Part shown: positions 1 through 64,000 of the stretch, in pieces
Numbering within the stretch: position 1 is the first letter of the stretch
How the letters are laid out: each line of letters opens with the position of its first letter
From: Halobacillus mangrovi
Lineage (GTDB): Bacteria; Bacillota; Bacilli; Bacillales; Halobacillaceae
NCBI RefSeq assembly: GCF_002097535.1
Contig: NZ_CP020772.1
Location: 3,100,001 to 3,164,000 of the forward strand
Direction of reading: 5' to 3'
Length of the DNA: 64,000 nt
Position numbers and translations under genes: made by a program
Notes under the pieces: generated by a model
What the model was told of the DNA's origin: nothing
Database searches by the model: none
What the model saw: the letters and a program-made list of their open reading frames with translations, nothing else

Positions 1-9
1 GTCGTGCCT

Positions 10-771
10 TTACTTCTTGCCTACAAGATCGTAAAGCTTATAAACCTTTCCGTTTTCAATTTCATCAGGTTGGTTAATTAAATCCATCAGGACAGCCGCC
101 ACTTCATCAGGGGAACGCAGCTTTCCCTCTTCTTTCATTTGCTTAAATTTATCAACGTCCGCAAACTCGTCCTCCGAAGCTGAACGGATTTCCCCTTGCA
201 TATCGGTATCCATCACTCCCGGACTATAAGCCAAAATCTTGTGTCCGTTTCCTTCCTGTTCAAGAGCTAGTGTCTCTGTGAATCGGTTGATAGCTGCTTT
301 TGTACTGCTGTATGTACTCCATCCATGGACAGGACGCTCAGCAGCTCCAGAAGTAATGTTAATGACAAATGTGTTTATATCCTTTTGATTTGCTTCTTTT
401 ATACAACGGTTGATGATCAGGATTGGCGCGGTTAAATTAACCTGTACATGCTTCTGTACATCCGCTGAGGCAAAATTCCCTATCGTGTCGATCGGTTCAA
501 TGACACCCGCATTGTTCACAACATAGACATAGTGTGTATCATCATGAAAAGCAATATCAACGATTCTGTCCAGACCATCTTCTAATTGTGCTGGATCGCT
601 TAGATCACAGCTTAAATGATAATAATCTACTTTTCTTTCTTCTGCTTTCTTTTTTAATTTCTCATTTTCACTACGTGAGACCGCAATGATATTTACATTT
701 TTTTCGATTAATTGATGAGCTACTGCCTCCCCGAGTCCTCTGGAAGCACCGGTAACGATTGCATATTGCAT
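10..771 (-). CDS. SDR-family reductase, YueD/benzil-reductase-like
   Basis: Short-chain dehydrogenase/reductase of 253 residues. The N-terminal TGASRGLG glycine motif binds NAD(P), NNAG follows near residue 88, and the catalytic Ser plus YSSTK (Tyr-x-x-x-Lys) lie near residue 155. Overall character resembles B. subtilis YueD, which forms (S)-benzoin from benzil; sepiapterin-reductase-like members look similar, so the substrate is uncertain. Two Met codons lie near the start. The second (771) is preferred because AAGGAGG sits 7 nt before it but only 2 nt before the first. The gene is complete and has no obvious operon partner inside the window. Confidence 0.8.
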   Translation of the reverse strand: MQYAIVTGASRGLGEAVAHQLIEKNVNIIAVSRSENEKLKKKAEERKVDYYHLSCDLSDPAQLEDGLDRIVDIAFHDDTHYVYVVNNAGVIEPIDTIGNFASADVQKHVQVNLTAPILIINRCIKEANQKDINTFVINITSGAAERPVHGWSTYSSTKAAINRFTETLALEQEGNGHKILAYSPGVMDTDMQGEIRSASEDEFADVDKFKQMKEEGKLRSPDEVAAVLMDLINQPDEIENGKVYKLYDLVGKK

Positions 772-846
772 CTTCATTCCTCCTTTTATCTTCCCTATAC
801 TTTACTTCCCTGTCACCATCAATGGAAACATTTGCGAATGGATAGC

Positions 847-875
847 TTTACATCTCTTAACCGAGCATATATGAT
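847..875 (+). promoter_or_regulatory. Sigma-A promoter of the YczE-like gene
   Basis: TTTACA (847-852) and TATGAT (870-875) are separated by exactly 17 bp and lie about 40 bp before the start codon at 915. This matches a vegetative promoter; it is a motif match only. Confidence 0.55.
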
Positions 876-914
876 ATATGAAGCACAATTTTAGACGGAT
901 TAAAGGAGTCTATC

Positions 915-1550
915 ATGAAATACCTTTTTCTATTCCTTATCTATTTGACTGGACTGATTGTTTCCAGTCTTGGTCTGGCTCTTATCATTCAATCCGGGCT
1001 TGGCGTAGGTCCTGGTGACAGTGTTGCTGTTGGGTTATCCATGCATTTCCCAGTTACCGTAGGAACGGTCATGATCATTGCTTTTGTAATATTACTTTTA
1101 GTCAATGCATGGCTTGAAAAAAAACGCCCACAATTTGAATCACTCATTCCCATAATTATTAGAGGCCGGACTGTTGATATCTTTTTATATGGAATACTTG
1201 AAAATGTAAATTATGAAGTCTGGTGGGCCCAGTGGGGCATCTTTACACTTGGCCTGATCGCTACTGCCGTAGGTGTGGCCGTATACTTAAGAACCCCGTT
1301 CCCTAGAATCCCATTAGATCATTTCATGATGATCATGAATGAGAAAACCAATCAGTCAAAAAGCTCTGTAAGGATCTTCACAGAATCCGCTATGGCTTTA
1401 GTGGGCTATCTTCTAGGAGCACCGGTCGGTTTCGGAACATTAATTGTAGCGTTATTGCTAGGTCCGTTTATCCAATGGTCCTTTCAGCTTGCACGTCCTG
1501 TGGCCAGCCTATGGTCTGAACCTCACCAACGTACGAAAGCGACAAGATAA
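915..1550 (+). CDS. YczE/YyaS-like integral membrane protein
   Basis: A 211-residue hydrophobic protein with about five predicted membrane segments. The N-terminal part (segment 1 followed by QSGLGVGPGD) is typical of the YczE/YyaS/YitT-like membrane family, whose molecular role is not settled; B. subtilis YczE influences surfactin production. The start is supported by AAAGGAG 7 nt upstream and by the promoter at 847-875. A strong hairpin terminator follows directly. The gene converges with the hypothetical gene at 1594, and no operon partner is visible. Confidence 0.7.
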   Translation: MKYLFLFLIYLTGLIVSSLGLALIIQSGLGVGPGDSVAVGLSMHFPVTVGTVMIIAFVILLLVNAWLEKKRPQFESLIPIIIRGRTVDIFLYGILENVNYEVWWAQWGIFTLGLIATAVGVAVYLRTPFPRIPLDHFMMIMNEKTNQSKSSVRIFTESAMALVGYLLGAPVGFGTLIVALLLGPFIQWSFQLARPVASLWSEPHQRTKATR

Positions 1551-1558
1551 GAGGAAGC

Positions 1559-1593
1559 AAACAAGCATGGTCGTAGCGTCCATGCTTGTTTTT
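1559..1593 (+). terminator. Terminator of the YczE-like gene
   Basis: ACAAGCATGG and CCATGCTTGT form a 10-bp stem with an 8-nt loop followed by seven T residues on the plus strand. It may also stop transcripts from the convergent gene. Confidence 0.85.
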
Positions 1594-2034
1594 TTATTCA
1601 TCATCAAAAGATAGTCGTGTAACCCCTGTCTCTTCTAACTTCGATCCGATTCTCTCTTCGATTTCCAGGCGAGCTTCCATCATTTCGTCCGTCATTTTTC
1701 CTTCAGGAGCACCAAAACGTTCGACCATTTCTTTCTCGGCAAGCTTTTCAACGAGTTTATCCCAGAAACTAAATTCGTCATATTCTTCAACATAAGTATC
1801 TAAAAGCTTCGACTCATAGTCTACGTCTAAATCGTGAATTCCCATTTCTTCCTGATGAACAACCTTTTCTTCTAGTCCAGCTTCCTTATATTTTGAAAGC
1901 ACCAGTTCTCTGACTTCTTCAAAGTCCTCATCCAATTCCATCTTAGTCGAATTGACCATCCACGTCCCAAGAAACACACTCTCTACAAGCTTTTCATATT
2001 GTTTAGATGTTAACTCTAATTTAACTTTCGACAT
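1594..2034 (-). CDS. Acidic soluble hypothetical protein
   Basis: Encodes 146 residues, strongly acidic, rich in Glu and Lys, with no membrane segment or signal peptide; predicted mostly helical. I do not recognise the family. The reading frame opens earlier (2052), but GGAGGT sits 7 nt before the Met at 2034, which is therefore chosen. The internal pattern of Glu-rich helices (residues 25-40 and 85-130) gives no catalytic motif. It stands alone between the convergent YczE-like gene and the D-alanine aminotransferase. Coding is supported by the long open frame and good ribosome-binding site; function is unknown. Confidence 0.6.
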   Translation of the reverse strand: MSKVKLELTSKQYEKLVESVFLGTWMVNSTKMELDEDFEEVRELVLSKYKEAGLEEKVVHQEEMGIHDLDVDYESKLLDTYVEEYDEFSFWDKLVEKLAEKEMVERFGAPEGKMTDEMMEARLEIEERIGSKLEETGVTRLSFDDE

Positions 2035-2118
2035 ACCAAGACCTCCATTCAATTTTCAGTCTCTGGAATTATAGCATAGTTACAAAAGTTATCCCCAAAT
2101 CTTCTCCTTATTAAACGA

Positions 2119-2152
2119 GAAAGGCACCGCCTATTAGGAGCAGTGCCTTTTC
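2119..2152. terminator. Terminator after dat
   Basis: AAAGGCAC and GTGCCTTT form a stem with inner GC pairs and a short loop; T-rich on both strands. It lies just after the stop codon of the D-alanine aminotransferase gene. Confidence 0.65.
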
Positions 2153-2156
2153 ATCC

Positions 2157-3047
2157 TTACTGTGCTTTTGCATTTTTCTTAAATAGGGACTGATCTTCCG
2201 AAATTCCTGCATCTTCTTCATAGAGCTCCTGAAGCCTGCGTGTGATCCGACCAGGTTCACCATTACCAATCGTAAGCTCATCGACTTTCAAAATCGGCAT
2301 AACTTCAGATGTACTGCTCGTTAAGAATACCTCATTTGCGTACTGAAAGTCTTCTATACGGAAGGATTCTTCTTTGAATGTAATCCCTTCCTGTCTGCAA
2401 AATTCCTCAATTCTCATTCGAACGCACCCGTGTAGAATATTCTTTTTCGCAGGGTGGGTGTACACTTTTCCATTACGGACTAAATAAACATTAGAAGAAC
2501 TGCATTCCGTCACTTCTCCATCTTTATGAAGAACAGCCTCATAGCAACCTTCTTCCGTTGCAGCCTGCTTTGCCAGAACGTTCGGCAAAAGGTTGAGACT
2601 CTTGATATAGCACCAATCCCAGCGCACATCATGTTGAGTAATGGTTTCCACTCCATCCCACATCTTATCTATCGCTCTCGGTAGATCCTTTACATAGGCA
2701 TAAAGGTTAGCATCTGTATCAAGAGGAAAAGCGTGATCCCTTGGAGCCGATCCTCGGGTGATTTGCAGATATACTTTTGCATCACTTTCCACTTTATTCT
2801 GTTGTAACAATTGATTTAGACGTTCATACATTTCCTCTTTTTTATAAGGAACCTCTATTTTAACAGCCTCTGCAGACCTGTATAAACGCTCCACATGCTC
2901 ATCAATCAGATAATACTTCCCACCATAAACACGAATCACTTCATATATGCCATCTCCAAATTGAAGTCCTCTTTCTTCAAATGGATAACGGAGATTATTT
3001 TGATGAACAAAATCATTTTCCGTCAGGACGTGATCATAAATCGTCAT
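2157..3047 (-). CDS. dat: D-alanine aminotransferase
   Basis: Class IV PLP-dependent aminotransferase of 296 residues, near the usual 280-290. It interconverts D-alanine plus 2-oxoglutarate with pyruvate plus D-glutamate, supplying D-amino acids for peptidoglycan. The N-terminal RGLQFGDGIYEV block, the PLP-binding Lys in YIKSLNLLPN, and the TECSSSNV and TSSTSEVMP segments are class signatures. The Met at 3047 is chosen because AAAGGAGG lies just upstream; the frame opens at 3068. It lies 106 bp downstream of the UMP-kinase-like gene on the same strand with no terminator between, so the two may share a transcript. Confidence 0.9.
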   Translation of the reverse strand: MTIYDHVLTENDFVHQNNLRYPFEERGLQFGDGIYEVIRVYGGKYYLIDEHVERLYRSAEAVKIEVPYKKEEMYERLNQLLQQNKVESDAKVYLQITRGSAPRDHAFPLDTDANLYAYVKDLPRAIDKMWDGVETITQHDVRWDWCYIKSLNLLPNVLAKQAATEEGCYEAVLHKDGEVTECSSSNVYLVRNGKVYTHPAKKNILHGCVRMRIEEFCRQEGITFKEESFRIEDFQYANEVFLTSSTSEVMPILKVDELTIGNGEPGRITRRLQELYEEDAGISEDQSLFKKNAKAQ

Positions 3048-3153
3048 CTCTCTTCCTCCTTTTATCACTTCAATGTATTAACGAATAGTGTATCAGAAAA
3101 ATTAGATTTCATGGTCAGATTGATTAAATTGAAACGAATATATGTCTTTTGAC

Positions 3154-3894
3154 CTACACTTCTTCCTGAAATGAGGAAGGTTGATCAGAGATTAATGTAC
3201 CAAAATCCTGTCCCTTGCATAAATCCATCATCACTCCAGGCTCGTTGAAATTAAAAATGTGCACAGGCAGTTGATGGTCGCGTGCCAGTAATAGCGCAGC
3301 CTGATCCATCACCTGGATATCTTGTAAAAGAATATCATTATAATTTAAATTCCCGTAAAGTTTTGCATCTTGATTTAACGTAGGATCCGTTGTGTATACC
3401 CCATTTACTCCTTGTTTTGCAACAAGGATTGCGTCACATTCCAATTCGATGGCACGTTGTACAGCCGGATAATCCGTTGTAACAAAGGGCTGCCCGTTTC
3501 CACCTGCGAGAATCGTAATGTAGCCCTTCTTTAAATAATTCACTGCTTTGAGACGAATATAGGGTTCGGCAACCGAAGACATCGGCACAGACGTCATCAC
3601 ACGTACTTCTTTTTCTGTTTTGCTTTTCAATACTCCTCTGAGCATCAAACTATTTATGACTGTTCCGAGCGTCCCGATATTGTCAGCTTCTACACGATCG
3701 ATCCCCCACTGTTCTGCGGTCCGACCTCTAAAGATATTTCCACCGCCTACAACAAGCGTGACCTCTACTCCAGCATTGACAAGGGCAAGAATTTCAGTGG
3801 CAATATGTTCTAAGCTTCCGTTATCAAAATTGTCCTTCGTATTCCCACTCAAAGCTCCACCGCTTATTTTTAATAATACCCTCTTATATCTCAC
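3154..3894 (-). CDS. Divergent UMP kinase (PyrH paralogue)
   Basis: Amino-acid-kinase-fold protein of 246 residues resembling bacterial UMP kinase, which phosphorylates UMP to UDP. Seen: LLKISGGAL at residues 7-15, VVGGGNIFRG at 48-57, ADNIGTLGT at 70-78, AEPYI at 109-113 and GVYTTDP at 165-171. It departs from the canonical enzyme at conserved sites: SGEAL is SGGAL, and the AGTGNP nucleotide-site motif is GGNGQP at 131-136. Canonical pyrH normally sits between tsf and frr, so this is probably a second copy. The start is GTG with GGGAGG 10 nt upstream. A 22-codon leader and terminator precede it. UMP kinase activity is inferred and could be altered. Confidence 0.75.
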   Translation of the reverse strand: MRYKRVLLKISGGALSGNTKDNFDNGSLEHIATEILALVNAGVEVTLVVGGGNIFRGRTAEQWGIDRVEADNIGTLGTVINSLMLRGVLKSKTEKEVRVMTSVPMSSVAEPYIRLKAVNYLKKGYITILAGGNGQPFVTTDYPAVQRAIELECDAILVAKQGVNGVYTTDPTLNQDAKLYGNLNYNDILLQDIQVMDQAALLLARDHQLPVHIFNFNEPGVMMDLCKGQDFGTLISDQPSSFQEEV

Positions 3895-3916
3895 GCTTTA
3901 CAGACCTCCCTTTGTT

Positions 3917-3948
3917 AAAAAAAGAGCATAGACTAAAGTCTATGCTCT
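3917..3948 (-). terminator. Attenuator terminator before the UMP-kinase-like gene
   Basis: On the minus strand AGAGCATAGACT pairs perfectly with AGTCTATGCTCT across a tiny loop and is followed by seven T residues. It lies between the leader ORF and the kinase gene, so read-through is needed to express the kinase. The leader stop codon TAG lies inside the 5' arm. Confidence 0.85.
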
Positions 3949-4008
3949 CTTAACAGAACGAAAATGATAAATAAGCTTGTTGATACTTAGAAGCTGCTTA
4001 ATCATCAT
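3940..4008 (-). CDS. 22-residue leader peptide before the UMP-kinase-like gene
   Basis: A 22-codon ORF with GAGGGG 6-7 nt before tandem ATG codons. It starts MMIKQLL and ends HFRSVKRA, then TAG. The stop codon lies within the 5' arm of the terminator at 3917-3948, so a ribosome reaching or pausing at the end would cover the arm and favour read-through. This is the architecture of translation-coupled transcription attenuation, as in antibiotic-response leaders of Firmicutes. The basic C-terminal end (Arg-Ser-Val-Lys-Arg) could be where pausing occurs. Mechanism and inducer are inferred. Confidence 0.6.
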   Translation of the reverse strand: MMIKQLLSINKLIYHFRSVKRA

Positions 4009-4076
4009 TTCGTCCCCTCTTTTCAATTTAGGCTATTTATCATTGTATCATATGCGGCTTCAGAAGCAACGTTTCC

Positions 4077-4622
4077 TTACTCGAAAGAGGAAACAGGGAC
4101 GCTTACCTCAAACCAAGGATGATCTGCTGGTTGTTCTTTTTCACCGTCAGTAGTAACCGGGTAAAAATAAAGATCGAGTTTCTTTGATTCTTCACTAAGA
4201 TTAAACGTATTGAAGTGAATGTATTGGAAGGTAGAAAATGTTCCACGTACCGCTTTCTTCGTTTCTCCATTAAATGTAGTCCCGTTTTCATCAACGGCTT
4301 TGACAAGAAGCTGAACCTCACCGTCCGTCCGCTTCCACTCATCCCCTTCCGCATTCATGACATTATTACTATCTCTGTACCAGATGCCAAGGAAAAGGTT
4401 TTTATTGTTCTGCATCGTATATAACTTAGTCATATGAATCCCAGATTCAGGGATTTTGGTAGAGCTTTCTGTGAGGGAGACAGGGTGACTTTTCGGCTCT
4501 ACGAGCATCGGATACTGATGATCTTCCGTTAAGCGATTAAAAGTACGGTTATCTAAATAAAAGAAAAATACAGCAGCGAGAACGGCGACAAATCCAATAA
4601 TGGCTAAACGGGTCCACCTCAA
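4077..4622 (-). CDS. Membrane-anchored hypothetical protein
   Basis: Encodes 181 residues: a basic N-terminus, one membrane segment at about residues 7-22, then a soluble extracytoplasmic domain. The anchor has no Cys lipobox, so it is a signal anchor rather than a lipoprotein. The soluble part contains beta-strand-like stretches (KNLFLGIWYR, LDLYFYPV) but no motif I recognise. The start is TTG with GGGGGAG 4 nt upstream. It is monocistronic between SpoVR and the UMP-kinase leader region. Real coding is likely from length and codon pattern; function unknown. Confidence 0.6.
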   Translation of the reverse strand: MRWTRLAIIGFVAVLAAVFFFYLDNRTFNRLTEDHQYPMLVEPKSHPVSLTESSTKIPESGIHMTKLYTMQNNKNLFLGIWYRDSNNVMNAEGDEWKRTDGEVQLLVKAVDENGTTFNGETKKAVRGTFSTFQYIHFNTFNLSEESKKLDLYFYPVTTDGEKEQPADHPWFEVSVPVSSFE

Positions 4623-4707
4623 TTTGCTCCCCCCATTCTACTAAATCCTGTCTTCATTATATCAAACCTAAAGCTTTACAAAACGCTATCTCATCGCCTT
4701 TTTCATA

Positions 4708-4763
4708 CAAAAAAAGGCACCTCTCGAGTTCTCTCCACAGGAGATCGAAAGGTGAACTTTTTT
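4708..4763 (-). terminator. Terminator of spoVR
   Basis: GTTCACCTTTCGATCTC and its imperfect complement ending GAGGTGCC form a long stem, followed by seven T residues on the minus strand, immediately after spoVR. Confidence 0.8.
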
Positions 4764-6174
4764 ATAGATATTTCTTTTGGACTTTCTTCCCACCAAAACT
4801 GAAAACGACTTCACGATTTTCGATTCTTGTTTCTATGTGAACCGGGCGGCCCCACAGTTGATAAATATATGGTAGTACTTTTTCCAAGTACCCGATATCG
4901 AGTTCAACTTCTTCAAAATGATGTTTCAAATAGATCTCTCCGCTTTTCACATAATCGCCATCCTGGACGGTAATGTAAGGAAAACCTCCATTTACCCTCA
5001 TGGTCACAAGCTGGTCGCGGACGGCTTCATGGTCCTTATCTGTGATCTTATATTTTTGTCCTTGCTTTTGAAATAAATATAAGTCTTCTCTTCGAACAAG
5101 CTCTTTAGTTAAATAATTGCGAATGAAGCTTTGATCAGATTCAATTTCACGTACTTCAAAAATCTTTTCCCTTCCTGAACCAGGTTCTACGCCGTGCTTC
5201 TTCATTTCATCTGATGGGTTATCGTATCTGTCTTCAATATCCTCAAATATTTTCAACCCCAGGTAATACGGATTCAATTGAGTTTTTGAAGGCTGCACGA
5301 CGCTTGCGTTGAGTTTAGCAAATTCGACCGCTTCATCACTCGTGAGATCCATTTCTCTTAAGATTCTTGCATGCCAGTAAGAAGCCCAGCCTTCATTCAT
5401 GATTTTCGTTTCAAGCTGTGGCCAGAAATAAAGCATCTCCTCTCGCATCATCGTTAAAATATCGCGCTGCCAGTCTTCGAGCTCCCTGCTGTATTGCTCA
5501 ATAAAAAGGAGTAAATCCTTCTCAGGGCGAGGTGGGAACTTCCGTTTTTTCTTAAAGGCTGGGCGGTCTTCCGAAGACGACTCATCCATTTTCCATAGAT
5601 CATCATATGGAGTGTATAAACGTTTCTCTTCACTTTCTTCATCATCATCGATGGACCAGTTTAACTTTGGACGGACGATCGAAGGATCGATATGCTCTTG
5701 AATGGCAAGGACAGCATCAAGGAAAGACTCTACTTCTTCTTTACCATAAAGCTTTTCATAAGCAGCAATTCGCTCAGCGGTTGCGGCCATACTTTCTACC
5801 ATATCCCGTTTTGTATTTTGAAAACGGGCATTATTTTTGAAAAAGTCACAGTGAGCCAACACATGAGCAACAATCAATTTATTCTGAATCAGGCTGTTCG
5901 AATTTAACAAAAAAGCATAACAAGGATTCGAGTTGATCACCAACTCATAAATCTTACTTAGGCCAAGATCGTATTGAATTTTCATTTTGTAATATTGTTT
6001 TCCGAAGCTCCAATGGGAAAATCGCGTCGGCATTCCGTAAGCACCAAACGTATAAATAATATCATCAGGACAGACTTCGTATCGCATTGGGTAAAAATCA
6101 AGCCCAAACCCTTTTGCGATGTCCGTAATCTCTCTTATCGCATATTCGAGCTTTTTGTGATCTTCTGGTTTCAA
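4762..6174 (-). CDS. spoVR: Stage V sporulation protein R
   Basis: 470 residues, matching the usual length of SpoVR (about 468 in B. subtilis). SpoVR takes part in spore cortex formation in the mother cell; the biochemical activity is not established. Family hallmarks seen are the N-terminal [10 protein letters not shown] block, [10 protein letters not shown] near residue 125, the [12 protein letters not shown] motif near 260, and the C-terminal [15 protein letters not shown] segment. The start is TTG, with AAGGAGG 8 nt upstream. A sigma-E-like promoter lies just ahead. In relatives spoVR often sits with prkA and yhbH; here yhbH is 50 kb away and prkA is not in the window. Confidence 0.95.
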
Positions 6175-6206
6175 AGATGCCCCCTCCTTGAATTTCGCTT
6201 ATCTTA

Positions 6207-6236
6207 ACTATATGAAGTCATCACAAGGAAAATGAA
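6207..6236 (-). promoter_or_regulatory. Sigma-E-like promoter of spoVR
   Basis: On the minus strand TTCATTTT (6229-6236) is followed after 14 bp by CATATAGT (6207-6214), close to the sigma-E pattern of a CAT-A-T-rich -35 and CATACANT -10. This agrees with mother-cell expression of spoVR. Motif match only. Confidence 0.5.
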
Positions 6237-6268
6237 AGATAGATGACATGTCCCCATATCAAATCGTG

Positions 6269-6763
6269 CTAGAATATTTTTGCCATCAAGTACTCGTCTA
6301 CCCATTTGTTATTTACAAGCAAAGATTGTTTTTTTATTCCTTCTACCTTAAAACCTATTTTTTTATATAATTTGAGTGCACGCTCATTATGAATCATGAC
6401 GGTCAATTCAAGTCTATGTATATGATGATCAATGGCCCATCTGTCTACTTTTGCAAACAATTGACTGGCCCACGCCTTCCCTTGGTAACCAGCCAATACG
6501 CCTGTAACGACTTTTGCGGAATGACGGTTTCGTTTTGCACTGCCCCCGATGCACATCACATGTCCGATCAATTTATTATGATCTCTTGCAGCAAAAAGCA
6601 CGGAATTTTCTTGTTTTCCTATCGATTCAATAAGTGACCGTGCTTTTTCTATAGACATCCCCCTTTCCCCTGCCTCATACAAAAGAAAATCAGACTCCTT
6701 CTCAAGTTGATTCGATAAAGAAACAAAAGCACGTGCCTCCTCTGGTCGTACAATAGAGATCAT
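6269..6763 (-). CDS. GNAT-family N-acetyltransferase
   Basis: 164 residues with a full GNAT fold. The central region around VVTGVLAGYQGKAWASQLF is the acetyl-CoA pyrophosphate-binding motif A, and HNERALKLYKKIGFKVEG is the conserved C-terminal motif B. The pattern resembles the SpeG/RimJ-like branch that acetylates small amines or protein N-termini, but the substrate cannot be told. The start at 6763 is preferred over 6769 because GGGGAG is 8 nt upstream of it. It is a single gene 100 bp upstream of spoVR on the same strand. Confidence 0.8.
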   Translation of the reverse strand: MISIVRPEEARAFVSLSNQLEKESDFLLYEAGERGMSIEKARSLIESIGKQENSVLFAARDHNKLIGHVMCIGGSAKRNRHSAKVVTGVLAGYQGKAWASQLFAKVDRWAIDHHIHRLELTVMIHNERALKLYKKIGFKVEGIKKQSLLVNNKWVDEYLMAKIF

Positions 6764-6958
6764 TGACATTACTCCCCTCTTTTAGTTATTCATAGTATAG
6801 CAAATAGGAAAAGAGTGCCTAGCCGGCAGATTATCAGGAAACCGGGAATGGGGACACAAACACACGACCATTATCTGGTGCAGGTATTTATCGTCTTCAC
6901 AAAAGCAGTGGAGTGGAAGATTTATGATGGAATTCAATTAAAAAGTGGCGAAAAGTAT

Positions 6959-6997
6959 AACACCAGGCACCCTTATTGGGAGGCCTGGTGCTTTTTG
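6959..6997. terminator. Bidirectional terminator after yhcN-like gene
   Basis: CACCAGGC and GCCTGGTG form a stem over a loop of about 14 nt; T5 on the plus strand. The gene-free stretch 6764-6958 between this hairpin and the GNAT gene shows nothing else that I can support. Confidence 0.7.
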
Positions 6998-7537
6998 TTA
7001 TCGGGCTTCTGGGAAGATACGGTCAACCATTTGACCAAATTCCTGGAAGAATCCACGGACAGGATTTCCATTTTGAACATCATTGACGTAGTTGTTTGTT
7101 AAATCAACAAAATCAGGGTTTGTTGAAACATATACGTTATTGATATCCTGATCAGTAGCTTTAACCGCTTTAGTTATTTCATTTTCCTTTTTATCGGAAA
7201 GATCTGTTGTATCTCTGTTATCATCTAGAACGGCTGCAACATAGGCATTGTCACGGGTTTTGAGAACATACGCTCTTTCAATTCCCTTAACGTCTCTGGC
7301 AATTTTATCTGCTGCTCTTTCTGCAACATCATAATTTGTGTTGTGAACCATACCACGGTCATTGTCGTATTGGTTAACACGATTACCTTCTTCATACATA
7401 TTGTCCGCAGCACGCTCAAAACGAGTGTTTTGTACACCCTCATAGTTATCCTGGCCAGTACCTGTTTCCTGTTCTGCTTGGCAGGCAACCAGAGAGGAAG
7501 CAGCTAATAAGCCGATGGCGAATGCTTTTAACTTCAT
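6998..7537 (-). CDS. yhcN: YhcN/YlaJ-type sporulation lipoprotein
   Basis: 179-residue lipoprotein: signal peptide with lipobox SSLVAC (Cys at about residue 19), then a Gln/Asn/Asp-rich linker and a YhcN/YlaJ domain. In that domain the segment ADKIARDVKGIERAYVLKT and the downstream DQDINNVYVSTNPDF are typical. B. subtilis YhcN is a forespore-expressed spore membrane lipoprotein that supports germination and outgrowth. AAGGAGGG lies 7 nt before the ATG, and a sigma-G-like promoter lies upstream. Single gene. Symbol assigned by family resemblance, not proven orthology. Confidence 0.8.
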   Translation of the reverse strand: MKLKAFAIGLLAASSLVACQAEQETGTGQDNYEGVQNTRFERAADNMYEEGNRVNQYDNDRGMVHNTNYDVAERAADKIARDVKGIERAYVLKTRDNAYVAAVLDDNRDTTDLSDKKENEITKAVKATDQDINNVYVSTNPDFVDLTNNYVNDVQNGNPVRGFFQEFGQMVDRIFPEAR

Positions 7538-7564
7538 TGGTATCCCTCCTTAGAAGCTTAGTTG

Positions 7565-7594
7565 TAGTATGTGTCGTTCGAATGTAAATATGCG
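7565..7594 (-). promoter_or_regulatory. Sigma-G/F-like promoter of yhcN
   Basis: CGCATA (7589-7594) and CATACTA (7565-7571) on the minus strand, 17 bp apart. The forespore sigma pattern is TGMATA and CATWMTA, so the -10 is perfect and the -35 matches five of six. It fits forespore expression of the lipoprotein. Confidence 0.55.
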
Positions 7595-7631
7595 AAGGCG
7601 ATGGTTTCCAAAAAGCATCATAAAAGACCTA

Positions 7632-7662
7632 ATAAAAAAGCCTTCCATGAGGAAGACTTTAA
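7632..7662 (-). terminator. Terminator of the 155-residue membrane protein gene
   Basis: GTCTTCC TCAT GGAAGGC stem-loop followed by TTTTTT on the minus strand, overlapping the stop codon region. Confidence 0.8.
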
Positions 7663-8126
7663 CCACTGAAAGGCAACTGCCACCAAATATGAATAAAAAG
7701 TAGAAATACAAAAAGCATACCATTTAAAAACAATAAAAAAGGTGGAAGCAGCTTATAATAACCCAGTACCTTTTTATAACAATTCCTTATTATGTAAAAA
7801 CCAGCAAATAATATTATGTACAGGCTAATGAACCAAATCCAGCTATATTTTGTTGTTTCATCAATCCCGACTTCATACCCGATGGCGTAGATCAACCAAG
7901 CAATTAGAAATGCAATGATGGATATAGGTACAAATCTTTGCTCGCTTTTTATGTATGAAAGGGAAATAATTGCGCTGATCAATGTCAACCCGCCTAACAC
8001 CTCACTGATCACAATGATTACCCTATGGGCAGTCTCCGCTTCAGCCGTTGCGAAACTTAAAAGCATAAACAAACTGAAAGCAATGACCCCGCCCAAATTG
8101 ACATAAAGTAATTGTTTCTCAGTCAT
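7659..8126 (-). CDS. Five-segment membrane protein, unknown
   Basis: 155 residues, very hydrophobic, about five membrane segments separated by short polar loops. There is no signal peptide cleavage site and no recognisable catalytic or binding motif. The Met at 8126 is preferred over 8144 because AGGGAG sits 8 nt before it. I do not recognise the family. It is a stand-alone gene with its own terminator, diverging from the YhdB-like gene. Confidence 0.6.
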   Translation of the reverse strand: MTEKQLLYVNLGGVIAFSLFMLLSFATAEAETAHRVIIVISEVLGGLTLISAIISLSYIKSEQRFVPISIIAFLIAWLIYAIGYEVGIDETTKYSWIWFISLYIILFAGFYIIRNCYKKVLGYYKLLPPFLLFLNGMLFVFLLFIHIWWQLPFSG

Positions 8127-8310
8127 CACTGAATCTCCCTTCATCTTCCTACATGCAAAACTTTCTCTATTATCATAACAAAATTATGTCTTCTTTGGGA
8201 AAATTTGATCAAATGAAGTCGTTTTTTCCCTAACTGTGACGAACTTCCTGACTTATGGATGATCGCTTAGGTCATAATAAAAACACTCCTTGCTAAAGGA
8301 TGTGTGACCC

Positions 8311-8550
8311 ATGAATCATCATGATTACGATAAAGCTTTACACTTTATGATCTGGGGTCAATGGGACGACTTACTCGTTCTAATGGTACGCACGCGGGAT
8401 CATTTTTTATCAAAAAAAATCGAGACCTTTTTGCATGCATGCTATTACCCCGGAACGGAAAGCGAAATGCTTGAGTCGCATGAGAATTTGTTGAATTATC
8501 TAGATCACGCCCAGGCTACAACCCATCCCCCTACCTTTTATATATATTAA
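8311..8550 (+). CDS. yhdB: YhdB-like small protein
   Basis: 79-residue soluble protein starting with a YDKALHFMIWGQWDDLLVLM region, then FLSKKIETFLHA. This looks like the Bacillus YhdB family (about 80 residues, function unknown), which in B. subtilis lies in the same broad chromosomal neighbourhood as spoVR. AAAGGATG precedes the ATG by about 9 nt, and a terminator follows within 5 bp. Assignment is from memory of family character and context, so moderate. Confidence 0.6.
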   Translation: MNHHDYDKALHFMIWGQWDDLLVLMVRTRDHFLSKKIETFLHACYYPGTESEMLESHENLLNYLDHAQATTHPPTFYIY

Positions 8551-8601
8551 AAACAGCCACCTCGATTTTCCATAAAATGGATGACCTGAGGTGGCGTTTT
8601 A
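8551..8601. terminator. Bidirectional terminator
   Basis: GCCACCTC and GAGGTGGC form the outer stem, with CCAT/ATGG pairing inside; A-rich on one side and T-rich on the other. It serves the convergent yhdB-like and SDR genes. Confidence 0.8.
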
Positions 8602-8608
8602 TGTTCAA

Positions 8609-9331
8609 TTAAACACGCGGATATTGCTGGATGAGCGGATGAATGTGTAATTCATCAATCACCGTATGTTTAGGAGCTTGTACCATATAAACGACTGCTT
8701 CTGCAATATCCTGAACTTTCAGCCAGTCTGCTTTCTCCGGGTCACCTTTTGTACCATTGGCAAAATAGGTGTCCACCATCCCTGGATTAACTGTTCCGAC
8801 TCTAATGCCGTGTTCTCTTACTTCTTGAGCTAAAGAACCCATAAAGCCTTGAACGGCATACTTGGTCGCCGTATAAAGTGAGCCTTCCGGAATGGTGTAA
8901 CGGGAGACATCAGAAGCTACAGTCACAATTGTTCCAAATTGCTGCTTTTTCATCAAGGGCAGTACAGCTTTGCTTGCCAGAAATACTCCTTGAACGTTCA
9001 CTTCAAAAGTTTTCTGCCATTCTTCCACGGTTAGTTTTTCGACTGGTTTAAATTGACCCACACCCGCATTATTAATCAGAATATCCACTCTTCCGAATGC
9101 ATTTTTTGTTGCTTGTATGACATGGTCAATATCGTTCTCATTACTTACGTCAGCCGTAAAGGATAAGATGTTAGAGAAGCCTTTTCCTTCTAATTCTTCT
9201 TTTGTATGATGAATATCCTCCGAGCTTCCCAGTAAGGCTAGCCGTACGCCTTTTTGAGCAAGCTGACTTGCGATTTCCTTACCGATTCCTCTAGATGCTC
9301 CAGTGATTACTGCTACTTGATCCTTTAACAC
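8609..9331 (-). CDS. SDR-family oxidoreductase, FabG-like
   Basis: 240-residue short-chain dehydrogenase. TGASRGIG near residues 10-17 is the NAD(P)-binding loop, LINNAGVG near 85-92, Ser near 138, and YTATK (catalytic Tyr/Lys) near 151-155. The active-site Asn-Ser-Tyr-Lys set is intact. It is similar to 3-oxoacyl-ACP-reductase-like and YdfG-like enzymes; the substrate is unknown. The start is GTG with AAGGAG 8 nt upstream. It begins 15 nt after the yhcX stop codon on the same strand, so it is probably cotranscribed with yhcX. Confidence 0.8.
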   Translation of the reverse strand: MLKDQVAVITGASRGIGKEIASQLAQKGVRLALLGSSEDIHHTKEELEGKGFSNILSFTADVSNENDIDHVIQATKNAFGRVDILINNAGVGQFKPVEKLTVEEWQKTFEVNVQGVFLASKAVLPLMKKQQFGTIVTVASDVSRYTIPEGSLYTATKYAVQGFMGSLAQEVREHGIRVGTVNPGMVDTYFANGTKGDPEKADWLKVQDIAEAVVYMVQAPKHTVIDELHIHPLIQQYPRV

Positions 9332-9346
9332 GATATCTCTCTCCTT

Positions 9347-10909
9347 CTACGTTCGTTCTCTCTTAATTTGCGTATCCACCTTATAACTGACTTCAAACAA
9401 ATCCCGTCTGCGGTCACGAAGCTGGCGAACGGTTCCTGATTTCCTCTGACGGCGAAGGATCTCTAAATCAACATCTCCAACAACGACCGTTTCTACGTTT
9501 GGATTGCATTCTCCTATGATCCCATCTCTTGCGAATTCAAAATCAGATGGAGTAAAAATGCCAGACTGGGCATATTGAATATCCATATTTTCTACTTGAG
9601 TCAAGTTCCCAACCGTACCTGCAATCACCGTGTACACTTGATTTTCTACAGCCCTTGCCTGCGCACAATAGCGGACCCTCAAGTACCCTTGTCGGTCATC
9701 TGTACAAAATGGAATAAAAATGATGTTTGCCCCCTGATCCACAGCATAGCGGGCAAGCTCTGGAAATTGAATATCGTAACAGATCTGGATAGCAATTTTT
9801 CCACAATCCGTATCGAATACTTTCACAGCATCACCTGGCTGAATTCCCCACCACGTCCGTTCGTTAGGAGTAACGTGGATCTTATACTGCTTCTCAATGG
9901 TTCCGTCTCTTCGAAACAAATAAGAAATATTATAAATCTGTTCATTTTCTTCAACAAAGTGTGAGCCGCCAATGATGTTGACATTGTATTTAACAGCTAA
10001 ATGAGTAAACATCTCAATGTAATCTTCCGTGTATTCAGATAAACGCCTTACAGCTGTCGAAGGCACTTTTTCATCTAAGAAGGACATCAACTGAGTGGTG
10101 AATATCTCAGGAAATACAGCAAAATCAGAGCCATAATCAGCTGCAACATCCACATAATACTCACACTGCTTAGCAAATTCTTCAAATGAGTCAATGTTCT
10201 TCATCATGTATTGAATCACCATGATTCTCACAGGGTTACTTGTCTTAAAATATCGTTTCGTACGCGCACGATAATCAATGTTGTTCCATTCCATGAGCGT
10301 CGCGTATTTTGAGGATTTTTCATCATCCGGCAAGTAATTGGGATTGATCCTCATCACTGTAAATCCATTCATAATTTGAAAAGTCAGCACAGGATCATAA
10401 ATATTTTGATTTCTCACTTCTTCTACGTATTCTCTCGGAGACATCTCCTTTTCGTACTTATGATAATTAGGAATTCTGCCGCCAATGATGATGCTCTTTA
10501 AATTCAGGGTCATCGCTAGCTCTTTTCTAGCTTCATATAATCGACGGCCAATTTTCATCCCGCGATATTCCGGGTGAACCATGACCTCAATTCCATACAG
10601 ATTATACCCGTCTGGATCGTGGTTTGTAATGTAACCTTCATCTGTAATGTCATCCCACGTATGCTTATCATCATACTCATCAAAGTTGACGATAAGGCTA
10701 GAGCAACTACCGATGATTTTTCCTTCATATTCCACCACGAACTGGCCTTCAGGAAAAATACTCAGATGACTTTCCAAGTGACTCCTTTTCCATGGTTCCA
10801 TATTTGGAAAGCACGCTTCTTGAAGTTCAAAGATTTGGTCTATGTCTTTTTCTTGCATATTACGAACGATAATTTTCTTTTCATATTGCGTCAAATCAAG
10901 CTTAGACAT
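9347..10909 (-). CDS. yhcX: YhcX: GNAT domain fused to a nitrilase-family amidohydrolase
   Basis: 520-residue two-domain protein like B. subtilis YhcX. Residues about 12-200 form a GNAT acetyltransferase domain (acetyl-CoA loop at HPEYRGMKIGRRLYEARKE). Residues about 225-505 form a carbon-nitrogen hydrolase domain with the expected Glu-Lys-Cys triad: Glu in FPEIF, Lys in YKIHVTPNE, and Cys in QICYDIQFPE. The joint reaction is unknown; nitrilase-superfamily proteins act on amides or nitriles. GAGGGG lies 6 nt before the ATG. It is followed by an SDR gene and faces a divergent TetR gene, which may control it. Confidence 0.88.
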   Translation of the reverse strand: MSKLDLTQYEKKIIVRNMQEKDIDQIFELQEACFPNMEPWKRSHLESHLSIFPEGQFVVEYEGKIIGSCSSLIVNFDEYDDKHTWDDITDEGYITNHDPDGYNLYGIEVMVHPEYRGMKIGRRLYEARKELAMTLNLKSIIIGGRIPNYHKYEKEMSPREYVEEVRNQNIYDPVLTFQIMNGFTVMRINPNYLPDDEKSSKYATLMEWNNIDYRARTKRYFKTSNPVRIMVIQYMMKNIDSFEEFAKQCEYYVDVAADYGSDFAVFPEIFTTQLMSFLDEKVPSTAVRRLSEYTEDYIEMFTHLAVKYNVNIIGGSHFVEENEQIYNISYLFRRDGTIEKQYKIHVTPNERTWWGIQPGDAVKVFDTDCGKIAIQICYDIQFPELARYAVDQGANIIFIPFCTDDRQGYLRVRYCAQARAVENQVYTVIAGTVGNLTQVENMDIQYAQSGIFTPSDFEFARDGIIGECNPNVETVVVGDVDLEILRRQRKSGTVRQLRDRRRDLFEVSYKVDTQIKRERT

Positions 10910-11010
10910 GAAAATCCCCTCTCTTGTTAAGGTTCTCCCTCTATCCTTATCGTACTTAACAGCAAAACCATCTGTCTAGTTGGAACTTGTCCATTTAGAG
11001 AAATGAAATG

Positions 11011-11035
11011 TATGAATTGATATACTTCATAATTC
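11011..11035. promoter_or_regulatory. Candidate TetR operator
   Basis: TATGAA and TTCATA form an inverted repeat with a 9-bp centre (11011-11031), and TGAATT/AATTCA overlap it. It lies on a possible promoter, TTGATA (11017-11022), 17 bp, TAATAT (11040-11045), just upstream of the TetR gene. Location and symmetry suggest autoregulation. Confidence 0.4.
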
Positions 11036-11067
11036 AATGTAATATGAACGTGAAGAGGTGTAGCCCT

Positions 11068-11679
11068 ATGAATGGTTTTGAAAAGCGTAAAGAACGTAAA
11101 AAAGCAAATATATTGAACGCTGCTTTTGATCTATTCTCTCAATACGGTGTGCAAAAGGTGAGCATTCAGGAGATTGCTCAAAAAGCTCAAGTATCACAAG
11201 TTACGATCTACAATTATTTTGGAGGAAAAGATCAACTCCTATTCGAAACAGTAAAAAAATTCGTTTATGAAAAGTTTGATTATTTCAAAGAAATCGTGCA
11301 TGACGAAAAACTGAATTTCAAGGATAAAATCAGCACTGTCATCCAAGGGAAAAAAGAAAGTGCTCTTCATATAAGTCCTGACTTCATTCAATCAGTGATG
11401 GCTGACCAGCCCCATATAAAGGAATTCATCCGAAAATTTTCAGAAGAAGATACAGTTCCTCTCCTGATGGAATTGATTGATCAAGGTAAAAAACAGGGAT
11501 ACATTCACCCTGAGCTATCGTTTCGTACCGTTATGTTTTATGTAGAAATGTATTACCAGGCCATGCAATCGAACTCTCCGATGATGAAAGAATCCCCAGC
11601 TGAATTCAGTGAAGAAATCACACACTTGTTTTTCTATGGTCTAATGGGTGATCAACAACAAAAGATTCATGATGAATAA
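11068..11679 (+). CDS. TetR/AcrR-family transcriptional regulator
   Basis: 203 residues. The N-terminal 60 residues form a TetR helix-turn-helix: KANILNAAFDLFSQYGVQKVS, then IAQKAQVSQVTIYNYFGGKDQLL. The C-terminal ligand-binding part is all-helical and not recognisable. The frame opens at 11008, but GAGGTG lies 8 nt before the ATG at 11068, and the translated upstream part is not family-like. It diverges from yhcX, so yhcX-SDR is the obvious candidate target; ligand unknown. Confidence 0.85.
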   Translation: MNGFEKRKERKKANILNAAFDLFSQYGVQKVSIQEIAQKAQVSQVTIYNYFGGKDQLLFETVKKFVYEKFDYFKEIVHDEKLNFKDKISTVIQGKKESALHISPDFIQSVMADQPHIKEFIRKFSEEDTVPLLMELIDQGKKQGYIHPELSFRTVMFYVEMYYQAMQSNSPMMKESPAEFSEEITHLFFYGLMGDQQQKIHDE

Positions 11680-11711
11680 AGAGCTGTCCTTTAAGTATGG
11701 ACAGCTCTTTC
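11678..11711. terminator. Bidirectional terminator
   Basis: AAAGAGCTGTCC and GGACAGCTCTTT form a 12-bp stem around an 8-nt loop between the convergent TetR and flavoprotein genes. Confidence 0.85.
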
Positions 11712-11714
11712 CTG

Positions 11715-13136
11715 TTACCTGAAGGTTTGAACATACCAGCTGATCGCTTTATTCAGCGAGCTGTCAAACAGCTTTTCTCGCCAGTACAAGTCTGCCGTTT
11801 GAGAAACCACATTATTTCTCGCCGGGTAAGGGTGAACGACGTTGGACAAAGACTGGAATTTCTTATTTAAGGCCTGCAATGTTCCTACCTCCTGCATCCA
11901 TTCCCCCGCCCCTTCCCCTATAGCATGGGCGCCTACAATTTTTCCTCTTTGGTTTGTCATCACCTTAACAAGCCCCTCTTTATGACGTTCAGCCATAAAG
12001 CGGTCATTATTTCGAAGCATTGTCTTAAAGGTTAATAAATGATCTCCATACTTCTCCTGGGCTTCTGTTTCCGTTAGTCCTAAGTGATAGATTTCTGGCG
12101 AGGTGTAAACCACCCACGGAACTTTCTCGTAGGAAACTTTTTTTGAGAGCCCTAGAACAGCATTCGAGACAGCAACTTTCCCTTCCAAGCCTGCTACATG
12201 AGTGAAAGGCATCGAGCCGTTACAGTCACCTACGGCATAAATATGTCTGCTAGTAGTACGGAGAGTAGCGTCCACTTCAACAGAACCTCGAGTTACCTTT
12301 ACTCCTGCGTTCTGAAGCTCAAGGGCATCGACGTTCGCATTTCGTCCCGCAGCAACAAGAATCCGTTCTGCATCAATGGAACCTTCCGCACCGTCCTTCG
12401 TGTAATATACGGTGAGCCCCTGTGGTTTCTTATCCACCCGGTCAACCTTCGCTCTTGTAAGTACACTTAGTTCTTGAGACAAAAGGTCGTGGGCAGTTCT
12501 GACAATCTCCTGGTCTTCTTTCGAAAGAATTTCATCTCCGCCTTCAATGATCGTAACTTCTACTCCTAAACGTGCCATCGCCTGAGATAATTCTATACCA
12601 ATAATGCCGCCTCCCACGACAGCTAAAGATTCAGGCCGCTCCCTTAGTGAGAAAATGGTTTCATTCGTTAAATAATCCACTGTATCTAATCCATTGATCG
12701 GAGGAACGATAGGCGAAGATCCTGTCGCAATGACAAAGCGCTTAGCTGTAATCGTTTTATCTCCAACAATAAGCGTATGCTCATCTTTAAAAGCAGCTTC
12801 CGCTTCATACAAATCAATGCCTAGTTTAATAAACCGTTCTTTTGAATCATGCTCTTGAACATCTTGCACAGCTGCAGCAACTCTTTCCATGGCTTGCCTG
12901 AAGAGCCTGTCATATTCCTCCGAAGTAAAAGAAGAATAGTGAGCAGCTTCATAAACTTCTTTTGCTGATTGAATGAGTGCCTTAGAAGGCATGCATCCGT
13001 AATGGAGGCAATCTCCTCCTAGTTCGGCCTTTCGCTCGATAAGTGCTACAGAGGCACCAAAACTTGCGGCACCTGCTGCAACTGTCAGCCCGCCTGACCC
13101 ACCTCCAATCACCGCTATCTGATAATCAAAATTCAA
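11715..13136 (-). CDS. Pyridine nucleotide-disulfide oxidoreductase, MerA/Lpd-like
   Basis: 473-residue flavoprotein. GGGSGG near residues 11-16 binds FAD; GGDCLHYGCMPSK near 41-53 carries the redox-active Cys pair; GGGIIG near 177-182 is the NAD(P) site; AVGDCNG near 305-311 contacts FAD. The C-terminal dimerisation domain ends in HPYPARNNVV, so it has His-Pro but in the context seen in the mercuric-reductase-like branch rather than lipoamide dehydrogenase. No HMA domain or C-terminal Cys pair for Hg is present, so mercury reduction is unlikely. It overlaps the DUF1499 gene by 4 bp, a tight two-gene unit. Confidence 0.85.
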   Translation of the reverse strand: MNFDYQIAVIGGGSGGLTVAAGAASFGASVALIERKAELGGDCLHYGCMPSKALIQSAKEVYEAAHYSSFTSEEYDRLFRQAMERVAAAVQDVQEHDSKERFIKLGIDLYEAEAAFKDEHTLIVGDKTITAKRFVIATGSSPIVPPINGLDTVDYLTNETIFSLRERPESLAVVGGGIIGIELSQAMARLGVEVTIIEGGDEILSKEDQEIVRTAHDLLSQELSVLTRAKVDRVDKKPQGLTVYYTKDGAEGSIDAERILVAAGRNANVDALELQNAGVKVTRGSVEVDATLRTTSRHIYAVGDCNGSMPFTHVAGLEGKVAVSNAVLGLSKKVSYEKVPWVVYTSPEIYHLGLTETEAQEKYGDHLLTFKTMLRNNDRFMAERHKEGLVKVMTNQRGKIVGAHAIGEGAGEWMQEVGTLQALNKKFQSLSNVVHPYPARNNVVSQTADLYWREKLFDSSLNKAISWYVQTFR

Positions 13137-13531
13137 GCTTTCTCCTCCTCATTTCTCCGCTGATACAATTCAGAGATATTCTCCATCCTTTTTCTGTTCA
13201 CACCTAGATCGGAATAACCGACACGTGATGCCGAGCGAAAATGCACGAGACCCTCTTGTTCATCTAAATAAAATTCTATATCATCTTTAAATCTCAGCAA
13301 TTTGGTTGTGACGATTGCATGGATGTAAGTATCTGTTTCCATTTCGATAGAGGTGCGATCCATATCGTTAAGTATTTGTTTTAGTCGTCTTCTCGTTTCA
13401 GCAAGATCTCCGGTGAAGGGCAAGGGCTGCATTTGTTTGTCACTTTTTTCAGTTTGAGTCGATACGCAATTGGGTGAGTTTGGGCACTCAGCTAACTGCC
13501 CGTCCTTCACTCCGTGGTATGATTTGGACAT
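13133..13531 (-). CDS. DUF1499 family protein
   Basis: 132 residues. The LAECPNSPNCVST motif near residues 13-25 with its two Cys, and the C-terminal FRSASRVGYSDLGVNRKRM segment, are the signatures of DUF1499. The function of this family is unknown. It overlaps the downstream flavin reductase gene by 4 bp, so the two are translationally coupled and may act together in a redox process. No signal peptide or membrane segment is visible. Confidence 0.85.
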   Translation of the reverse strand: MSKSYHGVKDGQLAECPNSPNCVSTQTEKSDKQMQPLPFTGDLAETRRRLKQILNDMDRTSIEMETDTYIHAIVTTKLLRFKDDIEFYLDEQEGLVHFRSASRVGYSDLGVNRKRMENISELYQRRNEEEKA

Positions 13532-13582
13532 ATAAGTTCCCTCCTTATTTTCACATTACCCTTCTGTTCCCTTTAATTTCAA

Positions 13583-13613
13583 CAAAAAACACTCCCGATA
13601 TGCGAGAGTGTGC
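13583..13613 (-). terminator. Terminator of sigI-rsgI
   Basis: ACACTCTCGC / GGGAGTGT form a stem followed by TTTTTT on the minus strand just after rsgI. Confidence 0.75.
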
Positions 13614-13615
13614 GA

Positions 13616-14842
13616 TTACTTACTTTTTTCATTTTTGTTACCGTTGTCTTTTTTATCTTTATTGCCTATATTTTCATTATACTTTTTCTGTTCACTATCT
13701 TTATTATTTGCTTTTTCATTCTTTTGGCTTTGGCTTGGTTTATTGTTGTCTTTATTCTTCAATTTGGGTTTGTTTGTTTTTTTTTCAACGGTAGAGTTCT
13801 TTTTTTGTTCGTCTTTACCCGGGTTTTCTTCTTTAGATTTAGAATTGTTCTCCGCTTTGTCTTTAGAAGAATTTTCGGATTTACTTTTAGATGCAGTGCT
13901 CTTCTTCTCAGGAGAGTTCTCTTGTTTTTTCAGATGGCCCGGGGCTGTCTCATTACCTTTCGCAGAACTCGGCTCTTCATTGAACTGAGAATGATGACCG
14001 TCTGAATGCTTTTGATTTTCCAGCGAATTGGAAGCCTTAGGTTCTATTGGCTTCTCTTTAATCGAAGATTCTACTTCGTCCGATGATGGTGGTGTTTTCT
14101 TATAAAAGGATTGTATAATTTCTTTATCATCATCTTCAACAGTTATTGAAACCTCTGAAACATTCTCATCAATATTGGAAGCACTTCGACTATCTATTCT
14201 CTCAGCCATAATGGCATTAACCGATTGATCCGATTTATTCGCTTTCTGACGAATTTCTTCTGGGACAAGGAATGTGGCAATAGTCATCCCAGTGGAACGT
14301 TCAGCTAAAAACTGTTCCATTTGTTTTGAGTATTCATCGATCTGATCAGACTGTATATAGCTGATGCCTATTAATACCTGATTATCAGAATTCACATAGC
14401 CCATTTCTCTGCTTAAGTTAATCATGTCATAGGCGACTTCTGAAGCGTCGCGCTTCTTCCATCCGTTCAGATTCGCTAAAACTTCTTCAGCCTGTTCATT
14501 CTTCGGAGATATGTCTAGCACCTGCATCTTATCATTCAATTCCAATTCAACGCTTGGATTGATATCAATATTTACATAGGCATACGCCTGATTGCTTCCA
14601 TACCATGAGTACATGGGAAAAAAAGCCAATAAGAGTGCGAGTGTAATGATCGCTACTTTGAAATGACTCTTATCGATAATTTGACTCCATTGAAACAACG
14701 TTTGTTTTTCCTGCAATGCCTGAAAGTGAACTTCCATGCCTACTTCTGCATGTTGAAGGCATCTTGCTCGGTGAAAACGGCCATCGTGTGTCATGACGAT
14801 GGTGTACTCTTTTTTCTGCTCCATGACAATACCTTTTCTCAC
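13616..14842 (-). CDS. rsgI: Anti-sigma-I factor RsgI
   Basis: 408 residues. The cytoplasmic N-terminus beginning MRKGIVMEQ matches the RsgI anti-sigma domain (about residues 1-55). One membrane segment at about 64-82 follows, then the conserved extracytoplasmic RsgI block around YVNIDINPSVELELN (about 89-105). Residues from about 230 form a low-complexity Ser/Asn/Lys/Glu-rich tail that likely spans the wall. RsgI holds SigI inactive at the membrane until signalled. The start is GTG at 14842, overlapping the sigI stop (GTGA). An alternative Met lies six codons later, but the longer form matches family N-termini. Confidence 0.9.
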   Translation of the reverse strand: MRKGIVMEQKKEYTIVMTHDGRFHRARCLQHAEVGMEVHFQALQEKQTLFQWSQIIDKSHFKVAIITLALLLAFFPMYSWYGSNQAYAYVNIDINPSVELELNDKMQVLDISPKNEQAEEVLANLNGWKKRDASEVAYDMINLSREMGYVNSDNQVLIGISYIQSDQIDEYSKQMEQFLAERSTGMTIATFLVPEEIRQKANKSDQSVNAIMAERIDSRSASNIDENVSEVSITVEDDDKEIIQSFYKKTPPSSDEVESSIKEKPIEPKASNSLENQKHSDGHHSQFNEEPSSAKGNETAPGHLKKQENSPEKKSTASKSKSENSSKDKAENNSKSKEENPGKDEQKKNSTVEKKTNKPKLKNKDNNKPSQSQKNEKANNKDSEQKKYNENIGNKDKKDNGNKNEKSK

Positions 14843-15576
14843 ACACCCACCCCTTTCAGGTAGTCTTTTAGATAGTCATACTCTCCATCAAAGATGATAA
14901 CGAGTGCGATAATGAATTTCCGATTACGTTCAAGTGTTTTTTTACTCACTTCAACTCGATCAACAAGATCTTTGATCGGTAACCGGCCCTTAGTGATGAC
15001 TTTTTCACGTAGAGATCTGTCCTCGTACACCATTCTGGCTACTTGAACAGCTGATTCACGCGCATCTCTATGTTTAGGTGAAGAATCAATTAAATCTTCG
15101 AATGTCAGCTTGTACTTCTTAAGGTGCGCTTGAAATTCCAAAATTTCTTCACGCCTGTACCAGGCTTCCGTCTCTAGTTGATGACGTTCCTTGGCTGCAG
15201 CTACTTCCGAAGGATTCTCCATTTGCTCTTCGTCATAATATTCTTCGTCAAGGGAAGTGACATCAGGCCTCTTCTGTTCATTACGAATATGGTCAATGAC
15301 TTTTCGCTTTATAACCAATCTTGCAAAAGAGAGAAAAGAGCTGCCTTTATCACAGGAATAGGCCTGAATAGCTTCATTAAACGCAAGCAATCCTATACTG
15401 AACTCATCATCTTTAGATGGATCGATATATCTTTTACATACCTCTGATACACTTTTGGCGATGAAAGGTTGATACTGTTTGAGTATTTCATTTCTTGCTT
15501 CGTCGTCCCCGTTTTTAGCTGATTGCACTTGATCATCCAGGGAGGTGTCGTTTTTCTTAAACAGCCTTCTGATCAA
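14839..15576 (-). CDS. sigI: RNA polymerase sigma factor SigI
   Basis: 245 residues, the usual SigI length. Region 2 is recognisable: KQYQPFIAKSVSEVCKRY, then DEFSIGLLAFNEAIQAY and FLSFARLVIKRKVIDHIR. The C-terminal DNA-binding region is the diverged SigI type (LPIKDLVDRVEVSKKTLERNRKFI). SigI directs heat- and envelope-stress genes. The start is TTG with GGAGGTGAT about 9 nt upstream. Overlapping rsgI follows, giving coupled synthesis of sigma and anti-sigma. A SigI-like promoter lies directly upstream. Confidence 0.92.
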   Translation of the reverse strand: MIRRLFKKNDTSLDDQVQSAKNGDDEARNEILKQYQPFIAKSVSEVCKRYIDPSKDDEFSIGLLAFNEAIQAYSCDKGSSFLSFARLVIKRKVIDHIRNEQKRPDVTSLDEEYYDEEQMENPSEVAAAKERHQLETEAWYRREEILEFQAHLKKYKLTFEDLIDSSPKHRDARESAVQVARMVYEDRSLREKVITKGRLPIKDLVDRVEVSKKTLERNRKFIIALVIIFDGEYDYLKDYLKGVGV

Positions 15577-15603
15577 CCTCTATCACCTCCAGCCATTAAA
15601 GAT

Positions 15604-15630
15604 TTCGCATGAAATATGCGATTTGTGGGT
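15604..15630 (-). promoter_or_regulatory. SigI-type autoregulatory promoter candidate
   Basis: On the minus strand ACCCAC (15625-15630) is followed after 17 bp by CGAA (15604-15607), about 28 bp before the sigI start. B. subtilis SigI promoters have an ACCCCC-like -35 and a CGAA-like -10, so one base differs. A short inverted repeat, GCAT/ATGC, lies in the spacer. Confidence 0.5.
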
Positions 15631-15982
15631 GTCTTTCAAAAGAGTGTTTCATTTATGTTACAAAAATGTATCAACCAATCCATCTGAAAGTCGTATTGTC
15701 CCTTAAAAAGGTAAAGGATGTCAGGTATTGTATCGAGCATGACTATTTTACTGAATATAGAGAGAATGGTCTACCACATGAGGGTTACATTTTATTAAAT
15801 AAACATTTCAAAAAATAGGTCATTCGTCATTATTGATAGTTAAATGAAGCCATTAACTTAAGAAATTGTATACTCATAAGCCTAAAGTCCTGATCTTTTA
15901 TCCACACAAACAGGAGGTTTATCGGTCTCTCTGTTGGGAAAAACCTTTATGTATGGTTAATAGAATCGGAAAAGGAGGAATA
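15631..15982. other. Intergenic stretch between sigI and the oxidoreductase
   Basis: About 350 bp that hold an open frame of 69 codons (15609-15818) without a ribosome-binding site or family resemblance, and the upstream region of the oxidoreductase gene. I see no RNA structure or strong promoter. Confidence 0.4.
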
Positions 15983-16591
15983 ATGTTGAAAGCTGTCTTA
16001 TTGAACTGCAGTTTAGAAAAAGGAAACAAACCTACAGATACTGAAAAGCTCCTCCATCATTCCGCACACCTCTTTCAAAGCGAAGAAATTGACATCGAGA
16101 GGATTCATTTAAGAGATTTTCATATAAACTTTGGGATCACACCCAAACTTGACGGGGAAGATGATTGGCCATTCATCTTTGAAAAAATTTTGGAGGCAGA
16201 TATCGTTCTCTTCGCTACTCCAATTGCTATGGGAGACAAAACAAGTATTGCCACATTAATTTTAGAAAGACTTCAAGGGTATCATCATATGAAAAACCGG
16301 AAAGGACAAGGGATTTTCTATAATAAAGTCGGCGGCGCTATTGTCTCGGATGAAGGAGATGGAGGCGCGCCACTAGCCGCCCAATCCATTCATTATCGTT
16401 TAACGATGCTTGGTTTTACGCTTCCCCCACATGCCAGCGCTATATGTACCAAGCATTTTAACGATGCAACGGCAAGCGAATGGGCATGTGTAGAAAAAGA
16501 GGTACACCGGATGACCTATAACCTCATTTACTTCGCTGAGCTCTTAGACTTCAACCCTATTCCGGTATTGGAATTAGCAGAAGAAGAATAG
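15983..16591 (+). CDS. Flavodoxin-fold NAD(P)H-dependent oxidoreductase
   Basis: 202 residues with an NADPH-dependent FMN reductase/flavodoxin-like fold. It begins with KAVLLNCSLEKG (phosphate-binding loop after strand 1), has ADIVLFATPIAMGDKTS (loop after strand 3), and GGAIVSDEGDGG (third flavin loop). These are typical of the YwqN/WrbA-like reductase group. The substrate is unknown. The ATG at 15983 is chosen because AAAGGAGG lies 4-5 nt upstream; the longer frame has no ribosome-binding site. Single gene with its own terminator. Confidence 0.78.
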   Translation: MLKAVLLNCSLEKGNKPTDTEKLLHHSAHLFQSEEIDIERIHLRDFHINFGITPKLDGEDDWPFIFEKILEADIVLFATPIAMGDKTSIATLILERLQGYHHMKNRKGQGIFYNKVGGAIVSDEGDGGAPLAAQSIHYRLTMLGFTLPPHASAICTKHFNDATASEWACVEKEVHRMTYNLIYFAELLDFNPIPVLELAEEE

Positions 16592-16632
16592 AAAAAAGCG
16601 TACGGAAGGGCTTTCTTCCGTACACTTTTTTT
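16592..16632. terminator. Bidirectional terminator
   Basis: GTACGGAA and TTCCGTAC form a stem over an 8-nt loop, followed by T7 on the plus strand and A6 on the other side. It lies between the convergent oxidoreductase and protease genes. Confidence 0.88.
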
Positions 16633-16635
16633 GAT

Positions 16636-17460
16636 TTAATTGGATTGTTGTTGATAATAGTAATCGATCGGAACAGCAAGCCCTACCCTGCCTTCAACAT
16701 CCTCATACAATGTAGCAAACACAACGGCTATAACCTTTCCACTGTCATTAATGACCGGACTTCCTGAATTACCTCTGTAAATAGGAGCATCCAGCATAAG
16801 CACAGGCTGATCCCAGTCATCCAGATTTTTGTAACCAAGGATATTTCCCTGATTAGCAATTCCTGTGAACTTCAAAGGATTCCCTATGAAATATACATGT
16901 TCCTCTTCTTCAAAATTCGTCTGTGCTGCCAATTCCAAGTGAGGAAAACCGTCTCCCTCTGCATCTAATACGGCCAGGTCTACTTCGGGGTATTCAGCCA
17001 CAACATCAGCTTGAAACAATCCTTTATCTGGAAAAGCTACAGAGATTCTTTTTGCTCCTTCAATAACGTGGTGATTGGTTACAATCGTCCCATCATCTTT
17101 TATGGCAAAACCCGTTCCTTTACTTTGACCAGCTTCTACGACGACGACTGATTTTTTATAGCCTTGCACTTGTTCATTAGTCGATAAAGCTGCTGAGGTC
17201 TTTAAAAAGTCTAGAGCAGGAATCGAGAAAGTATTGGGCAAGACAGCTACAATGTTGGTGATCATCATGATAGCAATTACCCAGAAAATCCATTTTGGAA
17301 AGGGGCGCCTGGCTCTCCTCTGTTCTTCCCTTTCAAGCCGGTCTCTTTCCCATGCCTTCCGCTTTTCTTCCTGAACTAAGTCGTATAATTCTTCATCATC
17401 AAATTCTTCATAGAGATCATCATCTATGATGTCTTTCTTATAATCATCGCGATCGTTCAA
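16636..17460 (-). CDS. Membrane-anchored trypsin-like serine protease
   Basis: 274 residues. A highly charged cytoplasmic N-terminus (about residues 1-52) is followed by one membrane segment (about 55-75) and an extracytoplasmic chymotrypsin-fold domain. The catalytic triad is visible: His in TNHHVIEG, Asp in YPEVDLAVLD, and Ser in YRGNSGSPV. There is no PDZ domain, so it is not a classical HtrA. The start is TTG after AGGGGGG. It begins 31 bp after the bmrD-like stop with no terminator between, so it may be the third gene of the exporter operon. Target unknown. Confidence 0.85.
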   Translation of the reverse strand: MNDRDDYKKDIIDDDLYEEFDDEELYDLVQEEKRKAWERDRLEREEQRRARRPFPKWIFWVIAIMMITNIVAVLPNTFSIPALDFLKTSAALSTNEQVQGYKKSVVVVEAGQSKGTGFAIKDDGTIVTNHHVIEGAKRISVAFPDKGLFQADVVAEYPEVDLAVLDAEGDGFPHLELAAQTNFEEEEHVYFIGNPLKFTGIANQGNILGYKNLDDWDQPVLMLDAPIYRGNSGSPVINDSGKVIAVVFATLYEDVEGRVGLAVPIDYYYQQQSN

Positions 17461-17491
17461 GAGCCGTCCCCCCTGTACAGGAGAATTGGAA

Positions 17492-19522
17492 CTACATCGC
17501 GCTGACCTTTACGGAGCCTTGCTGCATTTGATACATCTGGTAATATTGGCCTCCTTGTGCGATCAGCTCTTTATGTGTCCCTTGCTCTACCATTGTACCA
17601 TGGTTTAAGACAAAAATTTGATCTGCCTGCTGGATGGTAGACAACCTGTGAGCGATGACTAACGTCGTACGTCCTCTTTTCAGGACTTCTAGTGCTTTTT
17701 GGATCATCTGTTCGGTTTCTGTATCGATATTTGCAGTCGCTTCATCAAGAATCAAAATAGCTGGATCAAAGGCTAAAGCTCTGGCAAACGAAATCAACTG
17801 CCTTTCTCCCATGGATAGGGAATCTCCTTTTTCTTTTACAGGAGTATCATACCCTTTCGGTAACTTTTCGATGAAACGATCAGCACCAACGGCTTTTAGA
17901 GCTTCTTTCGCCATTTCCCGGGAAATACGGTCATCATGCATCGTTACATTCGACAAGATTGTTCCAGAGAATATAAAGGGGTCTTGAAGAACAATCCCCA
18001 TATGGCTTCGTACTTGTTGCCTGGACCAATCTTTAGTGGAATGCCCATCAATCGTGATGGACCCACGCTGCGGGTCATAGAACCTGAATAACAAGTTCAT
18101 TATCGAGCTTTTCCCAGATCCAGTGTGTCCGACAAAAGCCGCCGTCTGCCCTGGTCTAATATCAAAAGAAATATCTTTTAGAACATCATTGCCTTCGTCA
18201 TAAGCAAACGTGACCTGATCAAATACAATATGACCATCGTATCGTTTGATCTTCCCGGTATCCATCGTTTCTGATTCTTCATCCAGCAATTGAAACACTC
18301 GACCTGCTGATACTCGAGCTTCCTCAAGCTGTGGAAGCTGATTGACCAAATCGGTGATTGGCTGGAAAAGTCGGTTCAAATAATCTACGAAGGCATATAA
18401 AACCCCAACTGTCACTACTCCTTCTGCTCCTAAAGACTGAGAACCGAAATACCATAAGAAACCTACAAAAGCGATATTCCGCAATACATTAACAAGATTC
18501 CATGAAGTAAGCGCACTTAATCGAACAAGTTTCCTTTGATAAGTAAAATGCCGCTCATTCAGTTTTTCAAAGTCATTAGACGTTTGTTGCTCCTGACGAT
18601 ATGCCTGGATGATTGACATTCCTTGAATCGCTTCATTAATATTTCCATTCATATCACTGACCGTAGACCTGACGACTTTGTTATATTTTCCGCCATATCG
18701 CTTATAAAGCTTCATCCATACATAAATGATTGGAACGAGCAATAAACACATGAGAGCAAGCCTTACATCCAGTAAAAATAATGCGACATATATGCCTGCC
18801 ATATAGAAAAAGCTCGTTACAAAAGTCGCTAACACCCGAACATAAAGCTCTCGGATCGCTTCCGTATCGTTCGTCACTCGGGCCACGATTTTGCCCGCTG
18901 GCTGATTGACAAAATACTGGACTGGGAGACGCTGAATATGAGTGAAAAGGTCATTCCTCATCTTACGTATGATTCTGTTTGAAGACTTTTGTAATAAAAA
19001 CGTATGGGTGAATTGAAAAGCAGCAGCAATTAATAACAGACCTACATAAATTCCTAACAGCCAATAGATCGAAGGGATTTCTGGTTGGAAGAAACGGAAT
19101 AGCTGAGCAAGCGAAAGCGACTTGGCTTCAACTTGATAGGTTTGCTCAGGCGACTTAAGTATCAGCTGGCCTCCATCAATCTCCCGGTTCCCTGTAGTGG
19201 GAAGCTCTTCATTCACAAAATAGTAAGAGCGGTTTACCTGAAGTATTGTTGCTACAGCCAATGTATTTTCCGTTCCATCCAGCCGGTCCACTCGTTTATA
19301 CCATTCACCATCGTAAGCTACTGTGTACTGATCTTTCGTCTCCACTTGATACCATTGATCTTCGATGCCAACAATATGTTCATCGATCAATCGTTTGGCG
19401 ATGAATGGACCTGTCAATTCCAATGCAACCGCTAGGACAAGACAGATCACCCCGATGAGGATGCTCTTTTTAAAATACAAAGCATACTGAAGCAATTTGC
19501 GCTCCGTAGATATTTTCTTCAT
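17492..19522 (-). CDS. bmrD: BmrD-like heterodimeric ABC multidrug exporter subunit
   Basis: 676 residues, near BmrD (YheH, 673). Six-helix membrane domain then an ATPase domain: Walker A GHTGSGKSS, Q-loop, signature SMGERQ (an LSMGE variant), Walker B ILILDEATANID with the catalytic Glu intact, then IAHRLST. An insertion of roughly 100 residues between the first two membrane helices (about 45-150) matches the extracellular domain known in BmrD. With BmrC it exports drugs. The start overlaps the bmrC stop by 4 bp, so the two are translationally coupled. Confidence 0.88.
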   Translation of the reverse strand: MKKISTERKLLQYALYFKKSILIGVICLVLAVALELTGPFIAKRLIDEHIVGIEDQWYQVETKDQYTVAYDGEWYKRVDRLDGTENTLAVATILQVNRSYYFVNEELPTTGNREIDGGQLILKSPEQTYQVEAKSLSLAQLFRFFQPEIPSIYWLLGIYVGLLLIAAAFQFTHTFLLQKSSNRIIRKMRNDLFTHIQRLPVQYFVNQPAGKIVARVTNDTEAIRELYVRVLATFVTSFFYMAGIYVALFLLDVRLALMCLLLVPIIYVWMKLYKRYGGKYNKVVRSTVSDMNGNINEAIQGMSIIQAYRQEQQTSNDFEKLNERHFTYQRKLVRLSALTSWNLVNVLRNIAFVGFLWYFGSQSLGAEGVVTVGVLYAFVDYLNRLFQPITDLVNQLPQLEEARVSAGRVFQLLDEESETMDTGKIKRYDGHIVFDQVTFAYDEGNDVLKDISFDIRPGQTAAFVGHTGSGKSSIMNLLFRFYDPQRGSITIDGHSTKDWSRQQVRSHMGIVLQDPFIFSGTILSNVTMHDDRISREMAKEALKAVGADRFIEKLPKGYDTPVKEKGDSLSMGERQLISFARALAFDPAILILDEATANIDTETEQMIQKALEVLKRGRTTLVIAHRLSTIQQADQIFVLNHGTMVEQGTHKELIAQGGQYYQMYQMQQGSVKVSAM

Positions 19523-21267
19523 CGTCTCACCTCCCCATCTTCTAACTGTTGTCGTTCATATTGCTCTTGATACCAACCACTTTCGCGGATGAGTTCATCA
19601 TGGGTGCCTTCTTCTACAATTCGCCCTTCATCAAGGACGATGATATGGTCCGAATGAGTCACAGCAGACAAGCGATGAGCTGCGATCAAAGTGGTCTTAC
19701 CTTTTCTTTCTCTTCTTAAATGTTCAATGATATTTGCCTCTGTTTTTCCGTCCACTGCTGACATGGCATCATCCAGAATTAAAATTTGTGGATCCATGAT
19801 GAAGGCTCTAGCAATCGAAACACGCTGTTTTTGTCCTCCTGATAACGTGACACCGCTCTCTCCGACTTTTGTATCCAATCCTTTAGGAAGATTTTTAATA
19901 TCCTCTAGGAAATGAGCAAGCTTAAGAACGCGGTAAATTTCGTCGTCCGTCGCATCCGATTTACCGAATTGAATATTTTCTCGCACTGTTTTTGAAAAAA
20001 GCACTTGATCTTGCGGCACATAACCGATCCAGGAACGTGTAGTTTCAAGTTCCAGCTCTTGTATATCGACACCATTGATGTGTAAATCCCCTTTAATCCC
20101 TGGATACTCACGAAGCAGCTGACGGAAGATCGTGGTCTTACCTGCGCCCGTCTTGCCGACAATTCCGATTGTCTCACCCTGGCGGATACTGATATTAATA
20201 TCCTTTAAGCCTGCCATCTCTGCTTCCGGGTATTGGAAGGATACATTCTTGAATTTGATTTCTTTTGGGCGATCCATCACTTTGGAAATGGCAGGACTCC
20301 ACACATCTGGCTTATAATCCAGCGTTTCGTTCACTCGTTCAAGGGAGGCATTACCACGTTGTAAAACATTGATCAGCTCTCCAACAGCGAACATCGGCCA
20401 AATCAGCATTCCTAAATACACGTTAAAAGAAACCATTTGCCCTAGTGTAATGACATTCTGGAAAACAAGTGATGCCCCATAACCGAGCCCTATGGTGTAT
20501 GAGAGTCCGACAAGGATTTTAATCGTAGGCTCAAATAGTGCATCGATTTTAGCGACTTCGATATTTTTGTCATAAACATCCTCCGTCATCGTTTGAAACC
20601 TTTGATTATCATTATCTTCCTGTACAAAAGCACGCAGAACCCGGACTCCACGGACAGATTCAAGCACATTGTTATTCATTTCTCCAAAAGCAGTCTGAGC
20701 TTCTGTAAACCGAGCGTGAATTACATTGCCATACTTATTCATGGCAACAGCCATGATTGGCAAAGGAAGAAGTGCCGCTAAGGTCAGCTTCCAACTGATT
20801 GTAAATCCCATGACAGAGATGATTAACAGCATGAATACCGTAGAATCAACAAGCGTTAAAATACCAAAACCCGCTGTCATCGTGAGCGCCTTCAAATCAT
20901 TTGTTGCTCGAGCCATCAAATCGCCAGTTCGGTTCTTACCGAAAAACGTCGGGGTCATCTTTAGAAAATGGTCCATCAACCTTGAGCGCATCGTCTTCTC
21001 CATGATCATAGCTCCACTGAATAAGGTATAATCCCATAAGTAGGAGATGGAATAGCTGGCAATGATGACTCCCCCATAGATCAATATGACCTCCATCAAT
21101 TTTTCTGAAGTAAATGTATCAAACTGGATTTCGTCAATCGCCATTCCAATAATTTTAGGCGGAATGAGGTCGATCACACTTGCAATAACTAGGGCGATAA
21201 CTGCAAAGGTGTACCGCTTCCAGTATTTTTTAAAAAACCAGCTTAATTTAAATAAAACACTAAACAT
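19519..21267 (-). CDS. bmrC: BmrC-like heterodimeric ABC multidrug exporter subunit
   Basis: 582 residues, near BmrC (YheI, 585). Six-helix membrane domain then an ATPase domain: Walker A GKTGAGKTT (about residue 372), signature LSGGQKQR, Walker B ILILDDAMSAVD. The catalytic Glu is replaced by Asp (DD), as in the degenerate half of BmrCD, so only the BmrD-side site should hydrolyse ATP fully. The Met at 21267 is chosen since AAAGGA lies 9-10 nt upstream; the frame opens at 21288. It is first of the operon and is preceded by a leader peptide and two terminators. Confidence 0.9.
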   Translation of the reverse strand: MFSVLFKLSWFFKKYWKRYTFAVIALVIASVIDLIPPKIIGMAIDEIQFDTFTSEKLMEVILIYGGVIIASYSISYLWDYTLFSGAMIMEKTMRSRLMDHFLKMTPTFFGKNRTGDLMARATNDLKALTMTAGFGILTLVDSTVFMLLIISVMGFTISWKLTLAALLPLPIMAVAMNKYGNVIHARFTEAQTAFGEMNNNVLESVRGVRVLRAFVQEDNDNQRFQTMTEDVYDKNIEVAKIDALFEPTIKILVGLSYTIGLGYGASLVFQNVITLGQMVSFNVYLGMLIWPMFAVGELINVLQRGNASLERVNETLDYKPDVWSPAISKVMDRPKEIKFKNVSFQYPEAEMAGLKDINISIRQGETIGIVGKTGAGKTTIFRQLLREYPGIKGDLHINGVDIQELELETTRSWIGYVPQDQVLFSKTVRENIQFGKSDATDDEIYRVLKLAHFLEDIKNLPKGLDTKVGESGVTLSGGQKQRVSIARAFIMDPQILILDDAMSAVDGKTEANIIEHLRRERKGKTTLIAAHRLSAVTHSDHIIVLDEGRIVEEGTHDELIRESGWYQEQYERQQLEDGEVRR

Positions 21268-21420
21268 AGAATTTCCGTCCTTTCCCACTTACCGTTCTCT
21301 GCTAACCGCTCTCTTTCCAATCATCGTTCCATTCTTGACGGTTCTTAGTTCTAATCATTTCATAAGACCTCCTAAAAATTTTTATTTATGTCAAGCAAGG
21401 AAATTACCTCGCAGAACATC

Positions 21421-21453
21421 AAAAAAAGAGCATACGTCCATGACGTATGCTCT
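21421..21453 (-). terminator. Second (promoter-distal) attenuator terminator of bmrCD
   Basis: AGAGCATACGTC pairs perfectly with GACGTATGCTCT over a 3-nt loop, followed by T7 on the minus strand. It lies about 150 bp before the bmrC start and after the first terminator. Its outer eight bases equal those of the UMP-kinase attenuator at 3917-3948. Confidence 0.85.
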
Positions 21454-21459
21454 ACATAC

Positions 21460-21500
21460 AAAAAAAGGACACGTAGACTAACCGTGGCCTTGTGTATCCT
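21460..21500 (-). terminator. First attenuator terminator of bmrCD
   Basis: On the minus strand a segment beginning GGATACACAAGGCCACGG pairs with CGTGTCC and is followed by T7; CACG/CGTG and GG/CC are the core pairs. The ACAAGG within it can alternatively pair with CCTTGT at the end of the leader ORF, giving a competing antiterminator hairpin. Confidence 0.65.
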
Positions 21501-21523
21501 ATGGTTTTGAAATCAAACGATTC

Positions 21524-21592
21524 CTATACAAGGTTAAGAAACTGCCACGATCGATATGAAATTGTCGTTTGAATTAAACGTTGTTTTTTCAT
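21524..21592 (-). CDS. BmrB-like 22-residue leader peptide
   Basis: A 22-codon ORF starting MKKQRLIQ and ending FLNLV, with AAGGAGGT 7-8 nt before the ATG. It lies between a strong promoter and two terminators, directly ahead of bmrCD. In B. subtilis the bmrB leader makes expression of bmrCD respond to ribosome-targeting antibiotics by changing the fold of the transcript. The last codons (CTT GTA TAG) contribute to an antiterminator arm, so ribosome position there can switch the structures. It is shorter than BmrB and its sequence need not be conserved. Confidence 0.7.
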   Translation of the reverse strand: MKKQRLIQTTISYRSWQFLNLV

Positions 21593-21623
21593 CGTCGTGA
21601 CCTCCTTGTATCAATGATTATTT

Positions 21624-21652
21624 ATTATATAATTTTCAAAAAATTAAATCAA
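21624..21652 (-). promoter_or_regulatory. Sigma-A promoter of the bmr operon
   Basis: TTGATT (21647-21652) and TATAAT (21624-21629) on the minus strand with a 17-bp AT-rich spacer, about 32 bp before the leader ATG. A near-consensus vegetative promoter. Confidence 0.75.
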
Positions 21653-21686
21653 CTGTATTTTTGTAAATTTTTTTCAACCGATTTTG

Positions 21687-22718
21687 TTATGGATAGGTTA
21701 GGTCCTTACCCACAAGGATCACCAAGGCAAGAATAATAATGATTATCGTGACAAAAACAATCGATAGCGGCCTGGATACATTTGCACGCTGCACCTCTTC
21801 CCACCTAACTGGACGGATTCCACTAATGGAGAAGATGCTGACAGCCGCTAACAAAATGGACATGATGTTAACGGTAACTAGCAAAAATGCGCCAAAAGCT
21901 AGTTCATAAGATCCGTCTCCAAGTGACATACCCATGGCTACACTCGGCGGCAACAGGGCTACAGCGACCATCACTCCGACCAGATTACCGGACAAGCGGT
22001 TGAGGAAAGCGAGTGCTCCTGCCGCCCCTGAAGCGACACCCAGGAATATATCCACAATCGTGACTTTCGTTCGGTCGATGTATTGATCTGTCTCCATTCC
22101 CATATCAGAGAAATATCCAAATAAGATAGAGATGATCAATACGATAGCGACTCCATACAAAGAAGTAGCAATGGATTTTCCGAGAAGCTTATAATCACCC
22201 AGAATAGAAGAAAAAGCGATAGCGATTACAGGACCAATCATTGGTGCAATCACCATTGCTCCAATGACGACAGCCTCGCTGTCCTTCAAAAAGCCAACAG
22301 TGGCAACGACGGCAGAAAGAATGATTAATAAGGAATAATTTAAAGTAATTTGACTATTCTTTTCCACGGAACTTAACAATTCGTGACGGCTCGCCCTTAG
22401 TAAACTTGCTTTTTCTTCCTCCTTCTCTTGTTTCTGTTTTTCTTTTTCTTCTTTTGCTTCCTCGTGAATTGTTTCTTTTGATAAATAGGTTTGAACTGGG
22501 ATAAGCATCGTTTCAAAACCTTCTACCACATTTGATACTTCTTCTAAATAATTGAGTATTTCTTCTACATTACGAGTTTCAACAAGGATACGAACAAGCA
22601 TCCTCTCCTCTGACTCACTCGACACCCAATACGACTGGTGATCGAATTCCTGCAGGTTTTCATTGATCGACTCAAAATGACGGTCAGGAATATATACTTC
22701 GATTAGCTGCAAATTCAC
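21687..22718 (-). CDS. DUF389 (TIGR00341-type) membrane protein
   Basis: 343 residues. An N-terminal soluble domain of about 115 residues, ending in a Glu/Lys coiled stretch, is followed by about six membrane segments. The motif VVIGAMVIAPMIGPVIAIAF near 150-170 and ASGAAGALAFLNRLSGNLVGVMVAVALLPP near 230-262 are the family core of DUF389 proteins, whose role is unknown and possibly transport. The start is GTG with GGAGGAGG upstream. It diverges from the ger operon. Confidence 0.85.
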   Translation of the reverse strand: MNLQLIEVYIPDRHFESINENLQEFDHQSYWVSSESEERMLVRILVETRNVEEILNYLEEVSNVVEGFETMLIPVQTYLSKETIHEEAKEEKEKQKQEKEEEKASLLRASRHELLSSVEKNSQITLNYSLLIILSAVVATVGFLKDSEAVVIGAMVIAPMIGPVIAIAFSSILGDYKLLGKSIATSLYGVAIVLIISILFGYFSDMGMETDQYIDRTKVTIVDIFLGVASGAAGALAFLNRLSGNLVGVMVAVALLPPSVAMGMSLGDGSYELAFGAFLLVTVNIMSILLAAVSIFSISGIRPVRWEEVQRANVSRPLSIVFVTIIIIILALVILVGKDLTYP

Positions 22719-22806
22719 ATTTCCTCCTCCTTTCAGAAAAAATGATTAAGTTTTTGTAAGGAATTCAATAAGGAATGATTTCACTTATAATGTCCCCTCT
22801 TTTCCG

Positions 22807-22813
22807 CATACTA
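22807..22813 (+). promoter_or_regulatory. Possible sigma-G -10 element of the first ger operon
   Basis: CATACTA is a perfect forespore-type -10 (CATWMTA), 33 bp before the gerA ATG. The matching -35 position holds CTTATA, a poor fit to TGMATA. Expected for germinant-receptor operons, which are forespore expressed. Confidence 0.4.
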
Positions 22814-22845
22814 TTTGTATCTATCTTGAGAAGGAGGAAAGGAAA

Positions 22846-24330
22846 ATGGACCATTTGAAATTACCCATGAACACGCAAACTTTTTTGGATACGATGAAAG
22901 AACAATTCAACCAAAGCCCGGACTTGGTTCAAAAAGTTTTTCAAATGGAGGGGCAGTCCATTATTGTCCTTTTCATCTCCTATCAAGTGAAAAAGGATCG
23001 TCTTGAGAGAGAATTGCTTGAACCTCTAACTCAATCACGGAAACCATGGACGAATCAAGACTTGCAAAATAAAATCCCATTAGCTTCTTCCAGTAAAGAG
23101 AAGTCGATAAAGAAGCTTACAGAACAGCTAATACATGGAAATATATGTGTCTATATTGAAGGAGAGAGTGAAGCCGTCACCTATTTTCTTCCTCAACAGG
23201 ATCACCGGGGAATTGAACGGGCAGAAACTGAATCGTTGGTTTTTGGTCCGCAGATGTCTTTCACTGAATCTCTCGTTACAAATCTAAATGTAATCCGTTG
23301 GAGACTGGATACAGAAGACCTGGTCATGGAGAAAATGATCGTAGGGGAACGGATCAAATCTGAAGTACGGATCGTGTATTTGAAATCTTTGGCTGACGAA
23401 GAGAACGTAGAAACAATGAGACAGCGAATTAGAGATTTAAAAGTAGCTGAAGTAGAAGATACAAGTGTCTTAGGACAGCTAATTGAGGATTCTTCAAGCT
23501 CTGTCTTCCCACAGCTCCTCTTTACTGAGCTCCCTGACCGCTTCTGTAACTCGATTACTAAAGGAAGAGTCGGCGTTATGGTAGACAAAAGCCCCACGAT
23601 GCTCATAGGTCCAATGACTTTATTTAGTTATTTTGAATCAACCGAAGATCTGTATATGCGATGGAACATGGGATCGTTTATCCGATTACTCAGATTTTCA
23701 GCTATGTTTATCTCTATTATCTTAACTCCAATGTACGTAGCAGCACTTACCTACCATTATGAAGTAATCCCTTCCTCTCTCATGGTAACTTTGGGACAAT
23801 CGAGAGCTAACGTGCCTTTCCCTCCAGTATTGGAAGCCTTACTCTTGGAAATACTCATTGAATTATTACGAGAGGCTGGAGCCAGACTTCCCACAAAAGT
23901 GGGTCAAACAATGGGTATCGTGGGTGGTATCGTTCTTGGGCAGGCTGCCGTTCAGGCAGGTTTCACTAGCAATATCCTGATCATAATTATCGCTTTAAGT
24001 GCTCTTGCTTCATTTACAGCACCTAGTTATTTGATGGGTACAGCCATAAGGATAGTCAGATTTCCAATGATTATCCTCGCTGGAGCATGGGGGCTAATTG
24101 GCATTACTTTCGCACTTAGCTTTCTTATCATTCATCTATTAAAGCAGAAGTCACTTGGCCGCCCATATTTGGCACCTATATATCCACTTTCGCTTAGAGA
24201 TTTTAATGATTCCATCTTCCGTCTACCTTTTCAAAAAAACACCAGACGACCGTTGAGTGCGATGCCAAAAGATAAGCAACGCTACAGTAATAAAAAATCT
24301 CATGAACATAAAGATGTGGATCCATCATGA
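22846..24330 (+). CDS. Spore germinant receptor A subunit (first ger operon)
   Basis: 494 residues of the GerA/GerKA family. A soluble N-terminal domain (about 1-265) is followed by membrane segments (about 275-440) and a polar C-terminal tail. The motif PTKVGQTMGIVGGIVLGQAAVQAG is the family signature. GerA subunits sense nutrients at the inner spore membrane with B and C partners. AAGGAGGA precedes the ATG. The stop overlaps the next gene by 4 bp (ATGA). Which germinant it senses cannot be told. Confidence 0.92.
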   Translation: MDHLKLPMNTQTFLDTMKEQFNQSPDLVQKVFQMEGQSIIVLFISYQVKKDRLERELLEPLTQSRKPWTNQDLQNKIPLASSSKEKSIKKLTEQLIHGNICVYIEGESEAVTYFLPQQDHRGIERAETESLVFGPQMSFTESLVTNLNVIRWRLDTEDLVMEKMIVGERIKSEVRIVYLKSLADEENVETMRQRIRDLKVAEVEDTSVLGQLIEDSSSSVFPQLLFTELPDRFCNSITKGRVGVMVDKSPTMLIGPMTLFSYFESTEDLYMRWNMGSFIRLLRFSAMFISIILTPMYVAALTYHYEVIPSSLMVTLGQSRANVPFPPVLEALLLEILIELLREAGARLPTKVGQTMGIVGGIVLGQAAVQAGFTSNILIIIIALSALASFTAPSYLMGTAIRIVRFPMIILAGAWGLIGITFALSFLIIHLLKQKSLGRPYLAPIYPLSLRDFNDSIFRLPFQKNTRRPLSAMPKDKQRYSNKKSHEHKDVDPS

Positions 24331-25436
24331 AAACAAATTTAACCATTAAACCAAATGTCGCAGTAAGCGCTTTTTACTTATTCTTTATTGTTCACACGAT
24401 TCAAACGGGTGCCGGAATCATGGGAGTTCCACGTATTCTTTACTTGGAAGCAGGGCATGATGCCTGGATCTCTGTTTTAATTGCTGGATTGTACCTTCAC
24501 TTTATAGGATGGATCATGATCTCTATTTTAAGGGAGTACGAAAGTGCAGATATTCTCGGAATCCAATGCGACCTTTATGGAAAATTCATCGGGATCAGCA
24601 TAGGAGTTATCTTCCTGATATACCAATTTTTTATACTTTTATCTGTCATCAAAAATTATGTAGAGGTCGTCCAAGTATTCATTTTTCCAAGTATGCCCAT
24701 ATGGCTCATGAGTCTCTTTTTACTTTTTCTCATGATCTATTGTGTGTTAGGGGGCTTTCGAGTAGTTGTCGGTACGAGCTTTATCTTCTTCTTTATGACG
24801 ATCTGGCTCGCTCTTACAATTTATAAGCCAATTACGTATATGGATTGGGATAACTTTCTACCCCTCGCACAATCCAGCCCACTGGAAATATTAAAAGGGG
24901 CGCAAAAAACAGCCTACACGGTGTTAGGAATGGAAATCATTTTATTTGTCTATCCCTATATAAAAAACAAGGACAAAGTATCTCTTCCTATTCACTTAGC
25001 TTTGGGGTTAACTACATTCTTGATTCTGTTAGTGACAGTAGTTTCTATTGGTTATTTTTCACCTGATCATTTAGAGCAAACCGTGTGGGCTACGTTAGCA
25101 CTATTTAAAATTATAAGCTTCCCTATCATCGAGCGTTTCGATTTTATTGCTGTAGCTCTTTGGATGATGGTGGTGATTCCAAACATCGTATTACTTTGCT
25201 GGATGCTTTTGCATACGTTAAACCGGATGTTTAATGCTCCCAAGAAAAAAAGCTTATATGTAATCAGTGTGCTGATATTTTTAGCCTCCACCTTAATCGA
25301 ATATCGCGTAGATATTAATACATTAACGGATTATACTTCTAAATTAGGGTTTTGGCTTGTATTTGTCTATCCTTTGCTTGTTTTTGTTTCCCTGAAGATT
25401 AGAAAACTATGGAGAAAAAGGAGAGGTACTGTATGA
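24327..25436 (+). CDS. Spore germinant receptor B subunit (first ger operon)
   Basis: 369 residues with ten predicted membrane segments, a GerB/GerKB-type member of the amino acid-polyamine-organocation permease superfamily. HTIQTGAGIMGVPRILYLEAGHDAWIS near the start is the typical first-helix region, and D-N-F-L-P segments follow in the middle. In the receptor it is thought to bind the germinant. It overlaps the A gene before it and the C gene after it by 4 bp each. Confidence 0.92.
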   Translation: MKTNLTIKPNVAVSAFYLFFIVHTIQTGAGIMGVPRILYLEAGHDAWISVLIAGLYLHFIGWIMISILREYESADILGIQCDLYGKFIGISIGVIFLIYQFFILLSVIKNYVEVVQVFIFPSMPIWLMSLFLLFLMIYCVLGGFRVVVGTSFIFFFMTIWLALTIYKPITYMDWDNFLPLAQSSPLEILKGAQKTAYTVLGMEIILFVYPYIKNKDKVSLPIHLALGLTTFLILLVTVVSIGYFSPDHLEQTVWATLALFKIISFPIIERFDFIAVALWMMVVIPNIVLLCWMLLHTLNRMFNAPKKKSLYVISVLIFLASTLIEYRVDINTLTDYTSKLGFWLVFVYPLLVFVSLKIRKLWRKRRGTV

Positions 25437-26566
25437 GGACTGTTTGTATAGTTATCCTCTTACTACTTTGTACAGGATGTATTCCGAAAAACTATATTGA
25501 GCAATTAGGAATTATTACAGCTGTAGGCTATGACTTACTGGAAGATAAGAAAATCAGGGGAACACTGGTACTCTTCCAATTTGACCCCACCACAACTAAT
25601 ACATCTCAAGTCGTTACAAGTGAAGCCAACACTTCAAAAGGGATCAGATTACAAGCACATAGGAAAACTAGTCACAAGCTCGTTTCAGGGCAAGTACGGG
25701 TGGCGCTTTTCCATAATGAACTTGCATCTAAAGGGTTAACCAGGTATATGGATACCCTTTCCCGTGATGCCAAAGTTTCCGATATGTCCCTTCTGGCTGT
25801 AAGTGATGTTCCAACTTCCGATATTCTTAAATCAACACCTTCCGAAGATGCTCCAAATACGGGAGAATACCTACACAGACTGATCGAGAAAAGCATCAAG
25901 CACGAAATGATTACAGATGCCACCTTAACGGTTTTTCAGCAAGATTTTTTCAGTATAGGAGCCGATCCTGTCCTGCCCTTGTTAACATTAGAAAATGGAA
26001 AAGGTATTATTAAAGGACTAGCGTTATTTCAGGATGACCGCTATGTAGGAAGTCTGCCAGCGGATGACATTATCTTTCTTATGATGATAAGAGACGAATT
26101 GGAACATGGGGAATTCCAGCTTAAACTGCCTAAGAATTCTTTAGATGACTACCTAAAAGAAAAGAGTATTAAAGACCCTCATGAAGAGGACGAGTTGTAC
26201 GTGTCTCTTTACCAAATGGGGAGTAATTTATCCATCAAACCTAATAAACAGGACCCTGCAGATTATACCGTCAAAATAAATATGGAAGCAAGACTACTCG
26301 AAATTACAAAGGACATCGATTTAAAGGAAAAAAAAGCAATACAAGCACTCGAAAAACAAGTTGAAAAAGAAATAGAAGCTCATTTAAAACGAGTAATGAA
26401 TCAGTTAATAGAATTCCAAGTGGATTCTGGTGGTTTCGGTAAAAAATATAATACCACCACTAAAAAAGATCAGTTAACAAGAGAAAGCTGGCGAGACGAG
26501 ATTCCAAACTACGATGTCAAGTTTGATGTAAAAATGAAGATATTACGTTATGGAATTACAGAATAA
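25433..26566 (+). CDS. Spore germinant receptor C subunit, lipoprotein (first ger operon)
   Basis: 377-residue GerC-type lipoprotein. Its signal peptide ends in the lipobox LLCTGC (Cys about residue 16). The GIITAVGYDL segment and the C-terminal VKFDVKMKILRYGI end are family features. It is tethered to the outer face of the inner spore membrane. The ATG at 25433 overlaps the B-subunit stop; AGGAGAGG lies about 7 nt upstream. The longer frame (25409) would bury the signal peptide. Confidence 0.9.
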   Translation: MRTVCIVILLLLCTGCIPKNYIEQLGIITAVGYDLLEDKKIRGTLVLFQFDPTTTNTSQVVTSEANTSKGIRLQAHRKTSHKLVSGQVRVALFHNELASKGLTRYMDTLSRDAKVSDMSLLAVSDVPTSDILKSTPSEDAPNTGEYLHRLIEKSIKHEMITDATLTVFQQDFFSIGADPVLPLLTLENGKGIIKGLALFQDDRYVGSLPADDIIFLMMIRDELEHGEFQLKLPKNSLDDYLKEKSIKDPHEEDELYVSLYQMGSNLSIKPNKQDPADYTVKINMEARLLEITKDIDLKEKKAIQALEKQVEKEIEAHLKRVMNQLIEFQVDSGGFGKKYNTTTKKDQLTRESWRDEIPNYDVKFDVKMKILRYGITE

Positions 26567-26599
26567 AGAAGACCCTGAAGAAATTCTTCAGGGTCTTAC
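26567..26599. terminator. Bidirectional terminator after the first ger operon
   Basis: AAGACCCTGAAG and CTTCAGGGTCTT form a 12-bp stem over a short loop between convergent genes. Confidence 0.85.
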
Positions 26600-26602
26600 T
26601 AT

Positions 26603-27433
26603 TTATCCCTCATAGTCAAATTCATCCGGATGCTTTCCAATTCTTTCATTTTTATGAAGAGCATCAATCTTCTTCATTTCATCATCGTTCATATCAAAAT
26701 CGAAAAGATCAGCGTTTTCTTTCTGCCTTTCCTTGTTAGAAGATTTAGGGATAATCACAACATCATGCTGTAAATGCCAGCGCAGTATAATCTGAGCTGG
26801 TGTTTTATCGTATTTTACAGCCAGCTGTTTTAAAATAGCGGCATCAAAGTAGCGCCCTCTTCCAAGAGGTGCCCAGGCTTCAAGTTGAATTCCTTTCTGG
26901 TAGCAGTAATCAGCTAGATCTTTTTGGTAAAGTTCAGGGTGGAACTCAACCTGGTTCACCATAGGCTTTTCTACTGCATCCTCTAAAAGCTCTTCAAGAT
27001 GGTGCTCCATAAAGTTACATACACCAATCGCTTTTAATTTTCCGTCTTGATAAAGCTTCTCTAGCGCTTTCCAAGTATCTTTGAACTTCCCAGGAACCGG
27101 CCAATGAATCAAATACAAATCTAAGTAATCCAGCTCCAGCTTCTTCAAGCTTCGTTCGAACGCCTGAAGTGTCTCTTCATACCCTTGTTCATCATTCCAA
27201 ACTTTTGTTGTCACAAAAAGCTCGTCTCTAGGAATTGAACTTTCTTTGATCGCTTTCCCGACTCCTTCTTCATTGTCATAAAAAGAAGCCGTATCAATAT
27301 GGCGGTAGCCAACATCAAGAGCTGATTTTACAGCGTTAATGACTTCTTCATCGTTTTCCATTTTATAAACGCCAAGTCCGACTTTTGGCATTTTCAATCC
27401 ATTTGCTAATGTTACAGCTTCCGTTAAACTCAT
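26603..27433 (-). CDS. Aldo/keto reductase, YtbE/YvgN-like
   Basis: 276 residues, a TIM-barrel aldo/keto reductase using NADPH to reduce aldehydes such as methylglyoxal in related Bacillus enzymes. Catalytic tetrad in order: Asp in HIDTASFYDNE, Tyr in the same segment, Lys in VTTKVWN, and His in YLIHWPVPG. The IPKSSNKERQKEN segment binds the cofactor phosphate. The Met at 27433 follows AAAGGAG; the frame opens at 27454. It lies 59 bp downstream of helD with no terminator between, so cotranscription is possible. Confidence 0.88.
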   Translation of the reverse strand: MSLTEAVTLANGLKMPKVGLGVYKMENDEEVINAVKSALDVGYRHIDTASFYDNEEGVGKAIKESSIPRDELFVTTKVWNDEQGYEETLQAFERSLKKLELDYLDLYLIHWPVPGKFKDTWKALEKLYQDGKLKAIGVCNFMEHHLEELLEDAVEKPMVNQVEFHPELYQKDLADYCYQKGIQLEAWAPLGRGRYFDAAILKQLAVKYDKTPAQIILRWHLQHDVVIIPKSSNKERQKENADLFDFDMNDDEMKKIDALHKNERIGKHPDEFDYEG

Positions 27434-27492
27434 TTTTATCTTCTCCTTTAGCAAGAAAGTTCTTTTCTAACGTTCCCTTACTTTAAAAGCAT

Positions 27493-29769
27493 TCAAACCT
27501 TTCGATGGATCGTTGAATATAACGACTCCTTCACTTGATTCAATAAAAAATCTTCAGGAGTATGGCCGATCAAGTAAAGTTTGTGGAGCGGTCGTGTCAT
27601 AGCCACATATAACATTTTTATATCTAATTCCTTAAGCTGATAACGATGATGGTGACTGTATAAGAAAACAACATCAAACTCCAGCCCTTTAGCAAGGTAG
27701 GCAGGGAGGATCATTCGCTCGCTCATTTCTTCGTCTTCCTCAAGCATTTTAAATCCCAAATCAAGATCTTGAATATCTGATGCCACATGCTCAGCATCTT
27801 GTTTAGTTTTGGTTACAATAGCAAAACTGTTCATTCGACTCGCTTCAAGTTGAGTAACCCTATCCTTAAAGTGCTCTTTCCATCCATCTTCGCATTGCAA
27901 AAACATAGGAAGTTCGCCATGCCTTACAACTGGTTCTGCCTTTGGTAGCTCATCTGGCATTAACACTAACAACTCGTTCGCTAAATCCATGATTTCGATT
28001 GTGGTTCGATACGTTTTTTGCAAAGTGAGGTAATTGACATTTCTGAACACATCATTTGTTAGCACTTGCCAGTTCTTCAGTCCACGATAACGATAAATCC
28101 CCTGAGCGAGATCACCCACAATCGTGAAAAGATCCGTATGGAAGGCTCTGCGTAAAGCATAAATTTCTAGGAAGCTGTAATCCTGAGCTTCATCGATGAC
28201 CACTTTTTTCGCTTGATCGTCTTTGTCGATTCCTTTAATGAACGATTGGATATAAAGTAAAGCAGCTAAATCTTCAGAGTTCAATTGTTTCTTTTTTAAG
28301 TACTTACTTGTCGACTCCCTCATTTCCTTCAGTTCAGGGGTATCATAACTACAAAGAGAAAGGAAAATTTCTTCCTCATACAACTTTTCATACACATCCA
28401 GAAGATTTCTTTTTGGATACTGCTTCATAAAACGCTGAACGGCTGTTCTAGCCTCTTTTTTAACTTCATTTAACCGTTCTTCTTTTCTTGTTATTAAAAA
28501 GCTTACCCTTGTTTTACGCTTCTCTGGATCTTTGAAACCAAACAGCGCTTTATCAAGTTCTTCATCGTATTTTTCCGCCATTTTTGATAAGATCTGCTTC
28601 TTTTTTCTTCTTAACTCACTTTGAAGGACAGCTTTAATTTTTTGGATACGAACCTCGTAAGGAAAATAATTGTACTCTTTAAAAAATAATTGATTGATTG
28701 ACTTGGCACTTTTAATCTTGAAACCTGCCAATAGAAAATCTTGATCAATTTGATATCCTTTTTTCAACCATTGCATATAGCGGTTCAATAAGTCTTTAAA
28801 GGATTGAGAGCCTTTGTAACCCGCCGACCATAAGGCTGGATCATCGGCTGCCTTTCCTTCTTCTATGGATTTCATTAAAATCTGATGCTGAGTGGTCACC
28901 GGCCAGTGGATCCCTGTTACTTTTACTACAAATTCTGTAAAAGTGGTTTGCTTGGACCGCTGAACACCTAGCTCTGGCAACACTTCAGAGATGTATTGGA
29001 TAAACAGACGGTTGGGAGCTAAGATTAACATTTCCTCTGGTTTAAAGATATCTCTCATTGAATACAAGAAATAAGAAATTCTATGAAGCGCAATCGTTGT
29101 TTTTCCACTTCCTGCGGCTCCTTGAACAATAATCGGTTTTCTTAAATCTGCTCGAATGACTTGGTTCTGTTCTTCCTGGATGGTTGCGACGATTTCAGTC
29201 AAACGATTCTCGGCATTCTGAGAAAGGGAGTCTTGAAGCAGGTCATCTTTCGTCGTGATATCGATATCACGAAAATCTTCGAGCTCTCCCTCCTCAATCT
29301 GATACTGGCGTTTTAAAGAGACATGTCCCTCATAGCGCTCGCCATGAGAATTATAGCTGACTTCTCCAAGCCTTCCTTCATAATAGACATTAGCGAGCGG
29401 AGATCGCCAGTCCAAAATGATCGGAAGCTGAGTTTCCCGATCAAACAATGACATTTTTCCAATGTAGAAGATTTCACGTTCCGGTTTTTCTTTGCGATGA
29501 AAATCAATGCGGGCAAAATAAGGTTTCTTACGTAGATGAATGAGGCTTTCTAGCTGGTCTTTAGACATCTTCATAAAGTTTGCATTAGAAAGCATTTCTT
29601 GATAGCGGAGACTGCTGTCTTTGAAGTCAAGATGAGCCAAGGTGTCTTCCTGGCGCTTTTTCAACACTTCCTGTCCCGATTGCTGCGAGACAATCAGACG
29701 ATCCATGTAAGCTTTTGTGAAAGATAGACGTTCCAGTTCTTCTTGTAAATCAGGGTGGCTGTTCGTCAT
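27493..29769 (-). CDS. helD: HelD-type UvrD-like helicase / RNA polymerase recycling factor (copy 1)
   Basis: 758 residues, near B. subtilis HelD (774). The N-terminal coiled arm (about 1-65) is followed by a UvrD-like ATPase with Walker A QGAAGSGKTT (near 225), motif II VVIDEAQDYS (near 530), and VAMTRPLHKLYLIGH at the C-terminal end. HelD binds RNA polymerase and releases stalled complexes using ATP. The Met at 29769 follows GAAGGGAG; the frame opens six codons earlier. A second HelD is encoded at 53246-55546. Confidence 0.88.
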   Translation of the reverse strand: MTNSHPDLQEELERLSFTKAYMDRLIVSQQSGQEVLKKRQEDTLAHLDFKDSSLRYQEMLSNANFMKMSKDQLESLIHLRKKPYFARIDFHRKEKPEREIFYIGKMSLFDRETQLPIILDWRSPLANVYYEGRLGEVSYNSHGERYEGHVSLKRQYQIEEGELEDFRDIDITTKDDLLQDSLSQNAENRLTEIVATIQEEQNQVIRADLRKPIIVQGAAGSGKTTIALHRISYFLYSMRDIFKPEEMLILAPNRLFIQYISEVLPELGVQRSKQTTFTEFVVKVTGIHWPVTTQHQILMKSIEEGKAADDPALWSAGYKGSQSFKDLLNRYMQWLKKGYQIDQDFLLAGFKIKSAKSINQLFFKEYNYFPYEVRIQKIKAVLQSELRRKKKQILSKMAEKYDEELDKALFGFKDPEKRKTRVSFLITRKEERLNEVKKEARTAVQRFMKQYPKRNLLDVYEKLYEEEIFLSLCSYDTPELKEMRESTSKYLKKKQLNSEDLAALLYIQSFIKGIDKDDQAKKVVIDEAQDYSFLEIYALRRAFHTDLFTIVGDLAQGIYRYRGLKNWQVLTNDVFRNVNYLTLQKTYRTTIEIMDLANELLVLMPDELPKAEPVVRHGELPMFLQCEDGWKEHFKDRVTQLEASRMNSFAIVTKTKQDAEHVASDIQDLDLGFKMLEEDEEMSERMILPAYLAKGLEFDVVFLYSHHHRYQLKELDIKMLYVAMTRPLHKLYLIGHTPEDFLLNQVKESLYSTIHRKV

Positions 29770-30179
29770 TAGTTTTCTCCCTTCCAATCTGATTGGAATG
29801 ACGTGTGAGCCGCTGGCCCTTCATGTTGTTTTTCGAAGCAACGAACAATAAGATACCACACAAAAATTGTAAAAGCAAAAAAAATCACCTTTTCGTCGAC
29901 GACTTAAATTCCGATCTTACTCATTCCTAATTACTGACCACCAAATACTGACTTACTCAATATGAAATAGATCGTGCACGGGAAATTCACTAACACACAA
30001 CTTGTAAGTTAAGCCAAAAGAAGGGACCTTGTGAAGTGATTAAAGGGATGGGACTATAAATACTGGTGCCTGTTTAAGCAATCAAATTAAGAAAGTATCA
30101 AGATATAGTCAATCAAAAAAGCATGGAGACGATGTAATAATGAAGCACTTTACATGCCTTTACTTCCTTCATATAAATA
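29770..30179. other. Gene-free stretch upstream of helD
   Basis: About 410 bp with no supported ORF. AT-rich, with a small CCAATC/GATTGG hairpin just before helD. It must hold the helD promoter, but no convincing -35/-10 pair stands out and I see no terminator-type leader. Confidence 0.5.
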
Positions 30180-30206
30180 GAAAAGGCTGCTGAAAATTCA
30201 GCAGCA
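30180..30206 (-). terminator. Terminator of the ATPase/zinc-ribbon operon
   Basis: GCTGCTGAA and TTCAGCAGC form a 9-bp stem followed by CTTTT on the minus strand. Confidence 0.75.
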
Positions 30207-30215
30207 CAGCTCTAT

Positions 30216-30569
30216 TTAATGTCTTCGCTTATTCTCAATATACTTTGGCAAGCGCATCTCAAAAACAAAATAAGAAATCATTCTTAAAAAAATAGGATAT
30301 AAAGCTAGAACCCCAAGTAAATCACCGATCATTCCAAGGATATTTGTGGTAAGCATGACTGCAGCTAAAATAAGCATTAAAATCACAGTCACTAAGCCTG
30401 TCATTCCGTTTACTGGTGTCCAGTTGCCGCCAACTGTTTCCGTTTCCTGGGATAGTTTCTCAAAACATCGATAATGATAAGGACGGACGCGGAACCAGTT
30501 AGAAGCCGTTACCAACTCATCTCTATCCTGAATTTCTTTGTAACAATAACGACAAATGTTTGTATTCAC
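30216..30569 (-). CDS. Zinc-ribbon membrane protein, unknown
   Basis: 117 residues. The N-terminus holds Cys6-x2-Cys9 and His32-x2-Cys35, a plausible zinc site, followed by two membrane segments (about 55-98) and a basic tail. I do not recognise the family. The start is GTG at 30569, chosen because CAGGAG lies about 8 nt upstream and because it begins only 5 bp after the stop of the RsbW-like gene; the longer frame would overlap that gene. Operon position suggests a joint role, perhaps placing the ATPase at the membrane. Confidence 0.6.
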   Translation of the reverse strand: MNTNICRYCYKEIQDRDELVTASNWFRVRPYHYRCFEKLSQETETVGGNWTPVNGMTGLVTVILMLILAAVMLTTNILGMIGDLLGVLALYPIFLRMISYFVFEMRLPKYIENKRRH

Positions 30570-30574
30570 TCCAC

Positions 30575-30997
30575 CTACTCCTGACGACGATATTTTTTCA
30601 TCAGTACACATTCATTGCCCTTATTATTATAACGTAATTTGTCCATAACTCGAAGCATTAAGACTATCCCCCTGCCACGATCTTCAAGATCCTCAACATT
30701 CGGAAACCAATGTTTCATATCACTTTGAATCTGATATTCCTTCCAATTAAACCCTTCACCGCAGTCCTGAACTCTTACGATCATCATGGAATTTAAGAAC
30801 GTAACCTTCACTTTGATTGGGGTATCCGTACTACTTCCATGTCCATGCTTCCAGGAATTTACGATCGCTTCAGAAATGGAGGCATCCACCAACAATTGAT
30901 CTTTCCCAAATCGTTGAACTAAGTGTGGATAGAATCGTTTTCGTATTTCTTTTAAGTCTTTAGGGTGAAAGATGTTGGCCTCATAAGATGTGTTCAT
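30575..30997 (-). CDS. RsbW-like serine-protein kinase / ATP-binding regulator
   Basis: 140 residues of the HATPase_c_2 (GHKL) type. N-box EAIVNSWKHG near residue 44, G1 box QDCGEGF near 79, and G2 box DRGRGIVLM near 107 are complete, so ATP binding is expected. Relatives such as RsbW and SpoIIAB are anti-sigma factors that phosphorylate an antagonist, but no sigma or STAS antagonist gene lies nearby. The second of two tandem Met codons is taken, 7 nt after GAGAGG. It forms an operon with the zinc-ribbon membrane protein. Confidence 0.78.
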   Translation of the reverse strand: MNTSYEANIFHPKDLKEIRKRFYPHLVQRFGKDQLLVDASISEAIVNSWKHGHGSSTDTPIKVKVTFLNSMMIVRVQDCGEGFNWKEYQIQSDMKHWFPNVEDLEDRGRGIVLMLRVMDKLRYNNKGNECVLMKKYRRQE

Positions 30998-31210
30998 CAT
31001 TCAACCTCTCCTCTTCAAGTCGATTAGGTCTCTCTTTCATTGAATCTAAGCACTCCACACAAGTACTATCATTCCCCTTATTCCCCTTAATGATCGTTTA
31101 TAAAAGGAAAAAGGAGATTTTTTACAATAAATCAGCTTTTTTATATCTCTATCTTTGATTAAAGCCTCCTTATCCTAGATTCAAGATTATTGTCTATTTT
31201 ACTGAGTGCT

Positions 31211-31383
31211 GTTTCCGTTACCTAGTACCAGGAATGGTGTTCGGGGAAATCGCTCGCTTTCCGCGGGGATGACGGCAAGCTTCCTCGGTTTACCAACCTC
31301 CGCGATCTTGCCAGTCATTCCATTCCCGCAGGAGTCTCACAATTTCCCCTTCCACCTTACGTTTTATCCGATTAAACGGAAAC
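31211..31383 (+). repeat. Type 1 dispersed hairpin repeat, copy A (diverged)
   Basis: Begins GTTTCCGTTAC and ends ACGGAAAC. Inside, CTCGCTTTCCGCGGG and CCCGCAGGAGTCTCAC are arranged as in the other copies. The core is more diverged than copies B-D. Non-coding; open frames across it are artefacts of the repeat. Confidence 0.7.
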
Positions 31384-31687
31384 GCCGTAAAGAGAAAGTA
31401 GGAAAGACTGCTTATTTTTATTTTCTACTTTAGACACACATTAGTTAGAACTATCGAACAGGTTTTGGAGTTATTTTAAGATTCTTTTGTTAAGAGAATT
31501 TCAATCAAGCCACACGCAGGATACTAAATTCGATTGGGATGGGTTTGTTAGGATAATGACAGCTGGGATTACAGACCCATTTAGCAGGAGTTGAAGGCCC
31601 TTATTTCAAATTAGTGCCCAGTAAATATATTGAATAGAAGTGCGGATACGGGTGTTTAGCAAATTACATTGCTGGACTAGTATATAG
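31384..31687. other. Gene-free stretch between repeat copies A and B
   Basis: About 300 bp of AT-rich DNA with no supported ORF, promoter or hairpin. Confidence 0.5.
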
Positions 31688-32065
31688 GCGGCGATATTTA
31701 CACCGATGATATATATCAGTGTTAGCTGATATTCAGACTAATGCTGATATTTAAAATGCTTCTGACTTCTAGGGCTCTTTGAAAACTATGAGCCTGATAT
31801 CCTAGATAGAGATAGCCTTTACGATTCCGATAACTTCTCCATTTATGTGTTTCCGTTACACCAAAGAATCGAAAGGAGTTCCGGGAAATGGTGAGACTAC
31901 TGGGATGAGCATGACAGGTGAGACCCCGGAGAGCGGCAGCTCGAGGACGCTCAGCACATGCCCACGGAAAGCGAGCCATTTACCGGGACTCCTACATCTA
32001 TTCATCGTAACGGAGACCTCTAAACTCAAATGATCTCGAAATCAAGTATTCCACTATCCTGCTAT
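31688..32065 (-). repeat. Type 1 dispersed repeat, copy B, with extended flanks
   Basis: Core 31849-32017 in minus orientation, bounded by GTTTCCGTTAC-type ends. Homology with copy D runs beyond the core on both sides: from ATAGCAGG at the left (32065 side) to GGTGTAAATATCG at the right (31690 side). The tail holds several ATATCAGC or GCTGATAT words. About 378 bp in all. Non-coding. Confidence 0.75.
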
Positions 32066-32067
32066 AA

Positions 32068-32100
32068 CAAAACCGCTATGTTAGGCACATAGCGGTTGAG
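32068..32100 (-). terminator. Terminator of the MurG-like gene
   Basis: AACCGCTATGT and ACATAGCGGTT form an 11-bp stem, followed by TTGTT on the minus strand. It abuts repeat copy B. Confidence 0.8.
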
Positions 32101-32105
32101 TTAGA

Positions 32106-33182
32106 TTATTTACTTTTCTCATAATCCTGAATAAGAGATATAACTTTATCTTTTGTTTTCTGACTTTGATAGCTCTCCATCTGAGATAAAAGTTTTTCTT
32201 TGTTCGCCATCAACTCATGGATCTCTTTTAAAAAGCGTTCATCCGTCAACTCTTCCTCCTCAAGCTTGTGTGCATAACCCTGTTTGACAAAAGAATCGGC
32301 GTTTAAAATCTGGTCGCCCCGGCTTACTTTTCTAGATAACGGGATTAGAAGCATCGGTTTTTTTAAAGCTAAAAATTCAAAAATGGCATTGGAACCTGCG
32401 CGTGAAACGATATAGTCGGTAGCTGCAAACAAGTCCTTGAGTTCTTCATTAACATACTCAAATTGGGCATAGCCCTGGCGGTTGATAGAAGGATCTTTGT
32501 GCCCCTTGCCGCACAAATGCACAACTTGGACGTCTTTTAATAACTCATCTAAGTTATGACGTACAGCATCGTTAAGAGCTTTAGACCCTGTACTTCCACC
32601 CATGACAAGAATGACCGGTTTTTGCTTATGAAATCCACAGTAGGATAGACCTTTTGCCCGTTGTCCTTCGAAGAGCTCATCACGTACAACAGCCCCAATA
32701 TATTCTCCTTTTCCTTCGGGCAAGTGATTCATCGTTTCCGGAAAAGTTGCGAGAATCTTCTTAGCAAAAGGGAAAGATAATTTGTTTGCGAGTCCAGGAG
32801 TATAATCAGACTCGTGAATAATTGTAGGTACGCTCCTTAGTTTCGCTGCAGCGACAACAGGAACAGACACAAATCCCCCTTTTGAAAAGATCACCTGAGG
32901 CTTGCGCTTTCCTATGATCCTCAAAGCTTGCAGCAAACCTTTCATAACCTTGAACGGATCCTTTAGGTTTTCTTTAGACATGTACCTTCTTAATTTCCCA
33001 GTAGAGATACCGTGATAAGTAACTCCTTCCATCGATTCAATCAACTGGCGTTCTATTCCTTCGTAAGAGCCGATATAATCAACGGTATATCCTTGTTTTT
33101 GAAATTCGGGTATTAAGGCAAGGTTAACGATGACGTGGCCAGCCGTCCCTCCGCCTGTAAATAAGATTCGCTTTTGACTCAT
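32106..33182 (-). CDS. MurG-type glycosyltransferase
   Basis: 358 residues of the MurG family, which adds GlcNAc to lipid I to make lipid II on the inner membrane face. GGTAGH near residues 11-16 is the N-terminal glycine loop; GGSTGS near 195-200 is the second; [26 protein letters not shown] near 258-283 is the UDP-GlcNAc site. The gene stands alone, not in the mur/div cluster, so it may be the second MurG found in several Bacillaceae. Start ATG follows AAAGGACG. Confidence 0.85.
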
Positions 33183-33242
33183 GATTTAACGTCCTTTCTA
33201 TGGTGCTTCTGTTTCCTTTTAGGTAAAGGTTCTATGATATGC

Positions 33243-33248
33243 TATAAT
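33243..33248 (+). promoter_or_regulatory. Extended -10 promoter of the MATE gene
   Basis: TGCTATAAT gives a consensus -10 with the TGn extension, 45 bp before the start codon. No strong -35 is visible, as is common for extended -10 promoters. Confidence 0.5.
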
Positions 33249-33293
33249 CCTCGTATTCCTCTAAAGGAATTGTAACAGAAAAGGAAGGATTCT

Positions 33294-34667
33294 ATGTACG
33301 AAACACAAACACTTCGTGAAAAAATAAAACTATTTTCCTTTATTCTGCTTCCTATTTTAATCACTCAAATTGGTATGTATGCAATGAACTTCTTTGATAC
33401 AGTCATGGCAGGAAAAGCAGGGCCTGACCAGCTTGCTGGTGTTGCGATCGGCTCCAGCATATGGGTACCTGTATTTACAGGGCTTAATGGTATCCTTATG
33501 GCTATTTCTCCAATTGTGGCTCAACTGAAAGGAGCGAGAAGAGAAAATGACATTCCATGGTCCGTGAAGCAGGGCGTCTACCTTGCCATCGCTCTGGCCA
33601 TTACAATTGGAGCCACAGGTTATTTTCTTTTAGACCCCATACTGTCCTTGTTGGACATAGAACCTGAAGTAAGCCATGTAGCTACGTATTACTTGATTAC
33701 ATTGGGGATTGGCATTGTTCCCTTATTCGTTTTCAATATTTTGCGCTCCTTTATTGATGCACTTGGTCTGACGAGAATATCGATGACAATCATTCTGCTG
33801 ACATTACCGACAAATGTATTATTTAACTATATGTTCATTTTCGGAAAATGGGGCGCTCCTGAGCTAGGAGGAATTGGGGCTGGCGTTGCTTCTGCCCTGA
33901 CCTACTGGGTATCATTCGTTATTATCATTATTACGATACATAAGCTTCACCCTTTAAAACATTACAAAATATTCTCCGATTGGATCTCACCATCCTTAAG
34001 GGAATGGTGGGAGCAATTAAAAATTGGAGTTCCGATCGGATTTGCCATTTTCTTTGAAACAAGTATTTTTGCTGCTGTGACTTTTTTTATGACCGCCTAC
34101 GATACCTATACCATCGCAGCCCATCAGGCAGCTATTAACTTTGCTTCTTTCCTTTATATGGTTCCTTTAAGCATTGCCTTTACATTAACCATAGCTGTCG
34201 GATTTGAAGTGGGAGGAAGACGTTTTATCGATGCGCGAACTTACTCGTATTTAGGTATTGGCACCGCGGTCTTCATGTCAATAATTGCTGGACTGATCTT
34301 GTATATCTTTGACGATTCCGTGGCACGGCTTTACAGTTCAAATCCTGAGGTGATCGAACTTACAAAAAACTTTATTTTCTTTGCTATCTTCTTTCAACTG
34401 TCTGATGCCTTTGGAGCACCGATTCAAGGAGTCTTACGCGGGTATAAAGATGTCAACATCACCTTAGTCATGGCGTTTGTATCCTATTGGGTTATCGGAC
34501 TGCCAAGTGGCTATCTACTTGCCAATTACACCGCTCTAGGTCCATATGGCTATTGGATGAGCCTAATCATCGGTCTGACCGCAGGTGCGATCACCTTATT
34601 AATTCGAATGCTTTACTTGCAGAAGAAAAACATCGGTTCACAGGACAAGAAACTGTCTCCATCTTAA
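33294..34667 (+). CDS. MATE-family multidrug efflux transporter
   Basis: 457 residues with twelve predicted membrane segments in two related halves. The first half begins with PILITQIGMYAMNFFDTVMAGK and the second with GVPIGFAIFFETSIFAAVTFFM, both typical of the NorM-like branch of MATE exporters, which expel cationic drugs in exchange for Na+ or H+. GGAAGGA lies about 7 nt before the ATG. Monocistronic with a strong terminator. Substrate unknown. Confidence 0.9.
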   Translation: MYETQTLREKIKLFSFILLPILITQIGMYAMNFFDTVMAGKAGPDQLAGVAIGSSIWVPVFTGLNGILMAISPIVAQLKGARRENDIPWSVKQGVYLAIALAITIGATGYFLLDPILSLLDIEPEVSHVATYYLITLGIGIVPLFVFNILRSFIDALGLTRISMTIILLTLPTNVLFNYMFIFGKWGAPELGGIGAGVASALTYWVSFVIIIITIHKLHPLKHYKIFSDWISPSLREWWEQLKIGVPIGFAIFFETSIFAAVTFFMTAYDTYTIAAHQAAINFASFLYMVPLSIAFTLTIAVGFEVGGRRFIDARTYSYLGIGTAVFMSIIAGLILYIFDDSVARLYSSNPEVIELTKNFIFFAIFFQLSDAFGAPIQGVLRGYKDVNITLVMAFVSYWVIGLPSGYLLANYTALGPYGYWMSLIIGLTAGAITLLIRMLYLQKKNIGSQDKKLSPS

Positions 34668-34704
34668 GAAGCAGATCCTAAGAAAATACTGATTTATACA
34701 AACA

Positions 34705-34736
34705 GAAAGCCCCCTTTTCACAAGGGGGCTTTTATT
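34705..34736. terminator. Bidirectional terminator
   Basis: AAAGCCCCCTT and AAGGGGGCTTT form an 11-bp stem with a short loop between convergent genes. Confidence 0.88.
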
Positions 34737-34738
34737 TA

Positions 34739-36166
34739 TCATTGATTAAGATTCATAACGATCAGCCGTTCTTCCGTCATATCCTCAATTGTATATTTAG
34801 GGCCTTCTTTACCCCAACCGCTACCCTTCACGCCTCCATATGGCATGAGGTCGACACGGTATTGGGAGGAGTCGTTAATCATTAAGCCGCCAACTTCAAC
34901 ATTACGAGCCGCATAAAACGCTGTATCGATATTTTGAGTGAAAATACCGCCTTGCAATCCGTATTGAGAACGATTGACTTCATCAATGCATTCTTTAATA
35001 TCTTTAAATGGAATAAGATTGACAACGGGAGCAAAGATTTCTTCGCAAACGACTTTCATGTCCTCGTTGACATCCGTCAAAATCGTAGGTCTTAGTAAAG
35101 CCCCTTCGCGTTCGCCGCCATAGACGACATTTGCTCCTGCTTTCTTCGCTTCTTCAATCCATTCTTCTGCACGCTTCGCTTCATCCTCACTGATCATTGG
35201 ACCGACGTCTGTCTCTGGATCATTTGGATCTCCGACATGTAATTCTTTAATGGCATTTATGAATTTTTGCTGGAACTCTTCTCTTATGTCCTCATGAACA
35301 TAAAGTCTCTGAACTGAAATACAAACCTGACCTGCGAATGCATAACTTTTGGCAGCAGCGTTTTGTGCGGCCGCATCAATATCAGCTTCTTTATCGATGA
35401 TTACTGGAGAGTTGTTTCCGAGTTCAAGAATCAGTTTATTCAGCCCTGTCTCCTGTTTCAGCTTCAGGCCGACCTCTGCGCTGCCTGTAAAGGTGTACAT
35501 ATTGATTCTAGAATCTTTCATCATTTGGTTACCAACAGTAGAGCCTGAACCAACAACGACGTTTAAATATCCCTTCGGCAGTCCAGCTTTCTCAAATAGT
35601 TCTGCAAGCTTCAGTGCAGATATAGGGGTCTTACTCGCCGGTTTAAGGACAACAGCATTTCCTGCTGCAATAGCCGGTGCGATCTTGTGAGCAACAAGAT
35701 TTACCGGAAAGTTGAATGGACTAATTGCTCCTACGACACCTACAGGAACTTTGATCGTAAAGGCCATTCTATTCTCAGATCCAGGTGCGGCTTCAACAGG
35801 TACACCTTCTCCGTGAATGCGCTTGGCTTCTTCAGCCGCAAGCTCAAATGTCTGAGAAGCACGGTCAATTTCCGTTTGTGCCTGTTTAAGCGGTTTGCCT
35901 GCTTCCATTGTGATATTTTTTGCAAGCTCTTCCTTATTTTCTAAAAGAAGTTCGCTGACTTTTTTCAAAATCTCGAATCTTTGATAAGGTGCCATCGGGT
36001 TGGTCTTGAACGCGTGCTGAGCAGCTTCTACAGCCTGATCGACTTCTTTTTCAGAAGCTTTCGCCACACGTGCATACGTTTCTTGCGTATATTTATTGAG
36101 TACATCAAGTTGATCATCCGTATTTACCCATTCTCCATTAATAAAAAGTTGATAAGATTTCACCAT
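34739..36166 (-). CDS. NAD(P)-dependent aldehyde dehydrogenase
   Basis: 475 residues. The catalytic Glu in LILELGNNSPV (near 250) and Cys in AGQVCISVQR (near 285) are both present; FTGSAEVG near 227 is the cofactor loop. The family oxidises aldehydes to acids; it resembles lactaldehyde or non-phosphorylating glyceraldehyde-3-phosphate-type members, but the substrate is not clear. The start at 36166 follows AGGAGATT; the longer frame to 36280 has no ribosome-binding site. A weak sigma-B-like pair (GTTTAT, 14 bp, GGCAAT) lies upstream. Confidence 0.88.
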   Translation of the reverse strand: MVKSYQLFINGEWVNTDDQLDVLNKYTQETYARVAKASEKEVDQAVEAAQHAFKTNPMAPYQRFEILKKVSELLLENKEELAKNITMEAGKPLKQAQTEIDRASQTFELAAEEAKRIHGEGVPVEAAPGSENRMAFTIKVPVGVVGAISPFNFPVNLVAHKIAPAIAAGNAVVLKPASKTPISALKLAELFEKAGLPKGYLNVVVGSGSTVGNQMMKDSRINMYTFTGSAEVGLKLKQETGLNKLILELGNNSPVIIDKEADIDAAAQNAAAKSYAFAGQVCISVQRLYVHEDIREEFQQKFINAIKELHVGDPNDPETDVGPMISEDEAKRAEEWIEEAKKAGANVVYGGEREGALLRPTILTDVNEDMKVVCEEIFAPVVNLIPFKDIKECIDEVNRSQYGLQGGIFTQNIDTAFYAARNVEVGGLMINDSSQYRVDLMPYGGVKGSGWGKEGPKYTIEDMTEERLIVMNLNQ

Positions 36167-36282
36167 CTTACAAATCTCCTTCCCATGGAATCTATTGTTT
36201 GTATTGCCCTTATCACACTTAGATAAACTTCGAGCAACAGTCAAAAAACTCCTTCTAATCAATCGGTGCCCATGCTTCAACT

Positions 36283-36510
36283 ACATAGCAGGATAGTAAA
36301 AGGATTCAATTTGAGATAAAGTGATTTGAAAGTTTCCGTTGCCATAGATAAAACTTGGAGGTCCGAGCAATCACTCGCTTTCCGTGGGCATGTGCTGAGC
36401 CTTATCAGACTACATCTTCCGGAGTCTCACCTATCATGTTCATCCCACAGGAGTCTCGCGATTACTCGAACCTCCTTCCTTTATGGGAAGGACGGAAACA
36501 TCTAGGTTTC
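36283..36510 (+). repeat. Type 1 dispersed repeat, copy C
   Basis: Core 36332-36499 with GTTTCCGTT and ACGGAAAC ends and the inner pair CGTGGGCATG / CATGTTCATCCCAC. The left flank starting ATAGCAGGATAGT matches copies B and D. The right flank does not match them, so this copy seems truncated or replaced. Confidence 0.75.
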
Positions 36511-36613
36511 ACGAATCCTAAATTATAATGACTCGTTATATGTAAATAAATTCTTATATGTTGCTGTTTAATAGCATGAAGTTAATAATTCTCTTACGCG
36601 CTGGAAGGTTTCA
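36511..36613. other. Spacer between repeat copies C and E
   Basis: About 100 bp, AT-rich, with no feature I can support. Confidence 0.4.
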
Positions 36614-36845
36614 ATGGGTCGGTAATACACAATACAGATGGGTTGGCTGGAAAACGGCGAAACTCCCCCGGGAGAAGGGGCTAGGCGAGCCCCCACAGAG
36701 AGCGTACCGAACGAAGAGGCTTGCCAGTTCCCCCGCAGGAAAGCGAGTCTTTTTCCTGCCAACCCTATTTCATATAAGGTTAAGGACCTAAAAAATTTGA
36801 AGTTAAGTGTACAGGCTAAAGAGGCTATAATAGAAAAAATGTGCG
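36614..36845 (+). repeat. Type 2 dispersed hairpin repeat, copy E
   Basis: Core 36641-36764, from GGTTGGCTGGAAAAC to CCTGCCAACC, forming a long imperfect hairpin. Similarity with copy F extends to about 36614 on the left and 36845 on the right. GC-rich core in an AT-rich setting; non-coding. Confidence 0.75.
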
Positions 36846-36876
36846 ATTGCAAAACCACTAATTAATAAATCAAACC

Positions 36877-36911
36877 AAAAAAAAGAGATGAGGATGGCCT
36901 CATCTCTTTTC
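36877..36911 (-). terminator. Terminator of the NupC-type transporter gene
   Basis: AAAGAGATGAGG and CCTCATCTCTTT form a 12-bp stem over a 4-nt loop, flanked by T/A runs. Confidence 0.88.
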
Positions 36912-36922
36912 TGTGAAATCTA

Positions 36923-38110
36923 TTATAGGAATAGACCTGCAATTGTTGCAGATAGCATAGAACCAAGGGTAGCACCGATAAGAAGTTTCATACCAAAACC
37001 GGACACGCGTCCGCCTTTTTCTGAATCAATTCCTTGTACGGTACCTGCGATAATCCCGATGGAAGAGAAGTTCGCAAAGCTTGTAAGGAATACCGTTACG
37101 ATACCAACCGTTTTCTCAGATACGCCATCAAGCATATTCTGGAATTCAAGCATCGCTACGAATTCGTTGGTGACGACCTTCGTACCCATGATCGCACCAG
37201 CATCAATTACTTCTGCTGCCGGAATACCCATAAGCAATCCGATTGGAGCAATGATGTAACCTAGAAGCTCTTGCAATGTAAATCCATTGAAGACGGCACC
37301 AAATATAGCGTTCACTAATTCAAGAGATGCAATAAAGGCAATTAGCATAGATGCAACGATCAATGCGATTTTACCGCCATCAAGCGCTCCGTTACCCATT
37401 GCTTCGAAAAAGCTTTTAGCATTCGATACGTCCTGGATGTCAACGTGGTCTTCTTCTTTAGAAACTTTTACAGGAGCAATAATGGAAGCTACAATCAACG
37501 CACTGAACATATTCAATGGAAGAGCAACTAGAATATATTTGGCTGGAAGCATACCTAGATAAGCACCGACAATGGATGCAGATACAGACCCCATAGCTGA
37601 AGCACTGACGATATAAAGACGGTTATCGTTCAAATTGTGGAACTGTGATTTAATGGCAAGTAAAGCTTCTGATTGGCCGAAGAAGATACTATTAACGGCG
37701 TTAAAGGACTCAACTTTTGGAAGACCAGTAATCTTAGATAGTCCCCAACCTAAATATTTAATGATAAACGGCAAGATTTTTAAATAGGTCAAAACAGACA
37801 AGATTGTTGCGAAGAAGATAATAATTAGTAGTACGTTAAAGAAGAAAACACCATTTTCTCCGACTTGGACACCGCCAAGGACGAAGTTAACCCCTTCTGT
37901 TCCGTATTCGATCAACTTATTGAATCCCCAGGAGATTCCATTTATGATCGTTTGTCCGATATCGGTATTGAACATAAACCAAGTAATAAGCAACTGAACA
38001 ACCAGCATGATTCCAATGCCTTTAAAATTAATATTTTTGCGGTCATTTGACATGAGGAATGAAAGTCCAAGAATGACAGCAACTGCAAGAATTCCTAAAA
38101 GAATATCCAC
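36923..38110 (-). CDS. NupC-family concentrative nucleoside transporter
   Basis: 395 residues with about ten membrane segments. The family core is clear: LPKVESFNAVNSIFFGQSEALLAIK near 130-155, AYLGMLPAKY near 185, and EFVAMLEFQNM with FANFSSIGIIAGTVQGI near the end. These proteins import nucleosides with H+ or Na+. The start is GTG at 38110, with GGGGAGG 8 nt upstream; the longer frame has no ribosome-binding site. A cre-like site lies 50 bp upstream, so carbon catabolite control is likely. Confidence 0.88.
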   Translation of the reverse strand: MDILLGILAVAVILGLSFLMSNDRKNINFKGIGIMLVVQLLITWFMFNTDIGQTIINGISWGFNKLIEYGTEGVNFVLGGVQVGENGVFFFNVLLIIIFFATILSVLTYLKILPFIIKYLGWGLSKITGLPKVESFNAVNSIFFGQSEALLAIKSQFHNLNDNRLYIVSASAMGSVSASIVGAYLGMLPAKYILVALPLNMFSALIVASIIAPVKVSKEEDHVDIQDVSNAKSFFEAMGNGALDGGKIALIVASMLIAFIASLELVNAIFGAVFNGFTLQELLGYIIAPIGLLMGIPAAEVIDAGAIMGTKVVTNEFVAMLEFQNMLDGVSEKTVGIVTVFLTSFANFSSIGIIAGTVQGIDSEKGGRVSGFGMKLLIGATLGSMLSATIAGLFL

Positions 38111-38159
38111 GGATAAATCCTCCCCTAATGTATTAAAAAACTGATAAATGCACAATTGA

Positions 38160-38173
38160 TGAAAATGCTTACA
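38160..38173 (-). promoter_or_regulatory. cre-like site upstream of the nupC-type gene
   Basis: TGTAAGCATTTTCA on the minus strand differs from the CcpA consensus TGWAAGCGNTWNCA at one base. Located 50 bp before the start codon, a usual place for catabolite repression. Confidence 0.5.
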
Positions 38174-38360
38174 TCAAGTAATTCCACTATGAATATTAAC
38201 AGGTTGTCAGACGTCATGCAAGGCTTTTTTACATAGGCAAAATTTTCATGCAGCTTGATAAAAGATGCTCTCTGTGGCTAATTTACCCAACATAGCACGG
38301 TTTTTATCCATTTTTGTCGATTAAAAATTATTTTTACATGTGTATATTCATTAAATTTCA

Positions 38361-38395
38361 TAAAAAAAGCAGACCCATTTGGTAAGGTCTACTTT
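38361..38395 (-). terminator. Terminator of the siderophore permease genes
   Basis: TAGACC and GGTCTG form the stem, followed by CTTTTTTT on the minus strand; it overlaps the stop region of the permease gene. Confidence 0.7.
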
Positions 38396-39384
38396 GTGAC
38401 GCTCATCTTTCTTAATAAATATAAAAAGTATGGAGCACCGATGACAGCTGTGAAAATTCCTGCAGGGACTTCAGTTGGCGGGAGCAGCCCTCGTCCAAGA
38501 CCATCAGCTAATAATAACAAGGCCATGCCAGTCAGTGCTGAAGCAGGAATTAAAAAGTAATGTCTATTACCTACGAGTTGTCTTGCGATGTGAGGAGCAA
38601 CCAAGCCGACAAACCCTAACGTACCTACAACTGCAACAGAGGCAGCAGCCAAAATGACCGCGACCACAAGTAGTAACGCTCTCGCTCTTTTTACTGGCTC
38701 TCCTAGTCCTTCAGCAACATCATCCCCTAAGTTCAAGACGTCGAGTTTCGGTGAGAGTAATAACGCCAAAGGGAACAGGAGTAGGATCCAAGGAAGAAGG
38801 AGAAGAACATCTGTCCAATCTTTGCCCCACATGCTGCCTGTCAGCCATACGAGGGCTGCGTTTGTTTCAACTGGGAATTTCACTGTCAAAAGCTGTATGC
38901 CTGCCTGGCAAATCGCACCTAAAGCAATTCCTACAAGCGCGAGAGTCGCTGGTTTTACCCCTTGTCTGTAGGCGAATATATAGAGAGCTACTGTTACCGC
39001 ACCTGCTCCAATAAAAGCAGCAATAGGTAAAGCAATGACTGGAGAATCATCCCATAAAATAATGGTAGCAGCCGCCGCTAAGCCCGCTCCTTTTGTTATT
39101 CCTATAACGTCGGGTGAAGCGAGTGGATTTCGAATGATCCCTTGCAGAATCGCTCCGGATACCCCTAATCCAGCTCCGACTAACAGGGCCATCACAATCC
39201 TTGGCATTCGGAAATTTTCAATAATAAAAGCTTGGCCCTCTGGATTTGAACCCTGGAAATAGGTAACAATCGCTGAAGGCGAAATATAAACAGCTCCTAC
39301 ACCAATCGATATAAAGGCACCGACAAAAACCAAGATAGCTAATCCCATTATCCATAACAAAGGGATTTTGTTCTCTTTTTTCAT
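38389..39384 (-). CDS. yfhA: FecCD-type iron-siderophore ABC permease (YfhA-like)
   Basis: 331 residues with about nine to ten membrane segments. RMPRIVMALLVGAGLGVSGAILQGIIRNPLASPDVIG near 47-83 is the FecCD/BtuC signature, and GFVGLVAPHIAR near 262-273 is the ATPase-contacting loop. Order and type resemble B. subtilis yfiYZ-yfhA, which imports hydroxamate siderophores such as schizokinen using the ATPase YusV encoded elsewhere. Start ATG follows GGAGGT in the end of the preceding gene, overlapping it by 4 bp. Confidence 0.82.
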   Translation of the reverse strand: MKKENKIPLLWIMGLAILVFVGAFISIGVGAVYISPSAIVTYFQGSNPEGQAFIIENFRMPRIVMALLVGAGLGVSGAILQGIIRNPLASPDVIGITKGAGLAAAATIILWDDSPVIALPIAAFIGAGAVTVALYIFAYRQGVKPATLALVGIALGAICQAGIQLLTVKFPVETNAALVWLTGSMWGKDWTDVLLLLPWILLLFPLALLLSPKLDVLNLGDDVAEGLGEPVKRARALLLVVAVILAAASVAVVGTLGFVGLVAPHIARQLVGNRHYFLIPASALTGMALLLLADGLGRGLLPPTEVPAGIFTAVIGAPYFLYLLRKMSVTK

Positions 39385-40400
39385 GCTTTACGACCTCCTT
39401 TACGGGCTAAATAAAGGAAGAATGGGGCACCAATCAATGCGGTGACAATCCCTACTGGTGACTCTGACGGAAATGCGATAAAGCGTGATATCACATCAGA
39501 CACGGTTAATAAAAGCGCTCCAAATACTGCTGAGACCGGGATGATGTACAAGTAATCAGAGCCTATTATTTTTCTAACGATGTTAGGGATCATTAAACCG
39601 ATAAACCCTATTGGACCTGCAACAGCCACAGAAGCACCCGCTAAAATAACAACCAATAAAGAAGAACCCATTCTAATAAGTCCGATTTTTTGTCCTAGAC
39701 CCCTGGCCACATCATCTCCTAAACTAAGAAGGGTTAGGGATTTAGACAGGGCTAAGGCACCCACTATTCCTACGATCGCCCAAGGAAGCACCAGCTTCAC
39801 GTCTCCCCAATTACGCCCGTCTATTCCCCCGGCCAGCCAAAATAAGACATCTTCTGTGGAGGTTTCATTAAAAAGGACAACCCCTTCAATTATAGAGGAC
39901 AAAAACATGTGGATGGTAATCCCTGCAAGTGCAAGTTTAACAGGGGTCATCCCTCCCCCCGTTGAAGCTAAATAATACACCGTTGCTCCGCCTACTGCAG
40001 CTCCTGCGAACGCGAAATAGACTAACGTGTTCGGAGCTAAATCAGGAAGAAGCACCACACCAAGCACGACCATTAAAGATGCTCCTGCATTAACTCCAAA
40101 GATTTGTGGAGAAGCAAGCGGGTTATTTGTAATGGATTGCATGATGGCACCGGCAATAGCTAAACAAGCCCCAATTACCATGCCAATGACAGCCCTTGGC
40201 AGACGAATGGTATGGATGATGGAGGATGCTTTACTACCGTTGTCGTTAAAAAGGAGACCTAAAACCGTCTTAAAATCAATCTGGTAAGCCCCTATACTCA
40301 AACTGGCGACCAAACTCATCACTAATAAGAGAAGCCCAATCATCAGCGTAAAGCTGATCCGGAACGTATGAGGTTGTTTTTGTTTCAACATTGTTTCCAT
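39381..40400 (-). CDS. yfiZ: FecCD-type iron-siderophore ABC permease (YfiZ-like)
   Basis: 339 residues, second FecCD-type permease subunit. RLPRAVIGMVIGACLAIAGAIMQSITNNPLASPQIFG near 67-103 is the signature and GFIGLMIPNIVRK near 268-280 is the ATPase contact. It would pair with the YfhA-like protein to form the membrane channel. AGGAGA lies about 8 nt before the ATG. No ATPase gene is linked. It follows the binding protein gene across a terminator hairpin, which should lower its expression relative to the binding protein. Confidence 0.82.
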   Translation of the reverse strand: METMLKQKQPHTFRISFTLMIGLLLLVMSLVASLSIGAYQIDFKTVLGLLFNDNGSKASSIIHTIRLPRAVIGMVIGACLAIAGAIMQSITNNPLASPQIFGVNAGASLMVVLGVVLLPDLAPNTLVYFAFAGAAVGGATVYYLASTGGGMTPVKLALAGITIHMFLSSIIEGVVLFNETSTEDVLFWLAGGIDGRNWGDVKLVLPWAIVGIVGALALSKSLTLLSLGDDVARGLGQKIGLIRMGSSLLVVILAGASVAVAGPIGFIGLMIPNIVRKIIGSDYLYIIPVSAVFGALLLTVSDVISRFIAFPSESPVGIVTALIGAPFFLYLARKGGRKA

Positions 40401-40455
40401 ATATTATGTCTCCTATTTCTCCCTAAAGCTGATTCCACTTTATCATAAAATGACA

Positions 40456-40486
40456 TAAAAAAGCGGAGGCTGGCCCTCCGCTTTTC
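40456..40486 (-). terminator. Intercistronic terminator between binding protein and permease genes
   Basis: AGCGGAGG and CCTCCGCT form an 8-bp GC-rich stem, followed by TTTTTTA on the minus strand. Between yfiY-like and yfiZ-like genes, so it probably works as a partial terminator giving more binding protein than permease. Confidence 0.78.
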
Positions 40487-40488
40487 TG

Positions 40489-41448
40489 TTATTCATAAAG
40501 GTATCGGATAGCATCCTCCAAGATTTTCTCTGAAGAAATCAAGCCGCGGAAACGTGACCACATATTGCGATCCACCTCATAAACTTCATCGTTTTTCACA
40601 GCTGATATATCTTGATAAAGGTCATTGTTCTTCCATTCATCTACAACGGTCTGATCGCCCGTCGACATATGGAACATCACATCAGGATTAAATTCTACAA
40701 CTTGTTCCAAATTAATCTTATTGTAACGAGCATCGCCGCTTTGAATGGCATTTTTTAATCCAATAGACTCTAAAAGAGAACCTGTGTAGGATTCCATGTT
40801 GTGAGCAAAGTACCCACTGTCAGCTACTACTGCCGGTAAAACAGTACGATCTTCATCTTCTGGGACTTTTGCACGTAGCTCTTCCATTTTTGCTTTATGT
40901 TCCTTCAGAACTTCCTGCCCTTTTTCTTCCATTCCCATCGTTTTCGCTACCGTTTCAAAACTGTCGATGATTCCTTCGTAATCTGCTGCAAGAGAAGGAA
41001 GGATGATTGTGGGTGCAATTTCAGAAAGCTGATCATAGATATCTTTATGACGCTTCATATCTGCGATAATTAAGTCAGGCTGTAGCGAACTAATCACTTC
41101 TAGCGAAGGCTGTTTACGAGTCCCTACAGACGTATAATCACTGATTTTTTTTCGAATGGGTTCAATGATACGTTCCTTGTCATTATCATCGGCAATTCCA
41201 ACCGGAGATACACCTAGTGACGCAAGGTTATCAACAAAAGAGAACTCTAGAGCTACGACCTTTTCAGGTGTACCAGAGATCTCTGTTTTTCCCATTTCGT
41301 GTTCAATGACACTTGTATCTTCGTTCTGATCTTCTTCTTTCGTTTGATCCTCAGAAGATTGTCCTTCATTCTCACTGGTACCGCAAGCAGTAAGAATAAA
41401 TGCAAAGGCAATCATAAGTATAAAAACCATAAGTTTTCTATGTTTCAT
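40489..41448 (-). CDS. yfiY: Iron-siderophore binding lipoprotein (YfiY-like)
   Basis: 319-residue substrate-binding lipoprotein. The signal peptide ends in the lipobox ILTAC (about residue 21), followed by an acidic Glu/Asp/Gln linker and a periplasmic-binding-type (TroA-like) fold with KVVALEFSFVDNLASLGVSPVGIAD near 70-95. It captures ferric siderophore for the YfiZ/YfhA-type permease. The Met at 41448 follows GGAGGG; the longer frame from 41526 would place 26 extra residues before the signal peptide. A Fur box overlaps the promoter region. Confidence 0.85.
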   Translation of the reverse strand: MKHRKLMVFILMIAFAFILTACGTSENEGQSSEDQTKEEDQNEDTSVIEHEMGKTEISGTPEKVVALEFSFVDNLASLGVSPVGIADDNDKERIIEPIRKKISDYTSVGTRKQPSLEVISSLQPDLIIADMKRHKDIYDQLSEIAPTIILPSLAADYEGIIDSFETVAKTMGMEEKGQEVLKEHKAKMEELRAKVPEDEDRTVLPAVVADSGYFAHNMESYTGSLLESIGLKNAIQSGDARYNKINLEQVVEFNPDVMFHMSTGDQTVVDEWKNNDLYQDISAVKNDEVYEVDRNMWSRFRGLISSEKILEDAIRYLYE

Positions 41449-41471
41449 TTTTCTGTCCCTCCACCTAATAT

Positions 41472-41486
41472 TGATAATCATTCTCA
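41472..41486. promoter_or_regulatory. Fur box
   Basis: TGATAATCATTCTCA matches the 7-1-7 Fur box TGATAATNATTATCA with one mismatch. It lies 24 bp before the start codon of the siderophore binding protein, indicating iron-dependent repression. Confidence 0.78.
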
Positions 41487-41546
41487 AAATAAAACTCTGC
41501 TTTCTATCATAATCAGAAAGTCTCATTCTGTAAAGGGTTTACATAA

Positions 41547-41576
41547 GAAAAAGGTCGATGAATGAACATCGACCTG
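41547..41576 (-). terminator. Terminator of the LysM-CAP gene
   Basis: AGGTCGATG and CATCGACCT form a stem, followed by TTTTC on the minus strand. Confidence 0.75.
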
Positions 41577-41584
41577 CTAATTCC

Positions 41585-42208
41585 TTATTGACTAATGAAC
41601 ATTTGCGTCCAATAATGACCGTAACTTCCACCTTTAGCGTAACCGACCCCAATTTGTCTTAAGTTGGGATCCAAAATATTCTTCCTATGGCCAGCACTAT
41701 TCATCCATCCATTGACTACCTCTTGTGGCGTGCGCTGTCCTGCTGCAATATTCTCGGCAGCTCGGCGGTAATTGATGTTGAAATCCCTCATCATGGTAAA
41801 AGGCGATCCATAAGTTGGAGATGTATGAGAAAAGTAACCTCTGTCTCTCATGTCTCTTGATTTGTAGCGTGCAACGCGGGATAGCTGCCAGTTTTCTTTA
41901 AGTGCTGGCAAACCATTTTTCGCACGTTCCTGATTGGTCAAATCGATGACCTGTTGTTCTACAGACTTGATATTCCCCTTCAATGGGATGGTCACCCGAT
42001 CACCAGGATAAATCAAGTCAGGGTTATAGAATTGCGGGTTAGCGTTGATAATTTCAGATAATCCAATTTGATAACGCTTGGATATCTTCCACAATGTATC
42101 TCCGCTTTTTACAATATAAGTATCTGTTGCCGCGTGCGTCGTTTGTGGTACCTGGACGAACAATACCGCTGCCATCATCATGACTCCTAACCACATCCAA
42201 AACTTCAC
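41585..42208 (-). CDS. LysM and CAP/SCP domain secreted protein (YkwD-like)
   Basis: 207 residues: signal peptide ending near Ala26 (VQVPQTTHAA), one LysM domain (about 30-75; YIVKSGDTLWKISKRY with IYPGDRVTIP), and a CAP domain (about 85-205) with FSHTSPTYGSPFTMM, AAENIAAG and SAGHRKNIL motifs. The LysM part binds peptidoglycan; the activity of bacterial CAP domains is unsettled. Similar architectures occur in YkwD and spore-coat-associated proteins. AAAGGAG precedes the ATG. Monocistronic. Confidence 0.88.
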   Translation of the reverse strand: MKFWMWLGVMMMAAVLFVQVPQTTHAATDTYIVKSGDTLWKISKRYQIGLSEIINANPQFYNPDLIYPGDRVTIPLKGNIKSVEQQVIDLTNQERAKNGLPALKENWQLSRVARYKSRDMRDRGYFSHTSPTYGSPFTMMRDFNINYRRAAENIAAGQRTPQEVVNGWMNSAGHRKNILDPNLRQIGVGYAKGGSYGHYWTQMFISQ

Positions 42209-42502
42209 ATTCGTTCGCTCCTTTATAGTGTAGTCAGATGTAGTTTGGCTTAATAATAAGATTCTATGTACACCAGAAACTAAAATGCACCTGCCAATGG
42301 TCAGTCGACAGGTGCTATACCTAAGGGGAGGTATACAAATTTATAAATGAAACGAGCGCCCCCACTTTTGCAAGTAGCGCTCTATTCATTACTGCATGGG
42401 TGTGTAATTTCAATACTTGATCCTTTTACAGCAGCACTTTAAAATGTCTGTACTATACAGACGAAACACTCGGGCTATAGGTTTCAAAAAAACAAAATTT
42501 TT
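42209..42502. other. Intergenic region with small hairpins
   Basis: About 290 bp. It holds hairpins GCACCTG/CAGGTGC (about 42288-42316), GAGCGC/GCGCTC (about 42346-42383) and GTCTGTA/TACAGAC (about 42448-42465). They may terminate the second ger operon and precede the LysM-CAP gene, but none has a clear T run on the minus strand. Confidence 0.4.
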
Positions 42503-43621
42503 TTAACTAATTACTCCGTACTGGACAATCTTCACTTTCACATTTGGAACAATATTAATGTTCGGGAATTCCTCCCCCCACTTCACTTTGTTCCAGTATT
42601 CCGGATGGTAAGCTTGAAGTTTGCGTCCAATATAAAACACATCACTGTTCGCTTCTTGAATGGTAGCTAAGACTTCCTTGGAATCCTCTGTCAATATTTC
42701 TGAGAGCTTCTTATTTAACTCTTTAATTGTTTTTTTATCTGTCAAGTGGTTTCTCGGATATTCCACAACTCTCACTTTTAAGTTTAAATTGATATTAGCC
42801 GTAACTTGATCACCCTCCACCTTAACCTTTATATCATGCTCGTTCTTCATTACCTTAACAGTAATGTAGTTCCTCACATGATTTTCCTCCTCGTCTGTCA
42901 CCTTTTCTGTAATGTTGGTAACCCTGCCTCTCTTGCCCTCTAATAACATTAGCAAAGAGGTGTGATGAGCTGGAATGTACTCACCCGAATATTTATCTTT
43001 ATGGAACAAAGCAAGTCCAATAAAATTTAAAAGCTCCCTCTCCTCATCCACCCTTAACAAAGGGACAGCGAAATCAACCCCCGGTTCAAGTAATTCACCA
43101 TGCAGCGTTTCTATGTTTTCCCCTGTAGAATGAGTAGAAGTAACCAGTCCTTCCAATAGTCCACTGGCGTAACTACTGAAACTCGTCTCATTTTCAGGTG
43201 ATAGTCTAATCGCATCTTCGGCTTTCCCCTCTATAACTGCTATATAAGCGTTTAGATTATTATTCGGATTTCGATAAAATTGATCAAAGACTGGCTGGAT
43301 ACTGTCCTTAGCTAAATCTTCCCCTAATAAGATAACTTTCGATTTTGAAGGGTCAAATGATTCTGCAACCATCTGATCAGTATAATCTCGTGCTTCCCTA
43401 GGAGTGTCTCCTGAGGTTGTAACTACCTTAATTAATTCACTTGCTGGACCATCTGTACTGCGCTGAATCGTTGGAATGGTGACTGTTTCTTGAATTCCTC
43501 CATTTTCATTCTTGTCAAATCCTATGGCAAGCACAAGTTTTATATCTTTAAATTGTCTCTGATCCCAACAGCCTGTAAGAAGAACGAGGCATAAGACTAT
43601 ATAAAACCAATTCTTATTCAC
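42503..43621 (-). CDS. Spore germinant receptor C subunit, lipoprotein (second ger operon)
   Basis: 372-residue GerC-type lipoprotein with lipobox LLTGC (Cys18). The KLVLAIGFDK segment after the lipobox and the C-terminal PNVKVKIVQYGVI end are family features. The start is GTG, overlapping the B-subunit stop by 4 bp. It completes a full A-B-C receptor operon on the minus strand. Confidence 0.9.
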   Translation of the reverse strand: MNKNWFYIVLCLVLLTGCWDQRQFKDIKLVLAIGFDKNENGGIQETVTIPTIQRSTDGPASELIKVVTTSGDTPREARDYTDQMVAESFDPSKSKVILLGEDLAKDSIQPVFDQFYRNPNNNLNAYIAVIEGKAEDAIRLSPENETSFSSYASGLLEGLVTSTHSTGENIETLHGELLEPGVDFAVPLLRVDEERELLNFIGLALFHKDKYSGEYIPAHHTSLLMLLEGKRGRVTNITEKVTDEEENHVRNYITVKVMKNEHDIKVKVEGDQVTANINLNLKVRVVEYPRNHLTDKKTIKELNKKLSEILTEDSKEVLATIQEANSDVFYIGRKLQAYHPEYWNKVKWGEEFPNINIVPNVKVKIVQYGVIS

Positions 43622-44721
43622 GATACTCCTCCTCGCTTATTACCTCTAAGCAGACTAACTACATAAATAATTACAAGAAAAGCGATCGAAAATATATAGC
43701 CAAACCATACAACCAAGTTATTAATTTGATCAACCAGGTTCATATTGTAACCGACGATCGAAGACGGGATGAACAAAAGAGCAGCAGCAATCAAATTAGG
43801 AATGGTTGTGGTCTTCGTATTGAAAACATCTATGATGCCTAAGCCTATCATATAAATATAAGTTGTTATCGTCGTTGCTACACTGACCATCCATATTGAT
43901 AGGAAAAACAGGTCGAGCCTTGTTACGACTGGAAACTCAAAGGATTTTAACATAAATAACAACGGTTCTTGAACAAAACTGATTTCTATAGTACTAAAAA
44001 ATGTAAAGCTAACGATAACGGTAAATAAATAAAATAGGACTACACACCAATGAGCGTAAAAAATGGTCCTCAACTTTTGTTTTGGCTTTCCTTCTACTTT
44101 GGAATAAATTACTAAACTAATAATAAAACCAAAGAATGACAAAACAGCCTCATTCGCTCCTTTTATAACAGGCATCCACCCTGATTGTAAGATAGGAAAG
44201 AGATATAAAAGTTTAGATTCTTTTGTTGCATATATGACAAATACGATAAGAAAAATTAACAATGGAGAGACAAACGTGTAAAACCTTCCCATTACGATGA
44301 CACCGCCCGAAGCCAGATAAAAACAAACCAGGATCATAAAAAATGCTAATATCCAAAAAGGTGTCTGAGGGAGTACCCAAAGACTGATCAGGCGGACAAA
44401 CAAAAGCAATATCACCATTCCTACTATTATAAAGTATGCGATATATAGGAAAGAAACGCATTTTCCCACCCACTTGGAAAAAACAGCTTCGTTAATCTCA
44501 AAAAAATCTTTTTCTGGATATCTCTTTGCAATCAGCCAAATGATAAATAGGACTATTTGAAGAAGGATACCTCCAATAAGAAGAGAAATCCAGCCATCTT
44601 GTTTCGCTACAGTATGAAGATCATAAGGCAAAGACAAAATTCCGACGCCAATTTCAGTTTGAACAATAATGAAGAAATACTGACGCCGGGATAATTTAAT
44701 TTTCGTTTTTGTTTTGTTCAT
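43618..44721 (-). CDS. Spore germinant receptor B subunit (second ger operon)
   Basis: 367 residues with ten predicted membrane segments, GerB type. The opening QTEIGVGILSLPYDLHTVAKQDGWIS corresponds to the first-helix region of the family, but with a different key stretch from the first operon (HTIQTGAG there), suggesting a different germinant. The gene overlaps the A gene by 26 bp and the C gene by 4 bp. Confidence 0.9.
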   Translation of the reverse strand: MNKTKTKIKLSRRQYFFIIVQTEIGVGILSLPYDLHTVAKQDGWISLLIGGILLQIVLFIIWLIAKRYPEKDFFEINEAVFSKWVGKCVSFLYIAYFIIVGMVILLLFVRLISLWVLPQTPFWILAFFMILVCFYLASGGVIVMGRFYTFVSPLLIFLIVFVIYATKESKLLYLFPILQSGWMPVIKGANEAVLSFFGFIISLVIYSKVEGKPKQKLRTIFYAHWCVVLFYLFTVIVSFTFFSTIEISFVQEPLLFMLKSFEFPVVTRLDLFFLSIWMVSVATTITTYIYMIGLGIIDVFNTKTTTIPNLIAAALLFIPSSIVGYNMNLVDQINNLVVWFGYIFSIAFLVIIYVVSLLRGNKRGGVS

Positions 44722-46234
44722 CCTTCACCCACTCCCTCGACTCCTGCATAGCTTCAGCTTTTAATGGATGAGCATCTTTCGGCCTTTTTTTCATCATAAA
44801 CAACGGAAGTCGTATAAAAGTGTCTTTCAAATCTTTAATACTTAATGGTGCAACAGGAGAAAAGTAAGGTACTCCAAAAGACTCTAGTCTCGTTAAATGG
44901 ATAGTTAAGAATAAAAATCCAAAAACAATTCCTATGAATCCAAATGTTCCTGCTAAGAAGATAATAGGAAAGGTCAGCAGCCTCAGTGTTGTACTTAATT
45001 CGTTCGATGGAACCACAAATGAAGCGATAGCCGTCAACGCAATTACAATTACCATAAGATTGGATACAAGTCCCGCTCTTACGACAGCGTCTCCAATAAC
45101 GAGACCCCCTACAATCCCTATCGTCTGTCCAACAGGTGAAGGAAGACGAATCCCTGATTCCCTTATCAGCTCAATAATGATGACCATGATCAATGCTTCA
45201 AGTAAAGGCGGATAGGCAATCTCATTGATGGAGCTTTTCACTGGGATAAGAAGGTCATCAGGCAACACTTCATAATGGTAACTGATGATAGCAATGTAAA
45301 ATGCCGGGAGAGCAACTGCAATAATAAAACTAGCCAAACGGATTAAACGAACAAACGTACCTGTATACCAACGTGCATTATAATCATCGGATGCCTGATA
45401 AAACATGAAGAAAGTCGAAGGTGCAATTAAGGTTGTCGGACTCCCTTCTGCAAACAACGCAACCCTTCCCTCCATAATATTTGCCGTTACACGGTCAGGT
45501 CGTTCTGTATTTAACATTTGCGGGAAAGGAGAATAAGGGTTATCCTCTATGAATTCTTCGATATACCCTGGGCTTTGAATCATTTCTACGCTGATCGCTT
45601 GAATTCTCTCTTCCATTTTTTGAATAACTTCAGGGTCAGCTAATCCATCCATATACAGAATAGCTATATTCGTATTCGTTTTTTTGCCGATTTTAAAATA
45701 TTTAACCACGAGGTCCCTATGGTTAATCCTTTTTCTCACAAGGTTTATGTTCATCAACAAATTTTCTACGAAACCGTCATGCGAGCCACGAACTACTTTT
45801 TCATTCTGAGGCTCTTCGACATTCCTGTTAAAGACAGAGGTCACACTAAACCGTGTAATGACCTTGCTTCCATCTTCCATATAGATGGCATGACCCCTGA
45901 GCAAGGTATTAATCGCTTCTTCAAGGTTTTCCGAATGCCGTGCATTTGGTATGTCAGGAAAGTCTTCCACCTTACCCCATTCGATAGGAGAAAAGATTTT
46001 ATCCTGCACTTTATCTTGATCTACGAGAGTTTCAATATAGATAAGTACAGCCTGACCTCTTTTCAGCGACCTTATTTTCAGATCACTGGTTCCCTTGAAT
46101 GCACTTCTTAAATAGTCGACGTTATCTTTTAATTTCGTTGAACTTGGTTGCTGAGGCTCGTTCTGATCTTCTAGGAGCGTTTGATCTTCTACTTTTGTCC
46201 CATCTCCTAAGAAAAATCTTTTTAAAAATCCCAT
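44696..46234 (-). CDS. Spore germinant receptor A subunit (second ger operon)
   Basis: 512 residues of the GerA/GerKA family. The soluble N-terminal domain (about 1-285), membrane segments (about 295-455) and the motif PSPVGQTIGIVGGLVIGDAVVRAG are typical. The ATG at 46234 is preferred over the upstream TTG at 46249 since GAAGGTG lies about 7 nt before it. The long 26-bp overlap with the B gene implies translational coupling. Distinct enough from the first operon to be a separate receptor. Confidence 0.9.
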   Translation of the reverse strand: MGFLKRFFLGDGTKVEDQTLLEDQNEPQQPSSTKLKDNVDYLRSAFKGTSDLKIRSLKRGQAVLIYIETLVDQDKVQDKIFSPIEWGKVEDFPDIPNARHSENLEEAINTLLRGHAIYMEDGSKVITRFSVTSVFNRNVEEPQNEKVVRGSHDGFVENLLMNINLVRKRINHRDLVVKYFKIGKKTNTNIAILYMDGLADPEVIQKMEERIQAISVEMIQSPGYIEEFIEDNPYSPFPQMLNTERPDRVTANIMEGRVALFAEGSPTTLIAPSTFFMFYQASDDYNARWYTGTFVRLIRLASFIIAVALPAFYIAIISYHYEVLPDDLLIPVKSSINEIAYPPLLEALIMVIIIELIRESGIRLPSPVGQTIGIVGGLVIGDAVVRAGLVSNLMVIVIALTAIASFVVPSNELSTTLRLLTFPIIFLAGTFGFIGIVFGFLFLTIHLTRLESFGVPYFSPVAPLSIKDLKDTFIRLPLFMMKKRPKDAHPLKAEAMQESREWVKDEQNKNEN

Positions 46235-46300
46235 TGGCATCACCTTCAATTAGGGTGCCTCGTCCACTGCCAATCTATACAGGAATTGGCAGAAATACAT

Positions 46301-46332
46301 AAAAAAAGCCTCATGGATTTTCCATGAGGCTC
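46301..46332 (-). terminator. Terminator of the purine permease gene
   Basis: GAGCCTCATGGA and TCCATGAGGCTT form a 12-bp stem, followed by T7 on the minus strand. Confidence 0.9.
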
Positions 46333-46340
46333 GTTCCATA

Positions 46341-47633
46341 TTAATGACCAGGGAAAAAAGTCATTTGTAATATAAATATAATCGCAAAAAGGTATAGCAG
46401 CCAGTGCACAGATTTCCCTTTACCCATAACCAATTTAAGAACAGGATACGTGATGAATCCCATTGCAATTCCAGTGGCAATGCTTGAAGTTAAAGGCATC
46501 GTCAGAATAATGATAAATGCCGGGAAAGCATCGTCAAATGACTTCCAATTGACGTTGGCTAAACCTTCCATCATAAAACAACCGACGATGATAAGAACCG
46601 GTGCGGTAATAGCAGGTAAACCTGATACGGCTCCAACAAGAGGAGCAAAGAACATGGAGACAATAAACAGGACAGCGACCACTGTGGTGGTCAAGCCCGT
46701 TCTCCCCCCTGCCGCTACACCAGAAGATGATTCGATGTAAGCAGATGACGGGCTCGTCCCAAACATAGCTCCTATCGTGGTAGCTGAGGCATCAGCCATC
46801 AAGGCCGCTCTAGCTCGTGGCAGACTTCCATCTTTCCGAATAAATCCAGCCTGCTCAGCAACACCGACCATTGTTCCTGTCGTATCAAAGATTGTAACTA
46901 GTAAAAAGGCAAAGATGACAGTATAAAGGCTGTTCGCAAAAACTCCTGCGAGATCAATATCCCAAAATACAGGCGTTGGAGGGGCTGACATAACTTTGGT
47001 GATCTCTAGCTGACCAGTAAAAAAACCAATGATACCAGTAATCAGCATTCCAATAAATAGTCCGCCCGTTACATTTCTTGCAATGAGAATGAGCGTGATG
47101 AATAGACCCACAATTGTCAACAACGTCCCCGGTGCGGTCAAGTCTCCCAAAGTGACCAACGTTTCCTCACTCGCTACGATAATTCCTGACATCCTTAGTC
47201 CTAGAAAAGCGATGAATAACCCAATTCCTGAGGTAATCCCATATTTCAATGAAGCCGGAATGGCTGTAATTAGCATCTCTCTTAAACTTGTCAAACTCAA
47301 AATTACAAATAAAATACCAGCTAAGAATACAGTGCCTAAAATAACCGAATAACTGACGTCCTGCTGGATAACCTCTGTCACAAAGTATGCGTTCATCCCC
47401 ATCCCAGGTGCAATCGCAATTGGATAGTTTGCTGCAAAAGCCATTATCAGTGTACCTACGACCGCAGCAATAATCGTAGCCATGAACGCTTGCTCGAATG
47501 GGACCCCGGCTGCTGATAGAATCCCGGGGTTAACGACAACGATATAAACCATCGTTAAAAAGGTTGTGAACCCAGCTAATAATTCTGTACGTACATTTGT
47601 ATGGTTTTCTTCTAATTTAAATTGATTTTTCAT
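46341..47633 (-). CDS. NCS2-type purine permease (PbuG/PbuO-like)
   Basis: 430 residues with about twelve to fourteen membrane segments of the AzgA-like branch that imports adenine, guanine or hypoxanthine. Signatures are TTFLTMVYIVVVNPGIL near the start, GMGMNAYF near 90, and GTSPSSAYIESSSGVAAGGRTGLT near 300. The Met at 47633 is chosen because AAGGTG lies 6 nt upstream; the longer frame adds 27 residues with no family match. Paired PurR boxes lie upstream, so repression by PurR when purines are ample is expected. No purine riboswitch is seen. Confidence 0.9.
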   Translation of the reverse strand: MKNQFKLEENHTNVRTELLAGFTTFLTMVYIVVVNPGILSAAGVPFEQAFMATIIAAVVGTLIMAFAANYPIAIAPGMGMNAYFVTEVIQQDVSYSVILGTVFLAGILFVILSLTSLREMLITAIPASLKYGITSGIGLFIAFLGLRMSGIIVASEETLVTLGDLTAPGTLLTIVGLFITLILIARNVTGGLFIGMLITGIIGFFTGQLEITKVMSAPPTPVFWDIDLAGVFANSLYTVIFAFLLVTIFDTTGTMVGVAEQAGFIRKDGSLPRARAALMADASATTIGAMFGTSPSSAYIESSSGVAAGGRTGLTTTVVAVLFIVSMFFAPLVGAVSGLPAITAPVLIIVGCFMMEGLANVNWKSFDDAFPAFIIILTMPLTSSIATGIAMGFITYPVLKLVMGKGKSVHWLLYLFAIIFILQMTFFPGH

Positions 47634-47681
47634 TCGTAACACCTTGCTTCCAATTAAAATAGCAACGGTTATTATATTATC

Positions 47682-47730
47682 TTTTTCACGAACAAAAATC
47701 AATAGATTTACCAAAAATGTTCGTGTTTTA
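47682..47730. promoter_or_regulatory. Paired PurR boxes upstream of the purine permease
   Basis: CACGAACA and TGTTCGTG form an inverted pair; the central CGAA and TTCG are 27 bp apart, the spacing known for tandem inverted PurBoxes of B. subtilis. Each is followed by an A/T run as in the consensus. Located 50-95 bp before the start codon. Confidence 0.6.
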
Positions 47731-47776
47731 ATTGAAGCTATCGCCTTACTGTCTTTTCTATATTTCTTATTCCCCT

Positions 47777-48143
47777 ATATAGCAGGTATCCTAAAAACTT
47801 CATTTCGAGATAACTTAAGTTTAGACGATTCCGTTACGATAAATAGATGCAGGAGGTCCGGGAAATGGCTCGCTTTCCGTGGGCATGCGTTGAGCCTCCT
47901 CGAGCTAATCGCTCTCCGGGGTCTCACCTGTCATGCTTATCCCACAGGAGTCTCACCATTTCCCGGACCTCCTTCCGATTGTTGTGAGTAACGGCAACAC
48001 AAAAATAAAGAAGTTATGTAAAAAAAGCTTATCTCCCAAAAAGAAGATCGGACGCAAGATTTTAAAGAGCACAATAGGTCAGAATCATTCTATATATCAG
48101 CCTTTAAGCCTGGATATCAGCGAAATTGGTGTAAATATCGTCA
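47777..48143 (+). repeat. Type 1 dispersed repeat, copy D, with extended flanks
   Basis: Core 47827-47998 with ATTCCGTTAC and GTAACGGCAAC ends. Stem arms GGAGGTCCGGGAAATGG and CCATTTCCCGGACCTCC pair perfectly. The left flank begins ATAGCAGG and the right tail ends GGTGTAAATATCG, matching copy B in reverse orientation over the whole length. Non-coding. Confidence 0.8.
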
Positions 48144-48252
48144 AATGCTAGTATATTCGTCAAATAATGTATTTAACTGAACAAGCTTGTCCTCATTTCT
48201 ATTCGATATACTTAAGGGGCTCTAACTTAAAGTAGGAGTTCTAATTCCTCAT
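48144..48252. other. Spacer between repeat copies D and F
   Basis: About 110 bp, AT-rich, with no feature I can support. Confidence 0.4.
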
Positions 48253-48485
48253 GAGTGGGTCGTTCACCACAGAATAGATAGGTTGGCTGGAAAACAGCGA
48301 GACTCCCGCGGGAGAAGGACTTAGGCGAGACCCCACAGAGAGCGCAGCGAATGAGGAGGCTCGCCAGTTCCCCCGCAGGAAAGCGAGTTGTTTTCCAGCC
48401 AACCTTACGCTTATTAAGCAACGGCCCTAGAATATCTCGATTTCAAGTCTTCTGGTTAATGAGGCTTTAATGGGAGAAAAGAAAC
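48253..48485 (+). repeat. Type 2 dispersed hairpin repeat, copy F
   Basis: Core 48281-48404, from GGTTGGCTGGAAAAC to TTTTCCAGCCAACC, nearly perfect terminal inverted repeats. Similarity with copy E continues into both flanks. It follows a type 1 copy in the same orientation, as copy E does. Confidence 0.8.
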
Positions 48486-48534
48486 CATAGATTGACGCTC
48501 TACTTATTAACAAAAGGTTAAGCAAAAACATGAA

Positions 48535-48570
48535 AAAGAAAAGGAACCGAAGATAAACTTCGATTCCTTT
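48535..48570 (-). terminator. Terminator of ydbST
   Basis: GGAATCGAAG and CTTCGGTTCC form a 10-bp stem with one wobble pair, followed by a T-rich tract on the minus strand. Confidence 0.85.
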
Positions 48571-48571
48571 C

Positions 48572-50020
48572 TTACCCTGGACGATACCAGCCTATGATCT
48601 TTCTCGAATCCTTGTCCTCCAAATATAAGCATTGAGCCTGGGCACCGCCGACACCGGACTTCAAGGTCACGTGTACACTCTCTAAATCAACTCTCTTCTG
48701 AAAGATACTTTGAGAAAGAGAGGCAGCCTGGATCCGGTATTTTTTCATCACATACGTTTGTCTGGTGATGGACCGGCTTCTCAGCGTCAGTTGTTGATCT
48801 TCAATATCCCACCCTGCATCGTTATAGGCTAGCAGTCCTAACCCAGTAAAAGCGAGAGCCCCTAAGATTCCAAACACTCCATAGGGAAACAGAAATATAC
48901 TTAACGGAACGACGGCAAGCCATGCAAACCAGGAATGCCGGATCATATACCTTATCTTCGCCCTTTTCGGCGGCTTTTTCCAATCTACATCAAAGCGATA
49001 TTCTGTTAATATTTCCTGAAGAACACGAGCGATCTTTTTCTTTTTAATAAAAGGAAGAACCCTCAACTGCTGATCGGACTCGTTCGGAAGGCCGCCTCCT
49101 GCACTGATTATAGTTACGGATGCAAAGCCAAGAGGCTGACGGATTAAATTCTCGTCTACTCTTAATCCTTGGATACGATTCAGCGGTATGGTCATCTGTT
49201 TCTTCTCTAGCCATCCTCTTGTAATAATCAGATCATCTTCATTTAGATAGACCGTAAAATTTGCATATCTGAAAATCGTCAGCAAAATAGAAATGGCATA
49301 AGCAATCAGAAGAACCATAAGGGCTGTAAAAGCAACTATCAATACGCCAATCTGAATCCAGTCTAGAATCTGGTCATAGATAGCACCAAGAGGCAGGACG
49401 TCCATAACCTGAGAAAAGAAGACACCGACACCAGAAATGACAACACCCGCTCCGCCTGAAGTGATGGCCATCAGGATGATGTCTTTCATGTTCATTTCAT
49501 AAACTTTCTTGCGAGCAGACCATTCATTTTTACTTTCTTCGCCTTGTTCATATTCGACTTTCTTATTTTTTTCCTTCAGAATTAGCGCTTCCAATTCTTT
49601 TGCCTCGGTAAGCTTGATCGCTGTCAGTTCTCCCTCAGCTTTCTGACTATCTGTAGACCCCGCTGTTTCTACAGAAACTTTGACAAGCTGGAATGGCCGA
49701 TGGAAAATCCCCTCGGAAAAATCGAGACTTTGAATTCTTTCAAAAGGAATATAGCGCTTTTTGCGAAAAAGAAGTCCATACTCAATCCGAAGCTCGCCCT
49801 CCTCTACACGGTACGTGAATCGTAGCCACTTCACGATACCTGCCACGAGAATCAATAAGAGAAAGCCAACCCAAATCAATAGAGGAACCCATTCGATATC
49901 CCCACTCAGAACATTACCGTTTATGAAAAATACGACTAACAAAGGAAGCAAGGCATCCTTTAAGCTTTTTACAAAATTAATAAGCGCTGAAATCGGGTGG
50001 AGACGTTTCGGTTCAAACAT
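48572..50020 (-). CDS. ydbT: YdbT-like protein with bacterial PH domains
   Basis: 482 residues with three YdbS/YdbT-type bacterial PH domains (PF03703 type) alternating with pairs of membrane segments: domain 1 at about 68-140 (YRVEEGELRIEYGLLFRKKRYIPFERIQSLDF), domain 2 at about 255-325 (LIITRGWLEKKQMTIPLNRIQGLRV) and domain 3 at about 400-475. In B. subtilis the ydbST operon is under stress sigma control and helps resist some antimicrobial compounds. AGAGGAAG precedes the ATG. It overlaps ydbS by 8 bp. Confidence 0.88.
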   Translation of the reverse strand: MFEPKRLHPISALINFVKSLKDALLPLLVVFFINGNVLSGDIEWVPLLIWVGFLLLILVAGIVKWLRFTYRVEEGELRIEYGLLFRKKRYIPFERIQSLDFSEGIFHRPFQLVKVSVETAGSTDSQKAEGELTAIKLTEAKELEALILKEKNKKVEYEQGEESKNEWSARKKVYEMNMKDIILMAITSGGAGVVISGVGVFFSQVMDVLPLGAIYDQILDWIQIGVLIVAFTALMVLLIAYAISILLTIFRYANFTVYLNEDDLIITRGWLEKKQMTIPLNRIQGLRVDENLIRQPLGFASVTIISAGGGLPNESDQQLRVLPFIKKKKIARVLQEILTEYRFDVDWKKPPKRAKIRYMIRHSWFAWLAVVPLSIFLFPYGVFGILGALAFTGLGLLAYNDAGWDIEDQQLTLRSRSITRQTYVMKKYRIQAASLSQSIFQKRVDLESVHVTLKSGVGGAQAQCLYLEDKDSRKIIGWYRPG

Positions 50021-50492
50021 CTTCCTCTGCCACCCTTGCTAGTGAAGATATCGACTGCCTCAGCTCTTCTGCTTCCAGCTCATCAAGAGCAGGTATTTTA
50101 TGTACAGTAGCCGCTGTAGAGATGCTGATCGTAGATAATTTATATTTACGCAGCAACGGTCCTTGTTCCGTATCGACGTGCTGAACTCTTATCATGGGGA
50201 CAAGCGTTCTTTTTATAATAAGTATGCCGTATTGAAGTTCGATGTCCTGATCGGTCACTTCATAACGCCACCGTTTCCAACGCAAACTTGGAATCAGCCA
50301 TACAGAAAAAAGGATTTCAAAAAGGATGATTCCCGCCGCAATCGCCAGTAGCCAGGAAGGCCAATTCCACAGTAAAACAGTGACGATGAGACCTGCCGCA
50401 AGCATTGTCGTCACTCCTACTTGGATCGCACCATAAATTCTCCATAGAGTTAGTGCTTTTCGGGATATTCTCTGAGCTGGTTCCTTCCACAT
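50013..50492 (-). CDS. ydbS: YdbS-like protein with bacterial PH domain
   Basis: 159 residues, the same length as B. subtilis YdbS. Two membrane segments (about 22-65) are followed by a PH-type domain with YEVTDQDIELQYGILIIKRTLVPMIRVQHVDTEQGPL. It is the first gene of the ydbST pair and overlaps ydbT by 8 bp. AAGGAGGT lies about 7 nt before the ATG. Role probably in the envelope, as for ydbT. Confidence 0.88.
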   Translation of the reverse strand: MWKEPAQRISRKALTLWRIYGAIQVGVTTMLAAGLIVTVLLWNWPSWLLAIAAGIILFEILFSVWLIPSLRWKRWRYEVTDQDIELQYGILIIKRTLVPMIRVQHVDTEQGPLLRKYKLSTISISTAATVHKIPALDELEAEELRQSISSLARVAEEDV

Positions 50493-50556
50493 ATACAGAC
50501 CTCCTTACCCTTTCCCTATACATACGGTACTGATCGCCAAATGGTTTCGCCCATAC

Positions 50557-50584
50557 GAAAACCAGACATGTAAAACATGTCCGG
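50557..50584 (-). terminator. Terminator of proC
   Basis: CCGGACATGT and ACATGTCTGG form a 10-bp stem with a 3-nt loop, followed by TTTTC on the minus strand. Confidence 0.8.
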
Positions 50585-50595
50585 CTGAGCTTTGC

Positions 50596-51411
50596 TTATT
50601 TCGTACCTTTTCCTAATTGCCTTGATCTTTCTGTACATGCTGTCATCGTTTGAATGACGGCGTTACGAAAGCCTTCTTCTTCCAGTTTGGTTACACCAGC
50701 GATCGTTGTTCCGCCTGGTGTGCAAACAGCATCTTTTAAGTCCCCAGGATGACGGCCGGTTTCAAGTACCATTTTAGCAGCTCCCATCACCGATTGAGCC
50801 GCTAGTTTGTAAGCCTTATCTCTTGGAAAACCTTCGTTCACAGCACCATCAGCCATTGCCTCAATAAACATATATACAAATGCTGGCGATGAACCACTTA
50901 GCGCTGGCACAGTATCCATTAGTTTTTCTTCGACGACCTCGGCTTCACCGAAGCTTTCAAACACTTCCATGACTTCTGCTAATTCCTGTTTCGTCACAAA
51001 ATCATTTGGACAAAGCACACTCATTCCCGCTCCTACTAGAGAAGGGGTGTTCGGCATAGATCGAATGACTTTCACGTTTTTTCCAAAAGCCTCTTTCATA
51101 GCATCAAGCGTAATTCCTGCAGCAACTGTAACGACTACAGTGTCCTCTGGGACTTCATCCCTAATTTCCTGGATGACGCCTTGATAGACATAAGGCTTTA
51201 CAGCCAAGAAAAGGATTTCACTTTCCCTCGCCAGCCTTTTATTATCATTAGATATTTGTATGCCGTACTCGTCTGTAACAAAATCAATGGTTTCATCAGA
51301 CAAAGCCGTTGCGGCAATTTGTTCCGCTTCAACTAAGCCGGCATCAATCATTCCTTGAATCATCGCCTGGCCCATTTGGCCACAGCCGATAAATCCCAGT
51401 TTTTTGTTCAC
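50596..51411 (-). CDS. proC: Pyrroline-5-carboxylate reductase
   Basis: 271 residues. The N-terminal GFIGCGQMGQAM Rossmann loop binds NAD(P)H; FLAVKPYVY near 65 and the C-terminal VPALSGSSPAFVYMFIEAMADGAV and CTPGGTTIAGV motifs are family signatures. It makes proline, the last biosynthetic step, and so may matter for osmoprotection. The start is GTG at 51411 after AAGGAGGG; the longer frame lacks support. A 10-bp palindrome ACGTTAACGT lies about 80 bp upstream. Confidence 0.92.
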   Translation of the reverse strand: MNKKLGFIGCGQMGQAMIQGMIDAGLVEAEQIAATALSDETIDFVTDEYGIQISNDNKRLARESEILFLAVKPYVYQGVIQEIRDEVPEDTVVVTVAAGITLDAMKEAFGKNVKVIRSMPNTPSLVGAGMSVLCPNDFVTKQELAEVMEVFESFGEAEVVEEKLMDTVPALSGSSPAFVYMFIEAMADGAVNEGFPRDKAYKLAAQSVMGAAKMVLETGRHPGDLKDAVCTPGGTTIAGVTKLEEEGFRNAVIQTMTACTERSRQLGKGTK

Positions 51412-51616
51412 CGTACATCCCTCCTTAGTCTCTCCATTGTATAGGAATCTTTCTTTCATCACAATTCCATTTACTAAGAAGGATGAATTTACGTTAACGT
51501 ATAGTAAATATTTCTTGTTTTCTGAAGAAAAGGTTTACAAATTATGGCTTGTTCCCTATAATATAAAGTGTATTCTTCATATCATATTGAATCACCCCAA
51601 ATATCATAGCTGCTAC

Positions 51617-51652
51617 GAAAAAAGCCGAGCTGCCTCAAGCTCGGCTTTTTTC
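51617..51652 (-). terminator. Terminator of the CPA1 antiporter gene
   Basis: AAAAAAGCCGAGC and GCTCGGCTTTTTT form a perfect stem with a 7-nt loop. The 5' arm contains the last codons and stop codon of the antiporter gene. Confidence 0.9.
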
Positions 51653-53140
51653 GTTGTCCACTTCTTGCGTTCTCACGGCTTCTAACAATTTGCGGACTTC
51701 TTTTTTGCTGCTTCTTGATACAAGAATATAGAGCGTATCCCCTGTTTTGATTTCTGTCTGACCGTACGGAGTGATCACATCTCCGTCACGAATAATGGCA
51801 TTGATGAGGGCACGGTCCGGCAGCTCCATGTTCTCCAGCGTTTGCCCGACAATCTGGTTGTGTGCCATTACCTCAAACTCCATCATTTCAACGTTTGTTT
51901 TTCCGATCGAAATCAGCTCAAGCGAGTGGATAGGATTCGTCATTTTTTCCGAGACGAGCTTAAGTCTCTCTGCTAACCACGTAATGGTAGATCCTTGCAC
52001 GAGTGTTGAAATCAATACTGTAAAGAATACAACATTGAAGATAACCTGGCTGTTCTCAATCTCAGCAAGCATCGGAAATATAGCTAGTACGATCGGCACA
52101 GCTCCGCGAAGTCCAGCCCACGATAAGAATAACTTTTCTTTCGTATCGAATTTAAATCCGGCTAAACTGATAAAAGTCGCTACGGGTCTTGCGATAAGTA
52201 TCAAGACAATTGCAACAATCAATCCATCAATCATTACTGGAAGTGTAAAAACTTCTGACGGAAAGACGAATAGCCCTAAAATGATGAACATTAAAATTTG
52301 AGCCATCCAACCGAATCCTTCATGGAACCTGAGGATTGAATAACGGTAGGCAAGTTCGGCATTCCCGATAAAAACAGCCGCTACATAAACAGCAAGAAGT
52401 CCACTCGCCTGAATAAGAGAACTCGCACTGTAGGCCAGAAAGGCAAAACCTAGAGCGAACAGCGGGTAGAGGCCGCTCGAATCAAGATTGATACGATTCA
52501 ATGAATAGCTGGCTAGATAGCCGACCATAGCCCCGACAACTAACCCAGCTCCCATTTGCCAAAAGAAAGAACCGACCATGCCCCAAATATTCACGTCAGG
52601 AATTGTCAGCAACTGAATGAAAGCGATCGTAAGAAAAACGGCCATCGGATCATTGGTACCAGATTCTGCCTCAAGGGTCGCTTCAAGCTTACCGCGAATG
52701 TTTTTTCCTTTTAACACAGCAAAAACGGCAGCTGCATCTGTTGAACCAATGATCGAACCTAAAAGTAATGCTTCAAGCCAAGTGATATGTAAAATATACT
52801 TTGCTGCTATGGCAACGATTCCAGTAGTGAGCACAACCCCTGCGGTGGCCAGGGTTACGGAAGGCCCAATGACTGAGCGAATATCATTCCATTTCGTCAG
52901 CATACCACCTTCAAATAAAATGACAATCAGCGCAAAGACTCCGACAAGCTGGGCAATTTCAGGATTATCAAAATACAGGAAACCCAGTCCATCACTGCCC
53001 ACAATCATTCCTACAGCAATAAAGAGGACAAGGGAAGGAACCCCTAATCGAGAAGAGAATTTTGTTACGACGATACTGATGATTAATAATAGTGCTACGA
53101 GCATGATGAATTGATTAGATTCTAAGATTTCTTGGATCAT
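51635..53140 (-). CDS. CPA1-type cation/proton antiporter with TrkA-C domain (NhaP2-like)
   Basis: 501 residues. The membrane domain (about 1-390, 12 or so segments) holds GSTDAAAVFAVL and EAESGTNDPMAV, the latter with the Asn-Asp pair typical of electroneutral CPA1 antiporters. Residues about 405-490 form a TrkA-C/RCK-C domain, typical of K+(Na+)/H+ antiporters such as NhaP2. It expels K+ or Na+ in exchange for H+, fitting a salt-adapted organism. AAGGGG precedes the ATG. The stop codon lies in the terminator. Confidence 0.88.
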   Translation of the reverse strand: MIQEILESNQFIMLVALLLIISIVVTKFSSRLGVPSLVLFIAVGMIVGSDGLGFLYFDNPEIAQLVGVFALIVILFEGGMLTKWNDIRSVIGPSVTLATAGVVLTTGIVAIAAKYILHITWLEALLLGSIIGSTDAAAVFAVLKGKNIRGKLEATLEAESGTNDPMAVFLTIAFIQLLTIPDVNIWGMVGSFFWQMGAGLVVGAMVGYLASYSLNRINLDSSGLYPLFALGFAFLAYSASSLIQASGLLAVYVAAVFIGNAELAYRYSILRFHEGFGWMAQILMFIILGLFVFPSEVFTLPVMIDGLIVAIVLILIARPVATFISLAGFKFDTKEKLFLSWAGLRGAVPIVLAIFPMLAEIENSQVIFNVVFFTVLISTLVQGSTITWLAERLKLVSEKMTNPIHSLELISIGKTNVEMMEFEVMAHNQIVGQTLENMELPDRALINAIIRDGDVITPYGQTEIKTGDTLYILVSRSSKKEVRKLLEAVRTQEVDNEKSRA

Positions 53141-53215
53141 TACAGATACCCCTTTTTGTCTTCATTCCTCTATTTTACAAAAGATGATAGCAAAACGCAT
53201 GGATTTGAATTGAAG

Positions 53216-53238
53216 CGGCTCCCATAACCGGGAGCCAC
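53216..53238 (-). terminator. Weak terminator after the second helD
   Basis: GGCTCCC and GGGAGCC form a 7-bp stem over a short loop just after the stop codon, without a T run. Confidence 0.45.
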
Positions 53239-53245
53239 TGTGAGT

Positions 53246-55546
53246 TTATATCTTCTGATATAAGTCTTCAGGGATCTGTTCTAGAAAATGACTTTTTTCC
53301 TTTTGATAAAAGATATCCAGTTCATGCATCGCTCTCGTACAGGCAGTATAGAAGAGTTTCCTTTCTTCTTCCCGGTAATAAGTTTTATCTGATGCATCTG
53401 GAATAATGACGGCATCAAACTCTATCCCTTTTGCTAAATAAGCAGGGAGCACTAGCACCCCTTTTTCAAAGGTTTGCGACTCTTTATAAATAAGTCTTGC
53501 TTCAATCGTATTTTTTAATTGATCATAAAGGTTTATCGCATCCTTTTTCGTACGGGTAAGGACGGCTACCGTTTCGTACCCTTCCTTTAGTCTCTCGTTC
53601 ACGGTTTTCTCCACTTCCGCCACAGCATCGCTCGATATTTTATGAAGTCGAGGCTTATTCCCTTCACGGTTAAATGCCTCGATCTTTTCCCCTCCAGGGA
53701 TCATCGGCTTCGTAAACTCGACGATTGGTTTGGTGGATCGATAGCTGCGCATCAACTGTATCCGTTCGGTATCTTCGTTTACTTCCTTTGCTTCTAAGAC
53801 ACTCGGCACATCCGAAAATAACGTGTGGATTGCCTGATTGTAATCTCCTAATAGATTGAAGCGGGCATTTGGAAACAGCTGCTGAATGTATTTCATCTGA
53901 AACGGTGAATAATCCTGAGCTTCATCAACAAATACATGGCGAATATCCGTATTCACTCTTCTTCCTTCGATTTGATCCTTTAAATAAAGATAAGGGGTAA
54001 TGTCCTCGGCATACAACTGATTCTTTTCTATGGCTGCTTGAGTATAATCCGCCACACCATACCAGTGCTCTTCTCCATTAGATTTTACTATTTCGTAAAA
54101 CTGATGGTACAACTTCTTCATCTGGATAAATTTCAGATTTGCAACCTTCTTTCTCAGTGGGTGCATAGCTCGTTGAACGACTAATTTAGTTAAAAGCTCC
54201 TGCTCCCTCTCGAAATCATCAAAGGTCTCCTCATCAAAATTCTGATGACTTTGTAACTCTTTATAGGTGTGTAAATAGTCCTCTTTACTTAGAAACGCCG
54301 CTTCTTCCTCTGGCCAGTCTTTTGTTCGTTCTTCTGCCTCTAGCTCATCCAGTTTGCTTAAAAGCCAATTCTTTACACTCTCCACTCTGTTCGGGATGCT
54401 TCCGCTAGACCGATAAAAGGACCCCTTTATTGCATCTGCTGAAACAATCTTTCTCCCTCTGAACGTAATATTCTTAAACAGCATTCCCTTATCTTCTAAC
54501 CTTTTTACATACGCATCTAACTGGTCTTTTAATGCAACCGCTGCTTTTAGCTGAATCCCTTTTTCCCTGTCGCTATACCATCGATCCTCAGTGTGATCAA
54601 GCAGGTATTCAAGCTGCTCAAACGGCGTTTCCACCTTAAACTCGTGCTCCACACGGCCAGCGGCATATTCCTGAAAGGTCATCTGGCGCATGTTTTCTTC
54701 TCCGAGTTCTGGTAGAACGGAAGACACATAACTCATAAACATGTGGTTTGGAGAGAATAAAAGGATTTGATCTGCGGTTATTGATTTTCGGTCACGATAA
54801 AGCAAATAAGCAATTCTCTGCATGGCGGCTGATGTCTTCCCACTACCCGCTACCCCTTGCACCATAAGTATCTTGTTCTGCTTATAACGAATAATTTTGT
54901 TTTGTTCCTTTTGAATCGTTGCGACAATCCCTCTCATCTGAGCACTCGCATTACTGCCCAGGGCCTGCTGCAGCAGCTCATCCCCAATCGTCACCCCTGT
55001 ATCGAACATTCCTTTTAAAAGACCTTCCCGAATGATGAATTGACGCTTCAGCTCCATTTCTCCTTCAATTTCTCCTTCGGGTGTTTCATAACGAGCTGGC
55101 CCCGGAGAATAATCATAGTACATACTCGAAATAGGAGCTCTCCAGTCATAAATTAAAAAGTCTTCTTTTTTTCTATCCATCAAAGATCCTATACCGATGT
55201 AAATGGATTCTTTCTTCCCATCTTCTACAAAATCGATTCGGCCAAAATAGGGAGAATGCTGCTGACGACCATACTGATCCACGAGCTTATCAAACTGCCC
55301 GTAGCTCCGTTCCCTCTCTGCTAACAATTCTGCCTGCTGTTTAATACTTGCATAGGTCTCAATGACCTCATCAGGTTCATCTATGTTGACTGTAACATCA
55401 TCCCAGAAACCTTTTCTCAGTTGTTGAATATCCTCTTTTGCCGTTTGGTTATCGTTGATGATTTGCTGTCTCTTTTCAGATAATAAGCGAGTAATAAAAT
55501 CAATCCGTGATTGTTCTTCTTCCCATTCAACCGTATTCTTATCCAT
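53246..55546 (-). CDS. HelD-type UvrD-like helicase / RNA polymerase recycling factor (copy 2)
   Basis: 766 residues with the same architecture as copy 1: N-terminal coiled arm (about 5-95), Walker A QGVAGSGKTSAA near 235, motif II VFVDEAQDYS near 540, and YTACTRAMHELDIFY at the end. The two copies differ at most positions outside the motifs, so this is an old paralogue or separate HelD subclass rather than a recent duplicate. GGAGTGG precedes the ATG. Expected to act on stalled RNA polymerase. Single gene. Confidence 0.85.
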   Translation of the reverse strand: MDKNTVEWEEEQSRIDFITRLLSEKRQQIINDNQTAKEDIQQLRKGFWDDVTVNIDEPDEVIETYASIKQQAELLAERERSYGQFDKLVDQYGRQQHSPYFGRIDFVEDGKKESIYIGIGSLMDRKKEDFLIYDWRAPISSMYYDYSPGPARYETPEGEIEGEMELKRQFIIREGLLKGMFDTGVTIGDELLQQALGSNASAQMRGIVATIQKEQNKIIRYKQNKILMVQGVAGSGKTSAAMQRIAYLLYRDRKSITADQILLFSPNHMFMSYVSSVLPELGEENMRQMTFQEYAAGRVEHEFKVETPFEQLEYLLDHTEDRWYSDREKGIQLKAAVALKDQLDAYVKRLEDKGMLFKNITFRGRKIVSADAIKGSFYRSSGSIPNRVESVKNWLLSKLDELEAEERTKDWPEEEAAFLSKEDYLHTYKELQSHQNFDEETFDDFEREQELLTKLVVQRAMHPLRKKVANLKFIQMKKLYHQFYEIVKSNGEEHWYGVADYTQAAIEKNQLYAEDITPYLYLKDQIEGRRVNTDIRHVFVDEAQDYSPFQMKYIQQLFPNARFNLLGDYNQAIHTLFSDVPSVLEAKEVNEDTERIQLMRSYRSTKPIVEFTKPMIPGGEKIEAFNREGNKPRLHKISSDAVAEVEKTVNERLKEGYETVAVLTRTKKDAINLYDQLKNTIEARLIYKESQTFEKGVLVLPAYLAKGIEFDAVIIPDASDKTYYREEERKLFYTACTRAMHELDIFYQKEKSHFLEQIPEDLYQKI

Positions 55547-55705
55547 AGAACCACCACTCCATCATCTTTTTAGTCTAATCTCTTGACAACTGCTAGCTCT
55601 TAATGTAAAATTATAATTGGATACTTATGAAAAAATATAAAATCCAAGAGATAGATGGTATATATTCTACACGAGAAGGTGTTTGAATACAACCTAAAAT
55701 ATAAT

Positions 55706-55741
55706 AAAAAAGCCAAGCAACCATTGTTGCTTGGCTTTTCT
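55706..55741. terminator. Terminator of yhbH
   Basis: AAAAGCCAAGCAAC and GTTGCTTGGCTTTT form a 14-bp stem, with T and A runs on either side. Confidence 0.88.
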
Positions 55742-55745
55742 TTTT

Positions 55746-56909
55746 TTAACTCAATACCTCTTCTGCATTTTCTTCACTGAAAAATTGTTTCATCGCATGG
55801 AAGACGTCCGCTTTTTTGCGTAGAATATAGTAGCGGAATTTAGGATGATCAATGTTTTTATACGCTTGCATTAAACTAGAGGATCGATTATATTGATTGA
55901 CTTCCCCATACCCGAACATTTGCGAAACTTCTATTAACTCCTCAATCAAAGCCAGGCAGCGTTTGTTATCAGACGTTAAGTTATCCCCGTCTGAGAAGTG
56001 GAACGGATAAATATTGTACCGTTCAGGTGAATACTTCGTGTTAATCAATTCTAATGCCTTGCGGTAAGCAGATGAACAAATCGTACCGCCGCTTTCTCCT
56101 TTTGAGAAGAAGTCTTCTTCACTTACAACTTTAGCTTGAGTGTGGTGAGCAACAAACTCAATTTCTACAGTTTCATAATTTTTGTTAAGGAAACGGTTCA
56201 TCCAAAAGAAGAAACTTCTAGCCATATACTTTTCCCATTGCCCCATCGATCCACTTGTATCCATCATAGCAATAACAACAGCCTTGGATTGCGGCTTCGT
56301 TTTTTCATCCCATGTTTTAAAACGGATATCTTCAGGATAGATCGGGGAGAATGAAGCTTCCCCACCTAAGGCATTTCGTTTATACGCTTCAAGCATTGTT
56401 CTTTTCTTATCGATATTTCCAGTTAATCCAGTCTTACGGATATCACTGAATTCAATATCTGTATGAACGATATTGTCCTTCTCTTTCTCATCAAGGTTCG
56501 GTAAGGTCAGCTCTTTAAATAAAGCCTCTTCAAGCTCTGCCAACGAAACTTCTGCTTCATAGTAATCTTCACCAGCTTGATCACCTGCTCCATCTCCATC
56601 GCCAGGCTTACCTTTTGATTGAGGCGCTTGAGCAACCACATCGCCGACTTCGCTGTCTCCATCTCCTTGCCCTGCATGTTTATTCTTTTCATAATTGTAA
56701 CGAATCTTATATTCATCAAGCGAACGAATCGGTATCTTAACGACACGCTTCCCATTCGACATTACAATGTTCTCTTCGGTAATCAAATCCGGCAATTGTT
56801 TATTCATCGCATCTTTTACTTTTTCTTGATGTCGCCGCTGATCGTCATAGCCTTTCCGATGGAGGGACCAGTCGTCTTCGGCGATTACGAAACTCTTCTC
56901 TTCATCCAT
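55746..56909 (-). CDS. yhbH: Sporulation protein YhbH (DUF444)
   Basis: 387 residues, near B. subtilis YhbH (392). An N-terminal [21 protein letters not shown] segment, a Gly/Asp/Gln-rich linker (about 85-110), and a VWA-like domain with [14 protein letters not shown] (metal-binding DxSxS, near 212-224) and [15 protein letters not shown]. It works with PrkA and SpoVR-type proteins in sporulation; the activity is unknown. AGGAGGG precedes the ATG. A sigma-E-like -10 (CATACGAT, 56942-56949) lies upstream. prkA is not next to it here. Confidence 0.92.
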
Positions 56910-56949
56910 AAATTTTCTCCCTCCTAATCGAGTATTACTCTATCGTATG

Positions 56950-57194
56950 CAGGTCCACGTAAATGGATGAAGGATATTGAAATATGAATGGTTTATTTCT
57001 CTTTTTTTTATTTTGATAAAAGGCTTGAGAATGCGGTTTACAGCACTGCCTGTCTTAGAATAACACTTAGAACATTAGGCGGGAGCCTCTATTCCTATGT
57101 AAAATAAGCGATCCTTTTAAGAGGGATACTGATCATGCACTTTCTGGTCTCTATACCCGAACTCACACTTTCTGTTCCTTAACTCTTCTCCTAA
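56950..57194. other. Gene-free stretch between yhbH and yidC2
   Basis: About 250 bp without a supported ORF, repeat or RNA structure. Confidence 0.5.
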
Positions 57195-57226
57195 CAAAAA
57201 CCCCGCTGTATAGATTACAGCGGGGA
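57195..57226 (-). terminator. Terminator of mifM-like/yidC2
   Basis: CCCCGCTGTA and TACAGCGGGG form a 10-bp stem, followed by TTTTTG on the minus strand. Confidence 0.88.
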
Positions 57227-57234
57227 ATGCTTAT

Positions 57235-57978
57235 TTAAATCGTTTGACTATATAATCGCTTGGATATCAATGTTTGGATGATGAGGAACAGTCCTCCAAC
57301 TGCCCAATATAACGGTAAGGCCGATGGAGCAGAAAAGGATATGATCAAGATCATAATAGGAGAAAGAAGACCAATCAACTTCATTTGCTTTTGCTGATCA
57401 GCTGAAATCCCTATGAGCGACACTCTGTATTGGATGAAATACAGAAGACCGGCAATAAGTGCCATCGTCACATCCGCTTCACCCAGGTTAAACCAAAGGA
57501 ACGAATGAGTAGCAATTTCTTCTGAGCTCCGGATCGCGTAATATACTCCCATAAAAATAGGCATTTGAATGAGAATCGGTAAGCAGCCCATATTCATAGG
57601 GTTAATGTTATGGGTTTTGTAAAGTTTCATCATTTCCGCTTGAATTTCTTGCTTGTCTTCTTGGGTCTTCGCTTCTTTCAAACGGTTTTGAATATCATTC
57701 ATCTCTGGTTTGACTGCTTCCATTTTAACTCGCATTTCTTGACTATTCTTATACGTCTTCAACATTAGCGGAAGTAAGATAAAACGGATACCTAAGGTTA
57801 TGATGATAATTGCAATGCCATAATTATCACCAAAAGCTTCTGCTACCATTTTAATCGCACTTACAAAGGGATCAACGAAATAGTGATTAAAGAACCCTGC
57901 ATTATTTCCATCTGGATTACTGGAACACCCAGTTAAAAACAAACCAATACCTGCCAAAACACTTACTAATCGTTTCAA
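57235..57978 (-). CDS. yidC2: YidC/Oxa1-type membrane protein insertase, second copy (YidC2/YqjG-like)
   Basis: 247 residues: lipoprotein signal with lipobox FLTGC (Cys18), then five membrane segments. The conserved Arg of the hydrophilic groove is Arg65 in [34 protein letters not shown] near 135-158 is the family core. It inserts proteins into the membrane with or without Sec. It is not beside rnpA/jag, and follows a MifM-like gene by 28 bp, so it is the inducible second insertase. The start is TTG; its Shine-Dalgarno GGAGG is half buried in a hairpin. Confidence 0.88.
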
Positions 57979-58029
57979 ATTACATCCTCCTCTTTATTCG
58001 TTTATATTAAGCACGAATAAAGAGGTAAT
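57979..58029 (-). promoter_or_regulatory. Shine-Dalgarno-sequestering hairpin between mifM-like and yidC2
   Basis: CCTCTTTATTCGT (58013-58025), inside the last codons of the upstream ORF, pairs perfectly over 13 bp with ACGAATAAAGAGG (57989-58001); outer ATTAC/GTAAT can extend it. The stem takes in the first half of the yidC2 Shine-Dalgarno AAAGAGGAGG. A ribosome stalled near codons 87-91 would open the stem and expose the site. Confidence 0.8.
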
Positions 58030-58297
58030 GGTCGTCATCCTTAGAACTTTCCTTCCTGCGTACTGTTCGTTGCAGCCAATGAATCATTTCATTGGCACAC
58101 TCCACTACATCGTCTAACACAAGGAGTTCTGGATCATTCTTTTTTGGGACCATGTGACGGGAAGTCATCCACCCTGAAGTGTCAGCCACCATATGTGTCC
58201 AAATCGCTTCCAGGGCTATACTAACCAACACACTTATATAAATCGACAGAAACAATAAATCATAAGATCCGTCTAATAGTTCAACTAATATATTCAT
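58007..58297 (-). CDS. mifM: MifM-like ribosome-arrest regulatory peptide
   Basis: 96 residues (MifM has 95): one N-terminal membrane segment (about 10-35) and a polar C-terminal half. Near the end Ile72 and Trp74 are followed, 13 residues after Trp, by acidic Asp87-Asp88-Asp89, as I recall for the MifM arrest region (Trp73 and acidic residues from 86). In B. subtilis MifM is itself a YidC substrate; when insertion fails it stalls the ribosome and opens the yidC2 start. Position, size, topology and the downstream hairpin all agree, though overall sequence is diverged. Arrest itself is inferred. Confidence 0.7.
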   Translation of the reverse strand: MNILVELLDGSYDLLFLSIYISVLVSIALEAIWTHMVADTSGWMTSRHMVPKKNDPELLVLDDVVECANEMIHWLQRTVRRKESSKDDDHYLFIRA

Positions 58298-58395
58298 AAC
58301 AATCTCTTTTCTAAAAAGTCTTAGTTGTTTATACGAATTACATTACTAGAGGTTTCATATAAATTCAACCACACCGTGTTTATATTTCCAATTAA

Positions 58396-58430
58396 ACAAC
58401 CCGCCAGCAAGGAGCTGACGGGTTGTTTTT
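58396..58430 (-). terminator. Terminator of odhAB
   Basis: AACCCGTCAGC and GCTGGCGGGTT form an 11-bp stem with one wobble pair, followed by GTTT on the minus strand; T5 on the plus side. Confidence 0.88.
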
Positions 58431-58431
58431 A

Positions 58432-59739
58432 TTAACCTTCTAGTAATAAGTCGTATGGATCTTCAATCATTTCTTTGATACGACGCAGGAATTGGACGGC
58501 TTCTTTACCATCGACGATTCTGTGGTCGTAGGAGAGCGCGATGTACATCATCGGACGAGCCTGAATCGTATCATCCGGCATAACTTTGGCACGCTTTTCA
58601 ATGTTATGCAATCCAAGAATACCGACTTGAGGAGAATTCAAGATTGGTGTTGAAAGCATAGAACCGAAAATTCCACCATTTGTAATCGTGAAGGATCCGC
58701 CTTGCAAGTCATCCAGCTGCAGTTCTTTATTACGGGCTTTCGTTGCAAGATCTGCGATTCCTTTTTCGATTCCGGCAAAGTCAAGACGGTCAGCATCGCG
58801 GACAACCGGCACAACTAAACCTTCATCAGTAGAAACAGCCATTCCGATGTCATAGAATTTCTTCTTCACAATTTCATTCCCTTGGATCTCTGCATTGATC
58901 AATGGGAATTCTTTCAGCGCACCAACGGCCGCTTTTGTGAAGAAGGACATGAAGCCAAGCTTAATGTCATGCTTTTTCTGGAACGACTCTTTACGGTCAC
59001 TGCGAAGCTTCATGACGTTCGTCATATCAACTTCGTTGAATGTTGTTAGCATCGCTGAATTCTGCTGTGCTTCAACTAGGCGCTTCGCAATCGTTTGACG
59101 GCGGCGAGACATTTTAACGCGTTCCACCGGTTTGTCAAATTCCGTTTTCTCGTTATTCTTCTCTTGTTTCTTCTCTTTTTTAGGTTCTTCCTTCTTCTCT
59201 TCTTTCTTACTGCCGCCTTTAGCTGCCGCGTCTACATCTTCCGGACGGATACGGCCTAATGGATCTCTTGCAGATATTTCACTCAGATCAATGCCAAGTT
59301 CACGAGCACGCTTACGAGCTGCAGGAGTTGCAATAATGTCTTTGTTGCTGTCTTTTGATTGCTCTTTTTGGCTGGAATCAGAAGAAGATTTCTCTTCTTT
59401 CTGTTTTGAAGCTTCTTCTTTTTTCTCTTCTTGTTTATTTTGTTCTTTTTCTTCTTCTTTCTCTTCTTCCTCAGAAGAATCATCGTCAGACCCGCCTGCT
59501 TCACCGTTCTCATCCACTTTAGCGATGACATCTCCGACTTCGACATCATCTCCTTCGTCTTTCAGGAGCTCTGCTATAACGCCACTTGCGTCTGCATTTA
59601 CTTCAACGTTTACTTTGTCTGTTTCTAATTCAAGAATTGGATCGCCCTTCTCTACCTGATCACCTTTTTTTACTAGCCATTCCGCGATCGTTCCTTCTGT
59701 GATAGATTCAGCTAATTCAGGGACTTTAATTTCCTTCAT
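58432..59739 (-). CDS. odhB: Dihydrolipoyllysine succinyltransferase, E2 of 2-oxoglutarate dehydrogenase
   Basis: 435 residues. Lipoyl domain (1-76) with the lipoylated Lys in ETDKVNVEV; a very Glu/Lys/Ser-rich linker (about 80-140); an E3-binding domain (about 143-180, [19 protein letters not shown]); a second charged linker; and the catalytic domain (about 205-435) with SYDHRIVDG (His and Asp of the active site). It transfers succinyl to CoA in the citric acid cycle. The Met at 59739 follows AAAGGAGG. It overlaps odhA by 14 bp. The extra-acidic linker is in keeping with salt adaptation. Confidence 0.95.
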
Positions 59740-62599
59740 TTGAATTTCCTCCTTTAGACATCTGTAGCGCCTCATGAATTATACGATTTTGCTCGGTTTT
59801 ATGAATATTTGGTTCTCCAACTGATGGCGACGCTCGGTGCGGACGGCCAACATAGCGGTGGATTTGATCACCTTTTAATAGCTTGTGGAGGATTCCTTCA
59901 ACAAAGTACCAGCTACCCATATTTTGCGGTTCTTCTTGGACCCATACCAATTCTTCCAGATTTGGATAGGTTTCAAGAATCTCTGCCAGTCTCTTTTCAG
60001 GGAAAGGATAGATTTGTTCGATGCGTACAGCGTCAATGGTTTCAAAAGATTGATCCGCATTTTCCACTGTATCTTCAATATCTACCATGATCTTTCCGCT
60101 TCCAAGCAGCAAAGTTTTCACTTTTTCCCTTGCTTTATCATCTTCTTTCGTCAATCCAGGCTGCCTCATGATCGGCTGGAATTTCCCTTCGCTGAAATGA
60201 GTGCCTTCTACAGCGACACGCTGGTTTCTGAGCAAGCTCTTCGGACTCATCAGTACCAGCGGACGAGCTTCTTCACGATCACTTATAGCTGCTTGTCGAC
60301 GAAGCAAGTGGAAGTATTGAGCTGATGACGTTACATTTGCCACCGTCCAGTTATTTTCTGCTCCCATTTGCAAGAATCGTTCAAGGCGGGCACTTGAGTG
60401 TTCAGGCCCTTGTCCTTCATATCCGTGTGGGAGCAAGAAAATCATATTGGATTTTTCTCCCCATTTTGCACGTCCAGCAGAAATGAATTGGTCAAAAATA
60501 ACTTGACCGGCGTTGGCAAAATCACCAAACTGAGCTTCCCAGAGTACAAGCGTTTCTGGAGCCTGGACGCTATATCCATATTCAAATCCGATGACACCTG
60601 CCTCGGAAAGCGGGCTATTATGAATATCAAAAGACGCATTGGCTTGTTCTAAGCCATGCAGCGGACAATAGGTTTCACCTGTTTCCACATCGTGCAGCAC
60701 CATGTGACGGTGAGCGAATGTTCCTCGCTCTGTATCTTGTCCTGTAATGCGGATTGGGCGGCCATCTTCAAGAATGGAAGCAAAAGCCAACGCTTCAGCT
60801 GTCGCCCAGTCCACTTTTTGACCATCTTCTAACATCTTGCTGCGACGCTGAAGGATTTTTTCAAGTTTCTTAAAGCCGTTGAATCCTTCTGGACGCTTCA
60901 ACAAACCTTCATTCAGGCCGCGCAGCCTTTCAAGGTCAACAGCTGTTTCGATTTCATCAAGCGGCTGTTCTACTCCGCTTGGTCGGTCTTTGACATCTGC
61001 CGCAGTGGCTTCATGTTCATCCATATTGTTGTAAATCTCACGAAGCTCTTCCTCTACTTTCTCTTTCATATCAGCAAGAGTTCCATCTTCAACAATGGAT
61101 TCTTCTTGTAATGTCTTTTCATATACCGCAGCAGCTGTCGGATGCTCATCAATTTCGCTGTAGAGTCTTGGCTGTGTAGCACGTGGCTCATCCATTTCAT
61201 TATGTCCGAATCGACGGTACCCTACCAGATCGATTAAAAAGTCTTTATGGAACTTTTGACGATATTCATACGACAATGCCATAGCAGATAAACACGCTAC
61301 CGGATCATCGGCATTTACGTGGACGATCGGAATTTCAAATCCTTTAGCCAAGTCACTTGCATAACGAGTCGAGCGGCCGTGTTTACGATTCGTCGTAAAT
61401 CCAACCAAGTTGTTTGCAATAATGTGTACAGTTCCACCGGTTCTGTATCCAGGAAGATCACTCATGTTCAAGGTTTCAGCGACTACACCTTCTCCGATGA
61501 ATGCCGCATCTCCGTGAATAAGAAGACCAAACGCTTCATCTTTATCCATTTGAGCGTATCCAGGCTCTGAACGGTCATCCTGAGCCGCTCGCGTAAACCC
61601 TTCCACAACTGGATTGACGTATTCCAAGTGAGATGGATTGTGACTGAGTGTAACACGAGTAGCCGATTGCTGCCCGTTCTCAATCTCTCGACGTGCACCA
61701 AAGTGATATTTCACGTCTCCCGTCCAGCCATAGTTGATCCCTGTTGAACCTTCGGATGGAACCAATTCCTTATCAGGGGAATGGTGAAATTCAGAGAAAA
61801 TGCGTTCGTATGGTTTACCCAAAATATGAGCAAGCACATTCAAACGGCCCCTGTGAGCCATGCCCATCATAATATTCTTAATCTTGTCACCGGATGCTAA
61901 TTGAATAATGTGATCGAGCATCGGCACCATAACATCCAGACCCTCAATGGAAAAGCGTTTTTGCGCTACAAAGGTTTTTCCAAGGAAGTTCTCAAACCCC
62001 TCCACTGCTGCTAACCTGCGTAGCAACTGTTTCTTTTCTTCATTACTGAGCGATACACGAAATGAACCGGTATCAACTTTCTCTTGAAGCCATTTTCTTT
62101 CATCTTCATTGTAGACATGGCCAAATTCAAACGAAATGGTACCTGCGTACCTCTCTTTTAATGTATTAACCACTTGAAGAGCATTTTGAAGCTTCAATGG
62201 GGAATCAGGCCAAACCCATTCAGCAGGCATCTCTTCCAGATCCTTTTCTTTTAATCCGTATGTTTCTAATTCGAGTAAATTTGTCGTAGGACGATCATAA
62301 CTCCCTACGGCATAAATATTTGCCTGTAAGTGGCCATGACGACGAATAGCCTCAACAAGTTTGATTGCTGAGGTCACTTTTGATATGTCTTTATCCGTTG
62401 GCGACACAGCACCATTGGTTTTCACAGACGTATCTCCCGCCATCCAGTCAGGCGCACCGTGCTCGTCGAACAATTCCTTTAATGAAGGATCGACTGCACT
62501 CGGATCGTTTGTGTATTGTTCATATTGTTCTTCAATATACCCCATGTTGGGGCCATGGAAATTTTCCCAAAATTTTTCATTGGAGCCTTGATTAGACAC
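59726..62599 (-). CDS. odhA: 2-Oxoglutarate dehydrogenase E1 component
   Basis: 957 residues, thiamine-diphosphate enzyme that decarboxylates 2-oxoglutarate and passes the succinyl group to OdhB lipoate. Family signs: N-terminal [33 protein letters not shown] near 250, [18 protein letters not shown] near 370 (cofactor site), NADDP near 433, and [19 protein letters not shown] near 745. The GTG start at 62599 follows GGGGG at 8 nt; the longer frame begins five codons earlier at TTG. First gene of the odhAB operon. Confidence 0.94.
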
Positions 62600-62641
62600 G
62601 TGTAATACCCCCAAGTAGTAGTTGGTTGGCTATTGTTTCCT

Positions 62642-62655
62642 CGAAAACGTTTCCA
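62642..62655 (-). promoter_or_regulatory. Second cre-like site in the odhA leader
   Basis: TGGAAACGTTTTCG on the minus strand is a degenerate match to the CcpA site, about 20 bp after the -10. It is nearly palindromic (GAAACGTTTTC). Confidence 0.35.
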
Positions 62656-62667
62656 AGTCCAAATACT

Positions 62668-62697
62668 ATTATAGAATTGAAACGCTTACGTATTCAA
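62668..62697 (-). promoter_or_regulatory. odhAB promoter with cre site in the spacer
   Basis: TTGAAT (62692-62697) and TATAAT (62668-62673) are 18 bp apart. The spacer and -35 edge hold CGTAAGCGTTTCAA (62677-62690), which differs at two of fourteen positions from the CcpA consensus, so CcpA binding would block the polymerase. Confidence 0.6.
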
Positions 62698-62742
62698 CAT
62701 TTTTCGCTGATTTTTTCATTATATAACAAATTTATTATAACA

Positions 62743-62772
62743 ATAAAGGCGCACCAGATGGTACGCCTTTTT
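62743..62772. terminator. Terminator of ppk
   Basis: AAAGGCG-ACC and GGT-CGCCTTT form a stem with one mismatch over a 4-nt loop; T-rich on both strands. Confidence 0.8.
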
Positions 62773-62803
62773 CACTTTTTATCGTTAAAGTGCTATAAAT
62801 TTG

Positions 62804-64000
62804 TTATTCTTCGTCCTCGAGCACACGATAAGCCATGTCAAAAAGCTTCATTTGGCTATTGATTTTCTCAGCCCCTTTTGGAGCTTCAATGTAACGATAT
62901 GTCCCATCATTATGCTGTTCGCGAGCTTTCACATTGTCGCTCAGCATAATGGAGAGAATTTTTTGGAGTCGGCTTTTGACCCCTGGTTCATAAATCGGGA
63001 ATAAAAGTTCTACCCGTTTAACCATATTTCTTGTCATCATATCCGCAGACGACAAAAACACACGATCATCCCCGTTATGGTGAAAATAATAAATACGGCT
63101 ATGTTCTAAGAACCTGCCCACGATACTGATGACTCGGATGTTTTCACTAATTCCTTTTATGCCAGGTCTTAAACAACAGATACCGCGAACAATCAGATCA
63201 ATTTGTACACCGGCTTGAGAAGCCTCATATAATTTCATAATGAGGTTCTTATCTGTCAGTGAGTTCATTTTGGCTATAATACGTCCATTTCCGTGCTGCT
63301 TCTGGAATCGGATCTCATTATTGATATAACGGATAAAATCGTTTCGTATATCAAAAGGTGCCATGGACAGATGATGATATTTCGGCTTTTCTGTAAATCC
63401 GCTTAAGTAATTAAAGAAATCAGTGGCATCGATCCCAAATTTACGTTTCGAGGTTATAATGCCCATATCCGTATATAGGGATGCCGTCTGATCATTATAG
63501 TTCCCCGTTCCCAGGTGAACGAAACGCTCTATTTTGTCACGTTCTTTTCTGACCACTAATGTAATTTTGCTGTGAGTCTTCAAATAAGTCATGCCGTATA
63601 TCACGTGGCAGCCAGCCTTCTCTAATTCTTTCGCCCATTGGACGTTGTTCTCTTCGTCGAATCGGGCCTTCAACTCTACAAGTACAGTGACTTGCTTTCC
63701 ATTTTCAGCTGCTCGTTTCAGAGCTTCGATGATCGGGGAATCGCCGCTGACTCGATACAGGGTCTGTTTAATGGCGAGCACATGAGGGTCATCGGCCGCA
63801 TCAGCAACAAAGTCTACCACAGGCTCGAATGATTCATAGGGATGGTGAAGAAAAAGGTCTCTCTCTGTGGCAGCTTCGAAAATATCATCTTCTCCTTCGA
63901 GGTCTCGTGGAGGCTGCGGGATCAGAGTTTCATAAATTAAATGATCCTTTATAGTAGAAAAGGTTTTGTGGAACTTGAATAAGAACGTCAAATCCAATGG
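62804..64000 (-). CDS. ppk: Polyphosphate kinase, C-terminal part (runs off the window)
   Basis: The last 399 codons of a Ppk1-type polyphosphate kinase (about 700 residues in full), which makes polyphosphate from ATP. The frame is open to the window edge, where the DNA reads Pro-Leu-Asp-Leu-Thr-Phe, so the true start is outside. Visible: [14 protein letters not shown] near the window edge, [12 protein letters not shown] with the catalytic His (HxK) loop, HLGTGNYND, and the second PLD-like half with GICCLRPG and [14 protein letters not shown]. Terminator at 62743-62772. Confidence 0.93.

Follow-up and report, generated by a model that had tools for sequence, protein, structure and literature searches.

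We suggest that the short open reading frame (uORF) immediately 5′ of yidC2 in Halobacillus mangrovi encodes a divergent MifM, a YidC-dependent membrane peptide that would arrest the ribosome and expose the yidC2 Shine-Dalgarno (SD) sequence when membrane insertion is poor; we assign this reading a probability of about 0.86. The observed part of this account comprises the gene pair, conservation of the uORF at the protein level, a covarying hairpin, a family relationship and a spacing within the peptide. Judged by sequence comparison, the switch is most likely a Halobacillus member of the MifM system already known from Bacillus subtilis and is ordinary in kind. The features concerned all lie on the minus strand of the window, by which we mean the whole 64,000-nucleotide stretch of DNA that was analysed.

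58007..58297, minus strand: uORF encoding a 96-aa putative MifM-family peptide (uORF 5′ of yidC2 in 14 of 14 family genomes)
58196..58258, minus strand: predicted transmembrane segment, residues 14-34 (best 21-residue hydropathy window)
58028..58090, minus strand: predicted arrest region, residues 70-90, EMIHWLQRTVRRKESSKDDDH (alignment A1)
58013..58025, minus strand: hairpin 5′ arm, CCUCUUUAUUCGU, within codons 91-95 (covariation)
57989..58001, minus strand: hairpin 3′ arm, ACGAAUAAAGAGG, overlapping the SD (covariation)
57986..57991, minus strand: yidC2 SD, AGGAGG, half inside the stem (sequence)
57235..57978, minus strand: yidC2, lipoprotein-type insertase of the YidC/Oxa1 family, presumed target (TIGR03592, 176.7 bits; PF02096, 149.4 bits)
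57201..57225, minus strand: terminator-like stem-loop 3′ of yidC2, a 10-bp stem followed by TTTTT (consensus match only)

The uORF-yidC2 Pair and the uORF Peptide

The pair sits between odhB and yhbH. The uORF (58007-58297) runs for 96 sense codons from an ATG start to a TAA stop, and yidC2, which has a TTG start and the lipobox LTGC, begins 28 nt past its end; these coordinates and the lipobox confirm an earlier description, made from the sequence alone, of a 96-codon frame with one N-terminal membrane segment ahead of a lipoprotein-type yidC. The genome (4.14 Mb, one contig) carries another yidC elsewhere, the product of which is 40% identical to YidC2. With a uORF placed immediately 5′ of yidC2 in a genome that has another YidC, the MifM-type setting is present.

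The peptide has a single N-terminal hydrophobic segment (residues 14-34, mean Kyte-Doolittle value 2.05) preceded by an acidic N-terminus with a net charge of −3, and an N-out/C-in topology is expected. Toward its other end W74, R77, T78, V79, R81 and D89 are invariant in all 14 aligned sequences (alignment A1). Among eight family sequences, pN/pS is 0.28 in the arrest region, 0.41 in residues 1-36 (which include the transmembrane segment), 0.66 in the stem codons and 0.76 in the linker; purifying selection acts more strongly on the arrest region than on the linker, and by the measure of these substitutions the uORF is a real gene, selected at the protein level. In the same sequences pS is 0.50 in the stem codons versus 0.75-0.88 in the other uORF regions, a lowering that is expected if those codons double as RNA structure. 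Single-sequence searches of NCBIfam, Pfam and the PDB with the peptide returned no family and no structure, and Rfam gave no match across positions 55000-61000. The named close homologues of the uORF product are all from Halobacillus and annotated as hypothetical proteins, entries that now gain a specific, testable candidate function.

Distribution among Relatives

Within the genus the uORF was matched in 8 of 22 genomes (E ≤ 0.01), and yidC2 is present in those same eight; within the family yidC2 occurs in 14 of 44 genomes and is preceded by a uORF in every one. The hairpin described below accompanies the uORF in all 10 Halobacillus-like family genomes with yidC2. Absence from close relatives had been set beforehand as grounds for giving up the proposal; what we find is that the relatives bearing yidC2 keep the uORF, and the 10 Halobacillus-like ones the hairpin as well. 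All eight yidC2-bearing congeners have the pair upstream of yhbH and, provided that the stretch extends far enough, downstream of odhB. Neither gene was found in the other 14 congeners. In three of these (G002, G007 and G021) the contig stops short of odhB, and absence of the pair is not proven for them; in the other 11 the odhB-yhbH gap measures 185-967 nt and has no clear uORF or yidC2 inside. YidC2 residues 197-243 match the odhB-yhbH interval of G004 (locus L129) weakly, over a stop-containing sequence (E 3e-5 in ~580 nt) that may be the relic of a lost cassette. In one neighbouring genus (L047-L050; genomes G033, G036, G027 and G022) Ile or Phe replaces the otherwise near-invariant Trp, and in the last of these loci yidC2 is interrupted, yet the 96-codon uORF is still open.

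A profile of the 14 family peptides (A1), searched against 397 genomes representing 135 genera of the order, matched in 34 genomes and 20 genera. Of the 34 matched genomes, 30 supplied loci, and a yidC lies directly behind the uORF in 26 of the 28 loci examined; the two exceptions are in G295 and G034. An apparent lack of yidC2 in G295 was ruled out: a transposase-like ORF (IS110-type by reading) stands between the uORF and yidC2, the latter ~1.8 kb onward (L063/L139), and in G178, of the same genus, the pair is uninterrupted. The match in G034 runs antisense to what reads as an ABC-F-type gene and was discarded as chance. The scan of named genome contigs returned a single locus, L015 of Macrococcus epidermidis, with a relative of this yidC type that is 46% identical.

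The SD-hiding Hairpin

The sequence-only reading had proposed that the last uORF codons pair perfectly over 13 bp with a segment covering half of the yidC2 SD, and the arms at 58025-58013 and 58001-57989 form just such a stem around a loop (58012-58002) that contains the uORF stop codon. Counting distinct ones, the whole 64 kb has only five perfect inverted repeats of at least 13 bp with a loop of 3-30. The 81-nt piece containing the hairpin folds at −20.5 kcal/mol, versus −10.9 ± 2.5 kcal/mol for shuffles (z −3.79), and none of 200 shuffles did as well.

Covariation was assessed in 14 sequences, from 9 of the 10 family loci and 5 of the 6 loci of genus g41. Among 182 stem cells 93.4% are paired, and two-sided changes are found at 6 of the 13 stem pairs, in 20 cells. 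The covariation score is 0.347, a value reached by none of 500 shuffles (0.145 ± 0.021), and pairing falls to 37-67% when the partner is slid by one to three columns; a 10-sequence subset repeats this picture. The number of further pair types in the stem was no higher than in shuffles (258/500). By this comparative evidence the hairpin is a genuine RNA structure, with its stem rebuilt in relatives via compensatory changes. Alignment of orthologues, suggested at the outset as a check, has yielded both conserved arrest-region residues and compensatory stem changes.

The mean probability that the yidC2 SD is unpaired is 0.11 over the 10 family loci and 0.12 over 31 loci; the same measure applied to 22 yidC1 genes gives 0.67 (range 0.37-0.97). 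In H. mangrovi the 7-nt SD core has a mean unpaired probability of 0.28 without a ribosome, the highest among the ten family members, and the other half of the SD lies outside the stem; both points count against the proposed switch.

Relationship to MifM

B. subtilis MifM (YqzJ), which controls yidC2 (yqjG), is 95 residues long, against 96 here, and has in common with the uORF peptide an N-terminal transmembrane segment with an acidic start, an SD-hiding hairpin and a yidC2 target. A one-to-one comparison of the two peptides detects no similarity, and the relationship emerges from profiles, of which A2 is broad (29 sequences) and A5 holds five B. subtilis-group MifMs. Searched with A2, 177,635 PDB sequences gave B. 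subtilis MifM (3j9w) first, at E 0.01, in an alignment of nearly full length (residues 1-93); the next match stood at 0.66. By hhalign, A2 and A5 match with 83% probability (E 8.5e-6). In whole genomes A2 found G275 (8.5e-8), G085 (1.9e-7) and G179 (4.4e-6), and A5 found the same places at 2.9e-34, 1.2e-35 and 7.8e-60, respectively. Since A2 ranks MifM first and shares these three loci with A5, the identification of the uORF peptide as a divergent MifM, originally based on spacing alone, is supported by profile comparison. The family-only profile A1 gave no MifM match in the PDB and an hhalign probability of 0.4% against MifM; its sole PDB match, MotB (E 0.1), was taken as chance.

In the predicted arrest region W74 and D87 are 13 residues apart, and W73 and D86 of B. 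subtilis MifM are also 13 apart; the equality noted earlier between the two holds when counted on the 3j9w sequence, and the Trp and acidic cluster of each peptide align without a gap. The sequences of A2 share a core of W[ILFV]x[KR], then [VI]xR[KQ][ED], then three to five acidic residues, often followed by His. Relative to the published MifM arrest motif, RIxxWIxxxxxMNxxxxDEED (PMC7897499), the uORF peptide keeps the Trp, the following I/L and the acidic cluster at equal spacing. Unlike the B. subtilis peptide it lacks R69, M80 and N81, has an RTVRRKE-type core in place and differs in the sequence of its stem. D89 stands at W+15, a position equivalent to Glu88 of B. subtilis MifM, which is reported to contact the peptidyl transferase centre (PMC6037786). 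The distance from the end of the transmembrane segment to W+14 is 54-56 residues in eight members and 56 in B. subtilis MifM by equal measure, the segment being defined by a hydropathy window and W+14 standing in for the arrest site; the reported median spacing is 54 (PMC10987492). On the ribosomal side, uL22 residues 81-103 of H. mangrovi are identical to those of B. subtilis; a difference from E. coli in the uL22 loop is the reported explanation of MifM species specificity (PMC10987492).

The closest known systems also include other monitors of membrane insertion or secretion. CliM, a clostridial YidC monitor, likewise has a transmembrane segment and a C-terminal arrest region before yidC2, with an SD-masking stem-loop (PMC13183943); its paper states that it does not resemble known arrest peptides, and KYxIW, taken from its earlier name, is absent from the uORF peptide by reading. 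ApcA, encoded by an actinobacterial yidC2 uORF, is alike in placement and presumed logic and ends in R-A-P-G, a C-terminus that the uORF peptide lacks (PMC7897499; PMC10987492). By reading, none of the RAPP, RAPG or RAGP C-termini of ApcA, ApdA, ApdP and SecM occurs in the peptide. In Vibrio, a translocation gene likewise follows a regulated arrest, that of VemP, which controls secDF2 and monitors Sec; the HRIxGWKETNAMY motif of VemP is absent here (PMC7897499).

B. subtilis is where MifM, its hairpin and its multisite stalling have been described (PMC6037786), and 572 non-redundant MifM sequences have been reported from 592 Firmicutes genomes (PMC10987492). Our literature search, the sequence tables of the latter paper aside, found nothing linking MifM with Halobacillus.

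Proposed Mechanism and Modelled Opening of the SD

We envision the following sequence of events. The nascent C-terminus, from W74 to the acidic cluster, would arrest the ribosome with D89 near the peptidyl transferase centre. Insertion of the N-terminal segment would normally cancel the arrest; once the ribosome had departed, the 13-bp hairpin would fold and hide the yidC2 SD. When insertion is poor, the ribosome would be held at codons ~88-93 and cover the 5′ arm, leaving the SD exposed and permitting YidC2 to be made. YidC2 would then be a backup insertase, kept off by the hairpin at other times. Within this scheme we infer the stalling, the stall codon, the cancellation by YidC activity and the induction. 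M90 of uL22, a residue with a special role, lies within the identical stretch 81-103.

The opening of the SD by a ribosome is a modelled part of the account, in which mRNA was masked to a distance of 15 nt from the P-site codon and SD pairing recomputed. For G000 the predicted SD unpaired probability is 0.28 with no ribosome, 0.52 with the P-site at D87, 0.79 at D88, 0.62 at D89, 0.48 at H90 and 0.75-0.80 from Y91 onward. The modelled opening point follows the last acidic residue (r 0.80), lying no more than two codons from it in 29 of 31 loci, and 1 of 10,000 permutations was as good with 23 less redundant loci of the 31, a figure to be read knowing that this anchor was the third tried and was picked after two weaker ones. 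The first, a poorly defined acidic-window rule, gave r 0.39 (972 of 10,000 permutations as good), and the second, the Trp, gave r 0.46 (51 of 10,000). The SD barely opens in G119 and G027 (maximum 0.39 and 0.37), and beyond the 31 loci opening is weak or irregular in L100, L101, L103, L104, L137 and L138. Three B. subtilis-group loci (L134-L136), used as a positive control, were predicted to open at W+16/17; the main stalls of B. subtilis MifM are reported at codons 89-92, or W73+16 to +19 (PMC6037786), and the modelled opening coincides with the beginning of these stalls. In L137 and L138 the SD is poorly hidden (0.40-0.42). The last acidic codon lies a median of 44 nt from the SD (33-52 nt, sd 3.2) among the 31 loci and is the tightest of three landmarks, the others being the stop codon (sd 4.0) and the Trp (sd 4.6).

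Alternative Explanations

Ribosomes finishing the uORF might simply open the hairpin and aid yidC2 initiation, with neither arrest nor sensing. The hairpin and the close spacing would be enough for such plain translational coupling, the uORF stop codon falls in the loop, and our model gives an open SD with a ribosome on the last uORF codon as well. We nevertheless consider coupling unlikely, given that constraint on the peptide is strongest from the Trp to the acidic cluster (pN/pS 0.28 against 0.76 for the linker) and that it is the last acidic codon, rather than the stop or the Trp, whose distance to the SD varies least. An ORF selected at the protein level also argues against an RNA thermometer or protein-binding leader in which the A+U-rich, covarying stem that holds the SD would work alone and the ORF would be incidental; none of the 10 Halobacillus-like family loci has the stem without the ORF, and the stem is predicted to be stable at 37 °C. 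We give that idea almost no credence.

The sequence-only reading had further speculated that the peptide tracks sodium or membrane stress, and a sensor of sodium, osmotic or membrane stress, as opposed to YidC insertion capacity, is conceivable from the presumed salt adaptation of the host and the analogy with VemP. This part of the proposal found no support: nothing in the sequence bears on salt sensing, related uORFs occur in 20 of the 135 sampled genera of the order, B. subtilis-type MifM included, and no such pair was found in 14 of 22 congeners. We regard a stress signal as very improbable, and favor a divergent MifM that responds to insertion capacity.

Variation in the Arrest Sequence and in the uORF End

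A divergent MifM in Halobacillus would be of use as a source of natural variants of the arrest sequence, supplied along with covarying hairpins. These show what evolution fixes in an arrest peptide and its coupling to the SD, namely the Trp, the acidic cluster, the spacing and the stem, and what it releases, namely Arg69, Met80-Asn81 and the linker. We offer tentatively, at somewhat less than even odds, the bolder suggestion that the MifM arrest code has been rewritten in Halobacillus and many genera of the order, with the distance from the last acidic codon to the SD (~44 nt) held by selection. The rewritten code would read W[LI]x[KR]TVxR[KQ][ED]...DDDH, dispensing with three residues of the published motif opposite an identical uL22 loop (checked in H. 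mangrovi), and the uORF stop would have moved, in some lineages beyond the yidC2 start.

In nine loci of other genera (L079, L082, L088, L090, L095, L096, L098, L099 and L102) the yidC2 SD lies within the uORF, whose QGG or RGG codons form GGAGG and whose end is 52-67 nt into yidC2. In these loci the last acidic residue nevertheless precedes the SD by 42-54 nt; modelled SD opening is partial, and nearly none in L095, L098 and L099. Ribosomes reading through would pass over the start of yidC2, in contrast to the stop-in-loop layout of H. mangrovi.

Between odhB and the uORF lies an inverted repeat at 58398-58424 (minus strand, ACCCGTCAGC-TCCTT-GCTGGCGGGT), which resembles a terminator by reading and is absent from the list given by the terminator scan. 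If it is the terminator that it looks like, the uORF-yidC2 pair would have its own promoter.
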